Below, piece by piece: positions 1-64,000 of a stretch of 64,000 nucleotides of DNA (the first letter of the stretch is position 1; the number at the start of each line of letters is the position of its first letter). The translations under genes and the position numbers were made by a program. Source of the DNA: Tsukamurella asaccharolytica (lineage in GTDB: Bacteria > Actinomycetota > Actinomycetes > Mycobacteriales > Mycobacteriaceae); NCBI RefSeq assembly GCF_007858435.1, contig NZ_VIGW01000002.1:434001-498000 (forward strand), in the 5' to 3' direction. The notes beneath the pieces are model-generated. The model saw only the letters and a list, made by a program, of their open reading frames with translations, ran no database searches and had not been told where the DNA came from.

Positions 1-382
1 GCGCGATACCCGCCATCGCGGCGCCGAAGATCGTGACGATGGCCGGGCCGCGAATACCGTCCCACCACGGATGCCCCGACACCTCGACCCACTGCCCCAC
101 CGCGAGGGTGAGGTAGGTGGCGGCGCCGAGCCACATCCCCGCGATGCAGACGGTGCGCCACCTCGCCCAGAACCCGACCAGCGCGACGACGCCCGCGATG
201 AGGCAGAGCGCGCCCCACACTGGCATCGGCGCGGCGGCCTCGATGAGGTTGAGCTGCGGAGCCGTCTCACCGCCGGGGAGGACGTAGTCGATGCCGCGCA
301 GGATCGGTTCGACCGGCACGATGCCGACGACGACGTTGCGCGCGTGTGGTGGGAGGAGCGGCACCCACGTGCCGCGCTTCAC
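1..382 (-). CDS. Phage membrane protein in the lysis region (3' truncated)
   Basis: The reading frame opens with GTG at 382, which overlaps the TGA of the holin gene by 4 nt (GTGA), and stays open past the left edge, so about 127 codons are visible. After a hydrophilic N-terminus of about 55 residues there are three hydrophobic stretches, at roughly 56-74, 80-97 and 108-125, consistent with a small integral membrane protein. No family was recognised. Its place at the end of the lysis cassette, behind LysA and two other membrane proteins, suggests a role in host lysis (additional holin or accessory membrane protein) or a lysogenic-conversion gene. The rest of the gene lies outside the window. 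Confidence 0.7.
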   Translation of the reverse strand, partial: MKRGTWVPLLPPHARNVVVGIVPVEPILRGIDYVLPGGETAPQLNLIEAAAPMPVWGALCLIAGVVALVGFWARWRTVCIAGMWLGAATYLTLAVGQWVEVSGHPWWDGIRGPAIVTIFGAAMAGIA

Positions 383-765
383 TCGATGCCCCGGTGGCGC
401 CCGGTCGTGCCGTCGGCCGGGCTGGTGTCGGTGTTCGCCACCGCCGGAGCGACCGCCGCGCCGCCGATGAGGAACGTCACGAGCGGCATCCACGCGTCGA
501 GCTGCCCGTCCTGCAGCAAGCCGTAGCCGATCGCGAGGGCCTGCCCGGCGGCGAGCACCGCGTAGAACGCGGCTCGGAACGTCGACACCGAGCGGGCCTG
601 CACCGCCGAGATCACCGGTCCGAGCACCGCGGTGGCGAGCGCGACCCACAGGGTCGCCTTCTGCTGGTCGAGGACGCTGTACCCGACGAGGAGCGTCGAG
701 AGCAGCGGGAGGAGCGCGTACGCCCCGGCGCGGACGTCCGCCCAGGTGCGGATGTTGAGCAGCAT
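379..765 (-). CDS. Putative holin
   Basis: A 128-residue protein with a short N-terminus, three to four hydrophobic segments between about residues 14 and 108, and a polar C-terminal tail rich in Thr, Asp and Arg. This is the expected architecture of an actinophage holin, which forms inner-membrane holes that let endolysin reach the peptidoglycan. A GGAGG lies about 10 nt before the ATG at 765. It follows LysA and a one-TM protein in the same operon. The assignment rests on topology, size and position, not on a recognised sequence motif; an r1t-like holin family is possible. The next gene overlaps its stop by 4 nt. Confidence 0.7.
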   Translation of the reverse strand: MLLNIRTWADVRAGAYALLPLLSTLLVGYSVLDQQKATLWVALATAVLGPVISAVQARSVSTFRAAFYAVLAAGQALAIGYGLLQDGQLDAWMPLVTFLIGGAAVAPAVANTDTSPADGTTGRHRGIE

Positions 766-768
766 GAT

Positions 769-915
769 CTACAGACCTCCGTAGCGGAATGCGAGCTTGA
801 ACGTGGTGATCGCGGCCACCGTGGCCGCGACGGTGTACAGCGCGGTGTACCCGGCGCGCGCGAGCACGGGGCCGGCGGCGAGACGGGTGAACTCGAGCCG
901 CTGCGCGCCGGTCAC
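769..915 (-). CDS. Small one-TM lysis-cassette protein
   Basis: A 48-residue protein read from GTG at 915, overlapping the lysA stop in a GTGA junction; AAGGA lies about 10 nt upstream inside the end of lysA. An in-frame ATG at 933 is an alternative start. It has a short polar N-terminus, one transmembrane segment (about residues 20-40) and a basic, glycine-ending tail. Position between lysA and the holin-like gene points to the lysis cassette, as a second holin, antiholin or other lysis-associated membrane protein. It is too short to distinguish these. Confidence 0.6.
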   Translation of the reverse strand: MTGAQRLEFTRLAAGPVLARAGYTALYTVAATVAAITTFKLAFRYGGL

Positions 916-2222
916 TTCTTCACGTCCTTGCATCCCGGGACGCCGAGCTTCTCGCCGATGGCGCCGAGCGCCTCGACGACGGTGCGGTTCCCGAGGCACT
1001 CCCAGCCGGGGAACCCGGCGCCGTTGCGAGCGTTGGGACCAGCGAGCTGGTCGAGGGTGAGGCCGGCCGCGGTCTGGGTGTCGAGGGGCGGGTTGGGCAT
1101 GGGAGTACCTCCTGTGTTAGTGCCGAAGATGCGGTCCAGCGCGGCCGGGTCCTTGACCGCGTTGGCGTCGATGCGCTGGCCTGCAACCTGCGCCTGCTCG
1201 GTGAACTGCAGGATGCGGACGTCGGCACCGCCGAAGCCCTGCCATCCCGCCGAGTTCGGGTCGTACAGCGCCGACCCGTAGCCGGTGCCGCTCACGTAGT
1301 TGCTGTTCCAGAGGCCGACGTCGCGGAGGAATGCGAGATCCGGCGAACCCATGTGGTCGCGCCAGAACCAGCGCGGCAGGTACACCGGCAGCAATCGCAC
1401 GCCGCGGTCGCGGTAAGCCTGCACGCGCGCGGCGAGGTCTCGGCCGCTGCCGCCGTTCGTGGTGTCCTCGTAGTCGATCTGCACCGGAATGCTCGGGTCG
1501 CCGAGCTTCCCGAGCATGAAGTCGGCTTCGCGCTGCGGGTCGACGTTGGTGCGGCAGAACACATAGCCGCCGAACCGGCCCGGGAAGTGCCGGCGCATCT
1601 CGTCGCGGGCGCGCGGCCAGAACGGGTCCGCGTAGCCGTCGCCCTCGACGACCTTGTGCGTGGCGAACCGGTAGCCCTCGGCGGCGGCGCCCGCGAAGTT
1701 GAAGTCGCCCTGGTGGTTCGATACGTCGATGCCGAACACGGGATCGGTCATGGTGCCTCCTGGTGTCGTCGGTCCGGGGGCGGTCGCCTCGCCGGGGTAC
1801 TGGGCTCCCTGCAGCAGCGGGAGCGGGTCGAGCCGGTCAGGCCCGGGTGGCACCCACACGGAGCGGTGCCACTCGAGATGCAGGTGCGGCGCGACGCCGC
1901 CGTTCGTGTTGCTGTCGGGGTTGATCCGCGCGATGCGCTGCCCCGCCTCGACGCGCTGGCCGACACGCACCTCCGGGATGACGTGGCCGTAGACGGTGAG
2001 GCCGCCGCCGTCCTGCGCAGGGTGGTCGACGTTCACCCACTGCCCGAACCCGGACGCGGGGCCGGCCTGCGTGACGGTGCCGCCTTGGACCGCGAAGACC
2101 GGGCGGCCGGCGGAGCCGCCGGGCCATCCGAAGTCGGTCCCCCAGTGTGTGGTGCCCCACCGGGCGCCGAAGGGGCTGGTGATCTCGTGGCCGCGTTCGA
2201 GCGGCCAGAACCGTGCGGGCAT
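912..2222 (-). CDS. lysA: Endolysin LysA: M23 peptidase + GH25 muramidase + C-terminal domain
   Basis: A 436-residue modular endolysin that degrades host peptidoglycan at lysis. Residues 1-125 are an M23 (LytM-like) metallopeptidase with H26-x3-D30 and the HLH pair H113/H115. Residues 160-365 are a glycoside hydrolase family 25 lysozyme with the GID near 164-166 and a D250-x-E252 motif. The last 62 residues form a small domain that may bind the wall. Both junctions (before M158 and M375) are Gly/Thr/Pro linkers whose DNA also encodes a strong AGGAGG followed by ATG, so shorter products from 1751 and 1100 are possible. The start at 2222 has GGGAG about 6 nt upstream and lies 2 bp after lysB. 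Fusion of peptidase and muramidase modules is common in phages of mycolata. Confidence 0.93.
   Translation of the reverse strand: MPARFWPLERGHEITSPFGARWGTTHWGTDFGWPGGSAGRPVFAVQGGTVTQAGPASGFGQWVNVDHPAQDGGGLTVYGHVIPEVRVGQRVEAGQRIARINPDSNTNGGVAPHLHLEWHRSVWVPPGPDRLDPLPLLQGAQYPGEATAPGPTTPGGTMTDPVFGIDVSNHQGDFNFAGAAAEGYRFATHKVVEGDGYADPFWPRARDEMRRHFPGRFGGYVFCRTNVDPQREADFMLGKLGDPSIPVQIDYEDTTNGGSGRDLAARVQAYRDRGVRLLPVYLPRWFWRDHMGSPDLAFLRDVGLWNSNYVSGTGYGSALYDPNSAGWQGFGGADVRILQFTEQAQVAGQRIDANAVKDPAALDRIFGTNTGGTPMPNPPLDTQTAAGLTLDQLAGPNARNGAGFPGWECLGNRTVVEALGAIGEKLGVPGCKDVKK
1098..1116 (-). promoter_or_regulatory. Internal ribosome binding site before the C-terminal lysA domain
   Basis: An ACAGGAGGTACTCCC precedes an in-frame ATG at 1100 (codon 375). 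Initiation here would give a free 62-residue C-terminal domain, as reported for wall-binding subunits of some multimeric endolysins. Here this is inferred from sequence only. Confidence 0.5.
1749..1765 (-). promoter_or_regulatory. Internal ribosome binding site at the M23/GH25 junction of lysA
   Basis: On the minus strand a CCAGGAGGCACC precedes an in-frame ATG at 1751 (codon 158), the natural first residue of the GH25 domain. The Shine-Dalgarno codons are translated as part of the linker in the full-length frame. Translation from here would give a 279-residue GH25-only product. Confidence 0.55.
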
Positions 2223-2224
2223 CG

Positions 2225-3025
2225 TCAGCTCCCGAAGTAGTCGCGGAGGATCTTGGTCATGAGTGCGAGCGCGGTGATCGGTGCGCCGGAGCTGGTGCGC
2301 CACAACGGCCGCAGGTAGGCGTCGGTGTGCGAGCCGCCTCGGGCGTACGCCCAGAGCTGCCCGGGTGCCTGGAAGATCTGCTGGTACCAGTCGGGCGTCC
2401 AGAGCAGCGCGCCGTTCTGTCCGACGGCGCGCTGCTCGATCTGCGGCAGCTTCGCGACGGTCGCGGCGGCCCAGGCCGCGAAGGCCTTGGCGTCGAGGCT
2501 GAACCCGGCGACGACGTCCTCGGCGATCCACCGCAGCGGCGACACCGCGTGGCAGGAGGTCATCACGTCTCCGGGCGACGCGAGTTCCCAGTGCGGGATG
2601 CCGAGGCGCTGGTAGTCGACAGGGTGCCCGAAGATCCCTTCCCCGAACGACGGGAAGTGGTAGTTGTCGCCCGCGGCGCGGGTCGGGTTCGCGAGCGAGA
2701 CGCGGCCGACGACCTTGCTGCCGACGGTGCCGTAGCGGGACAGGAAGGCGCTGTTGACGATCCCGCCGAGGCTGTAGTCGACGAGCACGACGTCATCCGG
2801 TGCGGCGGTCACGGTCGCGAGGATGTTCATCACGCCGATCTCGACCGAGGCGTTCAGCGACGGGCCGACCGGTGTGCCCGGCGCGGGATTCACCGGGCCG
2901 ATGCTCGCGGGGTATCTGGTCTCAACCACTCGGAATCGGGTCGAATTCAGCGGCGCGAGAGCGGGCGTCAGGAAGTTCGTGCCGTAGGGCTCGGACGCTC
3001 CTCGGGTCTTGACGATCGTGGTCAT
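2225..3025 (-). CDS. lysB: LysB-type mycolylarabinogalactan esterase (cutinase-like)
   Basis: A 266-residue alpha/beta-hydrolase of the phage LysB/cutinase group, which frees the mycolic-acid outer layer from arabinogalactan late in lysis. The likely triad is S85 in a D-Y-S-L-G nucleophile elbow, D153 (in SPGD) and H233 (in GGSH). That order and spacing match known LysB proteins, but the elbow deviates from the usual G-Y-S-Q-G by having Asp in place of the first Gly. The start at 3025 has AGGAGG about 7 nt upstream. It is followed after 2 bp by lysA. Its presence implies a mycolic-acid-containing host. Confidence 0.88.
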   Translation of the reverse strand: MTTIVKTRGASEPYGTNFLTPALAPLNSTRFRVVETRYPASIGPVNPAPGTPVGPSLNASVEIGVMNILATVTAAPDDVVLVDYSLGGIVNSAFLSRYGTVGSKVVGRVSLANPTRAAGDNYHFPSFGEGIFGHPVDYQRLGIPHWELASPGDVMTSCHAVSPLRWIAEDVVAGFSLDAKAFAAWAAATVAKLPQIEQRAVGQNGALLWTPDWYQQIFQAPGQLWAYARGGSHTDAYLRPLWRTSSGAPITALALMTKILRDYFGS

Positions 3026-3099
3026 GGTGGCCTCCTGCGGGTTACAGGTGAGCCCCGCGCCGGATGTTCGACGCGGGGCTCGAAAAGGGGGTAACGGTT

Positions 3100-3483
3100 C
3101 TACTGCTCCTGGTGCCGCGTACGCGGGACCACGTCGACGGGCAGCGCCGTCGTGGTGGTCGTGACCGGCGCGTCGAGGTCGGCGGCCCACAGGTACGTGT
3201 TGCCGTTCCACACGCTGTAGGACTTCGACGTCTTCCCCGGGGGCTGCATGAACGGCACGTTCGAGCCGGTCGCCACCGCGTAGCCCGCGTTCGGGCCGGT
3301 CCCCATCACGGCAGCGCCCCACGCGGTGTCCGCGGATGCCGGTGTCGTCGCGATCGGCGCCGCGGTGCCTGCGCCGGACGCGGCGTGCACGGTGGCCTTG
3401 TCCTGCTCGTGGATCTTGATCGTCTTCCCGAGGCTGGCCTTGTAGTCGCAGACCTGCTTATTGACGGCGTCGGATGCTGGCAT
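3100..3483 (-). CDS. Phage structural-region hypothetical protein
   Basis: A 127-residue protein lying between the glycine-rich tail fibre gene and lysB. The N-terminus is charged and possibly helical, the middle is Ala/Thr-rich with small residues, and the C-terminus contains an Asn-Gly-Asn-Thr-Tyr-Leu-Trp stretch followed by a run of five threonines and a basic end. GGAGA lies upstream of the ATG at 3483. No family was recognised. Placement suggests a small tail-associated or head-fibre-like protein, but nothing in the sequence proves that. Confidence 0.65.
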   Translation of the reverse strand: MPASDAVNKQVCDYKASLGKTIKIHEQDKATVHAASGAGTAAPIATTPASADTAWGAAVMGTGPNAGYAVATGSNVPFMQPPGKTSKSYSVWNGNTYLWAADLDAPVTTTTTALPVDVVPRTRHQEQ

Positions 3484-3497
3484 TGTGTTGTCTCCAT

Positions 3498-4553
3498 TCA
3501 GGATTGACGTGCGTAGAAGGATGCGCGGCCGGTGCCGCCTGGGCCGCCCTGGGTGCGGGAACCGAAGATGCCGCCGTTGCCGCCCGCGCCCGCGCCGCCT
3601 GGTGCGCTGCCCGCGCCTGCATTGCCCGTGCCGCCCGGCCCGGCGGGGTAGTTCTGGCCGTTCACGGTGACCGCGGCCGAGCTGCCGCCGTTCTGCCCGG
3701 ACGGCTGCGTGCCGGTGGGGCCGGGCGCGGTGACGTTGCCGCTTCCCCAGTCGGCGGTGGTCGCGCCGCCGGGGTTCGGTGCGGCGTTGTCGGAGTTCGC
3801 AGGCCGGGCGCCGCCCGCGCCGACGGTGCCGGTGATCGTGGTCTGCGTCCACGGGAGGTCGACGCCACGCTCGAGGGTGCGGACGAGGTAGACGCCGGGG
3901 TTGCCGCCCTTGCCTGTTCCGCTGAACGCGCCGTCGCCTGTCTGCCCGGATGCGCCGCCGGGCATGAGGACTTGGTCGATGAACCGGCACCAGCCCGGGA
4001 TGAGGTAGGTGTAGGCCCCGGCGGCGGTGAACTCGGTGCGCTCCGGGGCGTGCGGCGCGAATCCCGCTGTGGCCGCGCCGTTGCCGACGCTGGTTCCGGT
4101 GCCGGTGAGATGCGCGAGGACGGTGGCGTAGCTGCTGCCGACGCCGGTGCCCGCGCCCGAGAGGTGGGCGAGGACGGCCGCCGCCGCGTCGCCGACGCTC
4201 GTGCCCGCACCGGTCGCGCGGATCGCGCCGCGCCCGCCGGAGTCGCCGACGCTGGTGCCGGTACCCGCGAGGTGCGCCAGGACGGCCGCCGCGGCGTCGC
4301 CGATGCTGCCGCCCGTGCCCGCGAGGTGGACGAGGATCGCCGCGGCGGCGTCTCCGACGCTGGTGCCCGTGCCGGACGCGCGGACCGCGGCGCGGCCGGC
4401 GGCGTCTCCGATGCTGGTGCCGGTGCCGGCGACGATTGCCACGGGCCACCAGCCCGTGCGGGGCGCGGTCGGCGTGGGCTGGTGGCCGTCGCCGGGCGCC
4501 CACGCTGTCCGGCCTGGTGTGGGCGGCGGCTCGGGTGTCGACGACCAGGGCAT
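3498..4553 (-). CDS. Tail fibre-like protein with 18-residue repeats and Gly-rich tail
   Basis: A 351-residue protein with three parts. A proline-rich N-terminus (1-42) is followed by six consecutive 18-residue repeats (43-150; consensus GTGTSVGDAAAAVLAHLA) plus a partial seventh. The C-terminal half begins with an aromatic segment near 'YLIPGWCRF' and runs into a long glycine-rich region like that at the end of many actinophage minor tail proteins. The repeats look like a fibrous beta-structure and could form a shaft, with the Gly-rich part at the tip for host contact (inference). The ATG at 4553 overlaps the upstream stop (TGATG). Confidence 0.75.
   Translation of the reverse strand: MPWSSTPEPPPTPGRTAWAPGDGHQPTPTAPRTGWWPVAIVAGTGTSIGDAAGRAAVRASGTGTSVGDAAAAILVHLAGTGGSIGDAAAAVLAHLAGTGTSVGDSGGRGAIRATGAGTSVGDAAAAVLAHLSGAGTGVGSSYATVLAHLTGTGTSVGNGAATAGFAPHAPERTEFTAAGAYTYLIPGWCRFIDQVLMPGGASGQTGDGAFSGTGKGGNPGVYLVRTLERGVDLPWTQTTITGTVGAGGARPANSDNAAPNPGGATTADWGSGNVTAPGPTGTQPSGQNGGSSAAVTVNGQNYPAGPGGTGNAGAGSAPGGAGAGGNGGIFGSRTQGGPGGTGRASFYARQS
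4104..4427 (-). repeat. Six tandem 54-bp coding repeats
   Basis: Residues 43-150 of the fibre-like protein are six back-to-back 18-residue units. Two sub-types occur: units ending in a VLAHLA-like segment (second, third, fifth, sixth) and units ending in an AVRAS/AIRAT-like segment (first and fourth). At the DNA level each unit is 54 bp. Unit number could vary by slippage or recombination. Confidence 0.85.
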
Positions 4554-5074
4554 CAGTTCGGCTCGATGTCGGGCACCTCGTCGGCGGTCATGCCGAAGAA
4601 GGTGATGCACCCGGGATCCCAGGGCATGTCCCGGTGCTCGCCGTCGACGAGGCACCGCGCGACCTGGTCGTCGCGGACGAGGTACACGCCGAGGGGCTGC
4701 AGCTCGAGCGGGAGATCGTCGGCCGTCGGTACCGCGCCGACGAGGAACGGTGTCGGCGGCGCGGGCGGCTCGCCCTGGGCGATGTGCACGCCGAGGTCGT
4801 CGAGTACCTGCTCCCACGGCACCGCGGCCGGGTACGAGCCGACGTTCTCGACGGCCTCGGGGCCGCTGCCGGTCACGAGGACCGCCGGGATGGTGACCGA
4901 GTGCGGCCACTGCTCGGGGATCGCGATCGTGAGGTCGGTGACCGTGACCGTCTCGTCGGAGAACACGGGGGTGCCGTCGCCGTCGACGCGGTCGACGCGG
5001 CGGGTGGTGAGCGGCTCGGCGAGCACGTAGCGGCGGACGGTGCCGGTGTCGTCGATGAGGTAGGCGTCGGTCAT
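4553..5074 (-). CDS. Minor tail-region hypothetical protein
   Basis: A 173-residue acidic protein with no recognised domain. The N-terminal half alternates Asp/Val/Thr like a beta-rich domain and the C-terminus carries a conserved-looking W-D-P-G-C-I-T-F-F stretch. ATG at 5074 overlaps the previous stop by 4 nt (ATGA), and its own stop overlaps the next start, so it is tightly coupled to two tail-fibre-type proteins. Probably a tail tip or fibre-associated component, by position only. Confidence 0.72.
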   Translation of the reverse strand: MTDAYLIDDTGTVRRYVLAEPLTTRRVDRVDGDGTPVFSDETVTVTDLTIAIPEQWPHSVTIPAVLVTGSGPEAVENVGSYPAAVPWEQVLDDLGVHIAQGEPPAPPTPFLVGAVPTADDLPLELQPLGVYLVRDDQVARCLVDGEHRDMPWDPGCITFFGMTADEVPDIEPN

Positions 5075-7245
5075 AGTGGGGCCTCAACAATCCAGAAGAC
5101 GATCTCTGCTCGGCCGCCGGGGCCGCCGTTGGTGGACGACGGGAGGAACGCGGCGCCGTTGTGCGGGGATCCGACACCGCCGCCCCCACCGGGGTCACCG
5201 CCCGCGCCGCCCGGCGCGTTGACGCGGCCTGCGCATCCGCCGCCGCCAGATCCGCAGTAGCGGTGGTACGGGTCGCTGGTCGGCGCGTTGGCACCGTTTC
5301 CGGGCGCTGCCGAGCCGGACCCGAACCATCCGGTCGCGGAGCGCCCCGCGGTGCCGCCGGGCGACTCGAACGACGGGTCGCCGGGCTCACCGTCGGTGTA
5401 CGAGTAGGTGGAGTTCCCGTTTGAGTCGTTCCCCGTGTACACGGCCGGGCCGTTTGCGCCGCCCGACCCCGGGGCCTGGTACGTGCTCGGGATCCCGGCG
5501 GTGGTGACGATGCCCGAGGTGCCGGGCTCGGGCGACTGGATCAGCAGGGCGTTGTCGCTCTGCCGGCGCACCGTCGCGCGCGGCGGGACGGCTGCCGGGC
5601 CGATCGCCGTAGCGCCGGAGGTACCGCCGGGGATCGTGAGCGCGTACGCGGTGCCGGGCGCGCCGATTTCTTCGGGGGTGAACGACTGTCGTCGGAAGCC
5701 GCCCGCGAGCCCGCCGTCGGCGCGGCCCAGGTAATTCAGTGGGATGCGCGGGCCACCCTGCCCGGGGCCGACGATCTGCACGTCGACGCGCTCGAGCCGG
5801 TACCCGGCCGACGGCGTCGGAACGGTCCAGGTTGCGTTGCCGACGGTGGCGAACACGACGCGGGTCCACTTGAGGGTCCCCATCGTCCCGGACGTGGTGA
5901 GGCCGGTGGTCTGCACGGCTGCCTGGGCGCTGGCCTGCGCGGTGACGGCCTTGGTGCGCACGCCGAGGAACGAGTTGATCACGTCGTCGATGAGCGAGCT
6001 GCCGGTCGACGGTGCGGTGCCGTTGTTCCCGGCGGCCTTGAACCCGTTGAGGAAGCTGGTCCAGTCGGTCTTGGGGAGCAGTCCGCCGAGGACGCCGCCG
6101 AGGCCCGCGATCGCGTTCTGCGGGATGTTGCCGAGCTGGCTGAGCAGGTGGTTCAGGCTGAACCCGGATCCGAACTGGCCGAAGCCGTTCATGATCGTGT
6201 CGATGATGCTCTGCGCGAAGTTCCAGGCGTCGGCGATGCCCGACGTGAGGTTCGACAGCTTCGAGACGAGCCCGTTGATCCACTCCTGCGGGAGGCTCTG
6301 CGCGGGCTTGCGGAGCCAGAGGTCGTCCCAGTTGACGGTGCCGCCGGTCGCCGCGGCGGTGCACTCCATCCGTACGCGGACGTACGCCGCGTTGGCCGGC
6401 GCGGTCCAGCTCGTGGCCACCATGGTCTCGAAGTTCGTGGACGTCGCGACCGACGGTGTGACCGCGCCGATCTGCGCCGACCCGACGAGCTGGTCACCGG
6501 CGTCGAAGGCGAGCACGCGGAGGATGAACGCGGGGCCGCCGGTGCCGGTGAAGTTGGACCATCGGAGGTAGCCGCCCAGGGAGAGCTGCTGGCCGGGTAC
6601 GACGTCGATCGGGTCGGAGGTCTGGACGTGCTCGACGCCGTCCAGGCGGCACTTCGCGCTGCCGGGCTTGGTGCGGCCGACGGTGCCGTCCCAGGACCAC
6701 CAGTCGTCGGCCTTGATCGACTCGGCGGTGTCGAACGGGGGCAGCCAGTTCTTCTCGAGGCCGGGGGTCGCGCGGATGAGCTGGCCCAGTTCGACGTTGC
6801 CGCCGAGGAACGAGAAGAGGCCGCGGATCGCGTTCATGATGCCGGTGGGGAGCGCGCCGAACAGCTTCGAGGCGTCGAGGCCGCCGTCGGCGCGGAGTCC
6901 GCCGAACATGCCGTTGAGGCCGGACAGGATCGCGGGCAGCCCGAGGCCGGCGCCGCCGCCGAACATGCCGGCGAGGCCGTCGAGGAACTTCCGCGGGTCG
7001 AGGGACACGAGCCCCTTGAGCAGGTTGATCAGCGCGCCGTCGTCGGTGAGGCCGATGAGCTTCGCGAGACCCGAGACGACGGGCCCGATCAGCGGTATCC
7101 GCTCGATGTTGTCGGTGATGATCTTGATGACCGACTCGACGAAGTCGACGGGGTTGAGCTTCGGCAGCTTCCCTGGCTCGGGTACGAGCCCGACGAGCGG
7201 ATTCCGGTCTAGCGCAATCGGAACCCGATCATGCGCTCTAGGCAT
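5071..7245 (-). CDS. Large minor tail protein with CBM-like and Gly-rich domains
   Basis: A 724-residue protein typical of the receptor-binding end of actinophage tails. After a helical N-terminal region with repeated Leu-Gly segments, the middle contains a beta-sandwich-like region rich in Trp and aromatic residues (around 'WWSWDG' and 'NWDDLWL') resembling carbohydrate-binding modules. The last 200 residues form a Gly/Pro-rich domain similar in style to the C-terminus of the fibre-like protein downstream. It likely contacts cell-wall sugars. The ATG at 7245 overlaps the upstream stop by 8 nt. The domain calls are by appearance; a profile search was not possible. Confidence 0.8.
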   Translation of the reverse strand: MPRAHDRVPIALDRNPLVGLVPEPGKLPKLNPVDFVESVIKIITDNIERIPLIGPVVSGLAKLIGLTDDGALINLLKGLVSLDPRKFLDGLAGMFGGGAGLGLPAILSGLNGMFGGLRADGGLDASKLFGALPTGIMNAIRGLFSFLGGNVELGQLIRATPGLEKNWLPPFDTAESIKADDWWSWDGTVGRTKPGSAKCRLDGVEHVQTSDPIDVVPGQQLSLGGYLRWSNFTGTGGPAFILRVLAFDAGDQLVGSAQIGAVTPSVATSTNFETMVATSWTAPANAAYVRVRMECTAAATGGTVNWDDLWLRKPAQSLPQEWINGLVSKLSNLTSGIADAWNFAQSIIDTIMNGFGQFGSGFSLNHLLSQLGNIPQNAIAGLGGVLGGLLPKTDWTSFLNGFKAAGNNGTAPSTGSSLIDDVINSFLGVRTKAVTAQASAQAAVQTTGLTTSGTMGTLKWTRVVFATVGNATWTVPTPSAGYRLERVDVQIVGPGQGGPRIPLNYLGRADGGLAGGFRRQSFTPEEIGAPGTAYALTIPGGTSGATAIGPAAVPPRATVRRQSDNALLIQSPEPGTSGIVTTAGIPSTYQAPGSGGANGPAVYTGNDSNGNSTYSYTDGEPGDPSFESPGGTAGRSATGWFGSGSAAPGNGANAPTSDPYHRYCGSGGGGCAGRVNAPGGAGGDPGGGGGVGSPHNGAAFLPSSTNGGPGGRAEIVFWIVEAPL

Positions 7246-7528
7246 CGGCCGGGGCCTCCGCGGTGAGTGCGGCGACGGCGTCGCGGTCGACCTCGGCGAC
7301 GCCGATGAACTCGAAGCACTGGTAGTCCTCGAGCGGGCGCGGCAGGTCCTTCGCCACCGCGGGATTCAGTTCGTCGGTGGGGATCTCCGTCTCGGTGTAG
7401 TCGACGATGCGGAGCATGTCGGCGGCGGCGCGCCGCTGGAAGGACTCGCGCTGCAGCCAACGCATCTGCTCGAGGTCGGTGTCGGGCTCGACGAGCAGGC
7501 GCGCCTTGTAGGTCCTGGTGTACGGCAT
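7238..7528 (-). CDS. Small tail-operon hypothetical protein
   Basis: A 96-residue acidic protein starting at ATG 7528 with AGGAG about 8 nt upstream. The sequence is soluble and probably helical, with repeated Leu/Arg spacing and an Asp/Ala-rich C-terminus; no signal or membrane segment is present. It lies between a collagen-like minor tail protein and the large minor tail protein. Its function is unknown. Confidence 0.7.
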   Translation of the reverse strand: MPYTRTYKARLLVEPDTDLEQMRWLQRESFQRRAAADMLRIVDYTETEIPTDELNPAVAKDLPRPLEDYQCFEFIGVAEVDRDAVAALTAEAPADA

Positions 7529-7537
7529 GGGGCGCTC

Positions 7538-8617
7538 CTATCCCTGCGGGATGACCAGCACGTCGAGCTGCGCGCCGGCCGGGTTGAACAGGTAGACGCC
7601 GAGCAGTCCGTCGTTGTAGAGGTTCACGTTGATCTGCGCGGGCTGGCCGGCGGGGACCATCGCGTGGCCGTTGTCGGGTGCGACTGCGGCCGTGGTGTTC
7701 CCGGTCGACGAGAAGTGCGGGACGACGGTCGTCCACGAGCTGTTGTTGCCGAAGCCGCGGGCGATGAGCGTGCCGGACAGGGGATCGCCGAGGCGGACCT
7801 CGCTGCCGATGATGAGCGGGTCGGCGTCCAGCTCGAGGCCGTACGCGCGGAAGTGCCCGGTTACGTACGGGACCCAGTCGTAGTCCTGCGCCTCGATGGT
7901 GTACTGCAGGATCGTGTGCCGTTGCGCGGGACCAGAGAACGAGCTGAACATGCCCTCGGGGATGCTGTAGAACCGCGGGTGCTTCGCGGCGAAGTCCGAG
8001 GCGCCGAACTTCCCGTTCGGCAGGACGGTGACGACCTGGCCGGGTTCCTTCGAGCGGCCCTGCTTGTCGTAGTCGGGCGCGTTCTCGATGTTCGTCGACG
8101 GCCCCTGCGGGCCGGGCGGGGCGAGGAGACGCATGTGCCACTGCGGGAACCGGGCGTCGCCGGTGACGATGATCTCGTCCTTGCTGTCCGGGGTCCGCTC
8201 CGCCATCGGGATGACCTCGACGGACGGCGTGATCTGCGGGACCGGCCCAGCGGCGCCGGGCGGGCCCGGGCGGACGACCTCGTACTTCGTGCCGGTCCAG
8301 ACGTACACGCGGTCCGGGATTGGGTCGCCGACCCACCAGCCTTTGTTGGCGTCCGCGACGGTGAGGTTCGCGGGCAGCTCGGCCGCCGTGGCCTTCGGCG
8401 GCCACTGCAGGTTGACGATCCGCCCGGGCTCGCCCTTGTCCCCTCGGTCGCCCTTGAGCACCGGCCCGGTGATGACGGCCTGCCCCTCGATCATCTCGAG
8501 GGTCACGGACATGCCGGGAGGCGCGTCCTTGTCGACGGGGATGCCGTGCCAGGTCGCGGCCAGGTAGCTCTGGAAGATCGCGATGGGGTCGTTGCTGGTC
8601 GGGTACGAGGTGGTCAC
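7538..8617 (-). CDS. Minor tail protein with short collagen-like segments
   Basis: A 359-residue protein begun by GTG at 8617 behind a GAGGAG box. Three short Gly-X-Y stretches are visible (GDRGDKGEPG, PGPPGAAGP, APPGPQGP), a hallmark of phage tail fibres that trimerise through collagen-like helices. They are separated by globular segments and followed by a roughly 150-residue beta-rich C-terminal domain with aromatic residues that could be the receptor-binding part. It sits in the tail-fibre cluster downstream of the Gp37-like protein. Confidence 0.78.
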   Translation of the reverse strand: MTTSYPTSNDPIAIFQSYLAATWHGIPVDKDAPPGMSVTLEMIEGQAVITGPVLKGDRGDKGEPGRIVNLQWPPKATAAELPANLTVADANKGWWVGDPIPDRVYVWTGTKYEVVRPGPPGAAGPVPQITPSVEVIPMAERTPDSKDEIIVTGDARFPQWHMRLLAPPGPQGPSTNIENAPDYDKQGRSKEPGQVVTVLPNGKFGASDFAAKHPRFYSIPEGMFSSFSGPAQRHTILQYTIEAQDYDWVPYVTGHFRAYGLELDADPLIIGSEVRLGDPLSGTLIARGFGNNSSWTTVVPHFSSTGNTTAAVAPDNGHAMVPAGQPAQINVNLYNDGLLGVYLFNPAGAQLDVLVIPQG

Positions 8618-8629
8618 GATGGTGCTCCT

Positions 8630-9121
8630 CTAGTCGTCGAACTGGATCGAGGTCTGGGTGTGCCAGCCCGGCTTGTCGTCGAGCGGGACTTGCGCGGCTG
8701 CCTGCGCGGTGGCCTGGTCGCTGCCGCCGAGGAGGTCGCGCACCGCGATCGCGCGGGCCTGCGGTGAGAGGTGCTGCAGGTCATCGATGCTGGTGACGCC
8801 TGCGAGTTCCTCAGCGACGGTGTCCGGCGCGTCCAGCGGCACCCACTCGATCGCGTCCTCGACGACCTGCGGGCCGGGCGGCACGCGCCGCGGCTTGATC
8901 ACGGCCTGCCCGTCGACGGGGCCGAGGCCGGCGCGCGCGAGGTGGAAGGCGAGCACCGGGATCATGTACCGGACGTCGTACACGCGGCCGAGGTTGTCGA
9001 TGGGGTACTGCAGCGCGGCGGCGATGGCGTACATGGCGCGCTGGATCGGGGTCTGCTCGTCCTCGGGGATCTCCTCGAGCTTCGGGAGGTCGACATCGGG
9101 AAGTTCAGTGTCATCGGTCAT
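8630..9121 (-). CDS. Minor tail-region protein, possibly DUF2744/gene 29-like
   Basis: A 163-residue protein. Its conserved-looking segment (about 25-75: IQRAMYAIAAALQYPID, then an RYMIPVLAFHLARAGLG stretch) resembles small actinophage tail proteins of the 'phage gene 29' type; this identification is from memory and tentative. N- and C-terminal regions are acidic and Asp/Ala-rich. ATG at 9121 follows a CACCAGGAGACC box shared by several intergenic junctions in this prophage. Confidence 0.68.
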   Translation of the reverse strand: MTDDTELPDVDLPKLEEIPEDEQTPIQRAMYAIAAALQYPIDNLGRVYDVRYMIPVLAFHLARAGLGPVDGQAVIKPRRVPPGPQVVEDAIEWVPLDAPDTVAEELAGVTSIDDLQHLSPQARAIAVRDLLGGSDQATAQAAAQVPLDDKPGWHTQTSIQFDD

Positions 9122-9151
9122 TTCGGGTCTCCTGGTGGGGTGACGGTTGGG

Positions 9152-10909
9152 TTAGAACAGGTCGCCGGAGCCGAACATCATCGCGAGGCCGTTCCAGAAG
9201 TTCCCGGCGGCGCGGGTCACCTGCGCGACGGGGTCCTCGGACTCGCGGTCGTCGCCGATGGACAGGTCGAAGGTCTTCGGCGTGGTCTCGTCGTAGTGGA
9301 GCTTCCAGGCGGTGACCTGGTCGGTGTAGAGCACGCCGTCGATCTCGAACAGGGTGCGGTCGCCGAGGTTGAAGTCGTAGAACAGCATGTGCTGCCCGCC
9401 GTTGCGGACGGCGACCTTGAAGCCCTGGTAGGCGCGGGTCTTGAAGTGGCCCTGGCGGAGCGTGAGCCCGGACGACACCGTGTAGGCGCTGCCGCTGCCC
9501 TGCTCGAAGTGCTCGAGGTAGCCGTACGGCCCGGCGCGGTAGGCGCGCACCGGGTCGGTGAACCGGATGAACGCGAGGAGCATGTCGTCGAACTGGCCCT
9601 GGTAGATCTCCTCAAGGCCGGGCGTTCCCGGTTCCTGGTAGGCACCCAGGCCGTACGAGATGACTGCACTGAGTTGGGACAGTGCGTATTTGATCGCGAA
9701 CGTCTGCAGTTGGTTGACCCAGCCCGGCGACTTGCCGCCGGTCATGATGCTGCCCGCCTTGAAGCGGTACGAGTTGTGCTCGCTGCTGAGGATCTGCGAG
9801 TGCTCGGTGTCGCGGAACACGACGGTCGGGATCGCCGGGGCGACCATGAGCAGCTTGCGGAACCACGGGTCGGTGACGCCGTCGCCGTTGAGGTCGACGG
9901 GGTGCAGCACCTCGGTGATGCTGTTGTCGGCGGTGACCGCGACGAGGTTGAGGAACCCGTCGAACGCGGTGCCCGTCGGTCCGGTGACGCCGCTCTTGTC
10001 CTCGGCGGCGAGGACGACGCACGCGCGGCGTGGCCGGGCGAGCTTCTCGCCGACGATCGCGGCCAGCTCGGGGTGCGGCGACGTGGTGTCCTCGGGCAGC
10101 CAGGTGTAGGCGCGGACGTGGCAGCCGGCGTCCCGCAGGAGGTCTTCGGTGACCGAGTGCGCGTCGGACCACCGCGACATGAGGACGGTGGTGCGGGACT
10201 GGTCGAACAGCGGGTTCACGAACTGCATCTGGACGGGCCAGTTGAGCGGGTCGAGGTTCGCGAGGTTCGACGCCTGCCCGACCCACGCGCCGGGGTTCAT
10301 GATGTTCGCGGGGAGCGCGAGGAGCGGCCAGTAGTTGCGGGCGAGGTTCAGGAACCCGGTGCCGGCGACGACGGTGCGGGTGTTGCCGAGCATCAGCCAG
10401 GCCTTCAAGGGCTGGACCTCGGGCGCGCTGAACGGTGTGGCACCGAACAGGAGATGCTTCCAGTGCTCGCGGTTGTGGCTGCATTCCAGTGTGGCGGTGC
10501 GGATTCCGTCCTCGTTGCGCTTCACGGCGACGTTGGTGATCTTCGCGCCCCACCGCCAACGCCAGTCCCGGTTGTGCGGGTACGGGTCGATGGTGATGTG
10601 GAGGTCTTCGTCCTTGCGGACGTCGGTCTTGAGGAAGTCGACGAGCCAGTCGGAGGCGCGGAGCACGACCTCGCCGGTGCCGGTGTCGTGGAGCATTTCC
10701 TCGGCGCTGAGCGACTTCTCGTTCGCGACGGTGCCGATGTAGCGGTGGTACTTGTCCCACAGGCGGATCAACGGCCGCGCGCGGGCTTCCTCGTCGAGGA
10801 CATCGCGCTTCGCGTCGAGGTAGCTGTAGGCGGCCCACGGGTCGAGGACCGGGTCCGGTGCGCCGCGGCGGGCGTCGACTTCGGGCCGGTCGAGGAGCGC
10901 GGTGCTCAT
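9152..10909 (-). CDS. Gp37-like tail/baseplate protein
   Basis: A 585-residue tail protein resembling the siphovirus ReqiPepy6 Gp37-like family, which follows the distal tail protein in many actinophages and is thought to form the tail-tip hub. It lies second after the tape measure gene, in the expected order. The sequence is rich in Trp and aromatic residues; a central stretch around residues 160-330 includes 'DLNGDGVTDPWF', which looks like a calcium-loop-like turn. The ATG at 10909 overlaps the upstream stop by 4 nt (ATGA), which indicates translational coupling. Confidence 0.83.
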   Translation of the reverse strand: MSTALLDRPEVDARRGAPDPVLDPWAAYSYLDAKRDVLDEEARARPLIRLWDKYHRYIGTVANEKSLSAEEMLHDTGTGEVVLRASDWLVDFLKTDVRKDEDLHITIDPYPHNRDWRWRWGAKITNVAVKRNEDGIRTATLECSHNREHWKHLLFGATPFSAPEVQPLKAWLMLGNTRTVVAGTGFLNLARNYWPLLALPANIMNPGAWVGQASNLANLDPLNWPVQMQFVNPLFDQSRTTVLMSRWSDAHSVTEDLLRDAGCHVRAYTWLPEDTTSPHPELAAIVGEKLARPRRACVVLAAEDKSGVTGPTGTAFDGFLNLVAVTADNSITEVLHPVDLNGDGVTDPWFRKLLMVAPAIPTVVFRDTEHSQILSSEHNSYRFKAGSIMTGGKSPGWVNQLQTFAIKYALSQLSAVISYGLGAYQEPGTPGLEEIYQGQFDDMLLAFIRFTDPVRAYRAGPYGYLEHFEQGSGSAYTVSSGLTLRQGHFKTRAYQGFKVAVRNGGQHMLFYDFNLGDRTLFEIDGVLYTDQVTAWKLHYDETTPKTFDLSIGDDRESEDPVAQVTRAAGNFWNGLAMMFGSGDLF

Positions 10910-12039
10910 GCCCAGGGCATCCGGTAGTGCTGCGGCATGATGCAGGTGATGGAGCCGCGGGGGTTGGTGTGCGACACCTTGAGCTGCGCGACGGTGCGCG
11001 GCGGGATCTTCCCGTCGAATCCGATGCCGCCGGGAATCCGGCGCTGGGCGGGGAGCTTCGCGGCGGCGGTCTCGTAGACGTCGGGCAGGAGCACCTGCAG
11101 CAGTTGCGTATTCCGCATGAGGCGCGCGGCCTCGTTGTCGATGGGCTCCTTCTCAGTGGTGATCGTCCGCTTCGTCGGGTCGGTGTCCACGAGCATGTAC
11201 GCGCCGTCCTCGGCGTACAGCTTCGGCAGGGTGATCATCCGACCGCTGAGACCGTCCTGCACCTGCGCAGTGCCGGTGCCGCGGATGAGGTACTTCGGCC
11301 AGGATTCCCACGTGCCGCGGTTGGCCATGGGGATGATGCCCTGGGCGATGCCGTGGACGTCGATCTGGTCCTGCGAGGCCTTCCACACGCCGGTCAGCGA
11401 CTTCTTCGAGTAGAACGGCCACGGGGCGTGCGCGACCATGTTCCAGGTGATCCCGTTGTTGCCGTTCGCGACAGGATCGGTCGACAGGGTCGTCTTCGTC
11501 GCCTCGCCCTGGATGATGCGGAGCCACCGCCAGCCGTGGGTGCGGGTGAAGCAGCCGAGGAACCCCGGGACGGTCTCGGACCAGGACTGCCACCAGTCCT
11601 GCTCGATCATCCGGTACGACCACCACGACGCGGGCTCGGTGCGCTCGGGGTTGCCGTTCGGATTCATCACGGCGCCCATCGCCACCTGGCGCTTCTTGAA
11701 GTCGACGCGCTCGGGTATCTCGCCGACGGTGTACGGGCCCGCGCTGTAACGGATCTCGAACTCGGGGTGCATGATCCCTTCGAGCTCGCGGGCCAGCGCA
11801 ACGCCCTCGCGGGCGCGGAACGGCCCGGCGAGGTGCCAGATCTTCCAGCCGGTCCCGGGGTGCATGTACACCCACTTCGTCTCCTCCGAGCGAAGGCGCT
11901 CACCGTTCGGGCCGAGGTCGGCCCAGCGGGACATGCGCTGCCAGGACGGGTGTGCAGGATCGAACGGTGCGTAGGCGGGGTTCCCTTCGGCGTCGTTCGG
12001 ATAGGCGATCGAGTCCGCCCACAGGTCGTCCTGGTACAT
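10906..12039 (-). CDS. Distal tail protein (Dit-like)
   Basis: A 377-residue protein immediately after the tape measure gene (3 bp gap), the position of the distal tail protein that links the tube to the tip. The sequence is aromatic-rich with many beta-type segments and no membrane or signal region; several W/Y-rich stretches occur at about 55-70 and 140-170. No catalytic motif was noticed. The assignment is by gene order and general character of actinophage minor tail proteins. Confidence 0.78.
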   Translation of the reverse strand: MYQDDLWADSIAYPNDAEGNPAYAPFDPAHPSWQRMSRWADLGPNGERLRSEETKWVYMHPGTGWKIWHLAGPFRAREGVALARELEGIMHPEFEIRYSAGPYTVGEIPERVDFKKRQVAMGAVMNPNGNPERTEPASWWSYRMIEQDWWQSWSETVPGFLGCFTRTHGWRWLRIIQGEATKTTLSTDPVANGNNGITWNMVAHAPWPFYSKKSLTGVWKASQDQIDVHGIAQGIIPMANRGTWESWPKYLIRGTGTAQVQDGLSGRMITLPKLYAEDGAYMLVDTDPTKRTITTEKEPIDNEAARLMRNTQLLQVLLPDVYETAAAKLPAQRRIPGGIGFDGKIPPRTVAQLKVSHTNPRGSITCIMPQHYRMPWA

Positions 12040-12042
12040 GCG

Positions 12043-15000
12043 TCAGCCCCTCACGACCGTCGATCGGGTGCGCGCCGTCTGCTCGGTGCGCAGCTTCGTG
12101 TAGATCTGCTCGGCGCTCTGGCCGGGCGCGTTGACCGTGATGCGGTTGTCGACCGGGGCCGCGGCGGGCGCGGGCTGCGCGGTCGGGAGGACCGAGGTCA
12201 TCGTCGAGGCGAGCTTGTCGGCGACCGACGTGCCGCCACCGGCGGTGTTGGTGGCGGGGTTCACCGAGTTCGTCGTGGTGTTCTGGCCGGCACCGGTCTT
12301 CGAGGTGGCCGCGCCGACCTGCGATCCGGGCATGACGTTCTTGAGGAACCCGCCCAGGCCGAGCTGGTCGGCGACACCGTTGGTGAACCCGCCCGCGGAC
12401 TGCGTCGACGTGCTGCCGTCCTTGCTGTCCTTGCCCTTGCCGCTGGTGAGGCCGCCGAGCCAGTTGATGCCGGCCATGATCGACTTGACCGTGGGCCACT
12501 CGAAGGGGTTGCTGAACACGGATCCGTCGAGGCCGATCGTCTCGAGCACGCCGGAGACGAACGTCTTGCCGAAGTCGGCGCCGTTGAGGCCGTTCGAGCT
12601 GCTCGAGCTGTCCTTGCTCTTGCCGGTCTTGCTCTTGGTCTCGACGCCCTTGGTCTTGAGGTCGGCCTCGGCCTTGGTGGCGTCCTCGGCACTGCCGGTG
12701 GCCTTGGTGAGCCGCTTCTTGGCGTCGGTCAGCTCGCGGTTGGCCACCATGAGCGCGCGCTCGGCCTTGGCGACGTCGTCGGCGTCGGCGAGGGCCTTGC
12801 CCTTCGAGTTCGTCTGCTTCGTCTTGGCCTGGACCTCGGCGAGCCTCTTCTGCGCCTGGGTGACGCGGTACGCGTGGTCGTCGACGGACTGCTGCGCCTG
12901 GGTGACGGCCTCGCTCTTGGTGCTCGTCTTCTTCGACGCGGCGTCGAGTTCCTTCGAGGTGGCGGCGCGCCGGTTCCCCGTCGACGTGGACGTGGACGCG
13001 CCGATGGTGGTGGCCGCCGACGAGGTGCCGGTCGTCGTGGTCGTTCCGGCGGAGCCGATGAGCTTCTTCGCCTCGGCGAGCTTCGCCGCGTAGTTCGAGC
13101 CGTCGGCGTGCGCGGACTTCTGGACTGCCTGCGCGCGCTGCGCGGCCGTCATCTTGTCGCGGCCGGCGACCGATCCGAGGCGCTCGTAATACTTGCCGAT
13201 CGCGTAGGTCGGGTCCATGAGCTGTTCGTCGGTGCCCCAGCCCATGCCGGACTGCTGCTGCATGACGCCGAGGCTCTTGCCGTTCGTTCCGACCGCGTCG
13301 TGGGGGCGGTCGGTGGATCCGGCGACCTTGCTGTTCGCGTAGTTCTTGCCGCCCGACTCGGCGAGGAGGGTGGCCGCCGCGGACTCGATGTCGGCCGCGG
13401 ACATGCCCTTCGCCTTGCCGACGCGGACGACCTCGTTGATCATCTCCTGCACCGTCGCGCCCTGCTTGAGGCTCTTGCCCGTCGTCGCGGTCGTCGTCGC
13501 GCCGGTGGTGCTCGTGGCCGCCCCGACGGTGGACCCGCTGCCGGTGGTGCTGTCGCTGCTGCTGTTGTCGGTCACGTTGATCGTGGTGCCCGAGTCGGTG
13601 GTCGACGACGTCGTCGATGCGCCGCTGCCGATGCTCGACGGCCAGTTCTCGACCCAGACGGGGACGATTCCGGCGGACTTCGCGGCGGCGGCCGACGTGA
13701 TGCTGCTCGCGCCGCCCGCGTTGCTGTACGTGGTCGAGCTTCCGCTACCGCCCGGGGTGCCCGAGCTGTCGTACGAGCCCGAGCCGTCGCCGTTCGTCGC
13801 GACGGCCGCCCCGATCTCGCTGTTCGCCATCACGTGGATGTGGTCGGAGTGCTGGCCGAACACGACGCTCGACCCGAAGATGTCGATGGCCTTCTGGCCT
13901 TCGGCCTCGGTGCCGTTGATGTTGTAGTACGTGTACCGGCCGCCCGCGCCGCCGTAGATGATCTGGCCGAGGCCGAGGGCCTTGCGGTTCGAGAACAGCC
14001 ATCCGGCGACCTGGTCGTCGGGCGCGAGGTCGATGGCCTTGCCCTTGGGGTGGTACCCGCCGTCGGCGTCGTGGTCGGTCTTCGCCGAGTTCAGGCCGAT
14101 CTTGGGGAACTGGGCGCGGACGGCGCGGAGCAGCGAGAGGTTGACGGTGCCGCCGCCCATGCGCGCGACCTCGCTGTCGGTGACGACGCCGCCGCCAGCG
14201 AATGCGGGGATGAAGCCCTGCAGCGCCTCGCCGAGGGACTTGCCCGCGTTGAGCTGGGAGAACAGCCACCAGTTCTCGCGTGTCGAGAGTTCGGTGTTGA
14301 TGCTCTCGCCGTTGCTGACGGCGACGTTCCCGCCGCCGCGGACGGACGCGAGGATGTCGTCGCTCGTGCCGGTGCCGGGGCCGCGGATGATGCCGCCTGT
14401 CGCGAGCTTCGCGATGGTGGGGATGGGCGAGACCTTCTCGCCGCGGCTCGGCATGCCGACGATGTCGGGGACGGTGAACGACAGCTTGTTCGCGAGGCCG
14501 TTCCACATGTCGATGAGTCCGTTGACCATCGACTTGAATGCGCCAGAGATGCCGTCCCACATGCCCTTTGCTGCGGTCGCGATCTTGCCGGGCAGCTCCT
14601 TGACGAAATTGACGAGGCTGGTGAACTTGTCGCGCACGCCGGTCCACACGGCCTCGGCGGTGCTGACGAGGGTGTTCCAGTCCTCCTTGACCCGGTCGAC
14701 GGCGGCCTTGATGAAGGCCTTGATGCCCTCGAAGATCGGGACGACGATCGTCTTCCACACCCAGGTGAGCACGGTCTCGATGACCCGGAACGCGGTCATC
14801 CAGCCTTCGATGTAGCCCTTGATCACCTCGATGGCGATGCGGATGGCGAGCTTAATACCCTCCCACACTGGTGTGATTACGTTGTGCCACAGCCACATTG
14901 CGACTTCGCCGACCTTTGCGAAGAAGCCCTGCAGCCAGGGAAGCGCGGTGTTACGGAACCAGCCGACGACGCTGTTCGTGATCGCCTTGATGCCGTTCCA

Positions 15001-16917
15001 GATCTTGTCCCAGAGCTTGCGGCCGGTCTCGGTCTTGGTGAAGAAGGCCCATATGGCGACGCCGAGGCCGATCACGGCGGCGACGATCCACGTGATGGGG
15101 TTCGCGAGCAGGGACAGGTTGAACAGTCGCTGCGCGATGGCGGCGGCGCGGGTCGCGGCGGCCTGCGCGCGGGTGGCGATCGCGTGGCCGAGTGCGGCGG
15201 CGAGGGAACGTAGCGTCGCGGCGGCGCCCGTGTTCTGGGCTCCGGTGTTGATGCCCTGCGCCTGCGTGTTCGCGATCAGGGCCGCGGTGTGCTGCGTCAT
15301 CGCGCCGGCGAGCTGCCGTTGCGCGAGGGCCTGCGCGATGATGACCGGCGTGCGGATCACGTTCATGGTGGCGGTGTAGGCCTGCATGAACGGCACGGCT
15401 GCCGAGACCGCGCCGCGTAGCACGAAGAATCCGGCGGCGAGGGGGCCGATCCAGGACGCGTTGTCGGCCCCGAACTTGAGCGCGCCGCCGAACAGCTTGA
15501 GGGCGGGCACCAGGACGCTCGACAGCATCTCGGGTCCGATGGACACGAGCGCGGAGCCGATGGTCTGGATGGCGGGTCCGGCGTCACGCGCTGCGCCGCC
15601 GAGGTTCTTCGCGGCGTCGCCCACGGACTTCAATGCGGTGCCGGCCTGGTCTCCCCCGCCGCCGTTGCCGCGAAGGTCTTCCCAGAGCTGCTTGACCCAC
15701 GTCGCAGCGGTGCGCAGCCCGTTGACGGTGGTGGTCCAGACCTGGCTGATACGGGCGGCAGCGCGCTCGACGCCGCCGTTCGTGGCCCAGGCGTTGATCT
15801 TGTTCGAGAGGTCCTCGGACCAGCCCTTCACGTTGGCGGTCATCGACTTCATCCCGGGGCCCATGGCCTTGGTGATGCCGTCGAAGACGTTGGTGCCGGC
15901 GGAGAGGAGCGGGCGGAGACCCTCGACGAGCGGCCCGGCGAGCCCGGCGCCGAATCGGGAGATCGAGGCGTTCAGGTTGGCGAGGGCACCGCGGAACGAG
16001 CCGCCCATGCCCTTCGCGGCGCCGCCGATGTTCTTCTCGATGGCCGTGCGGAACATCTCCGCGCTGACCCGGCCCTTCGAGGCCATCTTGGCGACCTCGT
16101 CGGCGCTGACACCGGCCTCCTTGGCGATCCACTGGAAGATCGGGACGCCGCGGTCCGAAAGCATCTGCAGGTCACCGGTGTACGCCTTGTTGGACGTCTG
16201 GACCTTGTTGAAGATCGAGCCCATTTCGGCGAGCGACGTACCGGCGACAGCGGCGGCGTCGGCGGTGGTGCCGAGGTACTTGGTGAGGTCCTGCCCGGGC
16301 TTGATCCCGGCGGCCACCGCGGCTGCCGACGTGGTCGCGGCTTCGTTGAGCGCGAACGCGGTGCCCTTCACGGCGGTCGTCGCGTTGTCCATGATGCCCT
16401 GCACGGACGCGGCGTCGTGGCCGAGCGCCTTGAGCTTGAACTGCGCGGTGTCGATCTCGGTGAGGCGGCCGAAGCCCTTCGTCAGGGCGTACCCGATGCC
16501 GCCGACGGCCGCCGCCGCGCCGATCGTGGTGGCGGAGCGCAGGCCGCTCGCGATCCGCGTGCCGAGCGACCGGCCGACGGACTCGCCGTCGCCGAGGTTC
16601 GTCCGTAGCTGCGTGTGCAGACCGGTCCCGATGTTGGCGCTCTGCAGGCCCGAGTTGATCTCGCTGCCCGCCTGTTGGCCGGCCGAGCGCGCACCGTCGG
16701 AGCGGAAGAACCCGCGGAGGCCGCCGCCCGAGCGGGCCTGGGAATCCAGACCCACCTGGACTTCGCGGCCTGCCTGCTGGCCCGCGGGCTGTGCGCGGGA
16801 GGTGTCGAACTCGGGCCGGACCTTCATGCCCCGTTCCGCGCGGGCACCGGCTTGCCGGATGCCCTCCTCGAGCTTCGAGGTCTCGGGCAGGACGGTCACG
16901 TAATACACACCGGGCAT
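12043..16917 (-). CDS. Tape measure protein with M15-like and lytic transglycosylase-like domains
   Basis: The largest gene, 1624 residues, sets tail length and is injected at infection. The N-terminal 500 residues are the Ala/Gly-rich helical tape-measure region. Hydrophobic segments occur around 505-530 and 600-625. About residues 920-1035 carry an M15/LAS-type zinc peptidase signature (H956-x6-D963, then H-x-D-H-I-H at 1023-1028). About residues 1170-1290 look like a soluble lytic transglycosylase (catalytic E1187 in AESGG, then a GVMQ motif). A Ser/Thr/Ala linker and a Lys/Ala-rich coiled region follow. The two enzymes would open the peptidoglycan during DNA entry. The ATG at 16917 has AAGGAGG upstream. 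Confidence 0.93.
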   Translation of the reverse strand: MPGVYYVTVLPETSKLEEGIRQAGARAERGMKVRPEFDTSRAQPAGQQAGREVQVGLDSQARSGGGLRGFFRSDGARSAGQQAGSEINSGLQSANIGTGLHTQLRTNLGDGESVGRSLGTRIASGLRSATTIGAAAAVGGIGYALTKGFGRLTEIDTAQFKLKALGHDAASVQGIMDNATTAVKGTAFALNEAATTSAAAVAAGIKPGQDLTKYLGTTADAAAVAGTSLAEMGSIFNKVQTSNKAYTGDLQMLSDRGVPIFQWIAKEAGVSADEVAKMASKGRVSAEMFRTAIEKNIGGAAKGMGGSFRGALANLNASISRFGAGLAGPLVEGLRPLLSAGTNVFDGITKAMGPGMKSMTANVKGWSEDLSNKINAWATNGGVERAAARISQVWTTTVNGLRTAATWVKQLWEDLRGNGGGGDQAGTALKSVGDAAKNLGGAARDAGPAIQTIGSALVSIGPEMLSSVLVPALKLFGGALKFGADNASWIGPLAAGFFVLRGAVSAAVPFMQAYTATMNVIRTPVIIAQALAQRQLAGAMTQHTAALIANTQAQGINTGAQNTGAAATLRSLAAALGHAIATRAQAAATRAAAIAQRLFNLSLLANPITWIVAAVIGLGVAIWAFFTKTETGRKLWDKIWNGIKAITNSVVGWFRNTALPWLQGFFAKVGEVAMWLWHNVITPVWEGIKLAIRIAIEVIKGYIEGWMTAFRVIETVLTWVWKTIVVPIFEGIKAFIKAAVDRVKEDWNTLVSTAEAVWTGVRDKFTSLVNFVKELPGKIATAAKGMWDGISGAFKSMVNGLIDMWNGLANKLSFTVPDIVGMPSRGEKVSPIPTIAKLATGGIIRGPGTGTSDDILASVRGGGNVAVSNGESINTELSTRENWWLFSQLNAGKSLGEALQGFIPAFAGGGVVTDSEVARMGGGTVNLSLLRAVRAQFPKIGLNSAKTDHDADGGYHPKGKAIDLAPDDQVAGWLFSNRKALGLGQIIYGGAGGRYTYYNINGTEAEGQKAIDIFGSSVVFGQHSDHIHVMANSEIGAAVATNGDGSGSYDSSGTPGGSGSSTTYSNAGGASSITSAAAAKSAGIVPVWVENWPSSIGSGASTTSSTTDSGTTINVTDNSSSDSTTGSGSTVGAATSTTGATTTATTGKSLKQGATVQEMINEVVRVGKAKGMSAADIESAAATLLAESGGKNYANSKVAGSTDRPHDAVGTNGKSLGVMQQQSGMGWGTDEQLMDPTYAIGKYYERLGSVAGRDKMTAAQRAQAVQKSAHADGSNYAAKLAEAKKLIGSAGTTTTTGTSSAATTIGASTSTSTGNRRAATSKELDAASKKTSTKSEAVTQAQQSVDDHAYRVTQAQKRLAEVQAKTKQTNSKGKALADADDVAKAERALMVANRELTDAKKRLTKATGSAEDATKAEADLKTKGVETKSKTGKSKDSSSSSNGLNGADFGKTFVSGVLETIGLDGSVFSNPFEWPTVKSIMAGINWLGGLTSGKGKDSKDGSTSTQSAGGFTNGVADQLGLGGFLKNVMPGSQVGAATSKTGAGQNTTTNSVNPATNTAGGGTSVADKLASTMTSVLPTAQPAPAAAPVDNRITVNAPGQSAEQIYTKLRTEQTARTRSTVVRG

Positions 16918-17804
16918 CTACGGGCCTCCTTCGCTCGGGACGGGTTCGGGGATGTTGTGTCGTGCGCGCCACTGGGCCTCGCGCTCGGCGCGCATGGCCA
17001 TGAACTCGGAGACGGTGACCGTGGTGGCGACGACCATCCCGGCCTGCACTTGTCCGCGGCCGGGCTCCTCGCCGTCTACTTCGTCGTCGGTCTCGTCGTT
17101 CGGGCGTGGGAACGGGTCGGGCTTCGGGTTGCGGTCGTCGCCCGCGCGCTGCCAGAGGGCGTTCTGCTCGGCGTCGATGATGTGAGCGAGCAGGTAATCG
17201 GTGGTGGTCCAGCCCTTCTCGAAGGCGTGGAACACCGCCGTGCCGGGCGGGGCCGAGTAGATGAGGGCGTGCAGCTCGTGCCAGTCGAGGCTGCCGTCAT
17301 CCAGTCGGTATCCCGGCCCGGCGGCGAGGAGATCTCGGACTACCGCCGCTTCCTGTTCGCGGACCGCCGCGCAGACCGCGTGGATTTTGGGACCAGGCCG
17401 CCGTCCTGCCCCCAGGAGTTGACGAACTCGTCCCACTGGTCGCCCTTGAGCGCGTCGAGGATCTCGAGGGCTTCGTCGCAGGCGTGCATCTCGAGGAGCG
17501 CGAACGTCCGCTCGAGGTCGTTGAGGTGCGCGTGCTTGCGGATCCAGCCCGGGGTGGGCTTGGACGTGCACCGCTTGACGGCGATCGTGGTGCCGTCGGG
17601 GTAGTCGTCGCTGCCGTACTCCGGGTCGAAGTCGTCGGCGCCGAACGAGCCGACGAACAGCTCGGTTCCGGGGTCGTAGCACTCGGCCCACTCGGCGATG
17701 ATCGCGGCGTCGCCGGTGGCCGGCGCGGTGTCGTCCGCGGGCTCGGCGACGGTGTCGGGCTCGGCGACGTCGATGTCGTCGGGCTCGGTCTGGTTCTTGG
17801 ACAT
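16918..17804 (-). CDS. Tail assembly chaperone GT fusion made by -1 frameshift
   Basis: The 295-residue frameshift product of the classic lambda G/GT arrangement. The first 140 residues are shared with the short chaperone. At a C-CCA-AAA slippery heptamer the ribosome can slip -1 and continue for 155 residues to a stop at 16918. The extension has no good start of its own and ends directly before the tape measure gene, as expected for T domains that recruit the tape measure protein. It is highly charged, with Asp/Glu-rich segments. Frameshifting is inferred from heptamer and gene order. Confidence 0.85.
17340..17804 (-). CDS. Tail assembly chaperone G
   Basis: A 154-residue acidic protein directly downstream of the major tail protein gene, in the position of lambda gpG. 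The N-terminus is a run of Asp/Glu/Pro/Ala. The C-terminal 14 residues, beyond the slippery site, are basic (ending RRSANRKRR). ATG at 17804 has AAGGGA upstream. In siphophages the G and GT proteins coat the tape measure protein and recruit tail tube subunits in a fixed ratio. A stem-loop separates this gene from the more highly expressed major tail gene. Confidence 0.85.
   Translation of the reverse strand: MSKNQTEPDDIDVAEPDTVAEPADDTAPATGDAAIIAEWAECYDPGTELFVGSFGADDFDPEYGSDDYPDGTTIAVKRCTSKPTPGWIRKHAHLNDLERTFALLEMHACDEALEILDALKGDQWDEFVNSWGQDGGLVPKSTRSARRSANRKRR
17385..17391 (-). promoter_or_regulatory. -1 programmed frameshift slippery heptamer (CCCAAAA)
   Basis: Read on the minus strand in the G frame, the site is C CCA AAA, an exact X XXY YYZ heptamer. 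Slipping one base back moves the ribosome from the G frame (stop at 17340) to the T frame (stop at 16918). Confidence 0.85.
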
Positions 17805-17848
17805 GGGGTCCCTTCCCGGTGGAGGTTCCTGGTGGGGTGAACGGGGTT

Positions 17849-17892
17849 CGTTGCGGGCGCCCCGCCACCAGGAATCCGGCGCGCCCGCAACG
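17849..17892 (-). terminator. Stem-loop behind the major tail protein gene
   Basis: A perfect 12-bp inverted repeat (CGTTGCGGGCGC and its complement; arms 17849-17860 and 17881-17892) with a 20-nt loop lies 7 bp after the major tail protein stop. It has no T-run, so it may be a partial terminator or a 3' RNA-stability element that keeps major tail mRNA more abundant than chaperone mRNA. Confidence 0.6.
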
Positions 17893-17899
17893 AGACTCG

Positions 17900-18520
17900 T
17901 TAGACGGAGACCTTGCCGTCGTCGCTGTACTGCACGATGTGCGCACCGTCGGCCGGGTTCTTGATGACCCGGAAGGTGGGCTCGAGCGCGAGGGGCTCGT
18001 TGTGCACGAAGGTCAGGTCCGCGAGGTCGGAGAGCTGCGCGAGCGCGGCGACCTGCCGGATGAGCTTGTCCTCGAAGACGGTGTCGAGCACCAGCGCGCA
18101 CTTGGGCGGGATCTTGCTGGTGATCATGACCTTCATGCGCTCGCCGTGCTGCGCGGTCGCCGCCGCGGTCGACACGGAGCCGGAGCCGAAGATCGCGGCG
18201 TTCACGTGCGGGGACAGCACCTGGAACAGGGCCATGCTGTACTCGACGGCGAACTTGTCGCGCAGCGATCCGATCTCGTCGCCGCCCCACACCTCGATCG
18301 GCTTCGTCTTGCTGTCGATCTTGAGCTTCACGCCCTTGTCGCTCACGAACCCGAAGTTCTTGAACGCGGCGTTCAGCGGCTCGTCAACGTCGGTCGGAAG
18401 CGTGGTGCCGGCGGGGGCGATCCAGAGGCCTCCGGCGGTCGTCAGGTCCGAGGGGGATGCGGCGAAGATCTTGTCGATATCGCCGATCGCGGACGGGGTG
18501 GTGGTGATGGGTCCGGTCAT
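17900..18520 (-). CDS. Major tail protein
   Basis: A 206-residue soluble protein that would form the tail tube. It has the mix of beta-strands and small residues typical of actinophage tube proteins and lies exactly between the head-tail joining genes and the tail chaperones. ATG at 18520 is preceded by AAGGAGG about 11 nt upstream, one of the strongest ribosome binding sites in the late operon, and the gene is followed by a stem-loop; both fit a highly expressed structural protein. No membrane or enzymatic motif was seen. Confidence 0.88.
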   Translation of the reverse strand: MTGPITTTPSAIGDIDKIFAASPSDLTTAGGLWIAPAGTTLPTDVDEPLNAAFKNFGFVSDKGVKLKIDSKTKPIEVWGGDEIGSLRDKFAVEYSMALFQVLSPHVNAAIFGSGSVSTAAATAQHGERMKVMITSKIPPKCALVLDTVFEDKLIRQVAALAQLSDLADLTFVHNEPLALEPTFRVIKNPADGAHIVQYSDDGKVSV

Positions 18521-18606
18521 GGGACTCGGTCCTCCTTCTGCCCGGGCGGGCGAATGCGAATGCCCCCGGGCCGGGTCGGCACGGGGGCGAGGTTCCTGGT
18601 GGGGGT

Positions 18607-19029
18607 CTATGTGGGCTTGAGCGCGATGGTCCAGAACATGCCGAACTGCAGTCCGAACAGCGGCACGTCGAGATCGTCGAGCAGGGCGGGCCCGGAGTCG
18701 CCGGGCGTGGCCGACGAGATCCACACCGCGCCTTGGCTGGTGGTGATCTTGCGGTGCCCGACTGCGCGCATGAGCGTCCAGAGCAGGTCTGCGTTCCGCT
18801 CGCACTGCTCGGCGTCCGCGTCGAAGCAGCGGACGCGGATCATGTAGTCGACGACGAACGGGTTGCGCTGGTGCTGCCCGGACCTGGACAGCAGCGCGTA
18901 CGAGGTGGGGCGGCCGGGAGGCGGCGTGACCCCGATCGGCAGCGGGTTTCCTCGCTGCGCGAGTTCGCCCTCGAGGTACGCGACCGCGGCGGCGGTCGGT
19001 CCGACGGGGACGCCGAGCGTGAGCGTCAT
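18607..19029 (-). CDS. Putative tail terminator protein
   Basis: A 140-residue protein just before the major tail protein gene, the usual place of the tail terminator (tail-completion) subunit that caps the tube and joins it to the head. Pattern and length fit: an N-terminal helix, a central segment with alternating basic/aromatic residues and a C-terminal hydrophobic strand region ending in a lone Thr. ATG at 19029 overlaps the upstream stop (ATGA). Assigned by size and gene order. Confidence 0.72.
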   Translation of the reverse strand: MTLTLGVPVGPTAAAVAYLEGELAQRGNPLPIGVTPPPGRPTSYALLSRSGQHQRNPFVVDYMIRVRCFDADAEQCERNADLLWTLMRAVGHRKITTSQGAVWISSATPGDSGPALLDDLDVPLFGLQFGMFWTIALKPT

Positions 19030-19292
19030 GCCGGGCCGTTCGTGCCGACGATCTGCATGAGCGGCGACGTCTTCGCCTCGGCGCGGCGCGCTTCCGGCGT
19101 CTCGGGCCAGACGTGCGCGCGGGCGCGGTCTGTTCCGACGGTGACGTCGCCGTGGCCGTAGCCGCCGGATGTGCCGGCGATCGAATCGGCTTCGGCGGCG
19201 ATCTTCGCGGCCACCGCGCGTAGCTCCGCCTGCACCTCGGGCGAGGTGCGGATCTTGGCGTGGTCCGCGTGGGACATCTCAAGCCTTCCCAT
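19026..19292 (-). CDS. Head-tail connector, HK97 gp10-like
   Basis: An 88-residue protein with a long N-terminal helix (Ala/Glu-rich) followed by a short strand pattern (DVTVGTDRARAHVW), which resembles small HK97 gp10-type connectors. Start 19292 is chosen because GGAGGG lies 7 nt upstream; ATG 19277 is the alternative. It overlaps the upstream gene by 14 nt and the downstream gene by 4 nt. Confidence 0.68.
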   Translation of the reverse strand: MGRLEMSHADHAKIRTSPEVQAELRAVAAKIAAEADSIAGTSGGYGHGDVTVGTDRARAHVWPETPEARRAEAKTSPLMQIVGTNGPA

Positions 19293-19635
19293 CGACCACC
19301 CTCCGAATCGTGAATGCGTAGCCGGGCGCGTACTTGAACGGGCCGTGCGTGTAGTCCTCGGGCTCGCCGTTGATCTGCCACTCGCGGCCGTCCGGGGTGC
19401 GGACGCGGTCCCCGTGCTCCCAGTCGGCGTCCGGGGTCATGAGGGTCTGCTCGGTGATGGCGCGCTCGCCCAGCGCGGCCTGCTGGGTGCCCTGGACTGA
19501 GAACTTCGGCTGCCACCCGTACACGGCGCGCGGCACCCACTGGAACTCGACGATGGGCTGGTTCAGGGCGTTCTTCCCCACGATGACCTCACGGCCGTGA
19601 GCGACGGTGTGCGGCGTGGGGAACTTGCGGGGCAT
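19279..19635 (-). CDS. Head closure / stopper-like protein
   Basis: A 118-residue protein in the head-tail joining cluster. It contains basic and aromatic beta segments (around 'PDGREWQINGE', typical of small SH3-like head-closure proteins in which the protein recalls its substrate through 'G..W.V.G'). ATG at 19635 lies 2 bp after the adaptor stop. Its role would be to close the portal channel after packaging. The call is from gene order and this weak motif. Confidence 0.7.
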   Translation of the reverse strand: MPRKFPTPHTVAHGREVIVGKNALNQPIVEFQWVPRAVYGWQPKFSVQGTQQAALGERAITEQTLMTPDADWEHGDRVRTPDGREWQINGEPEDYTHGPFKYAPGYAFTIRRVVDGKA

Positions 19636-19637
19636 CG

Positions 19638-20054
19638 TCAGCCTCGTCCGGTGCCGGTCATGTCGATCGAGAACACCTGGCCGCGGCCCTCGCCGTACGG
19701 TGCCAGCTCGAGCTTGTCGGCCTTGGTGAGCCAGACGCCGCCCGACGCCGCGTCGGCGCCGTAGCGGACGGTCTGCATGAAGATGCCGGCCTGGTCCTGC
19801 CGGGACTCGGCGAGCGGGTCGTCGAGGTCGGCCACCTGGAAGGCGCGGGCGGCGACGCGGCTGGTGACGATGCGGACGTTGTCGGGGATCGGGTCGGCGA
19901 AGGTGCGGCCACCGCAGTATGCGGTGACCAGCACCGACGCCTCCTCGAGCAGTCCGTTGATCCACCGGTCCTCGGGACCGGCTTCCTCGTCGGTGAGGTC
20001 CCGCCGGAGGCGGTCCTCGACGTCGGACCTACTGGCCAGCAGCTTCGCCGGCAC
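19638..20054 (-). CDS. Head-tail adaptor protein
   Basis: A 138-residue protein that starts, with GTG at 20054, in the pattern of gp6/gp15-like adaptors: a short lead, then DVEDRLRRDLTDEEAG and a second helix with LLEEASVLVTAYCG. Such proteins form the ring attached to the portal. AAGGA lies 7 nt upstream of the GTG. The open frame extends further upstream, but that part is a shadow of the preceding gene. It overlaps that gene by 26 nt. Confidence 0.77.
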   Translation of the reverse strand: MPAKLLASRSDVEDRLRRDLTDEEAGPEDRWINGLLEEASVLVTAYCGGRTFADPIPDNVRIVTSRVAARAFQVADLDDPLAESRQDQAGIFMQTVRYGADAASGGVWLTKADKLELAPYGEGRGQVFSIDMTGTGRG

Positions 20055-20304
20055 CGTCGCCGTCCTTGGTGCCGGCGGGGTCGCCGTCCGCACCGTCGCC
20101 GGTACCGGGATCACCCGTCGCGGGCGTGCCCGTCTCGGGCTTGCCGGGATCCTTGGTGCCGGCCTTGCTCTTGGCCGGTGCCTTGGTCTCGGCGAGCAGG
20201 TGCTCGCCGACGGTGGCGCCGCGCGGGACGGTGTCACCGGCGACCAACGTGGTGCCGTCGGGCAGCCACACGGCGCCCTCGAAGTCGTCGCGGATCTTGG
20301 CCAC
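20029..20304 (-). CDS. Head-region protein with Lys/Gly/Pro-rich tail
   Basis: A 91-residue protein starting with GTG at 20304, 5 bp after the capsid stop. A folded-looking N-terminal 40 residues (AKIRDDFEGAVWLPDGTTLV) precede a low-complexity Gly/Asp/Thr/Lys/Pro tail of about 45 residues. Similar short genes after the capsid gene in actinophages are annotated as head-tail connector complex proteins; no family was recognised. The low-complexity tail is DNA-repeat-like (repeated GGCACC units), so the gene length may vary between relatives. Confidence 0.68.
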   Translation of the reverse strand: MAKIRDDFEGAVWLPDGTTLVAGDTVPRGATVGEHLLAETKAPAKSKAGTKDPGKPETGTPATGDPGTGDGADGDPAGTKDGDGAGEAAGQ

Positions 20305-20309
20305 GGCGA

Positions 20310-21347
20310 TCAGAGCACCTTCGCGGCGAACGACAGGTTCGCGTTCGCCAGGACGGGCAGGCCGATCGCGGCCGAGTGCACCCACACGCCGATGGGGTCC
20401 TCGGTCTTGTACGTGCCGACGACGATGCCCGGGCGGTCGGGTCCGGCGATGCCGTAGTTCGGCTCCGAGGACTCGAGGGTGGTGCCCCACCAGGTGCCGC
20501 CGAGGTCGGTGCCCTCGGCGTTGTACGGGTCGACCGCGGCGGGCAGCAGGTACAGCTTGTCCTGCGGGAGCACGCGGACCGTGGTGCCGGCGACGCGGGC
20601 GCGCCGGTCGTACACGGTGATCGTCGGCAGGCCGTACGAGGTGAGCACGCTGTTGACGTACTGCTCGGTCACGACGCTCGGGGCGGTGCCCGAGTTGGTC
20701 GCCAGGCCCTTGAACTCCGAGGAGACCATGAGCGCGTTGAGCACCTGCTGCGAGGTGAGGATCGAGCCGGGAGCCTCGCCGTTCTCGTTGACGAACGCGT
20801 CACGCCAGGTCCGCAGGTCGGACAGGGGCTTCGCGCCGGCCGCGGACCACAGGGTCGCGGCGGTGGCGTTGAAGTCCGCGCGCCGACCGAAGTCGGACGT
20901 GGCGATGAAGCCGTTCTCGTTGATCACCGCGGTGCCGGTGTCGAGCACCTTGCCGCGGGCCACCTCGAGGCGGTCGGATACCGAGTAGGCGGCGCGGGCC
21001 GCGTACCGGGTGATGTGGCCCAGCATGAGCTGCGGGTCCACGTTGCCGCGCAGCCGGAGCTGCTCGTACTCCGAGATGCGGAACTTTCGGCCGAGCGGGG
21101 GCAGCTCGAGGGTGACGCGCTTGGCGTCCTCGGGCTCGCCGATCGACACCTCGGCGTCGTACGAGCGGTACTCGGCCGTGTCGATGAGGCCGTTCGCGCC
21201 GGCCACGAACCGGGCGACGATGTCGTCGACGGTGCGGTTCGGCAGGTACACGGCCAGCGAGCCCTTCGCGCGCTCGCGATCGGCGAGCGCCTGCCGGGCG
21301 TAGCCGGTGAGCGCCGCCGGGGTGATGACGTCAGTCCACAGGGTCAT
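20310..21347 (-). CDS. Major capsid protein, phage E family
   Basis: A 345-residue protein with the N-terminal pattern of the phage major capsid protein E family (TLWTDVITPAALTGYAR) and the expected length. It builds the icosahedral shell with the HK97 fold. The gene is preceded by AAGGAGA and by a decoration-protein gene, and a scaffold gene lies one gene further upstream, which is the common order for this family. No protease is visible between MuF and scaffold; maturation may rely on the scaffold region. Confidence 0.9.
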   Translation of the reverse strand: MTLWTDVITPAALTGYARQALADRERAKGSLAVYLPNRTVDDIVARFVAGANGLIDTAEYRSYDAEVSIGEPEDAKRVTLELPPLGRKFRISEYEQLRLRGNVDPQLMLGHITRYAARAAYSVSDRLEVARGKVLDTGTAVINENGFIATSDFGRRADFNATAATLWSAAGAKPLSDLRTWRDAFVNENGEAPGSILTSQQVLNALMVSSEFKGLATNSGTAPSVVTEQYVNSVLTSYGLPTITVYDRRARVAGTTVRVLPQDKLYLLPAAVDPYNAEGTDLGGTWWGTTLESSEPNYGIAGPDRPGIVVGTYKTEDPIGVWVHSAAIGLPVLANANLSFAAKVL

Positions 21348-21360
21348 CGGTCTCTCCTTC

Positions 21361-21735
21361 CTAGACGAAGATGAACTGGCCGGACGTGGTCGCCGAGGCG
21401 GTCACGGGGGCGGGCAGCTTGGACAGGATCACGCGGCCGTGGTCGAGGAGCGGCGCGACGATGTCGCCGCCGCCCTTGGCGACCTGCTGGTCGGTGAGCA
21501 GGAACCCGGCGAGCACCTCGGTGCCGCCGGTGCCGACCGCGTTGAACGGGACGGCCTTGCCGTCCACGAGCGCAAGCGGAGTGCCGGAAGGCAGGTAGCC
21601 CTTCGGGTAGTGGGTCGCCTCGGTCAGGGCCGAGCGCGAGATCGTCACGGTGCGCGCGGCGTCGACGCCGTGCTTCGACCCGAGCCAGGACAGGTTGCCT
21701 GCGCCGAAGGTCTCAGTCCGCGGGGTGAGATCCAT
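21361..21735 (-). CDS. Head decoration protein
   Basis: A 124-residue protein immediately upstream of the major capsid gene, in the position of lambda gpD-type decoration proteins. It has a Thr/Gly/Leu-rich beta pattern with 'TPLALVDGKAVPFN' and 'VLAGFLLTD', typical of the head decoration family, which stabilises the filled capsid. ATG at 21735 follows a strong AAGGAGGG. Confidence 0.82.
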   Translation of the reverse strand: MDLTPRTETFGAGNLSWLGSKHGVDAARTVTISRSALTEATHYPKGYLPSGTPLALVDGKAVPFNAVGTGGTEVLAGFLLTDQQVAKGGGDIVAPLLDHGRVILSKLPAPVTASATTSGQFIFV

Positions 21736-21785
21736 GGTTTTCCCTCCTTATGTGGGATTCGTTACGGCGCAGGGGATTTCCTGCG

Positions 21786-22454
21786 CTACTTCTGCGGGTG
21801 GAGCTGCTTGTACAGTTCCTCGCCGGATGCGACCGTCGACAGCTTCGTCGAGCCGCCGCCCTCCTGACGTCCCTGCGTGCCGGTCGGGGCGGGCTTGCCC
21901 TTTCCGTCCGTGCCGGTGCCCTCGTTCTCGCCGTCGCCCTCCGAGCCGCCCGCGGCCTTCGCGAACGGGAGTAGCTCGGCGACTTCGGCCTTGAACGCGG
22001 CCTCGTTGCTCGGGTCGGTCGTGAGCCGCTTCGCCAGAGCGAGAGGCAGACCGGCCTCGAGGCCGTGCTGCGTCCGCTCGAGCGCGTTGGCTCGCGCCTC
22101 GGCCGTGGCCGCGCGCTGCTCGGCAGCGACGACCTTGTCGGCGGCCTGCTGCTCGGCCGTCTTCGTGGCCTGCTCGCGCTTGGCGAGGTCGGCCAGTCCG
22201 GCGACTGCTGCGTCGAGGTCGTCGACGCCGAGCTTCTTGAGCACTTCGGCGCGCTCCCGAGCGAGTCGAGAGTCGATCTTGGTGTTCAGGTCGGCCTGCG
22301 TGAACTTGGCTTCATCGGCGGGCTTCCCGGAACCTCCGGCCGGGTGACCTTCGTCTTCGGACCCGCCGAGGGCGGGCCAGACCGGGCCGCGGCTCGTGTA
22401 ACCGAGGGCTCGCAGTCCGGTGACGGGGTGCAGGGGCAGGGTGTCGTGGGGCAT
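21786..22454 (-). CDS. Capsid scaffolding protein
   Basis: A 222-residue, strongly helical, charged protein. Residues 50-150 are Ala/Glu/Lys/Arg-rich and predicted coiled, while the C-terminal third is Gly/Asp/Thr-rich and flexible. Such composition directly before the decoration/capsid genes is the signature of a scaffold that guides procapsid assembly and is then removed. ATG at 22454 has GGAGAA upstream. No protease active site was seen. Confidence 0.82.
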   Translation of the reverse strand: MPHDTLPLHPVTGLRALGYTSRGPVWPALGGSEDEGHPAGGSGKPADEAKFTQADLNTKIDSRLARERAEVLKKLGVDDLDAAVAGLADLAKREQATKTAEQQAADKVVAAEQRAATAEARANALERTQHGLEAGLPLALAKRLTTDPSNEAAFKAEVAELLPFAKAAGGSEGDGENEGTGTDGKGKPAPTGTQGRQEGGGSTKLSTVASGEELYKQLHPQK

Positions 22455-22544
22455 GGTGTTCTCCGTAGCTCGTCAGCATCCGGCCGATTCTTGGTGCGCT
22501 GGCCGTCCGCGCCTACCCGCCCTCGATGGGCGGAAGTCTGTTGT

Positions 22545-23207
22545 CTACTCGATGATTTCGCCGGTGGTGGTCCACTTGGCGACGTACGGAGCAGGTTCGT
22601 ACGTGTCCCCCGGGCGCACCATGACCGCGACGCATCGGCAGTGGTCGTGGAACTTGTCGCCGACGCTCTGGTTGCCGCGGGCGTTCGTGGCGCCGGCCCC
22701 GACGCGGGTCGCGGCGGCCTTCGAGGTGTACAGCGATCCCTTGCCGATTCCGGTGCGGGTCGCGAGCATCCGGCAGAACTTGCAGGCGTTCGCCGAGGCG
22801 TGGCGCGCCCACCGCGCGCCGGACTCGCGCTGGACGTTCGCGAGCACGGTGCGGCGGCTGCCGTTGAAGACGGTGCGCGTCGCGGTGCCCTGCAGCGCCG
22901 ACACGGGATTCGACTGCAGCATCGCCCACCTCGACGACGCGGCGAGCTGCTCGACGGGGTCCGCGTCGGCCGGGACGGCGACGAACCCGCGGGTCGTGGT
23001 CGGCTGCGCGTCGTACCACTGCGTGGTGAGCACGCCGGCCGCCGTGGAGTACGGGGTAATGATCTCCGGGTACGCCTGCGAGATGAAGTCGAGCTGCTCG
23101 ACGGTGTCGAGGGTGTCCATTCGGCCGGCGAGCGTCGCGAGCCGTTCGTTCGCCCTCGTCGCGAGTTCGGACAGGGCGCCCTGGAACTCAGCGACCGCCA
23201 GCGCCAC
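22545..23207 (-). CDS. MuF-like minor capsid protein
   Basis: A 220-residue protein next to the portal gene. The C-terminal part has the MuF signature of paired Cys/His residues (C-K-F-C near the middle of the motif and a later D-H-C-R-C), which may bind zinc. MuF proteins are minor head components delivered with DNA or needed for head morphogenesis. Start chosen at GTG 23207, overlapping the portal stop by 20 nt; an in-frame start further upstream (23279) would overlap by 92 nt. Confidence 0.82.
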   Translation of the reverse strand: MALAVAEFQGALSELATRANERLATLAGRMDTLDTVEQLDFISQAYPEIITPYSTAAGVLTTQWYDAQPTTTRGFVAVPADADPVEQLAASSRWAMLQSNPVSALQGTATRTVFNGSRRTVLANVQRESGARWARHASANACKFCRMLATRTGIGKGSLYTSKAAATRVGAGATNARGNQSVGDKFHDHCRCVAVMVRPGDTYEPAPYVAKWTTTGEIIE

Positions 23208-24717
23208 TCGGGACCACCTGCTGGGCCGCCGGGGCGGGCACGGGCGGCTGTCGATCGGCGGGGATCTGCTGCGCCGCACCGTCGGGCGACGGCGGGACGG
23301 CCGCGGGCGGCGTGCCGAGCAGCTTGTCGATGATCGTCGACGAGGTGCTCGTCCGCTTCTCGGCTTCCAGCTCGGTCTGCTCGGCCTCGGACAGGCCGAG
23401 CCGCCGATAGGTGACCTTGCTGTCCTTCGGGAGGATCTCGGACTGGACGAGCTTCGTCGTGGCGTCGGCCTGCGCCGCCGGGGTCGGCGTGGTCGGGTCG
23501 AGCCAGTTCGGGGAGATCTGCGCCGCGAGCGCGCGGTCGAAGTGGGGGTCCTTGTGCAGGAGCGCGAGCAGCGCGACCTGCCGCCAGGCGCGCGTCCACA
23601 TGCGCTGTCGGAGCAGGGCCCGCTTGATCAGGCGCGACTCCATGACGCGGACGGCGTCGGCGCTCGGCGGGTTGTCGGTCTGGAACCCGAGGTAGTTCCA
23701 CGGGATCGCGCCCTCGGCGGACACGTGCTGCATGTAGTGCTTGACCTGGTCGATGTACGGCGTCGGCGGCGCGGGCGAGAACTGGCCGACCTGCGGCATC
23801 GGGTCGCCGGGGTTCTCGGGGCCGGGGATGAAGTTCATCCGCGACATCGCGACCTGCCACTGCTTGCGGAGCACCTCGCCGCGGGGCGAGTCCTCCTTGA
23901 TCCCGAACTGTTCCGGGTCGACGCCGAGCCCGTATCGCTGCGGCGCGGTGTAGAACTCGCGGTTGATCTCCATGCCGAGCAGCGTCCGGCCGATGGCCTC
24001 GGTCAGGTACCGCACCGGGCCGGTGATCTCCGAGCGCCCGCGGATGTCCGACGGCCGTTCACGGTTCGGGAACGGCACGAGCGGCACGATGCCGAGGTGG
24101 TGGTCGTCGCGCTCGACCTCGAGGGTGCCGTCGTCGCGGCGGGTCATGGTGATCGTCGAGTTCTCGAGGTAGAGCGTCTCTGCGGTCACGGTGGTCGGGC
24201 AATCCGGGTCATGGCGCTGGACGAGTCCCGAGGACTGGACGCGCCGCCGGGGATCCCACAGCGTCGTCGCCTCCATCGGCGATTCGGCCGTGATCAGCAC
24301 GGGCGGCTCGTCGGCGTCCTCGTTGCCCGAGCCGACGGCGACGAACCCGGTGCCGCAGATCAGGGCGTCGACGGTCTCGCGGGACTGCTCGACGTCGAGC
24401 GCGTTGTCCCGGTAGATCTCGTCCAGGCCGTACAGCTCGCCCTTCGGGGCGGTCGAGATCCAGTTGTCCCACTCGATGCGCTCGGCGAGGACATCGACGA
24501 CGGTGCCGGGGACGCCGACGAACACGTCGAGTTCCGCGAGGTGCGGCGGCACGGCGATGTCGAGGTTCCGCGCCTTGTGCTTGCCCTCGTACAGCTTGTA
24601 CTTGCCCTCGTTCGCCGGGCGGACGCGTTCGAGCTGGGCGCGGAGCTTCCCGAGGGTGGTGTTCTCGGCGTCGCTCAACTCGTCGACGGCGGTGAGCGGC
24701 ACGAACGGATCGGTCAT
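23188..24717 (-). CDS. Portal protein
   Basis: A 509-residue portal (SPP1 gp6-like type), the dodecameric ring through which DNA enters the head. It follows terL and precedes MuF. Recognisable features are the N-terminal helix region, a central beta-barrel-like wing segment and the C-terminal Pro/Ala/Gln-rich tail (residues about 455-509) typical of actinophage portals. The ATG at 24717 overlaps the terL stop by one base (TGATG). Confidence 0.9.
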   Translation of the reverse strand: MTDPFVPLTAVDELSDAENTTLGKLRAQLERVRPANEGKYKLYEGKHKARNLDIAVPPHLAELDVFVGVPGTVVDVLAERIEWDNWISTAPKGELYGLDEIYRDNALDVEQSRETVDALICGTGFVAVGSGNEDADEPPVLITAESPMEATTLWDPRRRVQSSGLVQRHDPDCPTTVTAETLYLENSTITMTRRDDGTLEVERDDHHLGIVPLVPFPNRERPSDIRGRSEITGPVRYLTEAIGRTLLGMEINREFYTAPQRYGLGVDPEQFGIKEDSPRGEVLRKQWQVAMSRMNFIPGPENPGDPMPQVGQFSPAPPTPYIDQVKHYMQHVSAEGAIPWNYLGFQTDNPPSADAVRVMESRLIKRALLRQRMWTRAWRQVALLALLHKDPHFDRALAAQISPNWLDPTTPTPAAQADATTKLVQSEILPKDSKVTYRRLGLSEAEQTELEAEKRTSTSSTIIDKLLGTPPAAVPPSPDGAAQQIPADRQPPVPAPAAQQVVPSGAGGR

Positions 24718-26333
24718 CAGAACACCGCCTTTCTGCGTTTCCGGGGCGCGCCGGCACCCTTCGCGAGGGCGTCCGTGCGGGCCTTCCAGGCCATGACGGC
24801 CGCGTACGCGGCGTCGATCTTGTCCGGGCTGTCGGGGTACTTCTTGTAGATCAGGTACCCGCTCGCGACCGCGCGCCGCCGCGCGTTGAGCACGTGCCGG
24901 GCGAGGTTCGTCGCGCCGTCGTGGGTCATCTCGCGGTTGACCACGGCGAGCCGCAGCCGCTCGACGTACTCGACGACGCGGGAGTCCTTACCGCGTGGCC
25001 ACGCCATGATCGGGTGGTCGTGCGAGGCCTTCACACGGAGCCGCCGCCCGTACGCCGCTTCCCACTTCGCGATCCACTCGGTCCAGCCGGACGGGTCCGC
25101 GTAGAACCCGACCACCTGGTAGTCGTCGAAGCAGCGGCGGACCTCGCGGTCGATGTCGATCGGGTTCGGCGCCCAGTCGCGGCCGTCGGCTGGTCCCTGC
25201 TCCCAGACCTTGATCTCGAACAGGTGCCCGTCCTCGACGCGGCACCCGATGAGCGCGGTCGCGTCGGCCTTGCCGCGGTTGCGGCCCTTCGAGCCGTCGA
25301 AGCCGAGGACGATCGTGTCGCCGGTGGCGATGACCTTGTCGGCGCGGGTGCGGTCGTTCCACGCAGGCTGCGAGAGCCACGAGTCGGTCGCGTGGGTGAT
25401 CTGGTTCAGGTAGAACCGGCGCGCGTCCTGCGGGTCAGTCGCGGGGTCCCAGATCTCGGCGATGATGCGGTCGATGTCGACCCAGCCGCCCGCCTCCTCA
25501 GCGCTGTCGCCGTAGGCGTAGAGCAGGCCGGCGCGGAGGCTGTCGCGGTCGGCGAGGTCGGTGTCCGGCGGGGCCTCGCGGTGGTCGTAGAGCAGCCCGT
25601 CGTCGAGCGTGCGGCCGGCCTGGATGTCGGACCAGTACGAGGCGGACTTCTCGGCGACCGAGTTGTCGCCGGGCAGGTACGCGTTCGGCGTCTCGATCGT
25701 CCGCCCGCCGATCTTGCCCGCGTTGCGGCGGAGGACGTCGGCGAGGCGGCGGCCACCGTTCGACGGCACCCACTGCTCGGTCTGGTCCATCGCGGCGAAC
25801 ACGGGCCGGTTGCCCTCGCGGGTGCGGGCCGCCGAGGTGACGAACTCGATCGAGCCGCGGGGCAGCGCGACGAACGTCTCCATCGGGTCGACGCCCGGGT
25901 AATTCTCGAGCACCGGGCCCTGCCGGAGCATCTCGAGGAGCGGCTCGTAGCTGTTCGCGGTCTGGTCCTCGGACACCGCGGCCAGTTGCACCTTCGGAGT
26001 GCGGACCGTGCGCCACGGCCGGCCGACGGGGCGACCGTCGGCGTCCCACCCGTCGGGGACGATGTCGGCGAGGCCCTCGAGCGCGGCGAGCGCGCCCATC
26101 AGCGGGCTCTTGCCGTGTCCCTTCGGCCGGGACCAGACGCCGCGGCGGTACCGCAGTCGGCCCGTGACCGGGTCGAGGCGGTACCACTGCAGGACGAACT
26201 GCGCCTGCTCGCGGGTGAGCCGCAGCGGCGCGTACTCGTCGTTGTCGGGCTGCGCGAGGTTCTCGGTGATCCACTCGAGCGCGTACCAGCCGAGCGTCGG
26301 GAACTCGCCGGGGAAGTTCGGCCGCCAGGGCAT
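24717..26333 (-). CDS. terL: Terminase large subunit
   Basis: A 538-residue packaging ATPase/nuclease. The ATPase Walker A is a variant S-R-P-K-G-H-G-K-S at 68-76 and a Walker B-like region surrounds 'VFAAMDQTEQW'. The C-terminal nuclease contains an Asp-Gly-Ser-Lys segment in 'LGFDGSKG', typical for the RNase H-like fold. ATG at 26333 was chosen because it lies 1 bp after terS; the frame is open further upstream but that part shadows terS. It cuts and translocates phage DNA into procapsids. Confidence 0.92.
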   Translation of the reverse strand: MPWRPNFPGEFPTLGWYALEWITENLAQPDNDEYAPLRLTREQAQFVLQWYRLDPVTGRLRYRRGVWSRPKGHGKSPLMGALAALEGLADIVPDGWDADGRPVGRPWRTVRTPKVQLAAVSEDQTANSYEPLLEMLRQGPVLENYPGVDPMETFVALPRGSIEFVTSAARTREGNRPVFAAMDQTEQWVPSNGGRRLADVLRRNAGKIGGRTIETPNAYLPGDNSVAEKSASYWSDIQAGRTLDDGLLYDHREAPPDTDLADRDSLRAGLLYAYGDSAEEAGGWVDIDRIIAEIWDPATDPQDARRFYLNQITHATDSWLSQPAWNDRTRADKVIATGDTIVLGFDGSKGRNRGKADATALIGCRVEDGHLFEIKVWEQGPADGRDWAPNPIDIDREVRRCFDDYQVVGFYADPSGWTEWIAKWEAAYGRRLRVKASHDHPIMAWPRGKDSRVVEYVERLRLAVVNREMTHDGATNLARHVLNARRRAVASGYLIYKKYPDSPDKIDAAYAAVMAWKARTDALAKGAGAPRKRRKAVF

Positions 26334-26334
26334 G

Positions 26335-26805
26335 TCAGTCGACGGCGCGGAGGTCGCCGTAGCCCGTCGCGGTGCCGGACGCGCCGCTCGGCGGTGTGCT
26401 GCGCTTCGCCTCGGCGTCGTCGGCCGCCGCGAAGGTGATCCGTAGGCGGGCGCGGTCCTCCGGCGTGGCGCCGAACTTCGCGACGCGCAACCGCAGCTCG
26501 GCGGCGTGCTTGAGGTCGCCATCGACGACCGCGGCGTGCAGCCGGGCGGTGATGAGCAGCTCGGACCAGTCGGTGCTGGTGAACTCGGCAGAGAGCGGGC
26601 TGTCGCCCCACATCTTCCACCAGCGGCGGGTCTCCGCCGGCCACGGGACGCGCTGCCGCTTCCCGGTCTTCGCGTTGCGCTCCCAGATCTGCGGCAGCGT
26701 GGGCTGCTTGACCGGCTCGGCGACGATCACGCGCAGCGCGGCGTCGGGCTTGTTGCGCCGCGCGCGGGACGCGGCGGGCTTCGGAGTGGGTCCTCGTCCA
26801 GCCAT
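26335..26805 (-). CDS. terS: Terminase small subunit
   Basis: A 156-residue protein directly before terL. It starts MAGRGPTPKP, a common beginning for actinophage terminase small subunits, with a basic N-terminus and a helical C-terminal half. It binds the packaging-initiation site and feeds DNA to TerL. The start is ATG 26805, with GGAGG about 8 nt upstream; a GTG at 26814 overlaps that ribosome binding site and is less likely. No HTH was clearly identified by eye. Confidence 0.85.
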   Translation of the reverse strand: MAGRGPTPKPAASRARRNKPDAALRVIVAEPVKQPTLPQIWERNAKTGKRQRVPWPAETRRWWKMWGDSPLSAEFTSTDWSELLITARLHAAVVDGDLKHAAELRLRVAKFGATPEDRARLRITFAAADDAEAKRSTPPSGASGTATGYGDLRAVD

Positions 26806-26878
26806 CACGAGCACCTCCTCACGGGCGAATCGAAAGTTGAAATTGAAAAAGTCCCAGACCTGTACGTTTCCCGGGCGC

Positions 26879-27235
26879 CTATGCCACGGGTGGCCTCGCG
26901 GGGCGCCTTGAGGGGTTCCCCCCCTGGGTGCTTCGTTTGAGGCCGGGGTGCGGCTCGCTGGGGTGTCGGGCGTTGCGGGCTTGGCGGCGTCGGCCGCGGG
27001 CTGCCTCGGCGCGGCTCTTGGCGTCGTGGCAGGGGTTGCACGCTGTCTGGCAGTTCTCGTCGGTTTCGTCGCCGCCTTCGGCGATTGGAACGATGTGGTC
27101 GAGTACGTCTGCTGCGCCGGTGCATTGTGGGCCGCGGATCTTGCAGCGGTGTCCGTCGCGAGCGAAGACGCGTCGTCTGCGTGCTCGATGCTCGGGTGTG
27201 CTGGTCCTGCTGGGCCCGCCGCTGGTGTAGCTCAC
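26879..27235 (-). CDS. HNH endonuclease
   Basis: A 118-residue HNH nuclease: Cys pair at 31 and 38, the D-H-I core at 46-48, and the C-N-P-C-H zinc/active site around 66-70. An Arg-rich, proline-containing tail follows. HNH genes next to terS are typical of cos-type phages, where the nuclease assists terminase cutting. The start is GTG 27235 without a clear Shine-Dalgarno, so the precise start is uncertain. Confidence 0.85.
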   Translation of the reverse strand: MSYTSGGPSRTSTPEHRARRRRVFARDGHRCKIRGPQCTGAADVLDHIVPIAEGGDETDENCQTACNPCHDAKSRAEAARGRRRQARNARHPSEPHPGLKRSTQGGNPSRRPARPPVA

Positions 27236-27243
27236 CGGGGGTT

Positions 27244-27468
27244 TTACCAGGTGTAGGGCTGGTAGTTGGTCGTGGCGTGCGCGTTGACGGTGTTCTCGAC
27301 GTTTGTGCTGGTCGTCGATGCTTCGCCGTCGGTGCTGCTGTCAGCGATGTCGACGAGTTCGTTGGTCTCGTTCGTGTTCGCTTCGTCGTGCTCGGCAGCG
27401 TTTGCACTGTCGCTGTTCTCGGCGTTTGCGCTGGTGCTGTCGTTGCTTCGCGTGTTTCGTGTGGCCAT
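27244..27468 (-). CDS. Small Asn/Ser/Thr-rich hypothetical protein
   Basis: A 74-residue, extremely hydrophilic, low-complexity protein (many Asn, Thr, Ser, Ala, Asp and Glu; no hydrophobic core until the last residues YQPYTW). ATG at 27468 has AAGGAGCG about 7 nt upstream. Its AT-richer DNA and composition differ from the surrounding genes. It begins the late operon, 8 bp before the HNH gene, behind an unusually long leader. Its function is unknown; it could be a disordered phage effector or a recently acquired gene. Confidence 0.55.
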   Translation of the reverse strand: MATRNTRSNDSTSANAENSDSANAAEHDEANTNETNELVDIADSSTDGEASTTSTNVENTVNAHATTNYQPYTW

Positions 27469-27726
27469 TGCTGTTCGCTCCTTGCTTCGTTCGCTTCGCA
27501 CTGTGCGTTTGGCGTGTGAGCGGAAGCTGTTGTTGCTGTTGCTGTTTGGCCTGTCGAGTGTGTGCGTCGCATGGGGTGCGGTGTGCTCAGATTGTTCGTA
27601 TCAGGTTGTGTATCAGCGTGTTTCACTTTGCTGCGTGTGGTTCTTGTGCGCTTCGCTCGCGGTGGCCCTTGCTGTTGCAGGGTGTGCCGTGGTTCGTGCG
27701 CTGGAAGGGTTGGCGTGTTGGGTGAT

Positions 27727-27782
27727 GACGAGACCCCCGGTCTTCGCCAGGCAGGAGGGTGGCGTAGATCGGGGGTCTCGTC
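27727..27782. other. Long hairpin in the leader of the late operon
   Basis: Arms 27727-27739 and 27770-27782 are a perfect 13-bp inverted repeat (GACGAGACCCCCG / complement). The pairing continues inward with one wobble and one mismatch to a 10-nt loop at 27750-27759, about 23 bp in total. There is no T-run on either strand. It could be an early terminator, an antitermination target or a stable small RNA. Confidence 0.65.
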
Positions 27783-27817
27783 GGAGGTGGGGGGTTCACC
27801 TCACGCCGACGGCGTCC

Positions 27818-27848
27818 AGCCTATCGGGAGGGTGTCGGGTTTTGTCAA
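27818..27848 (-). promoter_or_regulatory. Candidate late promoter (TTGACA ... TAGGCT)
   Basis: On the minus strand a perfect -35 TTGACA (27848-27843) is followed by TAGGCT (27823-27818) after 19 bp, or by an overlapping GATAGG after 17 bp. The transcript would begin near 27810 and read into the late genes through a roughly 340-nt leader. Confidence 0.5.
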
Positions 27849-27884
27849 GTATGACGCGCCGTTCTGGCGTGTTGTGCACGCCGT

Positions 27885-28688
27885 TCAGGGCAGGCGTGCG
27901 TGGGCTCGGGTGCGGCGGCGCTGCCTCGGGAGGAAGGCGTCGAGGACGTCGCCGCAGCGGTAGAGGTGTTCGACGGTGCCGCGGGTGCGGCCGGGGACCT
28001 TGCCGCGGACCTCGAGGGGCCGGCGGCGGCGGGTCAGTTCGTGGATGGTCTTCGGGCGGACGGTGAGGCCGAGGCGGGCCTCGACGATGTCGACGAGTTC
28101 GGCGGCGGTGAACAGGCGGTCGCGGAGGGCTCGGTCGACGCGTTGGTCGTTGGTGGCGCGGTCGATAGTGGCGGAGCAGGTGCGGCAGGTGATCGGGTCG
28201 TCTTCGGGGCGGGCCCAGAGGTCGCCTGCGCAGTCGGGGCAGGATCCGACGTAGCTGGGTGTGCGGGGGCGGTCGACGACGGCGATCGCGCGGTCGATGG
28301 CGTAGAGGATCTCGTCGTAGCCCTGGGCGCCGTCGGGCATGAGGGCGAGGCCGCCGGTGTGGCGGGATTCGGCGAGCCAGGCGGCGGAGGCCTTGATCGT
28401 GAGTCGGTCGGGGAGGTCGTCGAAGGTGCGGGCGGTCGCGATGGCGCGGGCCCACGAGGCGAGGGTGTTGGCGAGGTCCCAGGCGATATCCGAGGCGGCG
28501 GGGTGGAACGGGAACGGGCGCTCTTTGGCCTTGCCGGTGGAGACGAGAGGCTCGGCGGCGTGGCTCGTCTGTCGGGTGACGGTCTCGTCGAGGGCGTCGG
28601 CGAGCCAATCGGTGACGACGGTAAGGCGCGCGGTGAGCTTGTCCTGTTCGGGATGGGTGACGTACAGGTAGTCGGTGTTCGCGCGCAT
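27885..28688 (-). CDS. Zinc-ribbon / HTH-type DNA-associated protein
   Basis: A 267-residue protein. A zinc-ribbon-like motif (C-P-D-C ... C-R-T-C, around residues 150-170) lies in the middle, followed by a region (about 190-250) with a helix-turn-helix-like pattern ('AAELVDIVEARLGLTVRPKTIHELTRR') and a basic Arg-rich C-terminus. It is the last gene of the early operon, next to RusA and the replication protein, so it may be a regulator or replication accessory. The ATG at 28688 overlaps the rusA stop by one base. Confidence 0.72.
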   Translation of the reverse strand: MRANTDYLYVTHPEQDKLTARLTVVTDWLADALDETVTRQTSHAAEPLVSTGKAKERPFPFHPAASDIAWDLANTLASWARAIATARTFDDLPDRLTIKASAAWLAESRHTGGLALMPDGAQGYDEILYAIDRAIAVVDRPRTPSYVGSCPDCAGDLWARPEDDPITCRTCSATIDRATNDQRVDRALRDRLFTAAELVDIVEARLGLTVRPKTIHELTRRRRPLEVRGKVPGRTRGTVEHLYRCGDVLDAFLPRQRRRTRAHARLP

Positions 28689-29104
28689 CAGGGCGTGGCC
28701 TCCGGGTCGGTGTGGGTGATGGTGAGCGCGACGCCGGGCTGCTCGTCGCGTTCGGCGATGCGTTTCGTGGCGTGGACGTCGACGATCTGGGAGTCGTCGA
28801 TCCAGGCGATGCTGGTGCCGGCGTCGAGGATGGCGCGGAGGAGCTTGTCGACGTCGGGCTTCTTGGTGGCCGCCGGTGTGGGCTTCGTCTTCGGGAGCGC
28901 CTTGGGGCGGGGCATGACGAACTCGGCGCGGATCGTGACGGGGCCGTCGATGGGGGCGGGGACGTTCTCGCCGAGGGTGAGCGCGACGACTGCGCGCCAG
29001 GGTCCGACGGCCTTCGAGGACTCGACCATGATGCCGCGGCCGACGTGGCGCTTGGAGCCTTGCGGGGCGGGGCGGCCGGGGACGAAAACGGTGTAGGTGG
29101 TCAT
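28688..29104 (-). CDS. RusA-like Holliday junction resolvase
   Basis: A 138-residue protein of the RusA family. The core signature P-D-V-D-K-L at about 83-88 and I-D-D-S-Q-I near 101-106 supply the catalytic aspartates, and the N-terminal 'PAPQGSKRH' is typical of the family. It resolves branched DNA before packaging. The gene lies beside an inverted-repeat region and the replication gene. No clear Shine-Dalgarno is visible before ATG 29104. Confidence 0.88.
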   Translation of the reverse strand: MTTYTVFVPGRPAPQGSKRHVGRGIMVESSKAVGPWRAVVALTLGENVPAPIDGPVTIRAEFVMPRPKALPKTKPTPAATKKPDVDKLLRAILDAGTSIAWIDDSQIVDVHATKRIAERDEQPGVALTITHTDPEATP

Positions 29105-29138
29105 GCGTGCCGCCGCTCGAGAGGAGCGACCAGCAAGG

Positions 29139-29342
29139 GAATTGCTGGCTTGCTGGTCGACCAGCGAACAGGCTGCGAATGTGCGAGTTTCTCGCGCATG
29201 TGATGAATGACATTTTTTGATAACAAATACATAACTAATACCCCTTGAGCTGCTCGTTATTGCTTCGTGATGTTCCGTTACCGTTCCGTGACAGAACGGG
29301 GCTCGATTCCTGTTCGCTGGTCGACCAGCAAGCCAGCAATTC
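29139..29342. repeat. 34-bp perfect inverted repeat around an AT-rich spacer
   Basis: Arms 29139-29172 and 29309-29342 are exact reverse complements (34 of 34). Each arm contains a 14-bp palindrome, GCTGGTCGACCAGC. The 136-bp spacer is the most AT-rich stretch of the prophage (about 29204-29242) and has smaller hairpins at 29183-29195 and 29281-29299. An extra partial copy (CGACCAGCAAG) lies just outside at 29127-29137. Candidate origin or MITE-like element. Confidence 0.85.
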
Positions 29343-29362
29343 GATTTCGAGGGTTTGCGGGT

Positions 29363-32035
29363 TCATGCTCGGACCGCCTTGTAGAGCACGCCGGGACGCC
29401 CGCCCTTGCGGGTCGGCTCGATCTCCTCGCGCTCGAGGAGCCCGTTCTCGGTGAGGCTGTCCAGCGCGGTCTGCACGTAGGGCCGCTGCGCCTTCGAGAC
29501 ACCGGACAGGACGTCGCGCCGCGGGACCGCACCGTCGTGCTGGCCGACGATCCGCATGACCCGCTGCTCGGTCTCCGCGATCCGCGCGCCGTCGATCTCC
29601 TGCGCCGTGACCTTCGCGCCGACCTGCTCGGCACCGCGCTCCTGACCGCGCTTCTCCGCGGCCTGCAGGCGACCGATCTCCATGGCCTCGACGAGCCGGT
29701 TGCGGGTGAGGAACGACATCGCGACGACGACCCCGGCGAGGTCCCAGTCGTCGACGGTGACGTGGTCGCGGCCGTCGAGGATCCCGAGCGCCGCGGCGAC
29801 CTTCTCGCGGGCGTACATGGTGTGGCCGTCGAGCGTGTCCGGGTTGTCGGGGTCCTCGATGAAGTCGACGTTGCGGGCGCGGCGCAGTCGCTCGTTCCAG
29901 ATCTCGCGGAGCGCCTCCGGGCAGACGTCGATGGTGTGCCCGCCGTCCGGCCACCACTCGGGGCGGAACGGCTCGCCGCGTTCGTCGCGTTCTCCGATCC
30001 GGGACAGGATCCGGCCGTCGTAGCGGACGGGGTCGCCGATGCGGTGGTCCACGGACGGGGCCCAGATGAACCGCTGCGGGGTGCCTCCGTCGGCGCCGGC
30101 GAACAGTCCGGCGGCGCGCTTGGGCTGGACGCTGACGACGCCGGTGAGCCGGTAGCCGTGCGCGGTGAGCCGGAGACGCTTCTCCATCGTGGAGTAGGAG
30201 AACGCGATCGTCTCGCCGCTGAATGCCTGGCGGAGCACCGAGTCGATGGTCGACGACTGGCGGCCGCTGATGGCGGTGAGCATGTCGACCTCGGGGACGT
30301 CGAGGAGCACGGACCGGCGGGCCCACACGAACTCGGTCTGCTTGGTCTCCTTGTCGGTGACCATGCCGCCGAAGAGCTGCCCGACGCCTTCGCCCGATCC
30401 GGCGCCCGCGGTGTAAATCGAGGGGTGCTGGTAGAGGCGGGCCGCGACCCCGGCGGCGAGACCCTTCCCACCGGACGACGGTGCGACGATCCCGGCGTAC
30501 AGGTTCAGCGAGCCGGTCGGGCTGTGCGAGGGGCCGTCGGCGTCGGGGTTGTGGATCCCGGGCAGGTACACGTCGTGGGGTACGGCGGCGAGCACGCGCA
30601 TGATGACGACGGCGAGGGTGGCCCACGGGCTCGCGGTGCCGGCCAGCGCCGCGGCGTACACCGTGGCGAGGCTCGGCCGGGCCTCCCAGAAGTCGCCTTC
30701 GATCTGCGCGACGAGCGCGGCGTACTCGGGCTCTGTGGCGGTCATAAGCACCGAACCGGCGGTGTCCCCTGAATCTTCGGGTGTGACATCGGCGTGAAAC
30801 GGTCTATCACCGATGTCACACCCCTCGTCGAAAGGGGCGGTGACCTGCTGATTGTCCGGTTTCTGGCGTGCGGTTGAGGGTGCGGCGAGGGCGCGGAGCC
30901 GGTCCAGCTCGTGCGCGGACCGCTCGAGGTAGGCGTCCTCGGCCGCGTAGTCGCGGTGCTCGTGGCCGCCGAGTTCCTCGGCGACGCGGGCATCGCTCAT
31001 CGCGGCGACCTCGCTCTCGCCGTACCGGATGGCCTGCTCGACCTCGAACCGCGCGACGGGCCGGGTGTCGCCGCCGCGGGCGCACAGCGCGGCGAACCGG
31101 GCACCGAGTTCCCGCTCGGCGCCCGCTGCGTCTGCGCCGGTGAAGCATCCATGGCGGCGCGCTGCGGCGATGCGGACGGCCTGGGCGACGAGCCACGGGT
31201 GCCGGGCGTGCGGCTGGTCGCCCGCCCATCCGCGGACCATGTCGTCGGCGTACTTGCACGCCTGCTGGCCGCTCTGCCGGTACGACCACGTGGACGGCGC
31301 GGACACGACCTCGCCGGTGGTGGGGCGGTCGGAGTCCATCGGCGCGACGCCGGCGCGGGTGAGGGCGGCGTCCAGCTCGGCGACGGTGAGCGGGACACCG
31401 GTGCCGCGGATCGCGGACGTGGGTACCGGATCGGCGGGGTCCTTGTGGTTCGTCGTCCCCGGGGCGCGGAGCACGCGCGGGAGGTCGAAGACGCTGTCCG
31501 CCTTGACGCCGTGCGCCGCAGCGCTGGCCTGGACGAGACGGCCGTGCCGCTTGAGCATCGCGACCGCCGTGGCGCGCTTCTCGTCGGTGTCGAGCACGGT
31601 CGCCGGGTCCTGGTGGTCGAGGATCCACACGGGCTGCACGCCGTGCCCGGAGAGGGTCATGAACACGGGCTCGGTGCCGTAGGCGTCGGTGAGGTCGTCG
31701 ATGATCGCGTTGATGGTGTCGTTGTCGCCGGACTTGCCGTCGCCGAAGTCGAGGTCGGCCCAGACGGCGCACCAGCGGCCGACGGTCTTCTCGGTGGCGC
31801 GCCGGTTGTCGTGCGGCGGCTCGGCGATCTCGTTGACGCCGTACCAGACGTCACTGCCGACGAGCCCCGCAGCGAGGGCGGGGACGATGCCCGGGGTGAC
31901 ATGGTGGTTGATGACGCCGGGCGCGCCGACCTGCTTCTGCATGATCGAGGTCCACTGGCGGTGTCCGAGGAGCGCGACGACGTCGGCGAGGCCGAGTTCC
32001 TGCCCGGCGTGGGTGGTGCTGTCGGCGTTCGTCAC
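29363..32035 (-). CDS. Replication protein: primase-like and helicase-like domains
   Basis: An 890-residue protein. The N-terminal region resembles archaeal-eukaryotic-type (prim-pol) primases, with D94-x-D96 and a later S-G-H-G motif. The central/C-terminal part contains a P-loop (SSGGKG, lysine near 524) and downstream acidic motifs like DUF3987/D5-type helicases. It probably drives phage DNA replication. The start is GTG 32035 in a GTGA overlap with the methyltransferase stop. The C-terminal 60 residues look like a winged-helix ('GLLEREEIEPTRKGGRPG'). The candidate origin lies right behind its stop. Confidence 0.82.
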   Translation of the reverse strand: MTNADSTTHAGQELGLADVVALLGHRQWTSIMQKQVGAPGVINHHVTPGIVPALAAGLVGSDVWYGVNEIAEPPHDNRRATEKTVGRWCAVWADLDFGDGKSGDNDTINAIIDDLTDAYGTEPVFMTLSGHGVQPVWILDHQDPATVLDTDEKRATAVAMLKRHGRLVQASAAAHGVKADSVFDLPRVLRAPGTTNHKDPADPVPTSAIRGTGVPLTVAELDAALTRAGVAPMDSDRPTTGEVVSAPSTWSYRQSGQQACKYADDMVRGWAGDQPHARHPWLVAQAVRIAAARRHGCFTGADAAGAERELGARFAALCARGGDTRPVARFEVEQAIRYGESEVAAMSDARVAEELGGHEHRDYAAEDAYLERSAHELDRLRALAAPSTARQKPDNQQVTAPFDEGCDIGDRPFHADVTPEDSGDTAGSVLMTATEPEYAALVAQIEGDFWEARPSLATVYAAALAGTASPWATLAVVIMRVLAAVPHDVYLPGIHNPDADGPSHSPTGSLNLYAGIVAPSSGGKGLAAGVAARLYQHPSIYTAGAGSGEGVGQLFGGMVTDKETKQTEFVWARRSVLLDVPEVDMLTAISGRQSSTIDSVLRQAFSGETIAFSYSTMEKRLRLTAHGYRLTGVVSVQPKRAAGLFAGADGGTPQRFIWAPSVDHRIGDPVRYDGRILSRIGERDERGEPFRPEWWPDGGHTIDVCPEALREIWNERLRRARNVDFIEDPDNPDTLDGHTMYAREKVAAALGILDGRDHVTVDDWDLAGVVVAMSFLTRNRLVEAMEIGRLQAAEKRGQERGAEQVGAKVTAQEIDGARIAETEQRVMRIVGQHDGAVPRRDVLSGVSKAQRPYVQTALDSLTENGLLEREEIEPTRKGGRPGVLYKAVRA

Positions 32036-33519
32036 GCGGTGCCTCCGAGGTCGAGGGTGGGTGCCTGCAGGCGGGTGCGCAGGGACAGGTTGAGGTAGTC
32101 GGCGTTGAGGTCGATGCCGACGTAGCGGCGGCCGTGCCGCGCGGCCGCGAGGCCCGTGGTGCCGGAGCCGCTGAACGGGTCGAGCACGGTGCCGCCGGGC
32201 TTGCATCCGGCTTGGATGCAGCGTTCGGCGAGCCGGACGGGCATGGTGGCGAAGTGCGCGCCGGGGAACGGCTGGGTGGCGATCTCCCACACGTCGCCCG
32301 GGTTGCGGCCCTTCTCGTGGAACTTGCCGTTGCGCTCGCCGGTCGGGCCGAAGTTGGTCTGCGGCTTCGTCCGGGGCGGGGTCGCTTCGGCGCGGCCCCA
32401 CGGCTGCGCGATGCTGTTCTCCTTGTTCGTCGCGCCGGAGCGGGAGCGTCGAGAAAGCGCCCGGTCGCCGTCGTACTGCTCACGGATCGCGTCGAGGTCG
32501 AAGTGGTACCGCTGGCTCTTGGTGAGCATGAACAGGTGCTCGTGCCGGGAGCTGAGCCGGTCGGTGACGCTCTCGGGCATGGCGTTCGGCTTCGACCAGA
32601 TGACGTCGTTGCGGAGGATCCACCCGTCGTCCTGCAGTGCGAACGCGACGCGCCACGGGATCCCGCGCAGGTTCTTCGGCGTGATGTCCGTCGGCCGACT
32701 CCGCGACTTGGTCGGCTGCACCTCGGTCCGGGCCTGCCCCGCGGTCCACGAGCTCTCACCGACGGTGCGCACGCCGCCTTGCGTGGCGTAGCTGTCGCCG
32801 AGGTTCAGCCACAGGGTGCCGTCGTCGGCGAGCACGCGCCCCAGCTCGCGGAACAGGCGCACCAGCCGCTCGACGAACAGCCGCGGGTCGGGCTCGGCGC
32901 CGTGCTCGGCGTACTTGTCCGGGTGGTCGTCGTCGAGGTAGGAGCGGAGGCCGAAGTACGGCGGGCTGGTGACAATGCAGTCGACCGAGCCCGTGTCGAG
33001 GGTGCGGGCCACGGTGAGCGCGTCGCCGAGGTGCAGGGTGACCGAGTCGTCGGCGAAATACGGCGCCGGCACGGCGGTCTCCTCCTTCTCGGGTTCGGGG
33101 CGGGGCTCGTCGAGCAGCGCGCGCCGCTCCTCCGCGGTGAGGGCTTCGGCCCAGGCGATGAGGCGGCGGTGCGTGATCCGCGCGATGCGCACGGGCTCGG
33201 TCCGGTTCCAGCTCGCGACGTGCCGGCCGTCGACGTGCATCCGCTCGACCGGCTGATAACCGGGCTTCCCGCAGTAGGTGGGGCAGGTGTCGTGGAAGGT
33301 GCGCGGGGTGGGTTCGTACCAGCGTCGGACGATCGCGCCCTTCTCCGCCCAGACGACGGTGGTGAAGGCGTCGCCTCCGCTGCGGTGCGCGGTGCGGATG
33401 TTGTCGAGGGCCTGCGGGCGGCCGGCGACGACGTCGCGCATCATCCAGTCGTGCATGAGGGAGTCGACGACCGCGTGCTCGTCGTCGGTGAGCACGACGG
33501 CCCGCTTCCGGGCGCTCAT
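32032..33519 (-). CDS. DNA methyltransferase (N4C/N6A type) with extra N-terminal domain
   Basis: A 495-residue enzyme. The methyltransferase part carries T-S-P-P-Y at 184-188 (catalytic motif IV) followed much later by D-P-F-S-G-S-G-T at about 447-454 (AdoMet motif I), the beta-class order of N4-cytosine or N6-adenine methylases. The first 150 residues form an additional domain with a His/Cys-containing segment ('TCPTYCGKPG') that I do not recognise. No restriction gene is adjacent, so it likely protects phage DNA or regulates it. ATG at 33519. Confidence 0.88.
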   Translation of the reverse strand: MSARKRAVVLTDDEHAVVDSLMHDWMMRDVVAGRPQALDNIRTAHRSGGDAFTTVVWAEKGAIVRRWYEPTPRTFHDTCPTYCGKPGYQPVERMHVDGRHVASWNRTEPVRIARITHRRLIAWAEALTAEERRALLDEPRPEPEKEETAVPAPYFADDSVTLHLGDALTVARTLDTGSVDCIVTSPPYFGLRSYLDDDHPDKYAEHGAEPDPRLFVERLVRLFRELGRVLADDGTLWLNLGDSYATQGGVRTVGESSWTAGQARTEVQPTKSRSRPTDITPKNLRGIPWRVAFALQDDGWILRNDVIWSKPNAMPESVTDRLSSRHEHLFMLTKSQRYHFDLDAIREQYDGDRALSRRSRSGATNKENSIAQPWGRAEATPPRTKPQTNFGPTGERNGKFHEKGRNPGDVWEIATQPFPGAHFATMPVRLAERCIQAGCKPGGTVLDPFSGSGTTGLAAARHGRRYVGIDLNADYLNLSLRTRLQAPTLDLGGTA

Positions 33520-33770
33520 GGTTGTTGGTCTCCTTGGATCTGGACGTCGAGGTCGAGGACCGCGGGGCCGGATGGCTCGGCGTCGTAGTCGGGCATGGGC
33601 GCGGACCCGAGTTCGCGGGTCTCGTTGCTGATGTAGGGGCGGGGCGGCTTTCCCGAGGCGAGGTGCCAGACGGGCCACGCCGGGCAGGACCAGTGGTGTC
33701 CCTGGGTCGGCGGGTGCATCTCGCAGACGAGGCACCGACCCAGGGCGACGAGCTGGTCGGTGGTCCACAT
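33516..33770 (-). CDS. Small Cys/His-containing hypothetical protein
   Basis: An 84-residue protein from ATG 33770, ending 4 bp into the methyltransferase start (ATGA). It has C-L-V-C and then H-H-W-S-C-P, a possible zinc-binding set, followed by an acidic Asp/Pro tail. It may continue the upstream frame, see the neighbouring entry. Its function is unknown. Confidence 0.6.
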   Translation of the reverse strand: MWTTDQLVALGRCLVCEMHPPTQGHHWSCPAWPVWHLASGKPPRPYISNETRELGSAPMPDYDAEPSGPAVLDLDVQIQGDQQP

Positions 33771-34288
33771 GCGGGGTTGGTGGTCGGCGCGCCGAGGGTG
33801 ATGAGCGCGCTGCGCGAGTACATCTCGACGGTGACGGTGATGTCCTCGACCTGGTACCAGGTGCCGATGTAGAGGATGGTGAGGTCGCCGCGATCGGGGC
33901 GGGTCTTCGCGAGCCACCCGCCGAGCCCGCCGGGATCGGAGACGACCGTGAGCGTCGCCCTCACCGGGTTCGGCGGGTCCCCGATGGTGGTGTCGGCGAC
34001 GGTCCGCGGCAGGACGGTGATGTCGATCTGGTCGCCGCTGCGGGTGTGCAGGGTCGCGAACTGCACGGGCGGGGCCGGTGCGGGCGGCGGGGCGATGACG
34101 TCGATGAACTCGGCGATCTCGGTGGCGCCGCGCGCGAGGACGATGAGCTGGCGGAGCAGCTCCGCCGGGACGGCGACCATGTCGTGCGCGTTGCTGCCGG
34201 CGATGGGCTTGAGGCGGGCACCGTCGAGGATGCTCTCGGCGGTGGTGATGGCGCGGCGCGCGGTGAGGCTGGTGACGGATGCGGTCAT
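33770..34288 (-). CDS. Hypothetical protein with unresolved 3' end
   Basis: A coherent sequence starts at ATG 34288 and runs for about 173 codons to 33770, with an Ala/Pro-rich linker and a beta-rich domain ('GTWYQVEDITVTVEMYSRSALITLG'). The frame has no stop codon until 32756, deep inside the methyltransferase gene, so the true end cannot be read. A -1 shift at about 33770 would fuse it to the small Cys/His protein. Either a frameshift (natural, programmed or an assembly error) or a lost stop must be assumed. The annotation end given is the last codon before the next start. Confidence 0.4.
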
Positions 34289-34294
34289 GGCGGG

Positions 34295-34627
34295 TCACAA
34301 CTTTCGGAGCGAGTAGTAGTCATCGGGAACGGTGATGATGTGGAAGCAGGCGAGGCAGATCGTCTTGTTGCCGCGGTAGGCCTTGGCCTCGGCCTCGATG
34401 TAGTCCACGCACCGCTGGCAGATCGGCTCGTGAACGGGGTTGTCTCCCAACATGTGCACGAGAGCGCAGGGGTAAACGGTGAGCATCCAGGTCGCGGCGT
34501 CGTGCGGCCAGTGCGGGGCGCGGTCCGGTGCGCCCCACGCGCAGGGGATCTCGGCGTGCCACATCGTCTCGAGGTCGACGTCCGGCGAGGCGGTCGTCGA
34601 CGTGGCGGGTTCGGCCGGCGCGGTCAT
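34295..34627 (-). CDS. Early-region protein with two CxxC motifs
   Basis: A 110-residue protein from ATG 34627 overlapping the previous stop (ATGA). The N-terminus is Ala/Thr-rich, while the C-terminal half has C-x-x-C twice (CQRC and CLAC), suggesting one zinc site. It resembles small zinc-finger proteins common in actinophage early regions, but no family is certain. It ends 6 bp before the next gene. Confidence 0.65.
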   Translation of the reverse strand: MTAPAEPATSTTASPDVDLETMWHAEIPCAWGAPDRAPHWPHDAATWMLTVYPCALVHMLGDNPVHEPICQRCVDYIEAEAKAYRGNKTICLACFHIITVPDDYYSLRKL

Positions 34628-34863
34628 GGCGCCGATACCCCGGCGAGTTCGGTCCACCAGCACGAGCGGCACGCGCGGATCCCTTGGGCCCGGACCGCGA
34701 CGACGGTGTCGTCGCCGCACTCGGGGCACTCGGTGATCGCGCGGCTGCCGTGCTGGTACGCCTCGGGGTGGCTCGGGTCGAGGTCCGCGTACTCGTACGG
34801 CTCGGGGCGATCCGGGCCGTCGGCGGCGTAGTCGTTGCCGTACAGCTCCTCGCGGGTGCTCAC
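34624..34863 (-). CDS. Zinc-ribbon hypothetical protein
   Basis: A 79-residue acidic protein starting with GTG 34863 in a GTGA overlap with the upstream stop. The C-terminal C-P-E-C and C-R-S-C pairs form a zinc-ribbon. Aspartate- and tyrosine-rich N-terminus. Unknown function; probably a small regulatory or nucleic-acid-binding factor. Confidence 0.65.
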   Translation of the reverse strand: MSTREELYGNDYAADGPDRPEPYEYADLDPSHPEAYQHGSRAITECPECGDDTVVAVRAQGIRACRSCWWTELAGVSAP

Positions 34864-35267
34864 TGGCCGGCCTCCGCATCGTCGGCGTCGGCGAGCGCGT
34901 CGCCGATGAGGTCGTGCAGCGGGCGGAGTCGCGCGGGGCCGGCGTGGCCGAGGATGTGCCACCCTTCGGCCGCCGGGTCGGTGCCGTGCTCGGGGAACGG
35001 GGTGCCGACCGGGGCGACCCAGAACGGCGAGCCCTCCGGGATGTCGAGCTTCCGGGTGACCGTGGCCTCGGCGACGCCGTCAGCGCGGTGCGTCGTGGTG
35101 ATGGTGAGCGCGCGGGCGTTGAGCTTCTCGACGTGGGGCCGGAACCGGGTGTGCGTCGACGACAGCAGGCGCATGTCGGCGTCGTAGATGGAGATCCGGG
35201 CGGCGCGGCGCTTGGCGGCGCGGTGCTTCATCTTCGGGAAGTGGCGCGGGGTGCGGGGCTTGCTCAT
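34860..35267 (-). CDS. Early-region hypothetical protein, basic N-terminus
   Basis: A 135-residue protein with a very basic first 25 residues (KPRTPRHFPKMKHRAAKRR), a central beta-like segment ('TVTRKLDIPEGSPFWVAPVG') and an acidic Ala/Asp-rich C-terminus. It is overlapped by its neighbours by 4 nt on both sides. A DNA-binding role is possible from charge alone. Confidence 0.62.
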   Translation of the reverse strand: MSKPRTPRHFPKMKHRAAKRRAARISIYDADMRLLSSTHTRFRPHVEKLNARALTITTTHRADGVAEATVTRKLDIPEGSPFWVAPVGTPFPEHGTDPAAEGWHILGHAGPARLRPLHDLIGDALADADDAEAGQ

Positions 35268-35854
35268 CGGTCCGCCTCCGCCGCGTCGTCGGCGGTACCG
35301 ACGGCGTCGTGGCCCTCGCCGGCGAGCAGTCGGTCGACGGAGTCGCGCCCCTTGGCGATGACGGTGTTCGCGCGAGCGGCCTCGGACGCCTTGGCGAAGA
35401 ACGGGTCACGGAGTGCGGTACGGCGCGCGGACTGCCCGCGGCGAATGGCCTCGTTGACGGCTTCCTGAGTCACGGGGCCGCCGAACTCGATCCGGTTCGT
35501 GACCGCGCCGCCGCCGCGGCCGGGCTCGCCCATCGGCGACGGGGTGCCACCGCCGAAGCCGGACGGTGCTCCCGCTCCCCCGCTGCCCGCGCCGAAGCCC
35601 CACGCGGGAATCCGGGCGGCCGCGGACTCGGCGCGTAGCGCCGCCGACAGGGTGGACGCGGCGGCCTGGTCGGCGCGGACGGTGTGGATGTGCGCCCACT
35701 TGTTGAACCGCTGCGCGTGCTCGGCCGCGGCCTGGGCGCGGCGTGCTGCGGCCTCGGCGCGCCGGGCGTAGTGGACGGTGCCCGCGCAGGCCGCAATGGC
35801 GACGGTGAGGGCGATCCAGGTGATGACCTGGGGGATGGTGATCTGGTCGAACAT
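35264..35854 (-). CDS. Membrane-anchored early protein with Gly-rich segment
   Basis: A 196-residue protein. One transmembrane helix (about residues 10-29: TWIALTVAIAACAG) follows a short N-terminus, then an Ala/Arg-rich coiled region (30-90), a Gly/Ser/Pro-rich linker and a charged C-terminus. ATG at 35854 has AAGGAG about 7 nt upstream. Topology suggests an inner-membrane anchor with a cytoplasmic coil; the role (exclusion, regulation) is unknown. Confidence 0.68.
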   Translation of the reverse strand: MFDQITIPQVITWIALTVAIAACAGTVHYARRAEAAARRAQAAAEHAQRFNKWAHIHTVRADQAAASTLSAALRAESAAARIPAWGFGAGSGGAGAPSGFGGGTPSPMGEPGRGGGAVTNRIEFGGPVTQEAVNEAIRRGQSARRTALRDPFFAKASEAARANTVIAKGRDSVDRLLAGEGHDAVGTADDAAEADR

Positions 35855-35914
35855 GGTTGTCTCCTTGAGGATGCCGATGTGGCGTGTTGTAGAAGCCATA
35901 ACGGGCAGGGGAAA

Positions 35915-36190
35915 TTACTGTTCGTCGGAGCGGCGGACCTCCGTGCCGCGGAATGCGATCCACACGCCCCATCGCCACAGCGAGATGGACGCGATGAGCG
36001 AGTTCCAGTGCCGGGTGGCGTACGAGCTGGCGGTCCAGGTGGCGGTGGTGAAGATTCCGTAGTCGCCGTACTCGAGCGCAACCTCGATGACGCCGCCGGG
36101 GCCTGCGTCGGGGTCGCGGACGTCGCCGATGTGCCAGGCGACACGGTCGCCGTCGTGCTTGCGGTACGCGAGGAGCTTGCGGAGCTTCAT
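35915..36190 (-). CDS. Early-region hypothetical protein
   Basis: A 91-residue protein from ATG 36190, beginning MKLRKLLAYRKHDGD and containing an aromatic W/Y-rich second half with 'ISLWRWGVW' near the end, which could be weakly membrane-associated. It overlaps the preceding gene by 4 nt. No family recognised. Confidence 0.62.
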   Translation of the reverse strand: MKLRKLLAYRKHDGDRVAWHIGDVRDPDAGPGGVIEVALEYGDYGIFTTATWTASSYATRHWNSLIASISLWRWGVWIAFRGTEVRRSDEQ

Positions 36191-36399
36191 CGCCGGGCTC
36201 CTGCTCGGGTGGTCTCGGTGAGGGTGATCTGCCACGTCGAGCTGTCGCGCTGGTCCCGGGCCGCCTGCGTGGTGATGGCGACGTGCGCGTCCTCCGACCA
36301 CTGGCTCTCGGTTGCGTCGACGAACTGCCGGAGGTTCGCGAGGGTGAGCGGGCCGTAGCCGCTCATGCTCGTGGTGCGGGTGGTCGTGGTCTCAGGCAC
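36187..36399 (-). CDS. Early-region hypothetical protein
   Basis: A 70-residue Thr/Arg-rich protein. GTG 36399 overlaps the upstream stop by 8 nt and follows GGTGG; an in-frame ATG at 36366 is the alternative, giving a 59-residue form. The sequence 'LANLRQFVDATESQWSEDAHVAI' looks like a small folded unit. Unknown function. Confidence 0.58.
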   Translation of the reverse strand: MPETTTTRTTSMSGYGPLTLANLRQFVDATESQWSEDAHVAITTQAARDQRDSSTWQITLTETTRAGARR

Positions 36400-36982
36400 G
36401 GGCCACCGCCTGAACGATCTTGGTGCTGAGTTCCTCGGCGACGAGGCCGGTCACCTTCGCCTTCACCTGCTCGACGGCTTCCTGCGCGGCCTCGGCCAGC
36501 TCGCCCTTGAGCGCGCTCTGTGCGGCCACCCGGGCGACGTACTGCGCGTACGGCATCGCACCGTCGCGGGCATACGTCTGGGTCTCGCCGCGGCTGTTGA
36601 CCTTCCGGTTCAGCTGGTCGCCGATCTCCTTGACGATCAGGGCGCGGAGCGTCGTCGGTTCCCCAACGGGCTCGCCCCACTGGTTGGTCTTGCGGATGTC
36701 GCCGGCGATGACCTCGTCGATGATCTCGGCGACGCGGGTCTTCGCGCGCTCGGTGACGGCCTTCACGACGACGTCGCGCATTTCGCGTTCCATGGAGTGT
36801 GCGAGGCGGTCGGCGACCAGGCCGGCGAGGTTCGCGGGGAGGTCGAACTGGCCGCCCTCCTCGGTCCATTCGCCGTCGTGGTCCTGGTAGTGCTCGGTCC
36901 AGCCGATCTGCTCGAGGATCTTCTTCTCGTCGATGACGATCTGGACGGGGACGTTGAGGTTCTCGTGGGTGGGCATGGTCAT
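36392..36982 (-). CDS. Early-region hypothetical protein (helical, acidic)
   Basis: A 196-residue protein, rich in Glu, Ala, Val and Gln with long helices; the C-terminal half (120-190) looks coiled. ATG at 36982 is preceded by AGGAGAA and overlaps the stop of the 37-residue membrane protein (AAATGACC). No catalytic or nucleic-acid motif is evident. Conserved-looking 'GWTEHYQDHDGEW' near the N-terminus may help a database search. Confidence 0.65.
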   Translation of the reverse strand: MTMPTHENLNVPVQIVIDEKKILEQIGWTEHYQDHDGEWTEEGGQFDLPANLAGLVADRLAHSMEREMRDVVVKAVTERAKTRVAEIIDEVIAGDIRKTNQWGEPVGEPTTLRALIVKEIGDQLNRKVNSRGETQTYARDGAMPYAQYVARVAAQSALKGELAEAAQEAVEQVKAKVTGLVAEELSTKIVQAVARA

Positions 36983-37092
36983 TTCTCCTGGTGGTGGTTG
37001 TGGTGCTGGTCTGCGGGGTGGCGATTCTTGAGCCACCAGACCAGCCAGAACGCCGCGCCGATCGCGGCGAGCAGTGCGATCGCGTTACCCAT
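36979..37092 (-). CDS. 37-residue membrane protein with His-rich tail
   Basis: A short open frame with AGGAGG about 9 nt before ATG 37092. It encodes one transmembrane helix (AIALLAAIGAAFWLVWWL, about residues 4-21) and a short tail with a cluster of histidines (HPADQHHNHHQ). Its stop overlaps the start of the next gene, and its own start overlaps the previous stop, so it is embedded in the operon, which supports it being real. Confidence 0.6.
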   Translation of the reverse strand: MGNAIALLAAIGAAFWLVWWLKNRHPADQHHNHHQEK

Positions 37093-37399
37093 GGCCGGCG
37101 TCCTCCTGGAAGTAGGCGCCGGTTCGGAGCCGCATCTGCCGGCGGGCCAGGTTGCCCTGCCCGGCGGCGCTCAGCTCGTCGAACGTCGGCCCGGCGAGGG
37201 TGTGCACGGTGTCCCACGTGCGGCGCGCGAGGTCGTAGTCGTCGGCGGTCGGCGTCTCGGGGAGGCGCGTCGCGGCGACCGCGAGAAGACCGTGCGCGAC
37301 GGCAGCAAGTAGCTGCGGAACCGATCGGTCGTCGGGGCTCTCGTAGACCGCGGGCACGATGAGGCGCTCGGCGGCGGCGAAGTGCTCGGCGGCGTTCAC
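37085..37399 (-). CDS. Early-region hypothetical protein
   Basis: A 104-residue mostly helical protein that starts with GTG 37399 in a GTGA junction and shows a repeated A-E-H-F / A-A-V-A-H pattern. The second half contains 'TWDTVHTLAGPTFDELS'. No family recognised; the protein lies in a run of co-translated small genes between the exonuclease and methyltransferase segments of the early operon. Confidence 0.62.
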   Translation of the reverse strand: MNAAEHFAAAERLIVPAVYESPDDRSVPQLLAAVAHGLLAVAATRLPETPTADDYDLARRTWDTVHTLAGPTFDELSAAGQGNLARRQMRLRTGAYFQEDAGHG

Positions 37400-37740
37400 C
37401 GGGCCACCGCCGAGGCGGTGCGCGGCGTCGGCCGCGGCCCGGGCTTCGGCACCGCCGACGTGTCGAGCAGACCCCGCGCCCGTGCCTCGTCGAACGGGAC
37501 CGGCGTGCCCGTCTCCGGGTCGTAGACCTTGTTCTCGGTGACCGCGTACTCGACGACGTCGCCCGTGGGGCGCCGGCCGGACGAGCGGGGGACGGTGCCG
37601 TTGTCGATGTAGTCGGCGAACTCCTCGGCGACGTCGATCACCTCGCCCGCGCTCGGGTGGAAGCGGCGGGCCTTGGCGCGGTCGCCGGCCCAGTCGACGG
37701 CGAATTGCAGAGCAACGGTGCGCGATTCGACGGTGCTCAT
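37396..37740 (-). CDS. Early-region hypothetical protein
   Basis: A 114-residue protein (ATG 37740) with an N-terminal 'MSTVESRTVALQFAVDWAGDRAK' and an acidic centre followed by a basic, Pro/Arg-rich C-terminus. The beginning 'ALQFAVDWAGDRAKARRFHP' could be a small DNA-binding helix. Four-nt overlaps on both sides. Unknown function. Confidence 0.62.
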   Translation of the reverse strand: MSTVESRTVALQFAVDWAGDRAKARRFHPSAGEVIDVAEEFADYIDNGTVPRSSGRRPTGDVVEYAVTENKVYDPETGTPVPFDEARARGLLDTSAVPKPGPRPTPRTASAVAR

Positions 37741-37988
37741 TCGTCGTCCCCGTCGTCTACCGTCTCGGCGATGCCGGCGTAGGCGCCGATCTCGAGGCCG
37801 ATGTTGTGCAGGTAGGGCGGGCTGCTGAGCTTGTACATTCCGGCGACCGCGGCGCGCGGGCTGTTGTAGTCGACGGTGATCCGCACCGGGTGGCTGGTGT
37901 CGTCGCCCTTGAGGGAGACGAGCATCGTCGCGGTGAGCGTCGACGCGTACTCGGGGGTCTTCTTGTTGTGGCGGAACGGGTTACGCAT
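37737..37988 (-). CDS. Early-region hypothetical protein
   Basis: An 83-residue protein with a basic start (MRNPFRHNKKTPEY), a beta-rich middle and an acidic end (VDDGDDE). ATG 37988 follows a CCAGGAG box of the type that precedes many genes here. The pattern 'VRITVDYNSPRAAVAGMY' looks like a small folded domain; no family could be named. Confidence 0.62.
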   Translation of the reverse strand: MRNPFRHNKKTPEYASTLTATMLVSLKGDDTSHPVRITVDYNSPRAAVAGMYKLSSPPYLHNIGLEIGAYAGIAETVDDGDDE

Positions 37989-38013
37989 GGTTCTTCTCCT
38001 GGTGGTGTGGTGG

Positions 38014-38676
38014 TTACGGGGTCAGGCCGAGGACCGTGGCGGCCTCTTCGACGCGGTCCCAGTTCGTGCGGTCGTCGCCGTGGCGGTCGGGGTGCGCTGC
38101 AGCGCGCGCGGCGCGGTGGGCCTTCGCTGCGGCCTCCGGGTCGCGGAGGATGATCGGCTCGGGGACGCCGCTGCCGAGGTACAGGACCTTCGCGGCCTCG
38201 GCGCGGCTCATTCCTGCTTCGACGGCCGCGGTGCCGGCGCCAAGCTGCTTCCAGCCGGTGTACTGCCGGTCACCGGGCGTGATGCCGTAGCGGTCGAGCT
38301 TCCGCAGGGCCTCCATGCCGAGGACGATCGCGCGGAGGTTGTCCCGCCAGTCGGTGAACCGGTCGCAGGGGAACGACAGCGCGCCCTGTCGAGTGGCGTC
38401 GACGTTGAGGATCACGCCGGGGTGCTCGGGTCGGCTGTTCGCGCGGGGCAGTCCATCGAGCCGGAAGTCCTGCTCGCGCATCGCGATCTGCAGGACCGCG
38501 GGCGCGTTGTCAGCGTTCCCGCGGTTGCGGGGGCCGAGGTGCCAGAGTTCGCGGTCGAGCTGGTCGAGGGTGATGGACCAGTTCGCGGTGAACGGTGAGA
38601 CCTTGCGGTCGCGGGTGAGGCTGCCGGGCCACGCCTCGATGGGGCGGAGCCGCAGGCCCTTCGGGTAGTCGGCCAT
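38014..38676 (-). CDS. J-domain-like protein
   Basis: A 220-residue protein whose C-terminal 45 residues resemble a truncated DnaJ domain: A-H-R-A-A-R-A-A-A-H-P-D-R, then a helix ('NWDRVEEAATVLG'). The H-P-D triad, essential for stimulating DnaK, is present. The N-terminal 150 residues are an unrecognised domain with a repeated 'PR/GD' pattern. Phages encode J-like proteins to recruit host Hsp70. The ATG at 38676 overlaps the upstream stop by one base. Confidence 0.72.
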   Translation of the reverse strand: MADYPKGLRLRPIEAWPGSLTRDRKVSPFTANWSITLDQLDRELWHLGPRNRGNADNAPAVLQIAMREQDFRLDGLPRANSRPEHPGVILNVDATRQGALSFPCDRFTDWRDNLRAIVLGMEALRKLDRYGITPGDRQYTGWKQLGAGTAAVEAGMSRAEAAKVLYLGSGVPEPIILRDPEAAAKAHRAARAAAHPDRHGDDRTNWDRVEEAATVLGLTP

Positions 38677-39254
38677 CAGAACACCTCCGGCTTCGTCTGC
38701 GCGGCGCGGTTCTTCGCGAGCCACGTGTCGAGGTCGGCGGAGAGGCCGGACTTGTCGACGATGTCGACCGTGTGCGCGGCGCTGTGCGGCGCGACGTGCA
38801 CGTGGTCCCGGTGGAGGGCGCGCGCCGCCGCGTCGAGAACGTGCTCGGCGACCTTGCGCGCCGGGTCGTCGCCCGCTCCGAAGCGGACGGGCACGCTCAT
38901 CGCCGATGCTGCGGCGTCGAGCACCTCGGCCGGCCACTCGCCGCGGTGCGTGAGGAGCCCGACCCGGGCCGCGTGCGAGACCCGTGCGCGGATCGTCTCG
39001 AGCGACGCGCGGGCGACCCGGGCATCGACGACCGCGGACGCGGCCTTCTTCGCGGTGACCTGGTGGTGATGCTCGGACTCGGCAAGCAGCCACCGGGCGC
39101 GGTCCTCGAGCTGTGCCACGTCGGCGAGCCAGGCGTCGGCCACCGCGTTCGCGGTGCGCTGGCCCAGCCACCGCTGCTCGGCGATGAGCCACTCGGCCAG
39201 CGTGCGGGCCTCGTCGCGGTCGATGAGGGCGACCGTCCCGACCGGCGCGGTCAC
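38676..39254 (-). CDS. Early-region hypothetical protein
   Basis: A 192-residue protein starting with GTG 39254 (GTGA overlap with the upstream stop). It is rich in Ala, His, Arg and Asp; residues 20-110 are helical and contain an 'ESEHHHQ' cluster. The C-terminal third has 'HRDHVHVAPHSAAHTVDIVDK', an unusual density of histidines that may bind metal. No family recognised; operon position only suggests an early function. Confidence 0.62.
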   Translation of the reverse strand: MTAPVGTVALIDRDEARTLAEWLIAEQRWLGQRTANAVADAWLADVAQLEDRARWLLAESEHHHQVTAKKAASAVVDARVARASLETIRARVSHAARVGLLTHRGEWPAEVLDAAASAMSVPVRFGAGDDPARKVAEHVLDAAARALHRDHVHVAPHSAAHTVDIVDKSGLSADLDTWLAKNRAAQTKPEVF

Positions 39255-39496
39255 TTCGACTCTCCCGCCTGCTCGGCGGCGACGCTCTCGCGGATGTCGG
39301 CGCGGGTCTTCTCGATCAGGCGCGCCTTGTCGGCGGCGGGGAGGTCGTCCCACGGCGGGGACAGGACGGTCTTCATCGCCGGGGGGAGCTGCGAGCGCAG
39401 GATCTCCCAGGCGGTCATGGCGAGCGTGCGGGCGGCGAACTCGAGCTGCGCGAGGATGTCCTCCGCAGGCTCGAGATCGGGGGTCTGGTCGGTCAT
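39251..39496 (-). CDS. Early-region hypothetical protein
   Basis: An 81-residue acidic helical protein. ATG 39496 follows AGGAGAAG. The central segment (ILAQLEFAARTLAMTAWEIL) and a final charged tail suggest a small helical bundle. It overlaps the next gene by 4 nt. Unknown function. Confidence 0.65.
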   Translation of the reverse strand: MTDQTPDLEPAEDILAQLEFAARTLAMTAWEILRSQLPPAMKTVLSPPWDDLPAADKARLIEKTRADIRESVAAEQAGESK

Positions 39497-39527
39497 CGTC
39501 TTCTCCTGGTGGTGGGTGGTGAACGGG

Positions 39528-39773
39528 TCAGCGAGCGAGGGTGAAGGCGCTGGTCGGTACGGGAAGCACGGTGCGCCCCTTGATCGCGCGGCACGCGGCG
39601 CGCATCGCCTCGGTGTGCGTGGGGTAGCGCCGCCACCGGCGGGGCGCGGGGCGCCGCCACGGAGGCATGCGCACGGTGCTCGGGTCGCGCAGGTCGTGGA
39701 CGATCCAGCCGCCGGCCGGAACACGGGCGGCGCGGATCGCCATCACCGGCGCCGAGCGTTCCCGGGCGGTCAT
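39528..39773 (-). CDS. Early-region hypothetical protein, Arg/Pro-rich
   Basis: An 81-residue basic protein with an R-R-P-A-P-R-R-W-R-R segment in the middle and 'GGWIVHDLRDPSTVRMPPW' before it. Probably nucleic-acid-associated by charge; ATG 39773 overlaps the previous stop by 4 nt. Unknown function. Confidence 0.6.
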   Translation of the reverse strand: MTARERSAPVMAIRAARVPAGGWIVHDLRDPSTVRMPPWRRPAPRRWRRYPTHTEAMRAACRAIKGRTVLPVPTSAFTLAR

Positions 39774-40051
39774 TCGACGATCCGGTCGGCGAAGTGGGCG
39801 GGCGGGGTCCAGCCGCGCTCGAGGAGGTAGTCGACGAGGTTGGCGCCGATCTTCCAGGCGTCGATGTCCTTCGCGCCCTCGGTATATCCCCGCTCGGCGA
39901 GGCTCACAAGGTCTTCGTAGACGGCCTGCTCGGTGTCGGCGCGCCGGGCGTAGCTCGCGGCGTCGTCGTGTCCGTCGGTGCGGAGCTGCCGGGCTACGTC
40001 GTGGAGTCGGTTGTGCGCGTATCCAATATCGCGGCGCTCAATCTTGCTCAT
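39770..40051 (-). CDS. Early-region hypothetical protein
   Basis: A 93-residue protein (ATG 40051, AGGAGG upstream) made of two or three helices with an Arg/Asp/His-rich first half and a 'GWTPPAHFADRIVE' end. No motif; probably soluble. Its codon use matches the surrounding early genes. Confidence 0.65.
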   Translation of the reverse strand: MSKIERRDIGYAHNRLHDVARQLRTDGHDDAASYARRADTEQAVYEDLVSLAERGYTEGAKDIDAWKIGANLVDYLLERGWTPPAHFADRIVE

Positions 40052-40074
40052 GGGGGTGGTGCCTCCTGCTGGTG

Positions 40075-40446
40075 TCAGTGGGTGAACTTCGCGCCGCTGC
40101 TCCGGCGCTTCTTCGCGGCGGCCCGGGCCGCCGCCTGCGCCGCGATCTCCTTGTCCAGCGCGCTCCCCCACGGCACCCGCCCGGCGATCCCCTCGAGGGC
40201 GAGCAGCGCGGGCCGCAGCTCGAGGTACAGCTCGGGGTGGCGCTCGACGACGCGGGACAGGAGCTTCTGCGCGCGGGCCGCCCCGTCGGCGAGGGCCTGC
40301 GCGCGGTTGAACAGGGCGCGGGCCTTGAGGACGGGCGCGGCCATCCAGATCTGCTTCTCGTGCTGGAAGGTGGCGTGCACGCCGGGGATCCCGACGTCGG
40401 AGAACGTGATCTCGCGGCGCGCCTTGATCTCGGTGGTCTCCGACAT
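40075..40446 (-). CDS. Early-region hypothetical protein
   Basis: A 123-residue protein with a short beta-type start ('EITFSDVGIPGVHATF') and a long basic, Ala/Arg/Leu-rich helical region ending in 'KKRRSSGAKFTH'. ATG 40446 has GGAGA upstream. It sits between the possible ssDNA-binding protein and small early genes, so a replication or recombination accessory role is possible but unproven. Confidence 0.65.
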   Translation of the reverse strand: MSETTEIKARREITFSDVGIPGVHATFQHEKQIWMAAPVLKARALFNRAQALADGAARAQKLLSRVVERHPELYLELRPALLALEGIAGRVPWGSALDKEIAAQAAARAAAKKRRSSGAKFTH

Positions 40447-40529
40447 CGGGGTCTCCTTCGGTTCGTGGTGGAGCGGGTGGCCGCGGCCCAGCAGAGGTTT
40501 CGAAGCCGGTCTGCTGGGCCGCGACTCGA

Positions 40530-41189
40530 TCAGTAGGGCGGCTGCCCGCCGGTCTGCTGCTGCAGGCCGGCGATGATGGCCTGCTGCGTGGCGGCGGGCA
40601 TCCGCGCCCAGGTGTCGGCGTCGACTCCGCTGCCCGCCGGGGGCTGCGCGGGGATCTGACCGGCCTGCGGTACCTGCGCGGCGGGCGGGGCCTGCTGCAC
40701 GGGCTGCTGGACCGTGGGGGTCTGCTGCCCCGTCGGGCCACCGAGCAGCGGCGGCTCGACGTAGCTCGCCGCGTACATCCGGCGCGGGTTCTGCGGGTTC
40801 CGCGACTCCGGGTCGGTCCCCACGTACTGCACGGTCAACTGACCGCCGAGGCGGTCCGCCTTCCCGAGGCCGCCGTCGATCAGCGCGGCGTACATGCTGG
40901 CGTGCTTCGCCTCGACGGTGGCCCAGATCTTCACGTTCCCGTCGTCGGGGTAGTCGAAGTGCGCGGGCACGCCGTCGCGCTGGCACTCGAGCAGCACGTA
41001 GATCTGCATCTTCGGCCGCTGCTTGGTCTCCTTGTCCCAGAAGTCGGGCTCGTTCGTCGGCACGCCGCGCACGCCGTCGTAGACGGTGGCCTGCTGCTCC
41101 TCGGAGATCTTGATCAGCGTCCCGGTGTAGGTGTCGCCGATCTCCTTGAACTTCGCGTTGGAGCCCGAGACGGGCTGCAGAAGGGGCAT
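40530..41189 (-). CDS. Possible ssDNA-binding protein with Pro/Gln-rich tail
   Basis: A 219-residue protein. Residues 10-150 have an alternating strand pattern and 'GTLIKISEEQQATVYDG', which resembles OB-fold-type proteins of actinophages placed near recombination genes. The last 70 residues are low-complexity Pro/Gln/Ala-rich, ending with 'QTGGQPPY', like the flexible C-terminal tails of SSB proteins (but lacking their acidic tip). It neighbours the DUF2303 protein and the Cas4-like exonuclease. The call is tentative. Confidence 0.55.
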   Translation of the reverse strand: MPLLQPVSGSNAKFKEIGDTYTGTLIKISEEQQATVYDGVRGVPTNEPDFWDKETKQRPKMQIYVLLECQRDGVPAHFDYPDDGNVKIWATVEAKHASMYAALIDGGLGKADRLGGQLTVQYVGTDPESRNPQNPRRMYAASYVEPPLLGGPTGQQTPTVQQPVQQAPPAAQVPQAGQIPAQPPAGSGVDADTWARMPAATQQAIIAGLQQQTGGQPPY

Positions 41190-41216
41190 CGTTATCTCTC
41201 TTTCCTGGTGTGGGGG

Positions 41217-42050
41217 TTACAGATTCGCGGCGTACACGGGCACGCCGAGGTTCTCGGCGAGGTCGTCGATGACCGTCGACCAGGTCGCGCGGATCACGTG
41301 GTCGAACGGCTGGGCCTCGAGAGTCAGGCGCGGGTTGCCGCCGTTCACGCGGAACCGGAACCAGCACGTCACGTCGACCGGCGGGAAGTCCTCGAACGGC
41401 GCGGCGCGGAACGTGATCGTCGTCGGCACCTCGAGCTGCGCGGAGCGGCCTGCGGTCGCCGACACCTCCTCGGCGTAGGTGAAGACCTGCGAGCCGTTCG
41501 CCCGGTTGGGACGGGACTCGAACCGGGCCTGCGAGCTGGTGCGGAGGCTCTCGGCGATCTCCATCAGCTCGGCCGCCGGGTGCGACGTGATGAGGTGCCC
41601 GACGGACTCGATGAGGTCGGAGAACTCGAGCTGGCCGCACGGCTCCTTGCTGATCGTGTTCATGAGCAGCGTCCAGTCGGGATCCCGAACGAACTGCAGC
41701 GTCAGGAAGTCCTGCCGGCGGGTGTAGTCGGCGGTCGCGTCGGCTCCGAGTTCGTCGTAGATCACGGAGACGGTTCCGGTCTTCCGGTTCGCCCAGACGG
41801 TGGACAGGCCGTCGAGGAGCGGGCGGCGCTTCACCTCGGCGAGGAACGACGCCTGGTCGGTGACTTTGCGGGGGACGGTGGTGCGGGGCGGGAACGCGTC
41901 GGGGACCTCGGCGCGGACGTCGACCACCTTCGTCTCGAGCCCCTCGACCCCGTTGGCGATGAAGACGTGCACGGGGCCGTCGACGCCGTACTCCTCCGGC
42001 GTGATCGACTCGGTGTTGATCTGGGGAAGGTGGATGTTGCTGTCGGACAT
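41217..42050 (-). CDS. DUF2303-family protein
   Basis: A 277-residue protein with the pattern of the phage DUF2303 (YfdQ-like) family: a mid-domain 'SFLAEVKRR...DGLSTVWANRKTGTVSVIYDELGADA', a 'LIESVGHLITSHPAAELMEIAESLRT' stretch and a C-terminal beta-rich part. Such proteins sit beside exonuclease/SSB modules, so recombination or replication is likely, though the biochemical role is unknown. ATG 42050 follows AGGAGG-type spacing. Confidence 0.82.
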   Translation of the reverse strand: MSDSNIHLPQINTESITPEEYGVDGPVHVFIANGVEGLETKVVDVRAEVPDAFPPRTTVPRKVTDQASFLAEVKRRPLLDGLSTVWANRKTGTVSVIYDELGADATADYTRRQDFLTLQFVRDPDWTLLMNTISKEPCGQLEFSDLIESVGHLITSHPAAELMEIAESLRTSSQARFESRPNRANGSQVFTYAEEVSATAGRSAQLEVPTTITFRAAPFEDFPPVDVTCWFRFRVNGGNPRLTLEAQPFDHVIRATWSTVIDDLAENLGVPVYAANL

Positions 42051-42074
42051 GAGATTTTCCTCCTTGTGATGGGG

Positions 42075-42404
42075 CTACTTGGCGCCGAGGAAGAACCCGG
42101 CGTTGTCGCGGGACAGGTGCCCGTCGCCGTCGGCGAACCAGATCGACTGCGCGGGCTCCTTGACGGGCTTCGACTCGACGTTGATCGCGAGCCGGACGGC
42201 ACCGTTGTCGAGCGGCTCGACGGTGGTCTTGACGGTGACGCTGCCGCCCTTCTTGCCGCTGGCGAGCGCCGCGTCGACACACTCGGCCAGGGCGCGGGAC
42301 GCCTCGGCGAGCGCGCGGCCCTTGTCGTGCTGGGCGAGGATCGCGGCGAAGTCGGTGACCGATTCCTCCGTCGTCTCGTCCGCGGTGGTGTCCTGGTCGG
42401 ACAT
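42075..42404 (-). CDS. Early-region hypothetical protein
   Basis: A 109-residue protein with an acidic Thr/Asp/Glu-rich N-terminus (the first 20 residues) and a small basic/aromatic C-terminal part with 'SIWFADGDGHLSRDNAGFF'. ATG 42404 follows AGAGAAGGGAAACCCC. It lies between the DUF2303 gene and the exonuclease gene, in the recombination module. No family recognised. Confidence 0.65.
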   Translation of the reverse strand: MSDQDTTADETTEESVTDFAAILAQHDKGRALAEASRALAECVDAALASGKKGGSVTVKTTVEPLDNGAVRLAINVESKPVKEPAQSIWFADGDGHLSRDNAGFFLGAK

Positions 42405-42433
42405 GGGGTTTCCCTTCTCTGTGGTGGTGCGGG

Positions 42434-43255
42434 TTACGCCCCGGCCGGGGCGGTTGCTTTCGGGACGGTGAGGCCGGCGCAGCGCACCGACGTCATGTCC
42501 GGGTTGACCTCGGGTTGCTCTGAGAACCACGGGCACACGCGGCACATGTCCGCGTACTCCGGGGCGATCGGCGGAAACCAGTGGATGCGGCCCGGGTGCT
42601 GCTCGGCCTTGAAGTCGTCGACCTGGCAGACGAAGTCCCACCAGCGCGCCTCGAGGTCGGCGGCGACCTGCGGGTCGTAGTCGACCGTGATCGTCTTCGT
42701 CCCGGCGAGCGAGCCGACCTTGGGGATCAGCGCGAGGGTGACCTCGCGGACGTCGTGCCCGGCCAGCTCGGCGCCGCGCCCGTAGAGCTGGATCTGCCGC
42801 CGGTACGTGATCGACGGTGTCTTCCGCATCTTCTTGAACGAGCTGTCGCCGAGGACCTTCCAGTCGATGACGCGGCCGTTGTCGACGTCGAACAGGTCGC
42901 ACGACCCGGTGAGACCGGGCCAGGGCTCGACGCGCATCTCGGTGAGCCACCGGACGCGACCGATCCTCATGTTCTGCGCGTCGAAGTGGGATTCGAGGCG
43001 CTTGTGCATCGCGGAGCCGATGGCGGACGGCAGGACGTCGCCGAGCCACGGCGGCCGGTTGCAGTCGGGCACGTCGAGGAACTTGTAGCCGAGGTGGCGC
43101 AGGCAGGGGTGGCCGACCTCGGACGGGCCGAGGGTCTTCTGCAGGGAGCGGGGCTGGTTGTGCTCGTGCCACTCGATGATGTCGACGAGTTCCTGTCGGA
43201 TGACGTCGTCGCGAGTGAGGTTGAGCGCGGTCTGCGGATCGGAGAGGAGCGCCAT
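42434..43255 (-). CDS. Cas4/RecB-like exonuclease (PD-(D/E)XK)
   Basis: A 273-residue nuclease. The catalytic core shows H84, D120 and D131-x-K133 in 'VIDWK', the PD-(D/E)XK arrangement. Four cysteines (C51; C238 and C241 in CRVC; C259) are placed like the iron-sulfur cluster ligands of Cas4 proteins. Such phage Cas4-like enzymes act as exonucleases in recombination or replication; a CRISPR role would need evidence that is absent here. ATG 43255 overlaps the upstream stop by one base. Confidence 0.87.
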   Translation of the reverse strand: MALLSDPQTALNLTRDDVIRQELVDIIEWHEHNQPRSLQKTLGPSEVGHPCLRHLGYKFLDVPDCNRPPWLGDVLPSAIGSAMHKRLESHFDAQNMRIGRVRWLTEMRVEPWPGLTGSCDLFDVDNGRVIDWKVLGDSSFKKMRKTPSITYRRQIQLYGRGAELAGHDVREVTLALIPKVGSLAGTKTITVDYDPQVAADLEARWWDFVCQVDDFKAEQHPGRIHWFPPIAPEYADMCRVCPWFSEQPEVNPDMTSVRCAGLTVPKATAPAGA

Positions 43256-43575
43256 CAGTCGAGCACCTTGAACGGGCGGCTCGGCCGCTTCTCGACGAGG
43301 TACTTGTCGAACAGCTCCGGGTGATCCGCGCGCAACGCCTTCCCGTCGAGCTGCGAAGCCGGTGCGCTCGGCCGGTACGTGACGACGACCTTCCCGCCGA
43401 TCGTGCCGACGGTGCCCTCCTCCCCCAGCGCGGCCTTGATCTGCTCCTTGAGCCCGCGCTCGGCGTCCTGCAGCGCGGAGATGTCCGCCTGCACCGCGTC
43501 GAGGGAGGTGAACAGGCCGGCGATGTGGTCGAGGGTGCGGACCACGTCCTGCGGCTGGAGGTCGGCGGCGCTCAT
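43255..43575 (-). CDS. Small protein upstream of the exonuclease
   Basis: A 106-residue protein with a helical N-terminal half (D-rich, 'TLDHIAGLFTSLDAVQADISALQDAERGLKE' style) and a small beta segment ('GKVVVTYRPSAP'). It resembles short proteins that accompany phage exonuclease genes, possibly as partners, but no family was assigned. ATG 43575; its TGA overlaps the exonuclease ATG by one base (TGATG). Confidence 0.68.
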   Translation of the reverse strand: MSAADLQPQDVVRTLDHIAGLFTSLDAVQADISALQDAERGLKEQIKAALGEEGTVGTIGGKVVVTYRPSAPASQLDGKALRADHPELFDKYLVEKRPSRPFKVLD

Positions 43576-43925
43576 CGCGCACCCCGAATCACGTTGTAGC
43601 CCTGGGCGAGCGCGTCGGCGACGAGGTCCTGCACGAACGGCGGGAGCGCGCTGGGCCGCTCGGTCCAGACGACCTTGCTCGCGGCGGACCTGAGCGAGAC
43701 GAGGTCGGAGACCTCGTGCTGGTGGTCGGCGCGGACGGTGACCGTAACGGTGACGAGGTCGACGTCCATCGGACGGCCGAGCATGTCGACGGGCGGCCAG
43801 CCCTCGGCCGGCGGGCGGTAGGTGGTGGTCAGGGTGACCGATGCGAGGGACATGGGCGGGGCTTCCTGGGAGGCGAGCGGCCGCACGTCGAGCGGCGTGC
43901 GGGTGGGGAACAGGTTCGGGTTCAC
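43572..43925 (-). CDS. Early-region hypothetical protein
   Basis: A 117-residue protein. The chosen start is GTG 43925, forming a GTGA junction with the preceding stop; an ATG at 43853 (93 residues, with AGGAAG upstream) is a reasonable alternative. The conserved-looking portion 'PPVDMLGRPMDVDLVTVTVTVRADHQHEV' is strand-rich, followed by a helix. Unknown function. Confidence 0.62.
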   Translation of the reverse strand: MNPNLFPTRTPLDVRPLASQEAPPMSLASVTLTTTYRPPAEGWPPVDMLGRPMDVDLVTVTVTVRADHQHEVSDLVSLRSAASKVVWTERPSALPPFVQDLVADALAQGYNVIRGAR

Positions 43926-44263
43926 TGGGTCACCGACTTCGCGACGAGTTCGACGAGCCAGGGGGCGAGCGGCACGGGCGGGACGATGCGCCGCCGGGTG
44001 CCGAGGTCGCCGGTGGACGGGTTCACGACCTGCCCGCTCACGTGGATGGACAGCTTCGGGGCGGGCGCGTCGGCACCGTCGTAGAGGGTCTCGGTGACCT
44101 CGATGAGGTCGGGGCGCAGCGTCCGGCCGCGCTTGTCGCCGGGGATCGGCAGCACCGCGTCGGCGGTGGTGTGGCGGGCGAGGCGCCATACGGTCTCGCG
44201 GCGGCTGGTGGTCGAGAGGATCTTGGGGGAAGCCGCGGCAGGGGCGACGGATTCGGTGGTCAC
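43922..44263 (-). CDS. Early-region hypothetical protein
   Basis: A 113-residue protein from GTG 44263 (AGGAGA upstream). It contains an Ala/Pro/Ser-rich N-terminus, a basic segment with 'PGDKRGRTLRPDLIEVTE' and a Val/Pro-rich C-terminus. No recognisable domain. Confidence 0.62.
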   Translation of the reverse strand: MTTESVAPAAASPKILSTTSRRETVWRLARHTTADAVLPIPGDKRGRTLRPDLIEVTETLYDGADAPAPKLSIHVSGQVVNPSTGDLGTRRRIVPPVPLAPWLVELVAKSVTQ

Positions 44264-44284
44264 GGTGGTTCTCCTGGCGGGGGT

Positions 44285-44533
44285 TCAGCGGACGGCGGAT
44301 AGGCGGTGGCATTCGCAGCGGCAGCCGCGGATCCGCGGTCCCCTGCGGGCGATGAGTTCGGCGCGGTACCTGCGGCGGTTCTCGAGCCGGGCGTCCTCGC
44401 GGATCTGGGACTTCCGCACGGTCGCGGAGACCCAGGCGCGGGTGAGGATCCACAGGACGAGGACGAGCACGATGACGGCGATGAGGTGCGCGCCGGTGAA
44501 TGCACCCGTGAGAGGCGCAGCCGCGGCGGTCAT
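44285..44533 (-). CDS. Small membrane protein
   Basis: An 82-residue protein with one clear transmembrane helix (AHLIAVIVLVLVLWILTRAW, about residues 15-34) followed by a basic tail with several Arg, and C-R-C-E-C near the end. ATG 44533 overlaps the excisionase-like gene stop by 4 nt. Could be a superinfection-exclusion or regulatory membrane protein; not testable by eye. Confidence 0.65.
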   Translation of the reverse strand: MTAAAAPLTGAFTGAHLIAVIVLVLVLWILTRAWVSATVRKSQIREDARLENRRRYRAELIARRGPRIRGCRCECHRLSAVR

Positions 44534-44772
44534 GCGGTGGCCTCCGTGAGGCCGAGTGCTGCGCGGAGGCCGGCGGTGGGGACTACCCAGCGGGAGCCGA
44601 TCCGCATGATGGGGCAGGGGAATTTGCCCTGGTCGGCCAGGCGGTAGGCCATGGACTTGCCGATTCCGAGTGCGCGTGCGGCGGTGCGGAGGTCGGTGGA
44701 GACGCCGAGTGCGTCGAGTTCGGCGGGTGACATGCCGCGCGCTGGTGGCGCGGTATCCTGGGGGTAGAGCAT
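44530..44772 (-). CDS. Excisionase-like HTH protein
   Basis: An 80-residue protein with a helix-turn-helix of the MerR/AlpA-excisionase style: D-L-R-T-A-A-R-A-L-G-I-G-K-S-M-A-Y-R-L near residues 27-45, then 'GKFPCPIMRIGSRWVVP', a common wing. GGAGG lies upstream of ATG 44772. It is the second gene of the early operon and may act as recombination-directionality factor or a regulator. Confidence 0.78.
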   Translation of the reverse strand: MLYPQDTAPPARGMSPAELDALGVSTDLRTAARALGIGKSMAYRLADQGKFPCPIMRIGSRWVVPTAGLRAALGLTEATA

Positions 44773-44840
44773 GAGGTTGCCTCCTCTGCTTGGTGATGTG
44801 TTTTGACGGCCGTTCGGTGTTGGCGCACCGGGCGGCCGTT

Positions 44841-45146
44841 TCAGTTGTCGACTGCGATAGCCGCGGAGGTGCGCGGCTCGTAGTCGGTGGTGATCGAGCC
44901 CTCAGGGATCCCGAGGGCCTGCTCGAGCGCGGCGAGGAACTCCCGGCTTGCGCCCCTGTGTCCGTTCTCGATCGCGCTGAGGGTTCCGCGGGCGGGTGCC
45001 TCGCCGAAGTCGGCCATGCGTTCAGCGACGTCGTCGAGAGTGAGCCTCGCGGCCAGGCGAAGGATCTTGATGGACACGTGCGGAGGCGTTCTGCGTGGGC
45101 GAACCTTGCCGTATCGCTGGTACTTGGCTGGCTGTGTCGTGGTCAC
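44841..45146 (-). CDS. Cro-like XRE-family regulator
   Basis: A 101-residue protein with a helix-turn-helix (about 35-70: 'LTLDDVAERMADFGEAPARGTLSAIENGHRG'). GTG 45146 is chosen as start because TAGCGT (-10) lies 8-13 nt upstream and a TTGCCG -35 at 16 bp spacing precedes it, so the mRNA is probably leaderless; a GTG at 45173 would lie upstream of the promoter's start point. First gene of the early lytic operon, facing the lysogeny operon. Confidence 0.82.
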   Translation of the reverse strand: MTTTQPAKYQRYGKVRPRRTPPHVSIKILRLAARLTLDDVAERMADFGEAPARGTLSAIENGHRGASREFLAALEQALGIPEGSITTDYEPRTSAAIAVDN

Positions 45147-45153
45147 CTTGCCG

Positions 45154-45181
45154 ACGCTAGCACGGTTCGGCACGTCGGCAA
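45154..45181 (-). promoter_or_regulatory. Early (leftward) promoter for the Cro-like gene
   Basis: On the minus strand: -35 TTGCCG (45181-45176), 16-bp spacer, -10 TAGCGT (45159-45154), start point about 45147, immediately before the GTG codon at 45146. One of the GGTTTGCC motifs overlaps the -35, so a bound repressor would block it. Confidence 0.6.
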
Positions 45182-45304
45182 ACCTTCATCCGTGCCGAGG
45201 CGTGGCTTCGGCAAACCCTCTTTAGCTGCTGAATCACACTCATGTAGGCCGATTCACGGTTGAATTACGCCGTTGAGGTTTGCCAAACTGGGGCAAGGTT
45301 TGCC
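45177..45304. promoter_or_regulatory. Four operator-like GGTTTGCC motifs between divergent regulators
   Basis: GGCAAACC occurs at 45177-45184 and 45210-45217 and its complement GGTTTGCC at 45277-45284 and 45297-45304. Two face each way: the first overlaps the leftward -35, and the last two lie in the likely rightward promoter (TTGCCA 45280-45285 and CAAAAT 45304-45309). The pairs are spaced 33 and 20 bp. Confidence 0.72.
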
Positions 45305-45329
45305 AAAATTTTCTGGAAGGGTCTAGCCC

Positions 45330-46379
45330 ATGCCAACCACCCCGTCCGTCGCCCGTCTCGGCGAAGCAGTGAAGAACCGCCGCGGAGAACTCGGAATGAG
45401 CCAGGCCGACGTCATGAAGGCCGGCGGCCCGTCCGACACGACCCAGTCCAAGATCGAGCTGGGCGTCGCACTCAAGGTCGGCGCACAGACGCTCGCGAAA
45501 TATGACCGCGCGCTTCGCTGGAAGTCAGGACGGGCGCGCGCTGTCTTGATGGGCGACGCCGTGGTCGCTGAGGACGCAGTCGACCAGCGGGGAGAGCAGG
45601 CGAAGCCGCGGCGCCCTCGCGATGGCGCCGAAGTCGACGCAGTCGCCCCGATTCCTCCCCGCCGCCCTCAGTTCGGCGCGTGGAGTCTCGGCCCCGACCT
45701 GATGGTTCAACTCGATCTCGCCGCCGATGAGGTCGAGTTCATGGCGAACACCTCGTCCGGGTACACCGAAGAAGACGACATCACCGCGGTCATCGACGAC
45801 CTCGAGAATCTCGTCTACGCAGTCGACGAACTCCTGCCGATACTGCGAGCGGTAACCGAGGTCGGTGTCGGTGGCACGACGCATCTCGCGATCGAGAAGG
45901 CGAAAGAGCAGGCACGCCGGAAGTCGGCCCGAGCTGCGAAGATGCAGGCCGACGTCGAGAGTGCCCTCGAACGCAAGGGCAAGCAGGACGCCTTCGGACG
46001 CCCAGTGCCACCCGAAGGGCTCGAGTACCACACGCTTCCACCCAGCACTCCCGGGATTCCAGTCGAGCAGCAAGGCGAATCACTTGCAGAGACTGATCGC
46101 CAGCCTCAGGACTTGACTGCCAACGCCCACCCCGACGGGCCGGACAGGTGGCCGAGTGGTGAGCCGGTATATGACGAGCACTGGTCGCAATGGAAGGCGT
46201 GGCAATCGGCGGGCGCGCCCGTCGGCGCTTGGGAGGCGTTCCGCGCGTCAAACGAGCAGCAGGCATATGACCTCGCGCAGCGATTCATCGACAGGCCGAC
46301 CGACGCTGAGCGACTCCACCGAGCGCAGGACGACGACGCCGAGGCACCAGATTCCGAGGGACCTGAGGCCGGTGCATGA
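45330..46379 (+). CDS. XRE-type repressor with long C-terminal region
   Basis: A 349-residue protein. Residues 5-60 form an HTH with 'LGMSQADVMKAGGPSDTTQSKIE'; the rest (about 70-349) is acidic and helical with an unrecognised domain. It is the first gene of the plus-strand lysogeny operon, with GGAAGGG about 9 nt before ATG 45330, and it is followed by an ImmA-like metallopeptidase, an arrangement known from ICEBs1-type immunity systems in which the peptidase cleaves the repressor. It probably maintains lysogeny. Confidence 0.8.
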   Translation: MPTTPSVARLGEAVKNRRGELGMSQADVMKAGGPSDTTQSKIELGVALKVGAQTLAKYDRALRWKSGRARAVLMGDAVVAEDAVDQRGEQAKPRRPRDGAEVDAVAPIPPRRPQFGAWSLGPDLMVQLDLAADEVEFMANTSSGYTEEDDITAVIDDLENLVYAVDELLPILRAVTEVGVGGTTHLAIEKAKEQARRKSARAAKMQADVESALERKGKQDAFGRPVPPEGLEYHTLPPSTPGIPVEQQGESLAETDRQPQDLTANAHPDGPDRWPSGEPVYDEHWSQWKAWQSAGAPVGAWEAFRASNEQQAYDLAQRFIDRPTDAERLHRAQDDDAEAPDSEGPEAGA

Positions 46380-46459
46380 TGATCACACCTACGACTTACA
46401 CGCGTGTAGTTCCAGGTCAGGCACCATTTCTGTCAGTCGGCGCGTGTACAAATCTGGAC

Positions 46460-46891
46460 ATGACGAGAAGGACCCCGCCGTGGCATCCGTGGCGCGAGGC
46501 GCGCGCCCGCGGGCACCTGCGGATCAGTTTCGACGCACCCTCGGCAGTTCGCGGACGACATGGCCGGGACGGTCGAGTGGAACTTCACCCGACGATGACG
46601 CAGGCCGAGCGGCGGTCCGCGCTCACCCATGAACTCATCCACGATGAGCGGCAGGTGTATCCCCGCGACGTTGTGCTCGCCGCACGAGAGGAGCGAACCG
46701 TCGAGGCTCTCGCCGCCCGGCGGCTCATCGACCTCAACGACCTCGTCGAGGTACTCCGCTGGACACGCCACGAGGAGGAGGCCGCCGAGGAACTGTGGGT
46801 CGACGTGCCGATGCTCCTCGCGCTCATCCGGTCCCTGACCGACGACGAGCGGATGTGGATCAACATGCGGATCGAGGACCGGCCGTGCTGA
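46460..46891 (+). CDS. ImmA/IrrE-like metallopeptidase
   Basis: A 143-residue protein beginning MTRRTPPWHPWR, a form common in actinophage proteins of this type. The zinc site H-E-L-I-H lies at 57-61, with a likely third ligand at E82. A start at 46376 would overlap the previous stop and add 28 unconserved residues. ImmA-like proteases inactivate phage repressors after DNA damage; adjacency to an XRE repressor supports this. Confidence 0.85.
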   Translation: MTRRTPPWHPWREARARGHLRISFDAPSAVRGRHGRDGRVELHPTMTQAERRSALTHELIHDERQVYPRDVVLAAREERTVEALAARRLIDLNDLVEVLRWTRHEEEAAEELWVDVPMLLALIRSLTDDERMWINMRIEDRPC

Positions 46892-47112
46892 CCGACGTCG
46901 ACCGGCAGATCCTCGACTTCGAGCGGTCGTGGTGGCAGCAACGTGGATCCAAGGAGGACGCGATCGTCGCGAACTTCGGGCTCACGCCCGTGCGGTACTA
47001 CCAGCGCCTCAACCAGGTGCTCGACACCCCCGAAGCCGTCGCGTACGCGCCGACGGTCGTCAACAGGCTCCGCCGCATCCGCGGCGGCCGATCTCAGAGG
47101 ACCAGACCATGA
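46885..47112 (+). CDS. DUF3263-family protein
   Basis: A 75-residue protein in which 'ILDFERSWWQQRGSKEDAIV' and 'RYYQRLNQVLD' match the DUF3263 pattern, small helical proteins common in actinobacteria and their phages with a putative DNA-binding fold. GTG 46885 overlaps the preceding stop by 7 nt. The stop overlaps the next ATG (ATGA). Confidence 0.83.
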   Translation: MLTDVDRQILDFERSWWQQRGSKEDAIVANFGLTPVRYYQRLNQVLDTPEAVAYAPTVVNRLRRIRGGRSQRTRP

Positions 47113-47492
47113 GCAGGCACCCGACCTTGCAACAGCTCATCGCGCAGCGACGCGACGAGACCGGATGGACGGTACGCGCGCTGGCCGCTGCCACCGACGG
47201 CGCGATCTCGCACCAGACCATGTCCGACATCGCGACGGGCAAGCGGAAGGAGTGGCCGAAGTCGACCGCCACGGTCACCGGCCTCGCCCGCGCGCTGAAC
47301 CTGAGCGAGCAGACGATCATCCTGGCCTACGCCGCCGGCATCGGGTTCACGATCGAGACGCCGTCGATGCTCGCCGCGCAGCTACCCGCGACGACGGACC
47401 GGCTCACCGGCGCGGAGCGGAACCACATCGTCGGCCTGGTGCACGCGCTGACGGCGGGCCGCGAGGATCCCAGCGACGAGGTGGGTGCCTGA
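47109..47492 (+). CDS. XRE-family HTH protein next to the integrase
   Basis: A 127-residue protein with a typical Cro/C1 HTH (about residues 8-72: 'RDETGWTVRALAAATDGAISHQTMSDIATGK'). It is co-translated with DUF3263 and the integrase (ATGA and TGATG overlaps). It could be a second regulator, or a regulator of integrase expression. Confidence 0.8.
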   Translation: MSRHPTLQQLIAQRRDETGWTVRALAAATDGAISHQTMSDIATGKRKEWPKSTATVTGLARALNLSEQTIILAYAAGIGFTIETPSMLAAQLPATTDRLTGAERNHIVGLVHALTAGREDPSDEVGA

Positions 47493-48721
47493 TGGCGCGC
47501 CCGCCGATGCCGATCGGCACGCACGGCCGGATCACCCGCACGCAGCTCGGCCCGGGCCGCTGGGAGGCGGTCGCGCGGTACCGCGACTTCGACGGCGAGA
47601 CGCGCCGGATCAAGAAGCACGGCACGACCGGCGCGGCGGCCGAGCGCGCAGTGAAGGAGGCGATCCGGGACCGCGCGAAGCCGACCGGCACCGTCGGCGA
47701 GATCACCCGCGACACCACCCTCGCCGACCTCGCCGCGCTATGGCTCGAGAAGCGCGAGGCCGACAAGCTCGCACCGTCGACGATGGCGTCCTACCGCGAG
47801 CGCGTGAACAACCAGATCGTCCCCGGCCTCGGGAAGGTCCGCGTCGGCGAGGCCACCGTCGGCGTGCTCGACCGGTTCATCCGCGCCATCCCCGGCGACA
47901 CCACCGCGAAGCAGGCCGGCGTCGTCCTGAACGGGATGATGCGCCTCGCCGCTCAGCACGACGCGATCGACCACAACCCGGTCGCCGAGATCACCAAGCG
48001 CCGCCCCGACAAGAAGCACGTGCTGTCGCTGTCCGTCGAGGACTTCCACCGCTACCGCGCGCGGGCCGCCGCCTGGGCGGGCGCGAACCGCTACGGGAAG
48101 CCGCGCGGCCCCGAGCTGCCCGACTTCGTCGATGTGATGGCCGGCAGCGGCACCCGCATCGGCGAGGGCCTCGCGCTGCTCCGCTCGGAGATCGTGTGGG
48201 ACCGCACCGTCGTCGATGAGGACACCGGCGCCGAGGTGTACCTGCCGGGGAAGATCACGATCTCGGGGACGATCACGAAGCAGGGTGAGCGGCAGCCGTG
48301 GCCGAAGACGGACGCGGCGTGGCGGCAGCTCACGATGCCGCGGTTCGCGATGGACGCGCTGCGCCGGCAGATCGCGCGCGGCCACCCGACCGATCAGGAT
48401 CTCGTGTGGCCGGGCCGCCACGGCGGGCCGAAGACGACCGCGAACACCCGGCGGCAAATGCGGGAGGCGCGCGCCTACGTCGAGCACGAGAAGCCGATCG
48501 GCGGGAAGGCGCCGGACCCGGACGAGTTCGAGTGGGTAACGCCGCACGTCCTGCGGAAGACGGCGGCCACGCTCATCGAGGCCGAGTTCGACGCCGAGCA
48601 CGCGGCGAAGGTCCTCGGGCACACGTCGCCGGACATCACCCGACGGCACTACATCACCCGCGCCGCGGTGGCGCCGGACGTGTCGGCAGCGCTGGACCGG
48701 CTCGGCGCGCGACCCGCGTAG
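47492..48721 (+). CDS. int: Tyrosine recombinase (phage integrase)
   Basis: A 409-residue integrase. The N-terminal arm-binding domain (1-60), a core-binding domain (about 75-170) and the catalytic domain contain R222 (G-T-R-I-G-E), H352-x-x-R355, H377 and the nucleophile Y387 in 'ITRRHYI'. Last gene of the lysogeny operon, coupled to the upstream XRE gene (TGATG). Its stop lies 91 bp from the 3' end of tRNA-Arg, the probable target. Confidence 0.95.
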   Translation: MARPPMPIGTHGRITRTQLGPGRWEAVARYRDFDGETRRIKKHGTTGAAAERAVKEAIRDRAKPTGTVGEITRDTTLADLAALWLEKREADKLAPSTMASYRERVNNQIVPGLGKVRVGEATVGVLDRFIRAIPGDTTAKQAGVVLNGMMRLAAQHDAIDHNPVAEITKRRPDKKHVLSLSVEDFHRYRARAAAWAGANRYGKPRGPELPDFVDVMAGSGTRIGEGLALLRSEIVWDRTVVDEDTGAEVYLPGKITISGTITKQGERQPWPKTDAAWRQLTMPRFAMDALRRQIARGHPTDQDLVWPGRHGGPKTTANTRRQMREARAYVEHEKPIGGKAPDPDEFEWVTPHVLRKTAATLIEAEFDAEHAAKVLGHTSPDITRRHYITRAAVAPDVSAALDRLGARPA

Positions 48722-48763
48722 CGCGCAGCGTTTTCCGACCCGTAAACGACCCGCGAACACGAA

Positions 48764-48799
48764 TCAGGCCCGGTCTCCATCTCTGGAAACCGGGCCTGA
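48764..48799. terminator. Bidirectional intrinsic terminator
   Basis: An 11-bp perfect stem (left arm 48764-48774, right arm 48789-48799; core CAGGCCCGGT / complement) with a 14-nt loop between the integrase and tRNA-Arg. It can end the plus-strand integrase transcript and the minus-strand tRNA transcript. Confidence 0.72.
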
Positions 48800-48885
48800 C
48801 CTGTACTTTCTGTGCGCCCGAAGGGATTCGAACCCCTGACCTTCTGATCCGTAGTCAGATGCTCTATCCACTGAGCTACGGGCGC
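48800..48885 (-). other. Probable attachment site (attR) in tRNA-Arg
   Basis: The tRNA is intact and its 3' half abuts the integrase gene, as in tRNA-directed integration. The other copy (attL) should lie left of the window. The exact core cannot be fixed from one side. Confidence 0.5.
48813..48885 (-). tRNA. tRNA-Arg (anticodon ACG)
   Basis: On the minus strand, a full cloverleaf: acceptor pair GCGCCCG / CGGGCGC, D-arm 'GCTCAGTGGATAGAGC', anticodon loop CTACGGA with ACG, T-arm GGGTTCGAATCCC. No encoded CCA. Its 3' end faces the prophage, so the tRNA was probably restored by the phage's own att core. Confidence 0.95.
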
Positions 48886-48922
48886 GTACCCTATTCAATT
48901 CTCGCCGGTCCTGAAACCGGCG

Positions 48923-49014
48923 TGGCGGAGGCGAGAGGATTTGAACCTCCGGTCCGGTGTTGGCCGGACAACTCATTAGCAGTGAGTCCCATTCGGCCGC
49001 TCTGGCACGCCTCC
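48923..49014 (-). tRNA. tRNA-Ser (anticodon GCT)
   Basis: Minus strand, class II with long variable arm; acceptor GGAGGCG / CGCCTCC, discriminator G73 and encoded CCA. The anticodon loop CTGCTAA carries GCT. It lies just downstream of tRNA-Arg in chromosomal DNA. Confidence 0.95.
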
Positions 49015-49156
49015 AAATCGGACGCGCTGCGCGAGCGATCCTTACGGGTCACGCGCAACCGCCGAGCAGCTACATTACACAACCTCTCCGAAACCCACAA
49101 AACTGCTGGTCATCTTCCGTTCACGGGCGGGACGCGTGGGCCGCCGCTATCGGCGA

Positions 49157-49684
49157 TTACTCGGACGCCGGAGTGAGGAGGTCCTCCCAGGTGAGGTCAA
49201 TCCGCACGCTGGTGCCGACCACCCGCCGGACGATATCGGCGGTCACCGTCCGCAGGTGTTCGCCGCCATCGAGCAGAGTGTGTGACCGCCCGCCGGCCCC
49301 CGCCGCCACGAGGTGGACGTGCGCAGCGGTCAGCGCCCCGTCGATGAATTCGAGCGCGACGTCGGCGACGGCGGCGGACTCGACGGCCGCAGCGTCGGAG
49401 AGCACCGCGGTGATCGCCTTCGAGAGGGCCAGTTCCGTGACAGTGATCCCTGGTCGCGCCGCGGCGATCGGGCGGGAGCGCCGCGGCAGCGTCGACACCT
49501 GGCGGGAGACGGCGTCGAGCAATCGGTCGATCGCCTCTGCCCCCCAGCGCGGGGGCGTCTCGGGCGCCACGGAATCGGGTCCGGCCAGCCCGGATAGCCG
49601 ACGCGTCGCGTCGGCTATCCAATCGGTGGCCGGCGCCTGTTCGACGTCGCCACCGTCCGCTCGCCTGATACTCATCGCACTCAT
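49157..49684 (-). CDS. Hypothetical protein in the sigma factor/Asp23 cluster
   Basis: A 175-residue protein. The acidic N-terminus is followed by a region (about 100-175) with 'VTELALSKAITAVLSDAAAVESAAVADVALEFIDG', which has the strand-helix pattern of Asp23-like proteins, but the match is weak. It follows the ECF sigma factor on the same strand. GGGGAAG lies upstream of ATG 49684. Possibly an envelope-stress partner or anti-sigma-like component; not resolved. Confidence 0.65.
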   Translation of the reverse strand: MSAMSIRRADGGDVEQAPATDWIADATRRLSGLAGPDSVAPETPPRWGAEAIDRLLDAVSRQVSTLPRRSRPIAAARPGITVTELALSKAITAVLSDAAAVESAAVADVALEFIDGALTAAHVHLVAAGAGGRSHTLLDGGEHLRTVTADIVRRVVGTSVRIDLTWEDLLTPASE

Positions 49685-49755
49685 CGCTTCCCCAGTGTGA
49701 CCACGTTGAGTCGAATTCCACAATGACCCGGCCTCCGCGGGCCGCGTCGCTCGGC

Positions 49756-50343
49756 TCACGGCCGATACTCCCTCAGCTTCTCGGCGAGGCGTTGTCGCGT
49801 CCGCTGGAGATGTCCGCGAACCGACCCCTCCGTGGTCCGCAGAACGCTCGCGATCTCGGCGACGGAGAGCCCGTCGACCTCGCGGAGCCACCATGCGGCG
49901 CGGGCCGGATAGGGCAGGCGCCCCAGCTCCTGGCCGAGCGCGTCGAGGAACTCCCTGTCTGTCGCCCGCTCGACGGGGCCGGGCCCTTGCGCGACTGCCG
50001 TGTCGAGCGCGTCCGAGTCGACGACGGGGGCGCGGCGCCGCAGCACGTCAGCGGTCTTGCGGGTGGCGATGGAGAACAGCCAGGTCCGCAGGCTCGAGCG
50101 GAAGGCGAAACTCGGGAGCGCCTTCCAGGCGGCGATGAGCGATTCCTGCACGATGTCGTCGCAATCGGTGCGCTGCGGCGTCGTTCGCGCGACGAAGCGG
50201 TACAGCGCGGGCCCGTGCCGCTGGACGAGCATGTCGAAGGCCTGCGCGTCGCCACGCTGCGCCCGCCTGGTCAGCGTCTCGTCGGACAGCGACGGCAGCA
50301 GCTCCGAGTCGAACAACCACCCTCCCGATGTGAGATGAAACAC
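49756..50343 (-). CDS. ECF-type RNA polymerase sigma factor
   Basis: A 195-residue sigma-70 family protein. Region 2 contains D-D-I-V-Q-E-S-L-I-A-A-W at 62-73; region 4 is a helix-turn-helix at about 161-186 ('VAEIASVLRTTEGSVRG'). GTG 50343 and TTG 50316 are alternative starts. It is divergent from the Asp23-family gene and likely controls it or the downstream hypothetical gene, linking this cluster to envelope stress. Confidence 0.87.
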   Translation of the reverse strand: MFHLTSGGWLFDSELLPSLSDETLTRRAQRGDAQAFDMLVQRHGPALYRFVARTTPQRTDCDDIVQESLIAAWKALPSFAFRSSLRTWLFSIATRKTADVLRRRAPVVDSDALDTAVAQGPGPVERATDREFLDALGQELGRLPYPARAAWWLREVDGLSVAEIASVLRTTEGSVRGHLQRTRQRLAEKLREYRP

Positions 50344-50432
50344 AATGGCGTGCCGCTCTCCGTGGAGACGGCGTCGTACCCAGTGTGCCGGATTCAAGTC
50401 CGGACACATTAGTCGACACAAGGAGACGGACG

Positions 50433-50897
50433 ATGCCCTCGCCCACGACCGAGCCCGCCGCCACCACGACCACCGACGGTTCGACCGGCCCGAAGACGGG
50501 GTCCCCTGTCTCCACCCAGGTCGGCCTCGGCAGCACGCGTATCGCCGACGTCGTCGTAGCCAAGATCGCGGGCATCGCCGCGCGCGAGGTCGACGGCGTC
50601 CACGACCTCGGCGGTGGGGCCGCGCGTGTGGTGGGCCGGATCCGCGAGACCCTCCCCGGCGCAGCGGACCTGACACAGGGCGTCACCGTTGAGGTCAGCG
50701 AGAAGCAGGCCACCATCGACGTGGCGATCGTCGCGGAGTACGGCGTCGCGATCCACGACCTCGCCTCCGGCATCCGCAGCAATGTCATCGACGCCGTCGA
50801 ATCCACGACCGGCCTCTCCGTGACCGAGGTCAACGTCACGGTTCACGATGTCCACGTCGCCGACGAGGACGCCACCGACGGTTCCTCCGGCAACTGA
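50433..50897 (+). CDS. Asp23/Gls24-family envelope stress protein
   Basis: A 154-residue protein with the family pattern 'IADVVVAKIAGIAAREVDGVHDLG' and 'VTVEVSEKQATIDVAIVAEYG'. Such proteins are membrane-associated stress proteins whose exact biochemistry is not known. AAGGAGACGGACG precedes ATG 50433. It is divergent from the sigma factor; the 90 bp between them should contain both promoters. Confidence 0.88.
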   Translation: MPSPTTEPAATTTTDGSTGPKTGSPVSTQVGLGSTRIADVVVAKIAGIAAREVDGVHDLGGGAARVVGRIRETLPGAADLTQGVTVEVSEKQATIDVAIVAEYGVAIHDLASGIRSNVIDAVESTTGLSVTEVNVTVHDVHVADEDATDGSSGN

Positions 50898-50979
50898 CCT
50901 GAACCGGGGCGACCGCGGCGGATCCAGGTGATCGGCCGCGATGGCCCCGTGCGGCGGAACGTCGGACTACCCTGACCGG

Positions 50980-52071
50980 GTGGCCACTGTGAACCCGTCC
51001 GCCCCCGCGCCGCTGGGCATCCGCTCCGATCTCGACGCGCTCCCCGCATACGTTCCGGGCAAGTCCGCGCCGGGCGCGATCAAGCTCGCCTCCAACGAGA
51101 TCGTCGACGGTCCGCTGCCGTCGGTCGCCGCGGCTCTCACGGAGGTGCTGCGCAGCGCCAACCGGTACCCCGACAACGGCGCCGTCGAGCTCAAGGCCGA
51201 GCTGGCCAAGCTCACCGGCGTCACCGAGGATCAGCTGCACGCGGGCTGCGGCTCCGTCGCCCTCTGCCAGGACCTGGTCCAGGTCACCTGCCGGCCGGGC
51301 GACGAGGTGATCTTCGCGTGGCGCAGCTTCGAGGCGTACCCGATCGTGACCCGGGTGGTCGGCGCGACGCCGGTCCAGGTCCCGCTCACGGCCGAGCACG
51401 CGCACGACCTGGACGCGATGGCCGCCGCGATCACCGACCGCACGCGACTGATCTTCATTTGCAACCCGAACAACCCCACGGGCACGACGATCTCCGAAGA
51501 GGCCCTCGAAGCGTTCCTGCGCACGGTGCCGCCGCACATCGTCGTCGCCCTCGACGAGGCCTACTTCGAGTACCACCGCGACAACGATCAGACCGGCGAG
51601 CGCATCGACGGTGCCGCCCTGATCGCGCGGCACCGCAACGTGATTGCGCTCCGCACCTTCTCCAAGGCGTACGGTCTTGCGGGCCTGCGGGTCGGCTACG
51701 CCATCGCCGACCCGACGCTCATCGCCGCTCTCACCAAGGTGCACCTGCCCTTCTCCGTCAGCGTGCCCGCGCAGGCCGCCGCGATCGCGTCACTCCGTGC
51801 CAACGACGAGCTACTGGCCCGCACCGAGGCCGTCGTCGGGGAGCGCGCCCGCGTCCGCGACGCTCTACGGGAGGCCGGATTCGAGGTCCCGCCCACGCAG
51901 GCGAACTTCGTCTGGCTCCCCCTGGGACCCGACGCGCTGCGATTCACGGCCGACGCCGCGGAGGCCGGCCTCCTGGTCCGAGGCTTCGACGGGGCCGGAG
52001 TCCGGGTCACCGTCACCGTGCCGGAAGAGAACGACGCCTTCCTCTCCTTCGCCACAGGGTGGCGGCGGTGA
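50980..52071 (+). CDS. pat: Histidinol-phosphate/aromatic aminotransferase (Pat-type)
   Basis: A 363-residue PLP aminotransferase of class I/II, HisC subfamily. The catalytic lysine is K229 in 'TFSKAYGLAGLRVGY'; 'NPNNPTGT' binds cofactor. Mycobacterial orthologues (hisC2/pat) act on aromatic 2-oxo acids in phenylalanine/tyrosine synthesis. GTG 50980 is preceded by TACCCT at -12 to -7, so the transcript is probably leaderless. It is overlapped by a thioesterase start (GTGA). Confidence 0.85.
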   Translation: MATVNPSAPAPLGIRSDLDALPAYVPGKSAPGAIKLASNEIVDGPLPSVAAALTEVLRSANRYPDNGAVELKAELAKLTGVTEDQLHAGCGSVALCQDLVQVTCRPGDEVIFAWRSFEAYPIVTRVVGATPVQVPLTAEHAHDLDAMAAAITDRTRLIFICNPNNPTGTTISEEALEAFLRTVPPHIVVALDEAYFEYHRDNDQTGERIDGAALIARHRNVIALRTFSKAYGLAGLRVGYAIADPTLIAALTKVHLPFSVSVPAQAAAIASLRANDELLARTEAVVGERARVRDALREAGFEVPPTQANFVWLPLGPDALRFTADAAEAGLLVRGFDGAGVRVTVTVPEENDAFLSFATGWRR

Positions 52072-52502
52072 GCCTCGGACGGTACGAGTTCGCCTTCACC
52101 GCACATGTTCCCGTCCGCTGGTCGGACATGGATGCGCTGGGCCACGTGAACCACGCACGGATGGTGACGCTGCTGGAGGAGGCCCGTATCCAGTGGCTGC
52201 TCTCCGCCGGGGAGAAGTACGCGCCGCTGATCAAGAGCGCCTTCATCGCCGACGTGGCGATCGCATACAAGGCACAGCTCTACCACGAGGACTCACCGGT
52301 GCAAGTGGGCATGTACATCGCGTCGAACCGCAGCGTCGACTTCACCATCGGTTACGAGGTCCGCGCGAAGGGCGCCGCGCCCGAGTCGCGACCGGCGATC
52401 CGCGCGACCACGCAGATGGCGGTCGTCGACATCGAACGGCGCAGCCTGCGGCGCCTCACCGACGAGGAGAAGACCTACCTCGCGTCCTGGTCGCGCGGCT
52501 GA
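52068..52502 (+). CDS. Hotdog-fold acyl-CoA thioesterase
   Basis: A 144-residue 4-hydroxybenzoyl-CoA thioesterase-type protein with the active-site region W-S-D-M-D-A-L-G-H-V-N-H at residues 18-29 and 'FIADVAIAYKAQLYHED' after it. GTG 52068 overlaps the aminotransferase TGA by 3 nt (GTGA), so both are co-expressed. The acyl substrate is unknown. The 3' end overlaps the convergent gene by 28 bp. Confidence 0.85.
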   Translation: MSLGRYEFAFTAHVPVRWSDMDALGHVNHARMVTLLEEARIQWLLSAGEKYAPLIKSAFIADVAIAYKAQLYHEDSPVQVGMYIASNRSVDFTIGYEVRAKGAAPESRPAIRATTQMAVVDIERRSLRRLTDEEKTYLASWSRG

Positions 52503-53713
52503 ACGGGCGCGGGCTTCCACGCCTTCGGCGCCTGCCCCGGGAGCCTCGTATCCGGTGACCGCGTCCCGGGCCGCGCACCCGCTCCGCCGGTGCCGGTGCC
52601 GGTGCCGGTTTCTGGGGCGGGGAGGGCGTGCCGCGCAACGTCGGGCAACGCGGGCGGGAGGTCGCCGCGCGCGCCCATGATCTGCCCGGCGACGCGACGT
52701 GCGCTCTGCGTGGAGATCTCGCGCTCACCGGCGCGCTGTACCAGCTCGTGGATCTGCTGATCGATCGACTCGATCGACATCCGACGGGGCCGCTTGGAGT
52801 CCGCGACGTCCACGAGGTCGCCCACGCGGGTGAGCGCGGTGACCCGGTCGACGAGTTCGTCCCAGACCTTGTCGAGCTCGCCCGAGCGCGCACCGTCGGC
52901 GAGTCCGGGCGCGTACCGCAGCTGACCCCAGACGGATTTGAGCTGGACGACGTCGGCGGAGATCTGTACGAGGTCGGTCGGCAGGTCCAGCTGGCCGAGC
53001 TGCTCGTCGAACTGGCCGGCGCTCACCGACCGGGAGTAGGTGACCTTGTCGTAGACGAGGCCGGCGATGTAGAGCAGCACGTCGTAGCGGTCTTCGAAGA
53101 CCAGTACTCCCTCGTCGGGCGCGCCGTGCCCGTCGACCCACCCTGCGAGCTGCGGCGCGAGCCGCAGCGCCGGCCCTGCCATCCGCGCGACGGTCCGTGC
53201 GGCGACCGCGGCGGCGGAGGGGGTGAGCGGCAGCGGCGTCAGGCACAGCGCGTCGAAAAGAGCGTCGCGCTCGTCGAGGTCGAGGTGCACCGCGTCCTTG
53301 CGGGCGCGGCGCACGGCGCGGACCCCCGCGGCGAAGGAGATGCGGTTCAGGGTGAAGGCGTGCCTGAAGCCGGCGAGCTTGCGCCGCGCATCGGCACCGC
53401 GGACCGCGTCGGCGGCGGCCTTGGCCTGCTGCAATGGGTTGGCCGGGGCACCGTCGGCAGTGGGCGGTGACGTCTCGTGCTCGGCGATCCGGCTCAGCCG
53501 GCGCAGCTTGGAGTAGCCGCCGATGTCCGGGAAGGCACGCTCGGTATCGAACCGGTTGAGCACCACCTCGCGGGCGGCGGGCGGGAGGTAACCCGCCGCG
53601 ATGAGCAGCGCGGCCTCGTCGGAGAGGTCGCGGCGGGGCATGGGAATGGCGCGAGCGTCGCACCACCGGCGCACCGGCGCCTCGATGTGCACCTCAGGCT
53701 CTTGCGCGGACAT
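52475..53713 (-). CDS. Hypothetical cytosolic protein
   Basis: A 412-residue protein without recognised motifs. It is Ala/Arg/Leu-rich and mostly helical, with a Pro/Gly-rich C-terminal 50 residues that are probably disordered ('GTGTGTGGAGARPGTRSPDT'). It begins at ATG 53713, 3 bp before the acyltransferase stop, so both may be one transcription unit. No transmembrane segment was seen. Function unknown. Confidence 0.72.
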   Translation of the reverse strand: MSAQEPEVHIEAPVRRWCDARAIPMPRRDLSDEAALLIAAGYLPPAAREVVLNRFDTERAFPDIGGYSKLRRLSRIAEHETSPPTADGAPANPLQQAKAAADAVRGADARRKLAGFRHAFTLNRISFAAGVRAVRRARKDAVHLDLDERDALFDALCLTPLPLTPSAAAVAARTVARMAGPALRLAPQLAGWVDGHGAPDEGVLVFEDRYDVLLYIAGLVYDKVTYSRSVSAGQFDEQLGQLDLPTDLVQISADVVQLKSVWGQLRYAPGLADGARSGELDKVWDELVDRVTALTRVGDLVDVADSKRPRRMSIESIDQQIHELVQRAGEREISTQSARRVAGQIMGARGDLPPALPDVARHALPAPETGTGTGTGGAGARPGTRSPDTRLPGQAPKAWKPAPVQPRDQDAR

Positions 53714-53716
53714 CCG

Positions 53717-54838
53717 TCACCCCCTTCTGTTCGACGTGTGCTTCTCATCATCCCCGAAGGGCAGGGCTGCGCGCAGCGCCCACGCGAGCGGGACGGAGAC
53801 GAGCGAGGCCGCGAGGAAGGCGACCGCGGTGCTCCCGGTGAACGGCGGCCACCCGAAGACGTCGAGGACCAGGACGTCCATGACGATGAGGTGCACCAGG
53901 AAGTACTCGTAGGAGATCCCGCCCAGCCACACCATCGGCCGGCTGCCGAGCAGCCGGTGATACGGCGTGCGCGACGCCGGCGCCAGGCCGAGCGGGGCGA
54001 TCAGTGCGACCGCGATCAGCAGGTACAGCGCCGACTTCACCAGCGCCTCCCCCTGGCTCGCCGGCACCATCGTCGGCGGACCGCCGATCACCGGCAGGGC
54101 GGAGACGATGAACCCCGCGGCGGCGACCGCGAGGCACACGGGCGTCGCCCACGGCGGCCACCGCCGGACCAGCGGGGCCACGACCGTCAGCGCCATTCCC
54201 CCGACGAACCACCACAGGTAGGCGGGTGGCCAGATGCGCGCGGTGAGCTCGATCTCGGGCGCGATGAGGATCCACACCGGCGTGATCGCGGCGACCGCGG
54301 CGAGGCCCCCGAGGAGCCGCGCGGGCCGCCACCGGTACCGGCACAGGACCGAGGTCAGCGCCCAGCCGATCAGCGGAAGCGAGAGGTAGAAGGCCACCTC
54401 CACGGCGAGGCTCCACGCCTGCGTCAGGCCCACGCGCAGGTGCCCGAAGCCGTAGATCTGGGTGAAGGTCAGGTTCCGCAGCAGCCCGTCGACGCCGCGA
54501 CCCGACGGGTTGGGCTCGTACCGGATGAGACCCAGCGCGTACACGGCGACGACCACGACCCAGTACGCGGGCACCACGCGCCGGAATCGATGCCATGCGT
54601 ACCGCCGAAGGTCGGGCTGGTGGCCCGCGCCGTCCTGCAACAGGCGCACCCACGGCCGGAACAGGAGGAACCCCGATAGCGCGAAGAAGATGGGCACGCC
54701 GATCTCGAGCCGCGCCCACAGGTGACCGGCGAAGTCGTCGGTGTAGTGCCCCGTCGCGAACGCGGCGTGGGTGAGGCACACCATGCCCGCCGCGACCGCA
54801 CGCAGCCCGGTGAGCGACGCCACCCGACTCTGCTGCAT
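53717..54838 (-). CDS. Acyltransferase-3 (OafA/YrhL-like) membrane protein
   Basis: A 373-residue integral membrane protein with about ten hydrophobic segments. The catalytic histidine is probably H24 in 'R-A-V-A-A-G-M-V-C-L-T-H', and 'SGFLLFRPW' is a family hallmark near residue 55. Acyltransferase-3 enzymes transfer acyl groups to extracytoplasmic sugars or lipids, e.g. in cell-wall modification. Substrate unknown. Confidence 0.87.
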   Translation of the reverse strand: MQQSRVASLTGLRAVAAGMVCLTHAAFATGHYTDDFAGHLWARLEIGVPIFFALSGFLLFRPWVRLLQDGAGHQPDLRRYAWHRFRRVVPAYWVVVVAVYALGLIRYEPNPSGRGVDGLLRNLTFTQIYGFGHLRVGLTQAWSLAVEVAFYLSLPLIGWALTSVLCRYRWRPARLLGGLAAVAAITPVWILIAPEIELTARIWPPAYLWWFVGGMALTVVAPLVRRWPPWATPVCLAVAAAGFIVSALPVIGGPPTMVPASQGEALVKSALYLLIAVALIAPLGLAPASRTPYHRLLGSRPMVWLGGISYEYFLVHLIVMDVLVLDVFGWPPFTGSTAVAFLAASLVSVPLAWALRAALPFGDDEKHTSNRRG

Positions 54839-54923
54839 CCCCTCATTTTGCCCGCTGCCCCGTGGGATCCACCGGCCGGGCGAGTGCGCCGTGCTGATCG
54901 AGTCGCGTACCCCGGTCCAGGAT

Positions 54924-55634
54924 TCAGCAGAAGCCGCACTCGCCAGTGACGGCGAGCTCGGTGAAGCAGTTGGGGCAGAGCTTCGCCGGGCGGGGCTCGG
55001 GCTTGGCCGGGGCGGCCGCCTTGGCGGGCCGGGCCGACGGTGCCTTCGTCGCCCGCGGGGCGGCAGGCGTGCGAGCCTTGACGACCCGCGCGCTCGATGC
55101 CGCTTTCCCGGGCTTCACCCTGGCGAGGCGCGCCGCGGCGACGCGCTGCGCCTCCTCCAGCTTGGGGGTGAGCTGCGGTGTCGCACCGTCCGGCATCGTC
55201 GCACCGAAGTGGAGGTAGCAAGCGAAACGCGCGGCCGCGGCGTGCTGATCGAGGTTCTCCGGGACGGGAAGGCCCGCGGCGGCGACGGCGTAGGCGTAAC
55301 CCTCACCGACGGTCTGGTCGTGCGTGACCATGAGCGCGACGAGCGGCGGCTCCCCGGCCGCCCGGCACCGATCCGTCACGCGACGCTGCAGCGCCGCGAT
55401 CCACAGGCGTACGGGCGCGCGGGTCACGACGCCGGCGTCGGCCTGGGCGCGGGCGGCGAGTTCGGCGAAGCTGATGAAGGATCCGTACCGTCCGGCGAGC
55501 TCGACGAGGGCGGCGTGCGCAGTCTCGGCCCACAGATCGAGCGCCTCGGAGAAGGGGACGGACAGTTCGTTGGCGGTGCGCCAGGCATCGAGGTCGATCG
55601 GGTCTTCGGGGGCTGCAGCGCCAGGATCGCTCAC
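54924..55634 (-). CDS. Hypothetical protein with Lys/Pro/Ala tail and zinc ribbon
   Basis: A 236-residue protein. The N-terminal 150 residues form an unrecognised domain, followed by an Ala/Lys/Pro-rich low-complexity segment (about 160-215) and a C-terminal zinc-ribbon (C-P-N-C ... C-G-F-C). Such a tail may bind nucleic acid. GTG 55634 has GAGAGG upstream. Function unknown. Confidence 0.7.
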   Translation of the reverse strand: MSDPGAAAPEDPIDLDAWRTANELSVPFSEALDLWAETAHAALVELAGRYGSFISFAELAARAQADAGVVTRAPVRLWIAALQRRVTDRCRAAGEPPLVALMVTHDQTVGEGYAYAVAAAGLPVPENLDQHAAAARFACYLHFGATMPDGATPQLTPKLEEAQRVAAARLARVKPGKAASSARVVKARTPAAPRATKAPSARPAKAAAPAKPEPRPAKLCPNCFTELAVTGECGFC

Positions 55635-55723
55635 CCTCTCAGTTTCGACGATCCATGGGCTACAACGCAAACCGTCGACGTCGACGTGAAGTCGACCACA
55701 CGATGTCGGCCACGCCGACGCGG

Positions 55724-56509
55724 TCACCGCGCGAACTGCACCACCACGTCGTAGCCGAGCTTGCAGATGAACGCCGAGACCACGACGAGGAAGACGATCT
55801 TGACGAAGCCGCTGCCCTTCGCGACGGCGGTCCGCGCGCCGAGGTAGCCGCCCGCGACATTGGCGCAGGCCATCGCCACACCGAGCTTCCAGTAGCCCGC
55901 GCCCTGCGGAAGGAAGACCACGAGCGAGGCGAGATTGGTCGCGAGGTTCGCGACCTTCGCCTTCGCGGACGCCTCGAGGAAGGCGTAGCCCATGAGGCCG
56001 ACCATCGCGAAGACCAGGAACGAGCCGGTGCCGGGGCCGAGCGCACCGTCGTACACCCCGATGGCGAAGCCGGCCACCCCGGCGGTCACGAGGTGCCGGT
56101 GCCCGCGGTACCGCAGCTCCGTCTCGTGGCCGAGGTCCGGCTGGCGCAGCGTGTAGACGAAGACTGCCACGAGGGCTACCAGGATGATCGGGTTGAACGC
56201 CGACCGCGGGAGGTGCGAAGCGATGATCGAGCCGGCGATCGCGCCGGCGAAGGCGGGGACGGCCAGGGCGACGGCGGTCCGCCCGTCGGGCCGCACGCGG
56301 CGCCAGTAGGTGATGCTGCTCGTCGTCGTGCCGGCGATGCCGGCCATCTTGTTGGTCGCGAGCAGGTGGATGGGCGCGGCCGTGGGGAACGCGATGAGCA
56401 GCGCGGGGAGCTGGATCAGACCGCCCCCGCCCACGACGGAGTCCACCCAGCCCGCAGCGAGGGCTGCGAGCAACAGCAGGAGCAGCGTCGTCGTGGTGAT
56501 GTCGGGCAC
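55724..56509 (-). CDS. TSUP/TauE-SafE family permease
   Basis: A 261-residue membrane protein with seven to eight hydrophobic segments and the TSUP hallmark 'AGWVDSVVGGGGLIQLPALL' near residue 20 and a second copy 'GVYDGALGPGTGSFLVFAMVG'. Such proteins transport small sulfur- or carbon-containing anions. GTG 56509 is the start; the promoter region is shared with the divergent CGNR gene. Confidence 0.87.
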   Translation of the reverse strand: MPDITTTTLLLLLLAALAAGWVDSVVGGGGLIQLPALLIAFPTAAPIHLLATNKMAGIAGTTTSSITYWRRVRPDGRTAVALAVPAFAGAIAGSIIASHLPRSAFNPIILVALVAVFVYTLRQPDLGHETELRYRGHRHLVTAGVAGFAIGVYDGALGPGTGSFLVFAMVGLMGYAFLEASAKAKVANLATNLASLVVFLPQGAGYWKLGVAMACANVAGGYLGARTAVAKGSGFVKIVFLVVVSAFICKLGYDVVVQFAR

Positions 56510-56534
56510 CGCCCGATCGTGCTGTAATGGCCTT

Positions 56535-57044
56535 GTGCATATCAACCCTTACGGCGAGGGCCCGGTGCTGCTCGCGGTCGAGCTGGCGAACGATCCGGCC
56601 GTCGACCTCGCCGATCTGGTCCGACGGTGCGCCGCGCACGACATGCTCGTCGAGACCGTCGGCGCGGAGGACTTCGCCGGCTGCCGCGCCCTGATCGACG
56701 CCTGGCTCACCGTGGTGGACGCGGAGGACGTCGCCACCCGGGTCGAGCGGCTCAATGCACTGCTCGCCGAGCACGCCTCGCATCCGCGCGTCACCGACCA
56801 CGCCGGAACCGGCTGGCACATCCACTACCGCGAGTCCGGCGCGACGCTCACCGGCCAGCTCGCCGTGCTGATCCTCACCGGGACCGCTCTGCACCTGACC
56901 ACGCGCGGCATGAACCGCCTGGGGCGGTGCGCATCGTCGGACTGCGCGTCGGTGTTCGCAGACGTCTCCCGCAACGGTCGCCAGCGGTACTGCTCACCCC
57001 GCTGCGGCAGCCGCGAGGCGGTGCGCCGGCACCGCGCGAGTTGA
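56535..57044 (+). CDS. CGNR zinc-finger protein
   Basis: A 169-residue protein typical of the CGNR family. The N-terminal ABATE-like domain is followed by a C-terminal zinc motif with C-x4-C ... Y-C-S-P-R-C and an 'NGRQRYCSPRCGSREAVRRHR' style end. Probably a regulator. GTG 56535 is preceded by TGTAAT at -12 to -7, suggesting a leaderless transcript. Confidence 0.83.
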   Translation: MHINPYGEGPVLLAVELANDPAVDLADLVRRCAAHDMLVETVGAEDFAGCRALIDAWLTVVDAEDVATRVERLNALLAEHASHPRVTDHAGTGWHIHYRESGATLTGQLAVLILTGTALHLTTRGMNRLGRCASSDCASVFADVSRNGRQRYCSPRCGSREAVRRHRAS

Positions 57045-57067
57045 TTCAGGGGACCGCGCCTCCCCTG

Positions 57068-57112
57068 AGCTGCGCGGAAGCGGAGGGATTGAACCTCGGA
57101 TGGTTTCACCCA
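57068..57112 (-). pseudogene. Degenerate 3' half of tRNA-Ser (attachment-site remnant)
   Basis: About 45 bp match the 3' half of the tRNA-Ser(TGA) gene at 60829-60874 (same orientation) with a handful of mismatches and a one-base gap: the acceptor strand, T-arm and part of the variable arm, ending within the conserved 'GGTGAAACCA'. The 5' half is missing. This is the expected displaced core of a tRNA-integrated element. Confidence 0.72.
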
Positions 57113-57282
57113 GCGGCCCTCCGCGCTGTCCTCCGACGTACGGTGCAGGAGCGCTCCGCCCGGCGCCCATCGACGCCCGACTCGCTCCCCTCAGCCGCCA
57201 CGAGCCACGCGGCGCTGATCACTTCGCGTCACCCAGGCGTCGCTCCTCGGGGCGAGCAGCGATGCCCATCTACGATTCCGTC

Positions 57283-57771
57283 ATGGGCAAGCACTCGTCG
57301 GGCGAATCACCAGACCTGTCTGGGAAGCTGCTCATCGCGACGCCCATCTGCCTGATCATGGGCGTTTTCGCCATCTGGATCGGCATCGTGACGATTCACG
57401 AGCCCGCGACGTGCGACCTCAAGACGATGACAGCAGCGGACCTGTGCGAACTCGGACGGAAGATGCTGGATGAGAAGGTGATCGACAATGGGCGCTCGAA
57501 CCCGCCCGACGGGAGGTACCGCACGCTCGATCAGCAGGAGGCGTACAACCGCGTCGCTGCGCCCGCTTACGTACTGGTCGGTGTCGCGTTCACCGTTGGG
57601 TCGATTTGGCTCGGCGTTCTACAAACTCGCGGACTGCGGGCACGGCGGCGGATTCGCCAACAACGGAACGGTAGGACGAAACTTCGCGAACGGCAGGAGC
57701 ATGACAGCACCTCTAACAAGCCTGCGGTCGCCTCGTCCCAGACTGAGCACACGGGAACTGATACCACGTGA
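57283..57771 (+). CDS. Two-TM membrane protein (island)
   Basis: A 162-residue protein with two transmembrane segments (about residues 17-36 and 97-117) separated by a roughly 60-residue extracytoplasmic domain, and a highly basic, then Ser/Thr-rich C-terminal tail. ATG 57283 is preceded by TACGAT 6 nt upstream, a leaderless-type -10; an in-frame ATG at 57262 also exists. No family recognised. Confidence 0.65.
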   Translation: MGKHSSGESPDLSGKLLIATPICLIMGVFAIWIGIVTIHEPATCDLKTMTAADLCELGRKMLDEKVIDNGRSNPPDGRYRTLDQQEAYNRVAAPAYVLVGVAFTVGSIWLGVLQTRGLRARRRIRQQRNGRTKLRERQEHDSTSNKPAVASSQTEHTGTDTT

Positions 57772-57788
57772 GCACACACGACGCCTGC

Positions 57789-57953
57789 TTAGGTGACGCC
57801 CGATGCACCTCGGAGGATCCCCTCATGAAGCTTCTCACCCATTAACTCGACGCGAACTGCCCCGTCATCCACCCGCCCGAAGGCGAGCGAGGGGTCGAGG
57901 CCGGTCCCTCGGAGCCCGGTCACGCCCGTGGCGCCGATGGAGGCCGGCGACAT
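57789..57953 (-). CDS. Possible small ORF or gene fragment
   Basis: A 54-codon minus-strand frame from ATG 57953 with Gly/Leu/Asp/Val-rich sequence and high third-position GC. No ribosome binding site of quality and no recognised homology; it may be a decayed remnant. Confidence 0.25.
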   Translation of the reverse strand: MSPASIGATGVTGLRGTGLDPSLAFGRVDDGAVRVELMGEKLHEGILRGASGVT

Positions 57954-57989
57954 CCCAATCTAAGGCCAACAGCATCCCCCTAGACACAA

Positions 57990-58022
57990 AAGAGGCCGTC
58001 AGCTTGATGCTGACGGCCTCTT
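57990..58022 (-). terminator. Intrinsic terminator for the lipoprotein gene
   Basis: A 14-bp perfect stem (AAGAGGCCGTCAGC and complement, loop 58004-58008). On the minus strand the stem is followed by TTTTGTGT, so it ends the minus-strand lipoprotein transcript. Lies about 170 bp past the gene stop. Confidence 0.85.
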
Positions 58023-58193
58023 CTGATGCTCACCGGCCCTGCTGCCACACTGATGCCAAAATGAGTGACCCCTAACCTCGCTCGGGATCCACGGCACCTG
58101 CGCGTCCCGACCGCAGCAAGCCGGTTTCATTGTGGCCTAATACCTTTGACTACCCTGTGCGAATCAGAACGGAACAGGTCGGTCCCCTCCTGG

Positions 58194-59324
58194 CTACTTG
58201 TCCCCCGCGGCCTTGAGGATCAGGTACGCCGCAGCAACCGCTTGCCGGGACTGCACTTCTGTTGCCTGGCCGATGAAGGTGAGATGTCGGCCCACCTGCG
58301 CGACACAGGCTACGAACGCCTCCTGCGGAACGCATCCGGCATTGTCGTCAGGCACGCCAGGGACCGACTGCGGAGTGCCCACAAGAAGTACCGACTTCGC
58401 CGCTGTCGCCGCCGCCTGGTCCTTGAAGCGCATGACGCTCGTCAAGGTCGTGCGCCCGACGAGCTGCAGACCGGCGAGCGTTCCGGCGGTCCCTATGCTC
58501 AGCTCGAAGACGTGTGGCGTCATCCAGCCGCCGAACAACCCTATCTCGTCAGAGAGCCCGAAATAGCTCGGATCTGCCGACTTGATGGTCCGCGAGACTA
58601 TCCCGTCGACGTCCATGGTGACTCTCGGGCGAGATTCCCCAGGCGGCATTTGCGCGGGCGCGTATACGTGGAGGTTCTTGATCTGAGCCTTTATCGCTGC
58701 AGTAGTCAATCGAGTCTGCGTCGCTGCGTCCGGCTTCGTGGTGCCCTCAGTGAACGCTGCGGCGACGGCAACCATGCCCGCCCCCGCGAACGAGACCTCG
58801 ACGCGAACCGCCTTGGTTCCACAGTTGCCGGTTGCCACAGGTTCGATCACTTGGACCGCACGGCGAGCCGCTGCGTCATCCCGGAAGCGGAGCAAACCGA
58901 CGGTGAGCCCCTTCTGCTTATCGGCACTCGTAGCTCGGGCCATGAAGCCTGTCAGGACCTGACCTGGGCCTACTTCTGCCACATTTTGCCTGGTCAGAAT
59001 GCACTGGCCGCCCTCCGTGGTGAAGTACCCGGTGTTGAAGACAGGCAGCGAGCCTGCGGCAGGCGTGGCAATCTCAGGATCGATCTCCCGCGGGTTCACA
59101 ACTGCGTCCGCGACACGCCAGCCCTCCTGCTGCCACGCGTCTGCATCTGTCTTGGCTACGACATTGCGCGGCGTGGTCGGATAGTTCCCGGTGTCCAGCT
59201 TCGGAGCAAGCGATGATGGCGCGACGGCGGTCCCCGCCACCGTCGACGAGCACCCGGTCAGTAGCAGTACCGCCGCACCGGTGATGCTGGCGATAGTCTT
59301 CCGTCTCCCCATGCCAGGGAGCAT
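58194..59324 (-). CDS. DUF7373-type lipoprotein (island)
   Basis: A 376-residue secreted lipoprotein: N-terminal signal peptide with lipobox L-L-T-G-C (C25 from ATG 59324; ATG 59312 would shorten it by 4 residues), a linker, then two similar halves, each with an 'RFRDDAAARRAVQVIEP' / 'RFKDQAAATAAKSVLL' style segment and paired cysteines. Resembles the DUF7373 lipoproteins frequent in Nocardia, Tsukamurella and Gordonia. Function unknown. Confidence 0.75.
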   Translation of the reverse strand: MLPGMGRRKTIASITGAAVLLLTGCSSTVAGTAVAPSSLAPKLDTGNYPTTPRNVVAKTDADAWQQEGWRVADAVVNPREIDPEIATPAAGSLPVFNTGYFTTEGGQCILTRQNVAEVGPGQVLTGFMARATSADKQKGLTVGLLRFRDDAAARRAVQVIEPVATGNCGTKAVRVEVSFAGAGMVAVAAAFTEGTTKPDAATQTRLTTAAIKAQIKNLHVYAPAQMPPGESRPRVTMDVDGIVSRTIKSADPSYFGLSDEIGLFGGWMTPHVFELSIGTAGTLAGLQLVGRTTLTSVMRFKDQAAATAAKSVLLVGTPQSVPGVPDDNAGCVPQEAFVACVAQVGRHLTFIGQATEVQSRQAVAAAYLILKAAGDK

Positions 59325-59503
59325 ATCGGTTACTAAACCATCAGAATAGAAATGGGAACGCCGGCCCTGGGACTGACAGGAACAAGACGGCCCCCACACG
59401 CAGAACAAGCTCTTTACGACGGGTTCGCGGATTCGGGCCACCCAGGGGTTGATACTGTCCGTCTTCTCACGTCACGAAGCTCGCGAAGGGGCACGAACCG
59501 GAC

Positions 59504-60505
59504 ATGCAATACCTACTAGTGCTCGTCGTCATCGTTACCGTCGTCAGCTTCATTGTGAAGCAACTACCCGCCGTGCTCACCCTCGCGGCCATCACGGCCG
59601 CGATCTACCTGACCTACCGCACGATTCGACACATCAGGATGAAGCGCTACTTCGGTAGCGAGCCATTCCAAGCGCGCAAGGCCCAGCTATCGGGCGTCGT
59701 CGCAGAACACAACGACATCTCGGACTACGTCGCCGATATCCGTCGCACTGGCTCGTTTCAGCTAGGAGGCGCTACCACCGGTCAACACGCGCACCTCGCC
59801 CAGTTCCAGAACACAAGCCGACACAAGTACAAGCGCGACCGAAACACGGCCGACTACGGCGCGACAAACGTTCACAACTGCTCGCTCCAGGTGGTCCGCA
59901 ACGCCAGCTCCGACCCGCTCAAGTATGTGATGAAGTACTTCAACATCAAGGCGGACGAGCAGCACCTCGCCAGAGTCGAGGACCTTGGCCGGGACATCGG
60001 CCGCCTCGAAGGGGCCCTAGCGAACCTGCAACGCCGCGAGCAGGAGATCACCAAGTCGTTCAACCCGCCCGCATTCATAATCAAGCACTACGCCGACGAG
60101 TTCATGACACAGGTCGGCGTCACCCTCTCGCCGATCGAGGTCCCCTACCCCCGATACGTGTTCGAGTACGTCAGTGCCGGAGGCAACAGCTCCCAACGAA
60201 CCGTCGTCGACATGCACGGGCAGGCCATCGACGCGCTGATAGAGATGATGGCGCAGCGGATCCGGTTCCGGAACAGCGCCGCAGGCCAACGCGCACTGAT
60301 GACCTCCTCGCTGCGGAACTCGATCAAGGCACGCGACGGTTACGCCTGCCGGAACTGCTCGGCATCGGTGGCAGTCGAGCCGAACTTGCTCCTGGAGATT
60401 GACCACATCATCCCGGTGTCGCGCGGCGGCATGTCAACCGCCGACAACCTCCAGACACTCTGCTGGCGATGCAACCGTTCGAAGTCGAACAAGATGCCAG
60501 CCTAA
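59504..60505 (+). CDS. Membrane-anchored HNH endonuclease (island)
   Basis: A 333-residue protein with two N-terminal transmembrane helices (about 2-18 and 22-39), a central charged region with a coiled-coil (about 150-190) and a C-terminal HNH nuclease: C282/C285, D300-H301, C320/C323 then N-R-S-K. No homologous family was recognised. A membrane-tethered nuclease on a small tRNA-borne island suggests an anti-phage or plasmid-exclusion function (inference). ATG 59504; the best upstream GAAGGGG lies 13 nt away. Confidence 0.72.
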   Translation: MQYLLVLVVIVTVVSFIVKQLPAVLTLAAITAAIYLTYRTIRHIRMKRYFGSEPFQARKAQLSGVVAEHNDISDYVADIRRTGSFQLGGATTGQHAHLAQFQNTSRHKYKRDRNTADYGATNVHNCSLQVVRNASSDPLKYVMKYFNIKADEQHLARVEDLGRDIGRLEGALANLQRREQEITKSFNPPAFIIKHYADEFMTQVGVTLSPIEVPYPRYVFEYVSAGGNSSQRTVVDMHGQAIDALIEMMAQRIRFRNSAAGQRALMTSSLRNSIKARDGYACRNCSASVAVEPNLLLEIDHIIPVSRGGMSTADNLQTLCWRCNRSKSNKMPA

Positions 60506-60836
60506 GCCGCCTGTTTTGGAAGCCCGGGCGCATCTCACCCGTCGCGCGCCTGGTTCGCCGTCGCCCCAAGCTTCTCGATCAGACGACTGGAATGCACACG
60601 CCGGCCAGGGGGCCTACAGGAACAAAGAACAGCCCGTGCCTACGTGGCCGGGGCACGCCGACGGTGGGGTGCTAGCACTCCGTGTGTAGGGGCACACCGA
60701 TCCCAAGGACCTCGGGCGCGCCGCCGCAGCGCTTGCACACCCCTGACCCTCCCCAGCGGTTCTCGCGTGGGGATTTGTGGGGATCAACGCGTGAGGGAAG
60801 GTTCCTCAGCTAGCGAGAAACCTTTCCCGAGCTACG
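60506..60836. other. Non-coding spacer between the HNH gene and tRNA-Ser
   Basis: 330 bp without a convincing gene. Around 60590-60645 a roughly 45-bp segment resembles one at 59350-59395 (shared ACGCCGGCC and ACAGGAACAA cores), an imperfect direct repeat flanking the HNH gene. Confidence 0.45.
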
Positions 60837-60921
60837 CGGAAGCGGAGGGATTTGAACCCCCGGTGGTTTCACCCACGCTCGCTTTCAAGGCGAGTGCATT
60901 CGGCCGCTCTGCCACGCTTCC
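60837..60921 (-). tRNA. tRNA-Ser (anticodon TGA)
   Basis: Minus-strand class II tRNA: acceptor GGAAGCG / CGCTTCC, discriminator G, long variable arm 'CGTGGGTGAAACCACC', anticodon loop CTTGAAA with TGA. No encoded CCA. Its 3' half is duplicated at 57068. Confidence 0.95.
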
Positions 60922-61091
60922 CTAGCGCGGTACGATACCGGACCCACCAGGCAGGCACTGCTCAGCGCCGCTCACCGGAACGACCTCTTCCTCGCTGTCG
61001 TCGGGATCGCATGCCCGACCCCGGCGCGTCACGGTCTCCTCGTCGCACCACAGCAGGCGCGACGGCCACGCCCATGTGCTACCCATGAAGT

Positions 61092-62057
61092 ATGAGGGCC
61101 ATCGGCGTCGACGAGACCACGCAGGACCTGCGGCTCATCGACCTCCCGATCCCCGAACCAGGCCGTGGCGAGGTGCGCATCGCGGTCGCGGCGACGGCGG
61201 TCAACCGCGCCGACCTCATGCAGCGCCGCGGGCTGTACCCGCCGCCGCCCGGCGCGAGCCCGATCCTGGGCCTCGAGGTCTCGGGCACCGTCGACGCCGT
61301 CGGCCCGGAGATCGAGGGCATCACCGTCGGCGACGAGGTGTGCGCGCTCCTGTCCGGCGGCGGCTACGCCGAGTACGCGCTCGCGCCCGTCACCCAGTGC
61401 CTGCCCGTCCCCGCCGGGGTCTCCCTCGTCGACGCGGCGGCGCTCCCCGAGGTGGCCTGCACCGTCCACTCCAACGTCGTCACCGAGGCGGGGCTCCGCG
61501 CCGGCGAGACCCTCCTGATCCACGGCGGCGGCAGCGGGATCGGCACTCACGCCATCCAGCTCGGCAAGGCCCTCGGGGCGACGGTGGCCGTCACCGTCGG
61601 CTCCGAGTACAAGGCGGGGCGCTGCCGAGACCTCGGTGCCGACCTCGTGATCGATTACCGCGAACAGGATTTCGCGGAGATCCTGCGAGATCGGGCCGAC
61701 GTGATCCTCGACATCATGGGTGCGAAGTACCTGCCCTCCAACGTGAGCGCCCTCGCGCCGCACGGCCGACTCGTGATCATCGGGATGCAGGGCGGCGTCG
61801 AGGGAACCCTGAACATCGGTGCGCTGCTGAAGAAGCGAGGTCGGGTCAGCGCCACGAATCTGCGTGGCCGTCCCGCCACCGGGCCGCACAGCAAGGCCGA
61901 GGTGGTGGCTGCGGTCCGCGCCCACGTCTGGCCTCTCGTCGCCGACGGTGCTGTGCGCCCCGTCGTCTCCGCTCGACTCCCGCTCGCTGAGGCGGCCGCC
62001 GCCCATGACCGCTTGAACTCCCCTGAGTCCGTCGGAAAGGTGCTCCTGACCCCATGA
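61092..62057 (+). CDS. NAD(P)H quinone oxidoreductase, zinc-independent MDR family
   Basis: A 321-residue medium-chain dehydrogenase/reductase of the PIG3/quinone oxidoreductase type. N-terminal GroES-like part with 'AVNRADLMQRRGLYPPPPGASPILGLEVSG', then a Rossmann NADPH site 'IHGGGSGIGTHAIQLGK' near 141-157. It lacks the metal-binding cysteines. Reduces quinones or enals with NADPH. It overlaps the next gene's start by 4 nt (ATGA), indicating an operon. Comparable gene (Rv3777) occurs in this neighbourhood in mycobacteria. Confidence 0.9.
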   Translation: MRAIGVDETTQDLRLIDLPIPEPGRGEVRIAVAATAVNRADLMQRRGLYPPPPGASPILGLEVSGTVDAVGPEIEGITVGDEVCALLSGGGYAEYALAPVTQCLPVPAGVSLVDAAALPEVACTVHSNVVTEAGLRAGETLLIHGGGSGIGTHAIQLGKALGATVAVTVGSEYKAGRCRDLGADLVIDYREQDFAEILRDRADVILDIMGAKYLPSNVSALAPHGRLVIIGMQGGVEGTLNIGALLKKRGRVSATNLRGRPATGPHSKAEVVAAVRAHVWPLVADGAVRPVVSARLPLAEAAAAHDRLNSPESVGKVLLTP

Positions 62058-63043
62058 TCGACGACCTCGCCGCCCTCCTCCTCGAGGCACAGATCGCCTT
62101 CGCGCGTCGCCAGCTCCGGGACACCGCATACCACTCGTTGGTGATCGACGAAGTGGACCACGCGCTCGGTGTCGCCTCCGAGCTGACCCTCGCCCAGGCC
62201 GTCACCCCTGACATGATCAAGGCCGTCGCCGCGAAGTACACCGTGCAAGTGCCCGTCGAGGGCGCCATTCCCGAGCTCGTCGGGGAGATCGCCGGCCGCC
62301 TGTACCGGCACACGGTCAACGACAGCACCCGCCTCGACGAGGTCATCGACAGTCACAACTTCGAGAAGCTGCTGGGCACGGTGACGGAGATGGACCTCAC
62401 CGGGCGGGTTCTGCAGGCCCTGTCCGAGAGCCCGGTGACCGAGGACGCCGTCACCTCGATCCTGCACACCGCGGCCACGTCCGCGGCCGACGACGCCAAC
62501 CGCGTCCTCGCCCGGAACGCGGTGACGCGCACCGTCGCCGGCGTCGCGGCCCGCGCCCTCCGCCCCGCACTCCCCGCGCTCGGCCAGAGCGCCGATGCGG
62601 CCGCCCGACGGGGCGTGCGATTCGCCCTGCGCCGCGCCGCCACCGAGGGCGATGAGACCCTCGCCGACGCCGTCCGCGAATTCTGGCGCCAGCACCGCGA
62701 GAGCGCGGTCGCCGAGTACCGAGGGGTGCTCACCGACGGCGACGTCGAAGACCTGGTGGTGCTGATCTTCGAGTTCTGGCGCACCTTCCGCGACACCGAC
62801 TACTTCCGCGCGCTGCTCGACGAGGGCATCGACCACGTCTTCGACAAGTACGGCAACGCCTCGCTCTACGAGCTGCTCGCCGAGCTGGGCGTGGGGCGCG
62901 AGGACATGATCGAGGAGGCCCTGCGCTTCGGCCCGCCGGTCATCGCGACGCTGGACGAACGCGGCGTCATCGAGGACCTGTTGCGCCGCCGCCTCACCCC
63001 GTTCTTCGAGTCCGCGGAGTACCGCGCAGCGATCGGCGACTGA
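62054..63043 (+). CDS. Hypothetical cytosolic protein
   Basis: A 329-residue, mostly helical protein with a coherent length and no signal or membrane segment; several Arg/Asp/Glu-rich helices and 'VIFEFWRTFRDTDYFRALLDEGIDHVFDKYG' near the C-terminus. Co-translated with the quinone oxidoreductase. No family recognised. Confidence 0.72.
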   Translation: MIDDLAALLLEAQIAFARRQLRDTAYHSLVIDEVDHALGVASELTLAQAVTPDMIKAVAAKYTVQVPVEGAIPELVGEIAGRLYRHTVNDSTRLDEVIDSHNFEKLLGTVTEMDLTGRVLQALSESPVTEDAVTSILHTAATSAADDANRVLARNAVTRTVAGVAARALRPALPALGQSADAAARRGVRFALRRAATEGDETLADAVREFWRQHRESAVAEYRGVLTDGDVEDLVVLIFEFWRTFRDTDYFRALLDEGIDHVFDKYGNASLYELLAELGVGREDMIEEALRFGPPVIATLDERGVIEDLLRRRLTPFFESAEYRAAIGD

Positions 63044-63049
63044 CGGATC

Positions 63050-63691
63050 TCACGCGAACGCGGCCACCAGCACCACGACGGCGGCCACCGCGACGATCGC
63101 GCCGCCCGCGACGGTCACGATCCGCCGCATCCGCGCCGTGGAACGCGCCCGCAGCACCGCGCCCAGACCGACGAGGACGAGATTCCACCCGACCGAGGCG
63201 ATGCCGACGCCGATCGTGAAGGCCGTCGCCACCGGCGGCCGGTGCAGCCCCTCCCCCATCCCGACGGCGATCGCGCCGAAGTAGACGAGCGGGAAGGGGT
63301 TGACGGCCGTCAGCCCGAAGAACATCGCGTAGCGCGCCCAGCCGGCACCGTCGCCGACGGCATCGGCACCGTCGGACTCCTCCGCGACGGGACGGAAGCC
63401 GTTGCGCACCATGACGACCGCGACCACGAGCAGGAGGACGCCGCCCACGGCGGCGGGCCAGCGGCCCCACTGCGCGACCAGGGGCGTGAGGACGGAACCC
63501 GCCGCGAGCGCGAGCACCGCGAAGAGCAGATCGGCGGTGCCGACCCCCGCGGCCGCCGGGACGGCACGGCGCCAGCCTCGCGAGGCGCCCTCGTGCAGGA
63601 GCATCACGCCGATCGCGCCGAGGGGCAGTACGGCCCCGAGGCCGGCGAGGATCCCGGCACCGAACGCCGTCGCCAGCGCCGACGGTTCCAC
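63050..63691 (-). CDS. LysE-family transporter
   Basis: A 213-residue membrane protein with six hydrophobic segments and the LysE/RhtB hallmark 'GAVLPLGAIGVMLLHEGASRGWRRAVPAA' in the first 50 residues, plus 'NPFPLVYFGAI' near residue 130. Exports amino acids or similar metabolites. GTG 63691 is 3 bp after the stop of the upstream gene. Confidence 0.85.
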   Translation of the reverse strand: MEPSALATAFGAGILAGLGAVLPLGAIGVMLLHEGASRGWRRAVPAAAGVGTADLLFAVLALAAGSVLTPLVAQWGRWPAAVGGVLLLVVAVVMVRNGFRPVAEESDGADAVGDGAGWARYAMFFGLTAVNPFPLVYFGAIAVGMGEGLHRPPVATAFTIGVGIASVGWNLVLVGLGAVLRARSTARMRRIVTVAGGAIVAVAAVVVLVAAFA

Positions 63692-63694
63692 CCG

Positions 63695-64000
63695 CTAACC
63701 CAGGGAGGCGAGGGCGCGGACCAGTTGATCCACGTCGTACGGGGTCGAGTAGGGAGCGAGCCCGACGGTGACCGCGCCCCCGTACTCGGGTACGCCCAGG
63801 CCGGCGAAGTACCGGCTGGGCACGTTCGACAGCGCGCACACGCCGTTATCGGCGAGACGCTTGGCCGCCTTGGCGGCCGGCACGCCCGGCATCGTGAACG
63901 AGACCGTGGGCACCCGCCGCTCGGCGCGACCGATGATCGCCACCTGCGGCGCGGAGGCCAGCGAGTTGAGCAAGTAGGACAGCAGCCGCTGCTGGTACTG
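63695..64000 (-). CDS. Cysteine desulfurase-like aminotransferase (C-terminal part)
   Basis: About 101 codons of the C-terminus of a class V PLP aminotransferase, cut by the window end. 'RVPTVSFTMPGVPAAKAAKRLADNGVCALSNVPSRYFAGLG' matches the C-terminal small domain of cysteine-desulfurase-like proteins. Next to the quinone oxidoreductase, it mirrors the mycobacterial Rv3777/Rv3778c pair. Confidence 0.82.
   Translation of the reverse strand, partial: QYQQRLLSYLLNSLASAPQVAIIGRAERRVPTVSFTMPGVPAAKAAKRLADNGVCALSNVPSRYFAGLGVPEYGGAVTVGLAPYSTPYDVDQLVRALASLG

Follow-up and report, generated by a model that had tools for sequence, protein, structure and literature searches.

Replication origins placed directly 3' of their initiator gene have been described for the PICI/SaPI satellites, where two sets of iterons surround an AT-rich region (PMC6092414). 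The SaPI Rep helicase is reported to read these iterons through its C-terminal domain and appears to bind the origin as two hexamers, and at the putative origin of SCCmec Cch2 the C-terminal domain of this helicase, in isolation, binds direct repeats that follow its gene (PMC7581432). In pRN1, an essential stem-loop lies 3' of a gene coding for a primase-helicase-winged-helix protein; the motifs bound were left unidentified by the authors, who proposed the same origin type for the Bordetella phage BIP-1, and the alpha protein of the satellite phage P4 is described in the same study as combining primase, helicase and winged-helix origin binding (PMC4234260). An origin-reading C-terminal winged helix has likewise been suggested for PolpTN2 (PMC5862659). 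Prophage origins of actinobacterial phages are represented by those of extrachromosomal mycobacterial prophages (RepA and RNA-based), which maintain the prophage in plasmid form; in the region inspected in the RepA phages, no repeats were identified by the authors (PMC7157519). Among the open-licence papers listed as literature matches, no report of an iteron-flanked, helicase-adjacent origin in actinobacterial phages was found.

The element considered here is located in the window, that is, the whole 64-kb stretch (64,000 nucleotides) of Tsukamurella asaccharolytica DNA that was analysed. It is most probably (about 0.88) the replication origin of a prophage, recognised by the C-terminal domain of the initiator-helicase encoded beside it, a reading supported by the recurrence of its architecture 3' of the same gene in relatives and by the co-variation of the site with that domain. 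An initial annotation of the DNA had offered two possibilities, a phage origin and a MITE-like insertion, and these sequence comparisons favour the first. As in PICI/SaPI, the first arm starts shortly after the initiator stop codon and two iteron sets flank an AT-rich region; the C-terminal domain binds the iterons there, and such a binding is predicted for the family of the window from the co-variation of iterons and domain. Unlike those satellites, the window carries a prophage with terminase and capsid genes (a terminase small subunit and a stretch resembling phage portal and major capsid genes), and its helicase is DUF3987-like, unlike the DUF927 or Primase_Cterm/D5 helicases given for SaPIs (PMC7581432). 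As in pRN1 and BIP-1, primase-polymerase, helicase and a C-terminal winged helix (here winged-helix-like) are combined in a single protein, and an inverted repeat, the putative origin, follows 3' of the gene; pRN1 is described as having no iterons, a helicase of the SF3 family and a stem-loop with a 21-nt stem at 75 C (PMC4234260), whereas the window has iterons and no D5_N match. SCCmec Cch2 differs in its three 5-nt iterons, its helicase family and inverted repeats that are dispensable for binding (PMC7581432), and P4 alpha in its Toprim-type primase (PMC4234260). The features of the locus are the following (coordinates of the window; those without a strand are unstranded):

28688-29104, minus strand: gene of a rusA-like Holliday junction resolvase, the next gene past the origin (PF05866, E 7.8e-17)
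29127-29137: further half-site resembling the iterons, the seventh, CGACCAGCAAG, next to the left arm towards rusA (from the listing of inverted and direct repeats)
29139-29342: candidate replication origin, two mirrored iteron arms and AT-rich spacer (from the sequence and the architecture conserved in relatives)
29139-29172: mirror arm, 34 nt
29142-29148 and 29150-29156: iterons TTGCTGG of the mirror arm
29161-29167: inverted iteron copy CCAGCGA of the mirror arm
29173-29308: AT-rich spacer, candidate DNA unwinding element
29309-29342: arm nearest the replication gene, 34 nt
29333-29339 and 29325-29331: iterons CCAGCAA of this arm, in the same orientation
29314-29320: inverted iteron copy TCGCTGG of this arm
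29363-32032, minus strand: candidate initiator gene, primase-helicase (from profile matches and alignment with relatives)
about 29366-29572, minus strand: C-terminal winged-helix-like part of the initiator, last 69 residues

The two 34-nt arms are 100% complementary and enclose 136 nt, as the initial annotation had described, and both contain the 14-nt palindrome GCTGGTCGACCAGC noticed there (29152-29165 and 29316-29329). Each arm is composed of three 7-nt units (TTGCTGG or TCGCTGG), two direct and one inverted, the opposite arm being the mirror image, and the palindrome of each arm is overlain by its last two iterons. No perfect inverted repeat within 1 kb in the window is longer than the one formed by the arms (the runner-up has 17 nt), and in 20 simulated first-order Markov windows the longest one had 14-19 nt, so that the annotated view of a repeat beyond chance length holds. 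The AT-richest 50, 60, 100 and 136 nt of the 64-kb window (72, 68, 61 and 56% AT, in DNA of 70% GC) are all in the element or overlap it, the richest 60 nt of the spacer (68% AT) being placed at about 29202-29261; the corresponding claim had been made for the prophage only and stands at the scale of the window. The site was also correctly placed between the primase/helicase gene (stop at 29363) and rusA (start at 29104), both on the minus strand, with 21 nt from the stop to the element and a gap of 34 nt to rusA.

Palindromes of 14 nt are typical of operators, and the element lies directly upstream of rusA, which is transcribed in the same direction. A repressor or the initiator could thus sit on the palindromes to control rusA and the genes downstream, but the element is linked to the helicase gene upstream, the next gene varies in relatives (annotated as endonuclease VII or hypothetical), and the AT core and the mirrored arrays over about 140 nt are left unexplained. 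An operator is therefore a very unlikely explanation of the element as a whole, although this function may be an added role.

The initiator consists of an N-terminal primase/polymerase part, a DUF3987-like helicase part and a C-terminal winged-helix-like part. Its open frame of 1012 codons extends to 32401, into the methyltransferase gene upstream; the part with homology starts near 32032, giving 889 residues, and the frame beyond this position is probably not translated. The protein matched PHROG family 28894 (DNA polymerase/primase) with 1138 bits, and the only domain found in a Pfam scan was DUF3987, with a score below the gathering cut-off. At E 0.01, DUF3987 was matched by 44 of 56 aligned relatives, and D5_N and DUF927 by none of the 56. 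For the final 70 or so residues, a winged-helix-like fold is suggested by weak profile matches to the MCM4 C-terminus (E 0.0021) and RPA32 (E 0.0068).

The gene has a mosaic structure. In the N-terminal primase part it is 76-77% identical to Tsukamurella phages (76% to TPA4, whose arms are unrelated, and 64% to Francois), while its helicase and C-terminal parts come nearest to the Gordonia Betterkatz phages (59% and 51%), with identities to TPA4 of 37% and 31%. The arms of the Betterkatz phages have the unit TTGCTGG in common with the window. An IMG/VR prophage (L004), perhaps of the same strain, is identical to the window over the initiator gene and the origin.

The same plan was found in named relatives with other letters. 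After the same gene, the Gordonia phage Francois has 31-nt arms at 90% with a 133-nt spacer, and the Tsukamurella phage TPA4 has 45-nt arms at 80% with a 145-nt spacer, in a sequence unrelated to that of the window except for a piece of spacer present in both, TAGTTAT..GTTATCAAAAA.TGTC in minus-strand reading. The arms are perfect over 25 nt in phiGD17-1 (GGTGTCAG units), 24 nt in prophiGD05-1 (GGTGGAGG units) and 30 nt in Dulem virus 32 (CGTGGCCA units); the units are CCTGGAAA in Reyja and Santhid, and CGTGGACA in Tarzan and Hibiscus. In 12 of 13 loci of 5-9 kb, the strongest inverted repeat (spacer 60-230) begins after the helicase gene, the mycobacteriophage NiebruSaylor being the sole exception. 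In CL31 the array is located 217 nt past the stop, with direct pairing better than inverted near the stop, and in TinyDot the AT core is not enclosed by the best inverted pair. Apart from Dulem virus 32, the named phages belong to Gordonia, Tsukamurella, Mycobacterium and Corynebacterium. The conservation in relatives that the initial annotation had looked to as a sign of an origin was thus found for the architecture beside the same gene, but not for the sequence of the repeat.

These relatives also bear on the insertion proposed in the initial annotation. Long perfect terminal inverted repeats and a small size are features of a MITE or another insertion with 34-bp terminal repeats, but the element has a single copy in its own genome and none in 300 additional genomes of the family, its flanks show no target-site duplication, and in relatives the corresponding position holds elements built alike but with unrelated termini. 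When 241 nt with the element were compared with phage and plasmid DNA collections, the matches were short and had E values of at least 0.2. An insertion is therefore extremely improbable. Two matches of 26-27 nt to an arm in other genomes were rejected as origins or copies, since they are within a large reading frame. In the genus, the DNA of the replication gene has only matches below 100 nt outside its own genome; one such genome (G003, locus L063) codes for a distant protein homologue (35%) without the origin pattern.

A wider survey was carried out with loci of three sources. The phage records included 292 with any protein match and 65 with a match to the C-terminal half (60 of them listed), 16 of which were taken; 28 of 397 sampled genomes of the order of the window had a match, its own genome included; and the best 80 of 85 IMG/VR matches corresponded to 78 loci. 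Copies of the window, BetterKatz, TPA4 or Tsukamurella 1534, chance DNA matches and a 37-residue match were excluded beforehand (L001-L003, L006-L009, L012-L014, L029-L049, L119, L122, L135 and L139). Of 121 loci entered, 114 were judged, and seven without a stop or with less than 300 nt downstream were dropped (L005, L061, L104, L117, L132, L140 and L146). Removal of relatives at least 80% identical left a non-redundant set of 88 loci, in which the window is represented by L004, counted within the nine 'phage' loci. A locus was scored as a match when its strongest inverted repeat (spacer 60-230) started between -60 and +300 from the helicase stop; L069, with a stop set differently in two steps, was scored as a miss.

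Matches were obtained in 77 of the 114 loci (7.4 expected from uniform placement) and in 53 of the 88 non-redundant ones (6.0 expected), with a median arm start 19 nt past the stop. By source, the latter comprised 33 of 51 IMG/VR, 12 of 28 genome and eight of nine phage loci. An 8-mer was present at least four times in the 320 nt past the stop in 53/88 loci, against 26/2214 control windows, and the AT maximum past the stop exceeded every control window of the same locus in 51/88. The inverted pair and the 8-mer repeats occurred together in 47 of the 88 loci, that is, in 47 of the 53 matches; the other six matches have fewer than four 8-mer copies, and four of these six have weak pairs (scores 10-12), about the number that chance would produce. 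The 35 misses (18/51 IMG/VR, 16/28 genome and 1/9 phage loci, NiebruSaylor included) comprise 29 loci with neither sign and six that have repeats without a long pair (L055, L056, L075, L076, L111 and L112). Some motifs recurred in 60 AT cores chosen without sequence overlap: TATATA in 16/60 (1.87 expected) and CTAACTA in 9/60 (0.46 expected from shuffles).

The mycobacteriophage-like loci of NiebruSaylor (L023) and L100 encode the same helicase family, but the 320-460 nt following the gene lack an iteron array; the origin may be elsewhere in these two. In five Gordonia phage records, a gene for a hypothetical protein is annotated across the iteron array (L015 and L016, 4715-4987; L017, 4727-5077; L018 and L019, 4712-4942), and these may be spurious gene calls.

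The order of the repeats is mostly mirrored: among the 53 loci with at least four repeats, inverted pairing was better than direct pairing in 41, with four ties and eight loci with the opposite result. Two further explanations of the inverted repeat can be weighed here. According to the first, the strand would fold into a cruciform or hairpin whose shape is read by the initiator, in the style of pRN1 and BIP-1; the similar protein, the same place 3' of the replication gene, the stem-loop of about 100 bp required in pRN1 (PMC4234260) and the perfect complementarity of the arms in the window agree with this. The arms of relatives can be imperfect, however, as in Francois and TPA4, direct pairing is better in the eight loci just mentioned, a short 8-mer is found at least four times in 53/88 loci, and the iterons change along with the C-terminal domain. 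In addition, the control phage BPP-1, near-identical to BIP-1, has no 8-mer present three times and an inverted repeat score of just 10.5, with no iteron array after the gene; its protein contains D5_N, PriCT_2 and Prim-Pol domains, and the profile of the window family gives no match to it. Recognition of a sequence in duplex DNA fits the imperfect or direct arms, the repeated 8-mers and the iterons that change with the C-terminal domain, and a folded stem-loop origin is considered improbable. According to the second, a recombinase acting on the 34-bp repeats would flip the spacer. Inverted sites of this length round a short segment do resemble recombinase sites, but all 91 alignable spacer pairs from 24 related loci have one orientation, the neighbours are rusA and the primase-helicase gene with no invertase, and the arms of relatives can be imperfect, which makes an invertible segment highly implausible. 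The long perfect inverted repeat is better understood as a by-product of mirrored protein-binding sites than as a cruciform, the end of a transposon or a site of recombination.

The dependence of the iterons on the parts of the adjacent protein was analysed in pairs of loci, 76 of 77 loci having usable repeats (2850 pairs). Iteron sharing was correlated with the identity of the C-terminus when that of the helicase was given (partial correlation 0.46, p 0.001), and not with the identity of the helicase when that of the C-terminus was given (-0.02, p 0.76); in a deduplicated set of 62 loci the values were 0.20 (p 0.001) and 0.06 (p 0.09), respectively. With helicases of 85% identity or above, 50/51 pairs with similar C-termini had no less than half of their repeated 7-mers in common, against 0/72 pairs with different C-termini (3/4 and 0/14 after deduplication, the 14 pairs coming from three lineages). 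With any shared 7-mer counted, the figures were 50/51 and 9/72. The exception is the pair L091/L093, with iterons GGTGGAC and GGTGGCC, respectively, and a few residue differences in the C-terminal domain. These comparisons of sequences indicate that the iterons track the C-terminal domain rather than the helicase of the adjacent protein.

Several natural swaps illustrate this relation. The helicases of phiGD17-1 and prophiGD05-1 are 98% identical and their C-termini 68%, and the iterons change from the GGTGTCAG to the GGTGGAGG type, while the AT core can still be aligned (72-74% per 50 nt) and the next gene is kept (mostly >90%). The same was seen between Reyja/Santhid and Tarzan/Hibiscus, three pairs of which have helicases 95-98% and C-termini 65-67% identical, and between L109 and L118, with values of 90% and 54%. 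The code between iteron and C-terminus is not one-to-one, because many pairs of distant loci have GGTGGACA-type iterons in common with C-termini only about 25-40% identical; these units may reflect common ancestry of the site or convergence.

The DNA next to the origin was compared in 15 loci that are related to M. abscessus phages, namely 13 IMG/VR contigs and two named records; their origins are of type A (5), B (8) and C (2). The types are scattered on the helicase tree, with seven changes (minimum 2, shuffled mean 6.1), the branch support of this tree being low and no branch starred. Among pairs of different type, at least 90% DNA identity was found for the helicase in 47/66, for the downstream 600 nt in 40/66, and for the C-terminal stretch and the origin in 0/66 each; among pairs of the same type, it was found for the helicase in 31/39 and for the C-terminal stretch, the origin and the downstream 600 nt in 38/39 each. 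All A versus B pairs kept the downstream DNA at this level (40/40; helicase 35/40, C-terminal stretch and origin 0/40), and none of the 26 pairs involving type C did so. The swap between A and B is thus limited to the C-terminal domain and the origin, and that of type C comprised a larger block. Since the C-terminal domain adjoins the origin and the downstream DNA changes with type C, inheritance of adjacent DNA can contribute to the coupling; the downstream DNA partly follows the origin type.

On the model of established initiators, the origin would be used on induction of the prophage as follows. The C-terminal winged-helix-like domain would bind the iterons, three sites per arm, and this binding would collect one helicase ring per arm. 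The two oppositely facing rings would then melt the AT-rich core, and the helicases, with the primase part of the same protein, would start two forks, the mirror order of the iterons leading to a bidirectional start.

The swaps raise the more general idea, for which the odds are judged to be even, of an exchangeable origin-specificity cassette in tailed phages, chiefly actinobacterial among those with known hosts, in which some 65 codons at the end of the initiator gene, for the winged-helix-like part, and the mirrored iterons 3' of them are replaced jointly, with the helicase and often the downstream genes staying. If so, phages with near-identical replication proteins would belong to separate replication-compatibility groups, and the exchange would perhaps be selected as a way round origin competition or hijacking from prophages and satellites in the same cell. 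The natural swap pairs, with helicases up to 98% identical and differing C-terminal domains and iterons, would make the recognition code directly readable. If the element is an origin, a sequence rule would become available for locating origins across a large phage and prophage group with many actinobacterial members, and the iteron-flanked, helicase-adjacent origin, described in a 2018 report for satellites only (PMC6092414), would extend to full phages with another helicase family.

Other properties of the element were also considered. An Rfam search gave no RNA match up to E 1. Of the small hairpins described in the initial annotation, one adjoins the AT core (5-bp stem, GCGAG-AAA-CTCGC). 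Hairpins beside the AT core of 50 related origins had a mean stem of 3.92, against 3.63 in shuffles, and 23 of the 50 loci were above their own shuffle mean; being hardly above shuffles, the hairpin is not a conserved part of the origin. With the actinobacterial DnaA box taken to be TTGTCCACA, no box with up to two mismatches was found in the origin of the window. Under this assumed box, at least two DnaA-box-like sites were present in 10 of the 53 related origins, and L096 (after 3793) has three exact copies; such DnaA-like iterons could represent mimicry of, or cooperation with, the host DnaA. Elsewhere in the window, a 32-nt direct repeat (88%) is located at 57059-57090 and 60821-60852, the 3' end of tRNA-Ser(TGA) (60836-60921) being overlapped by one of the two copies; the pair may represent the attachment sites of a further small element integrated there.
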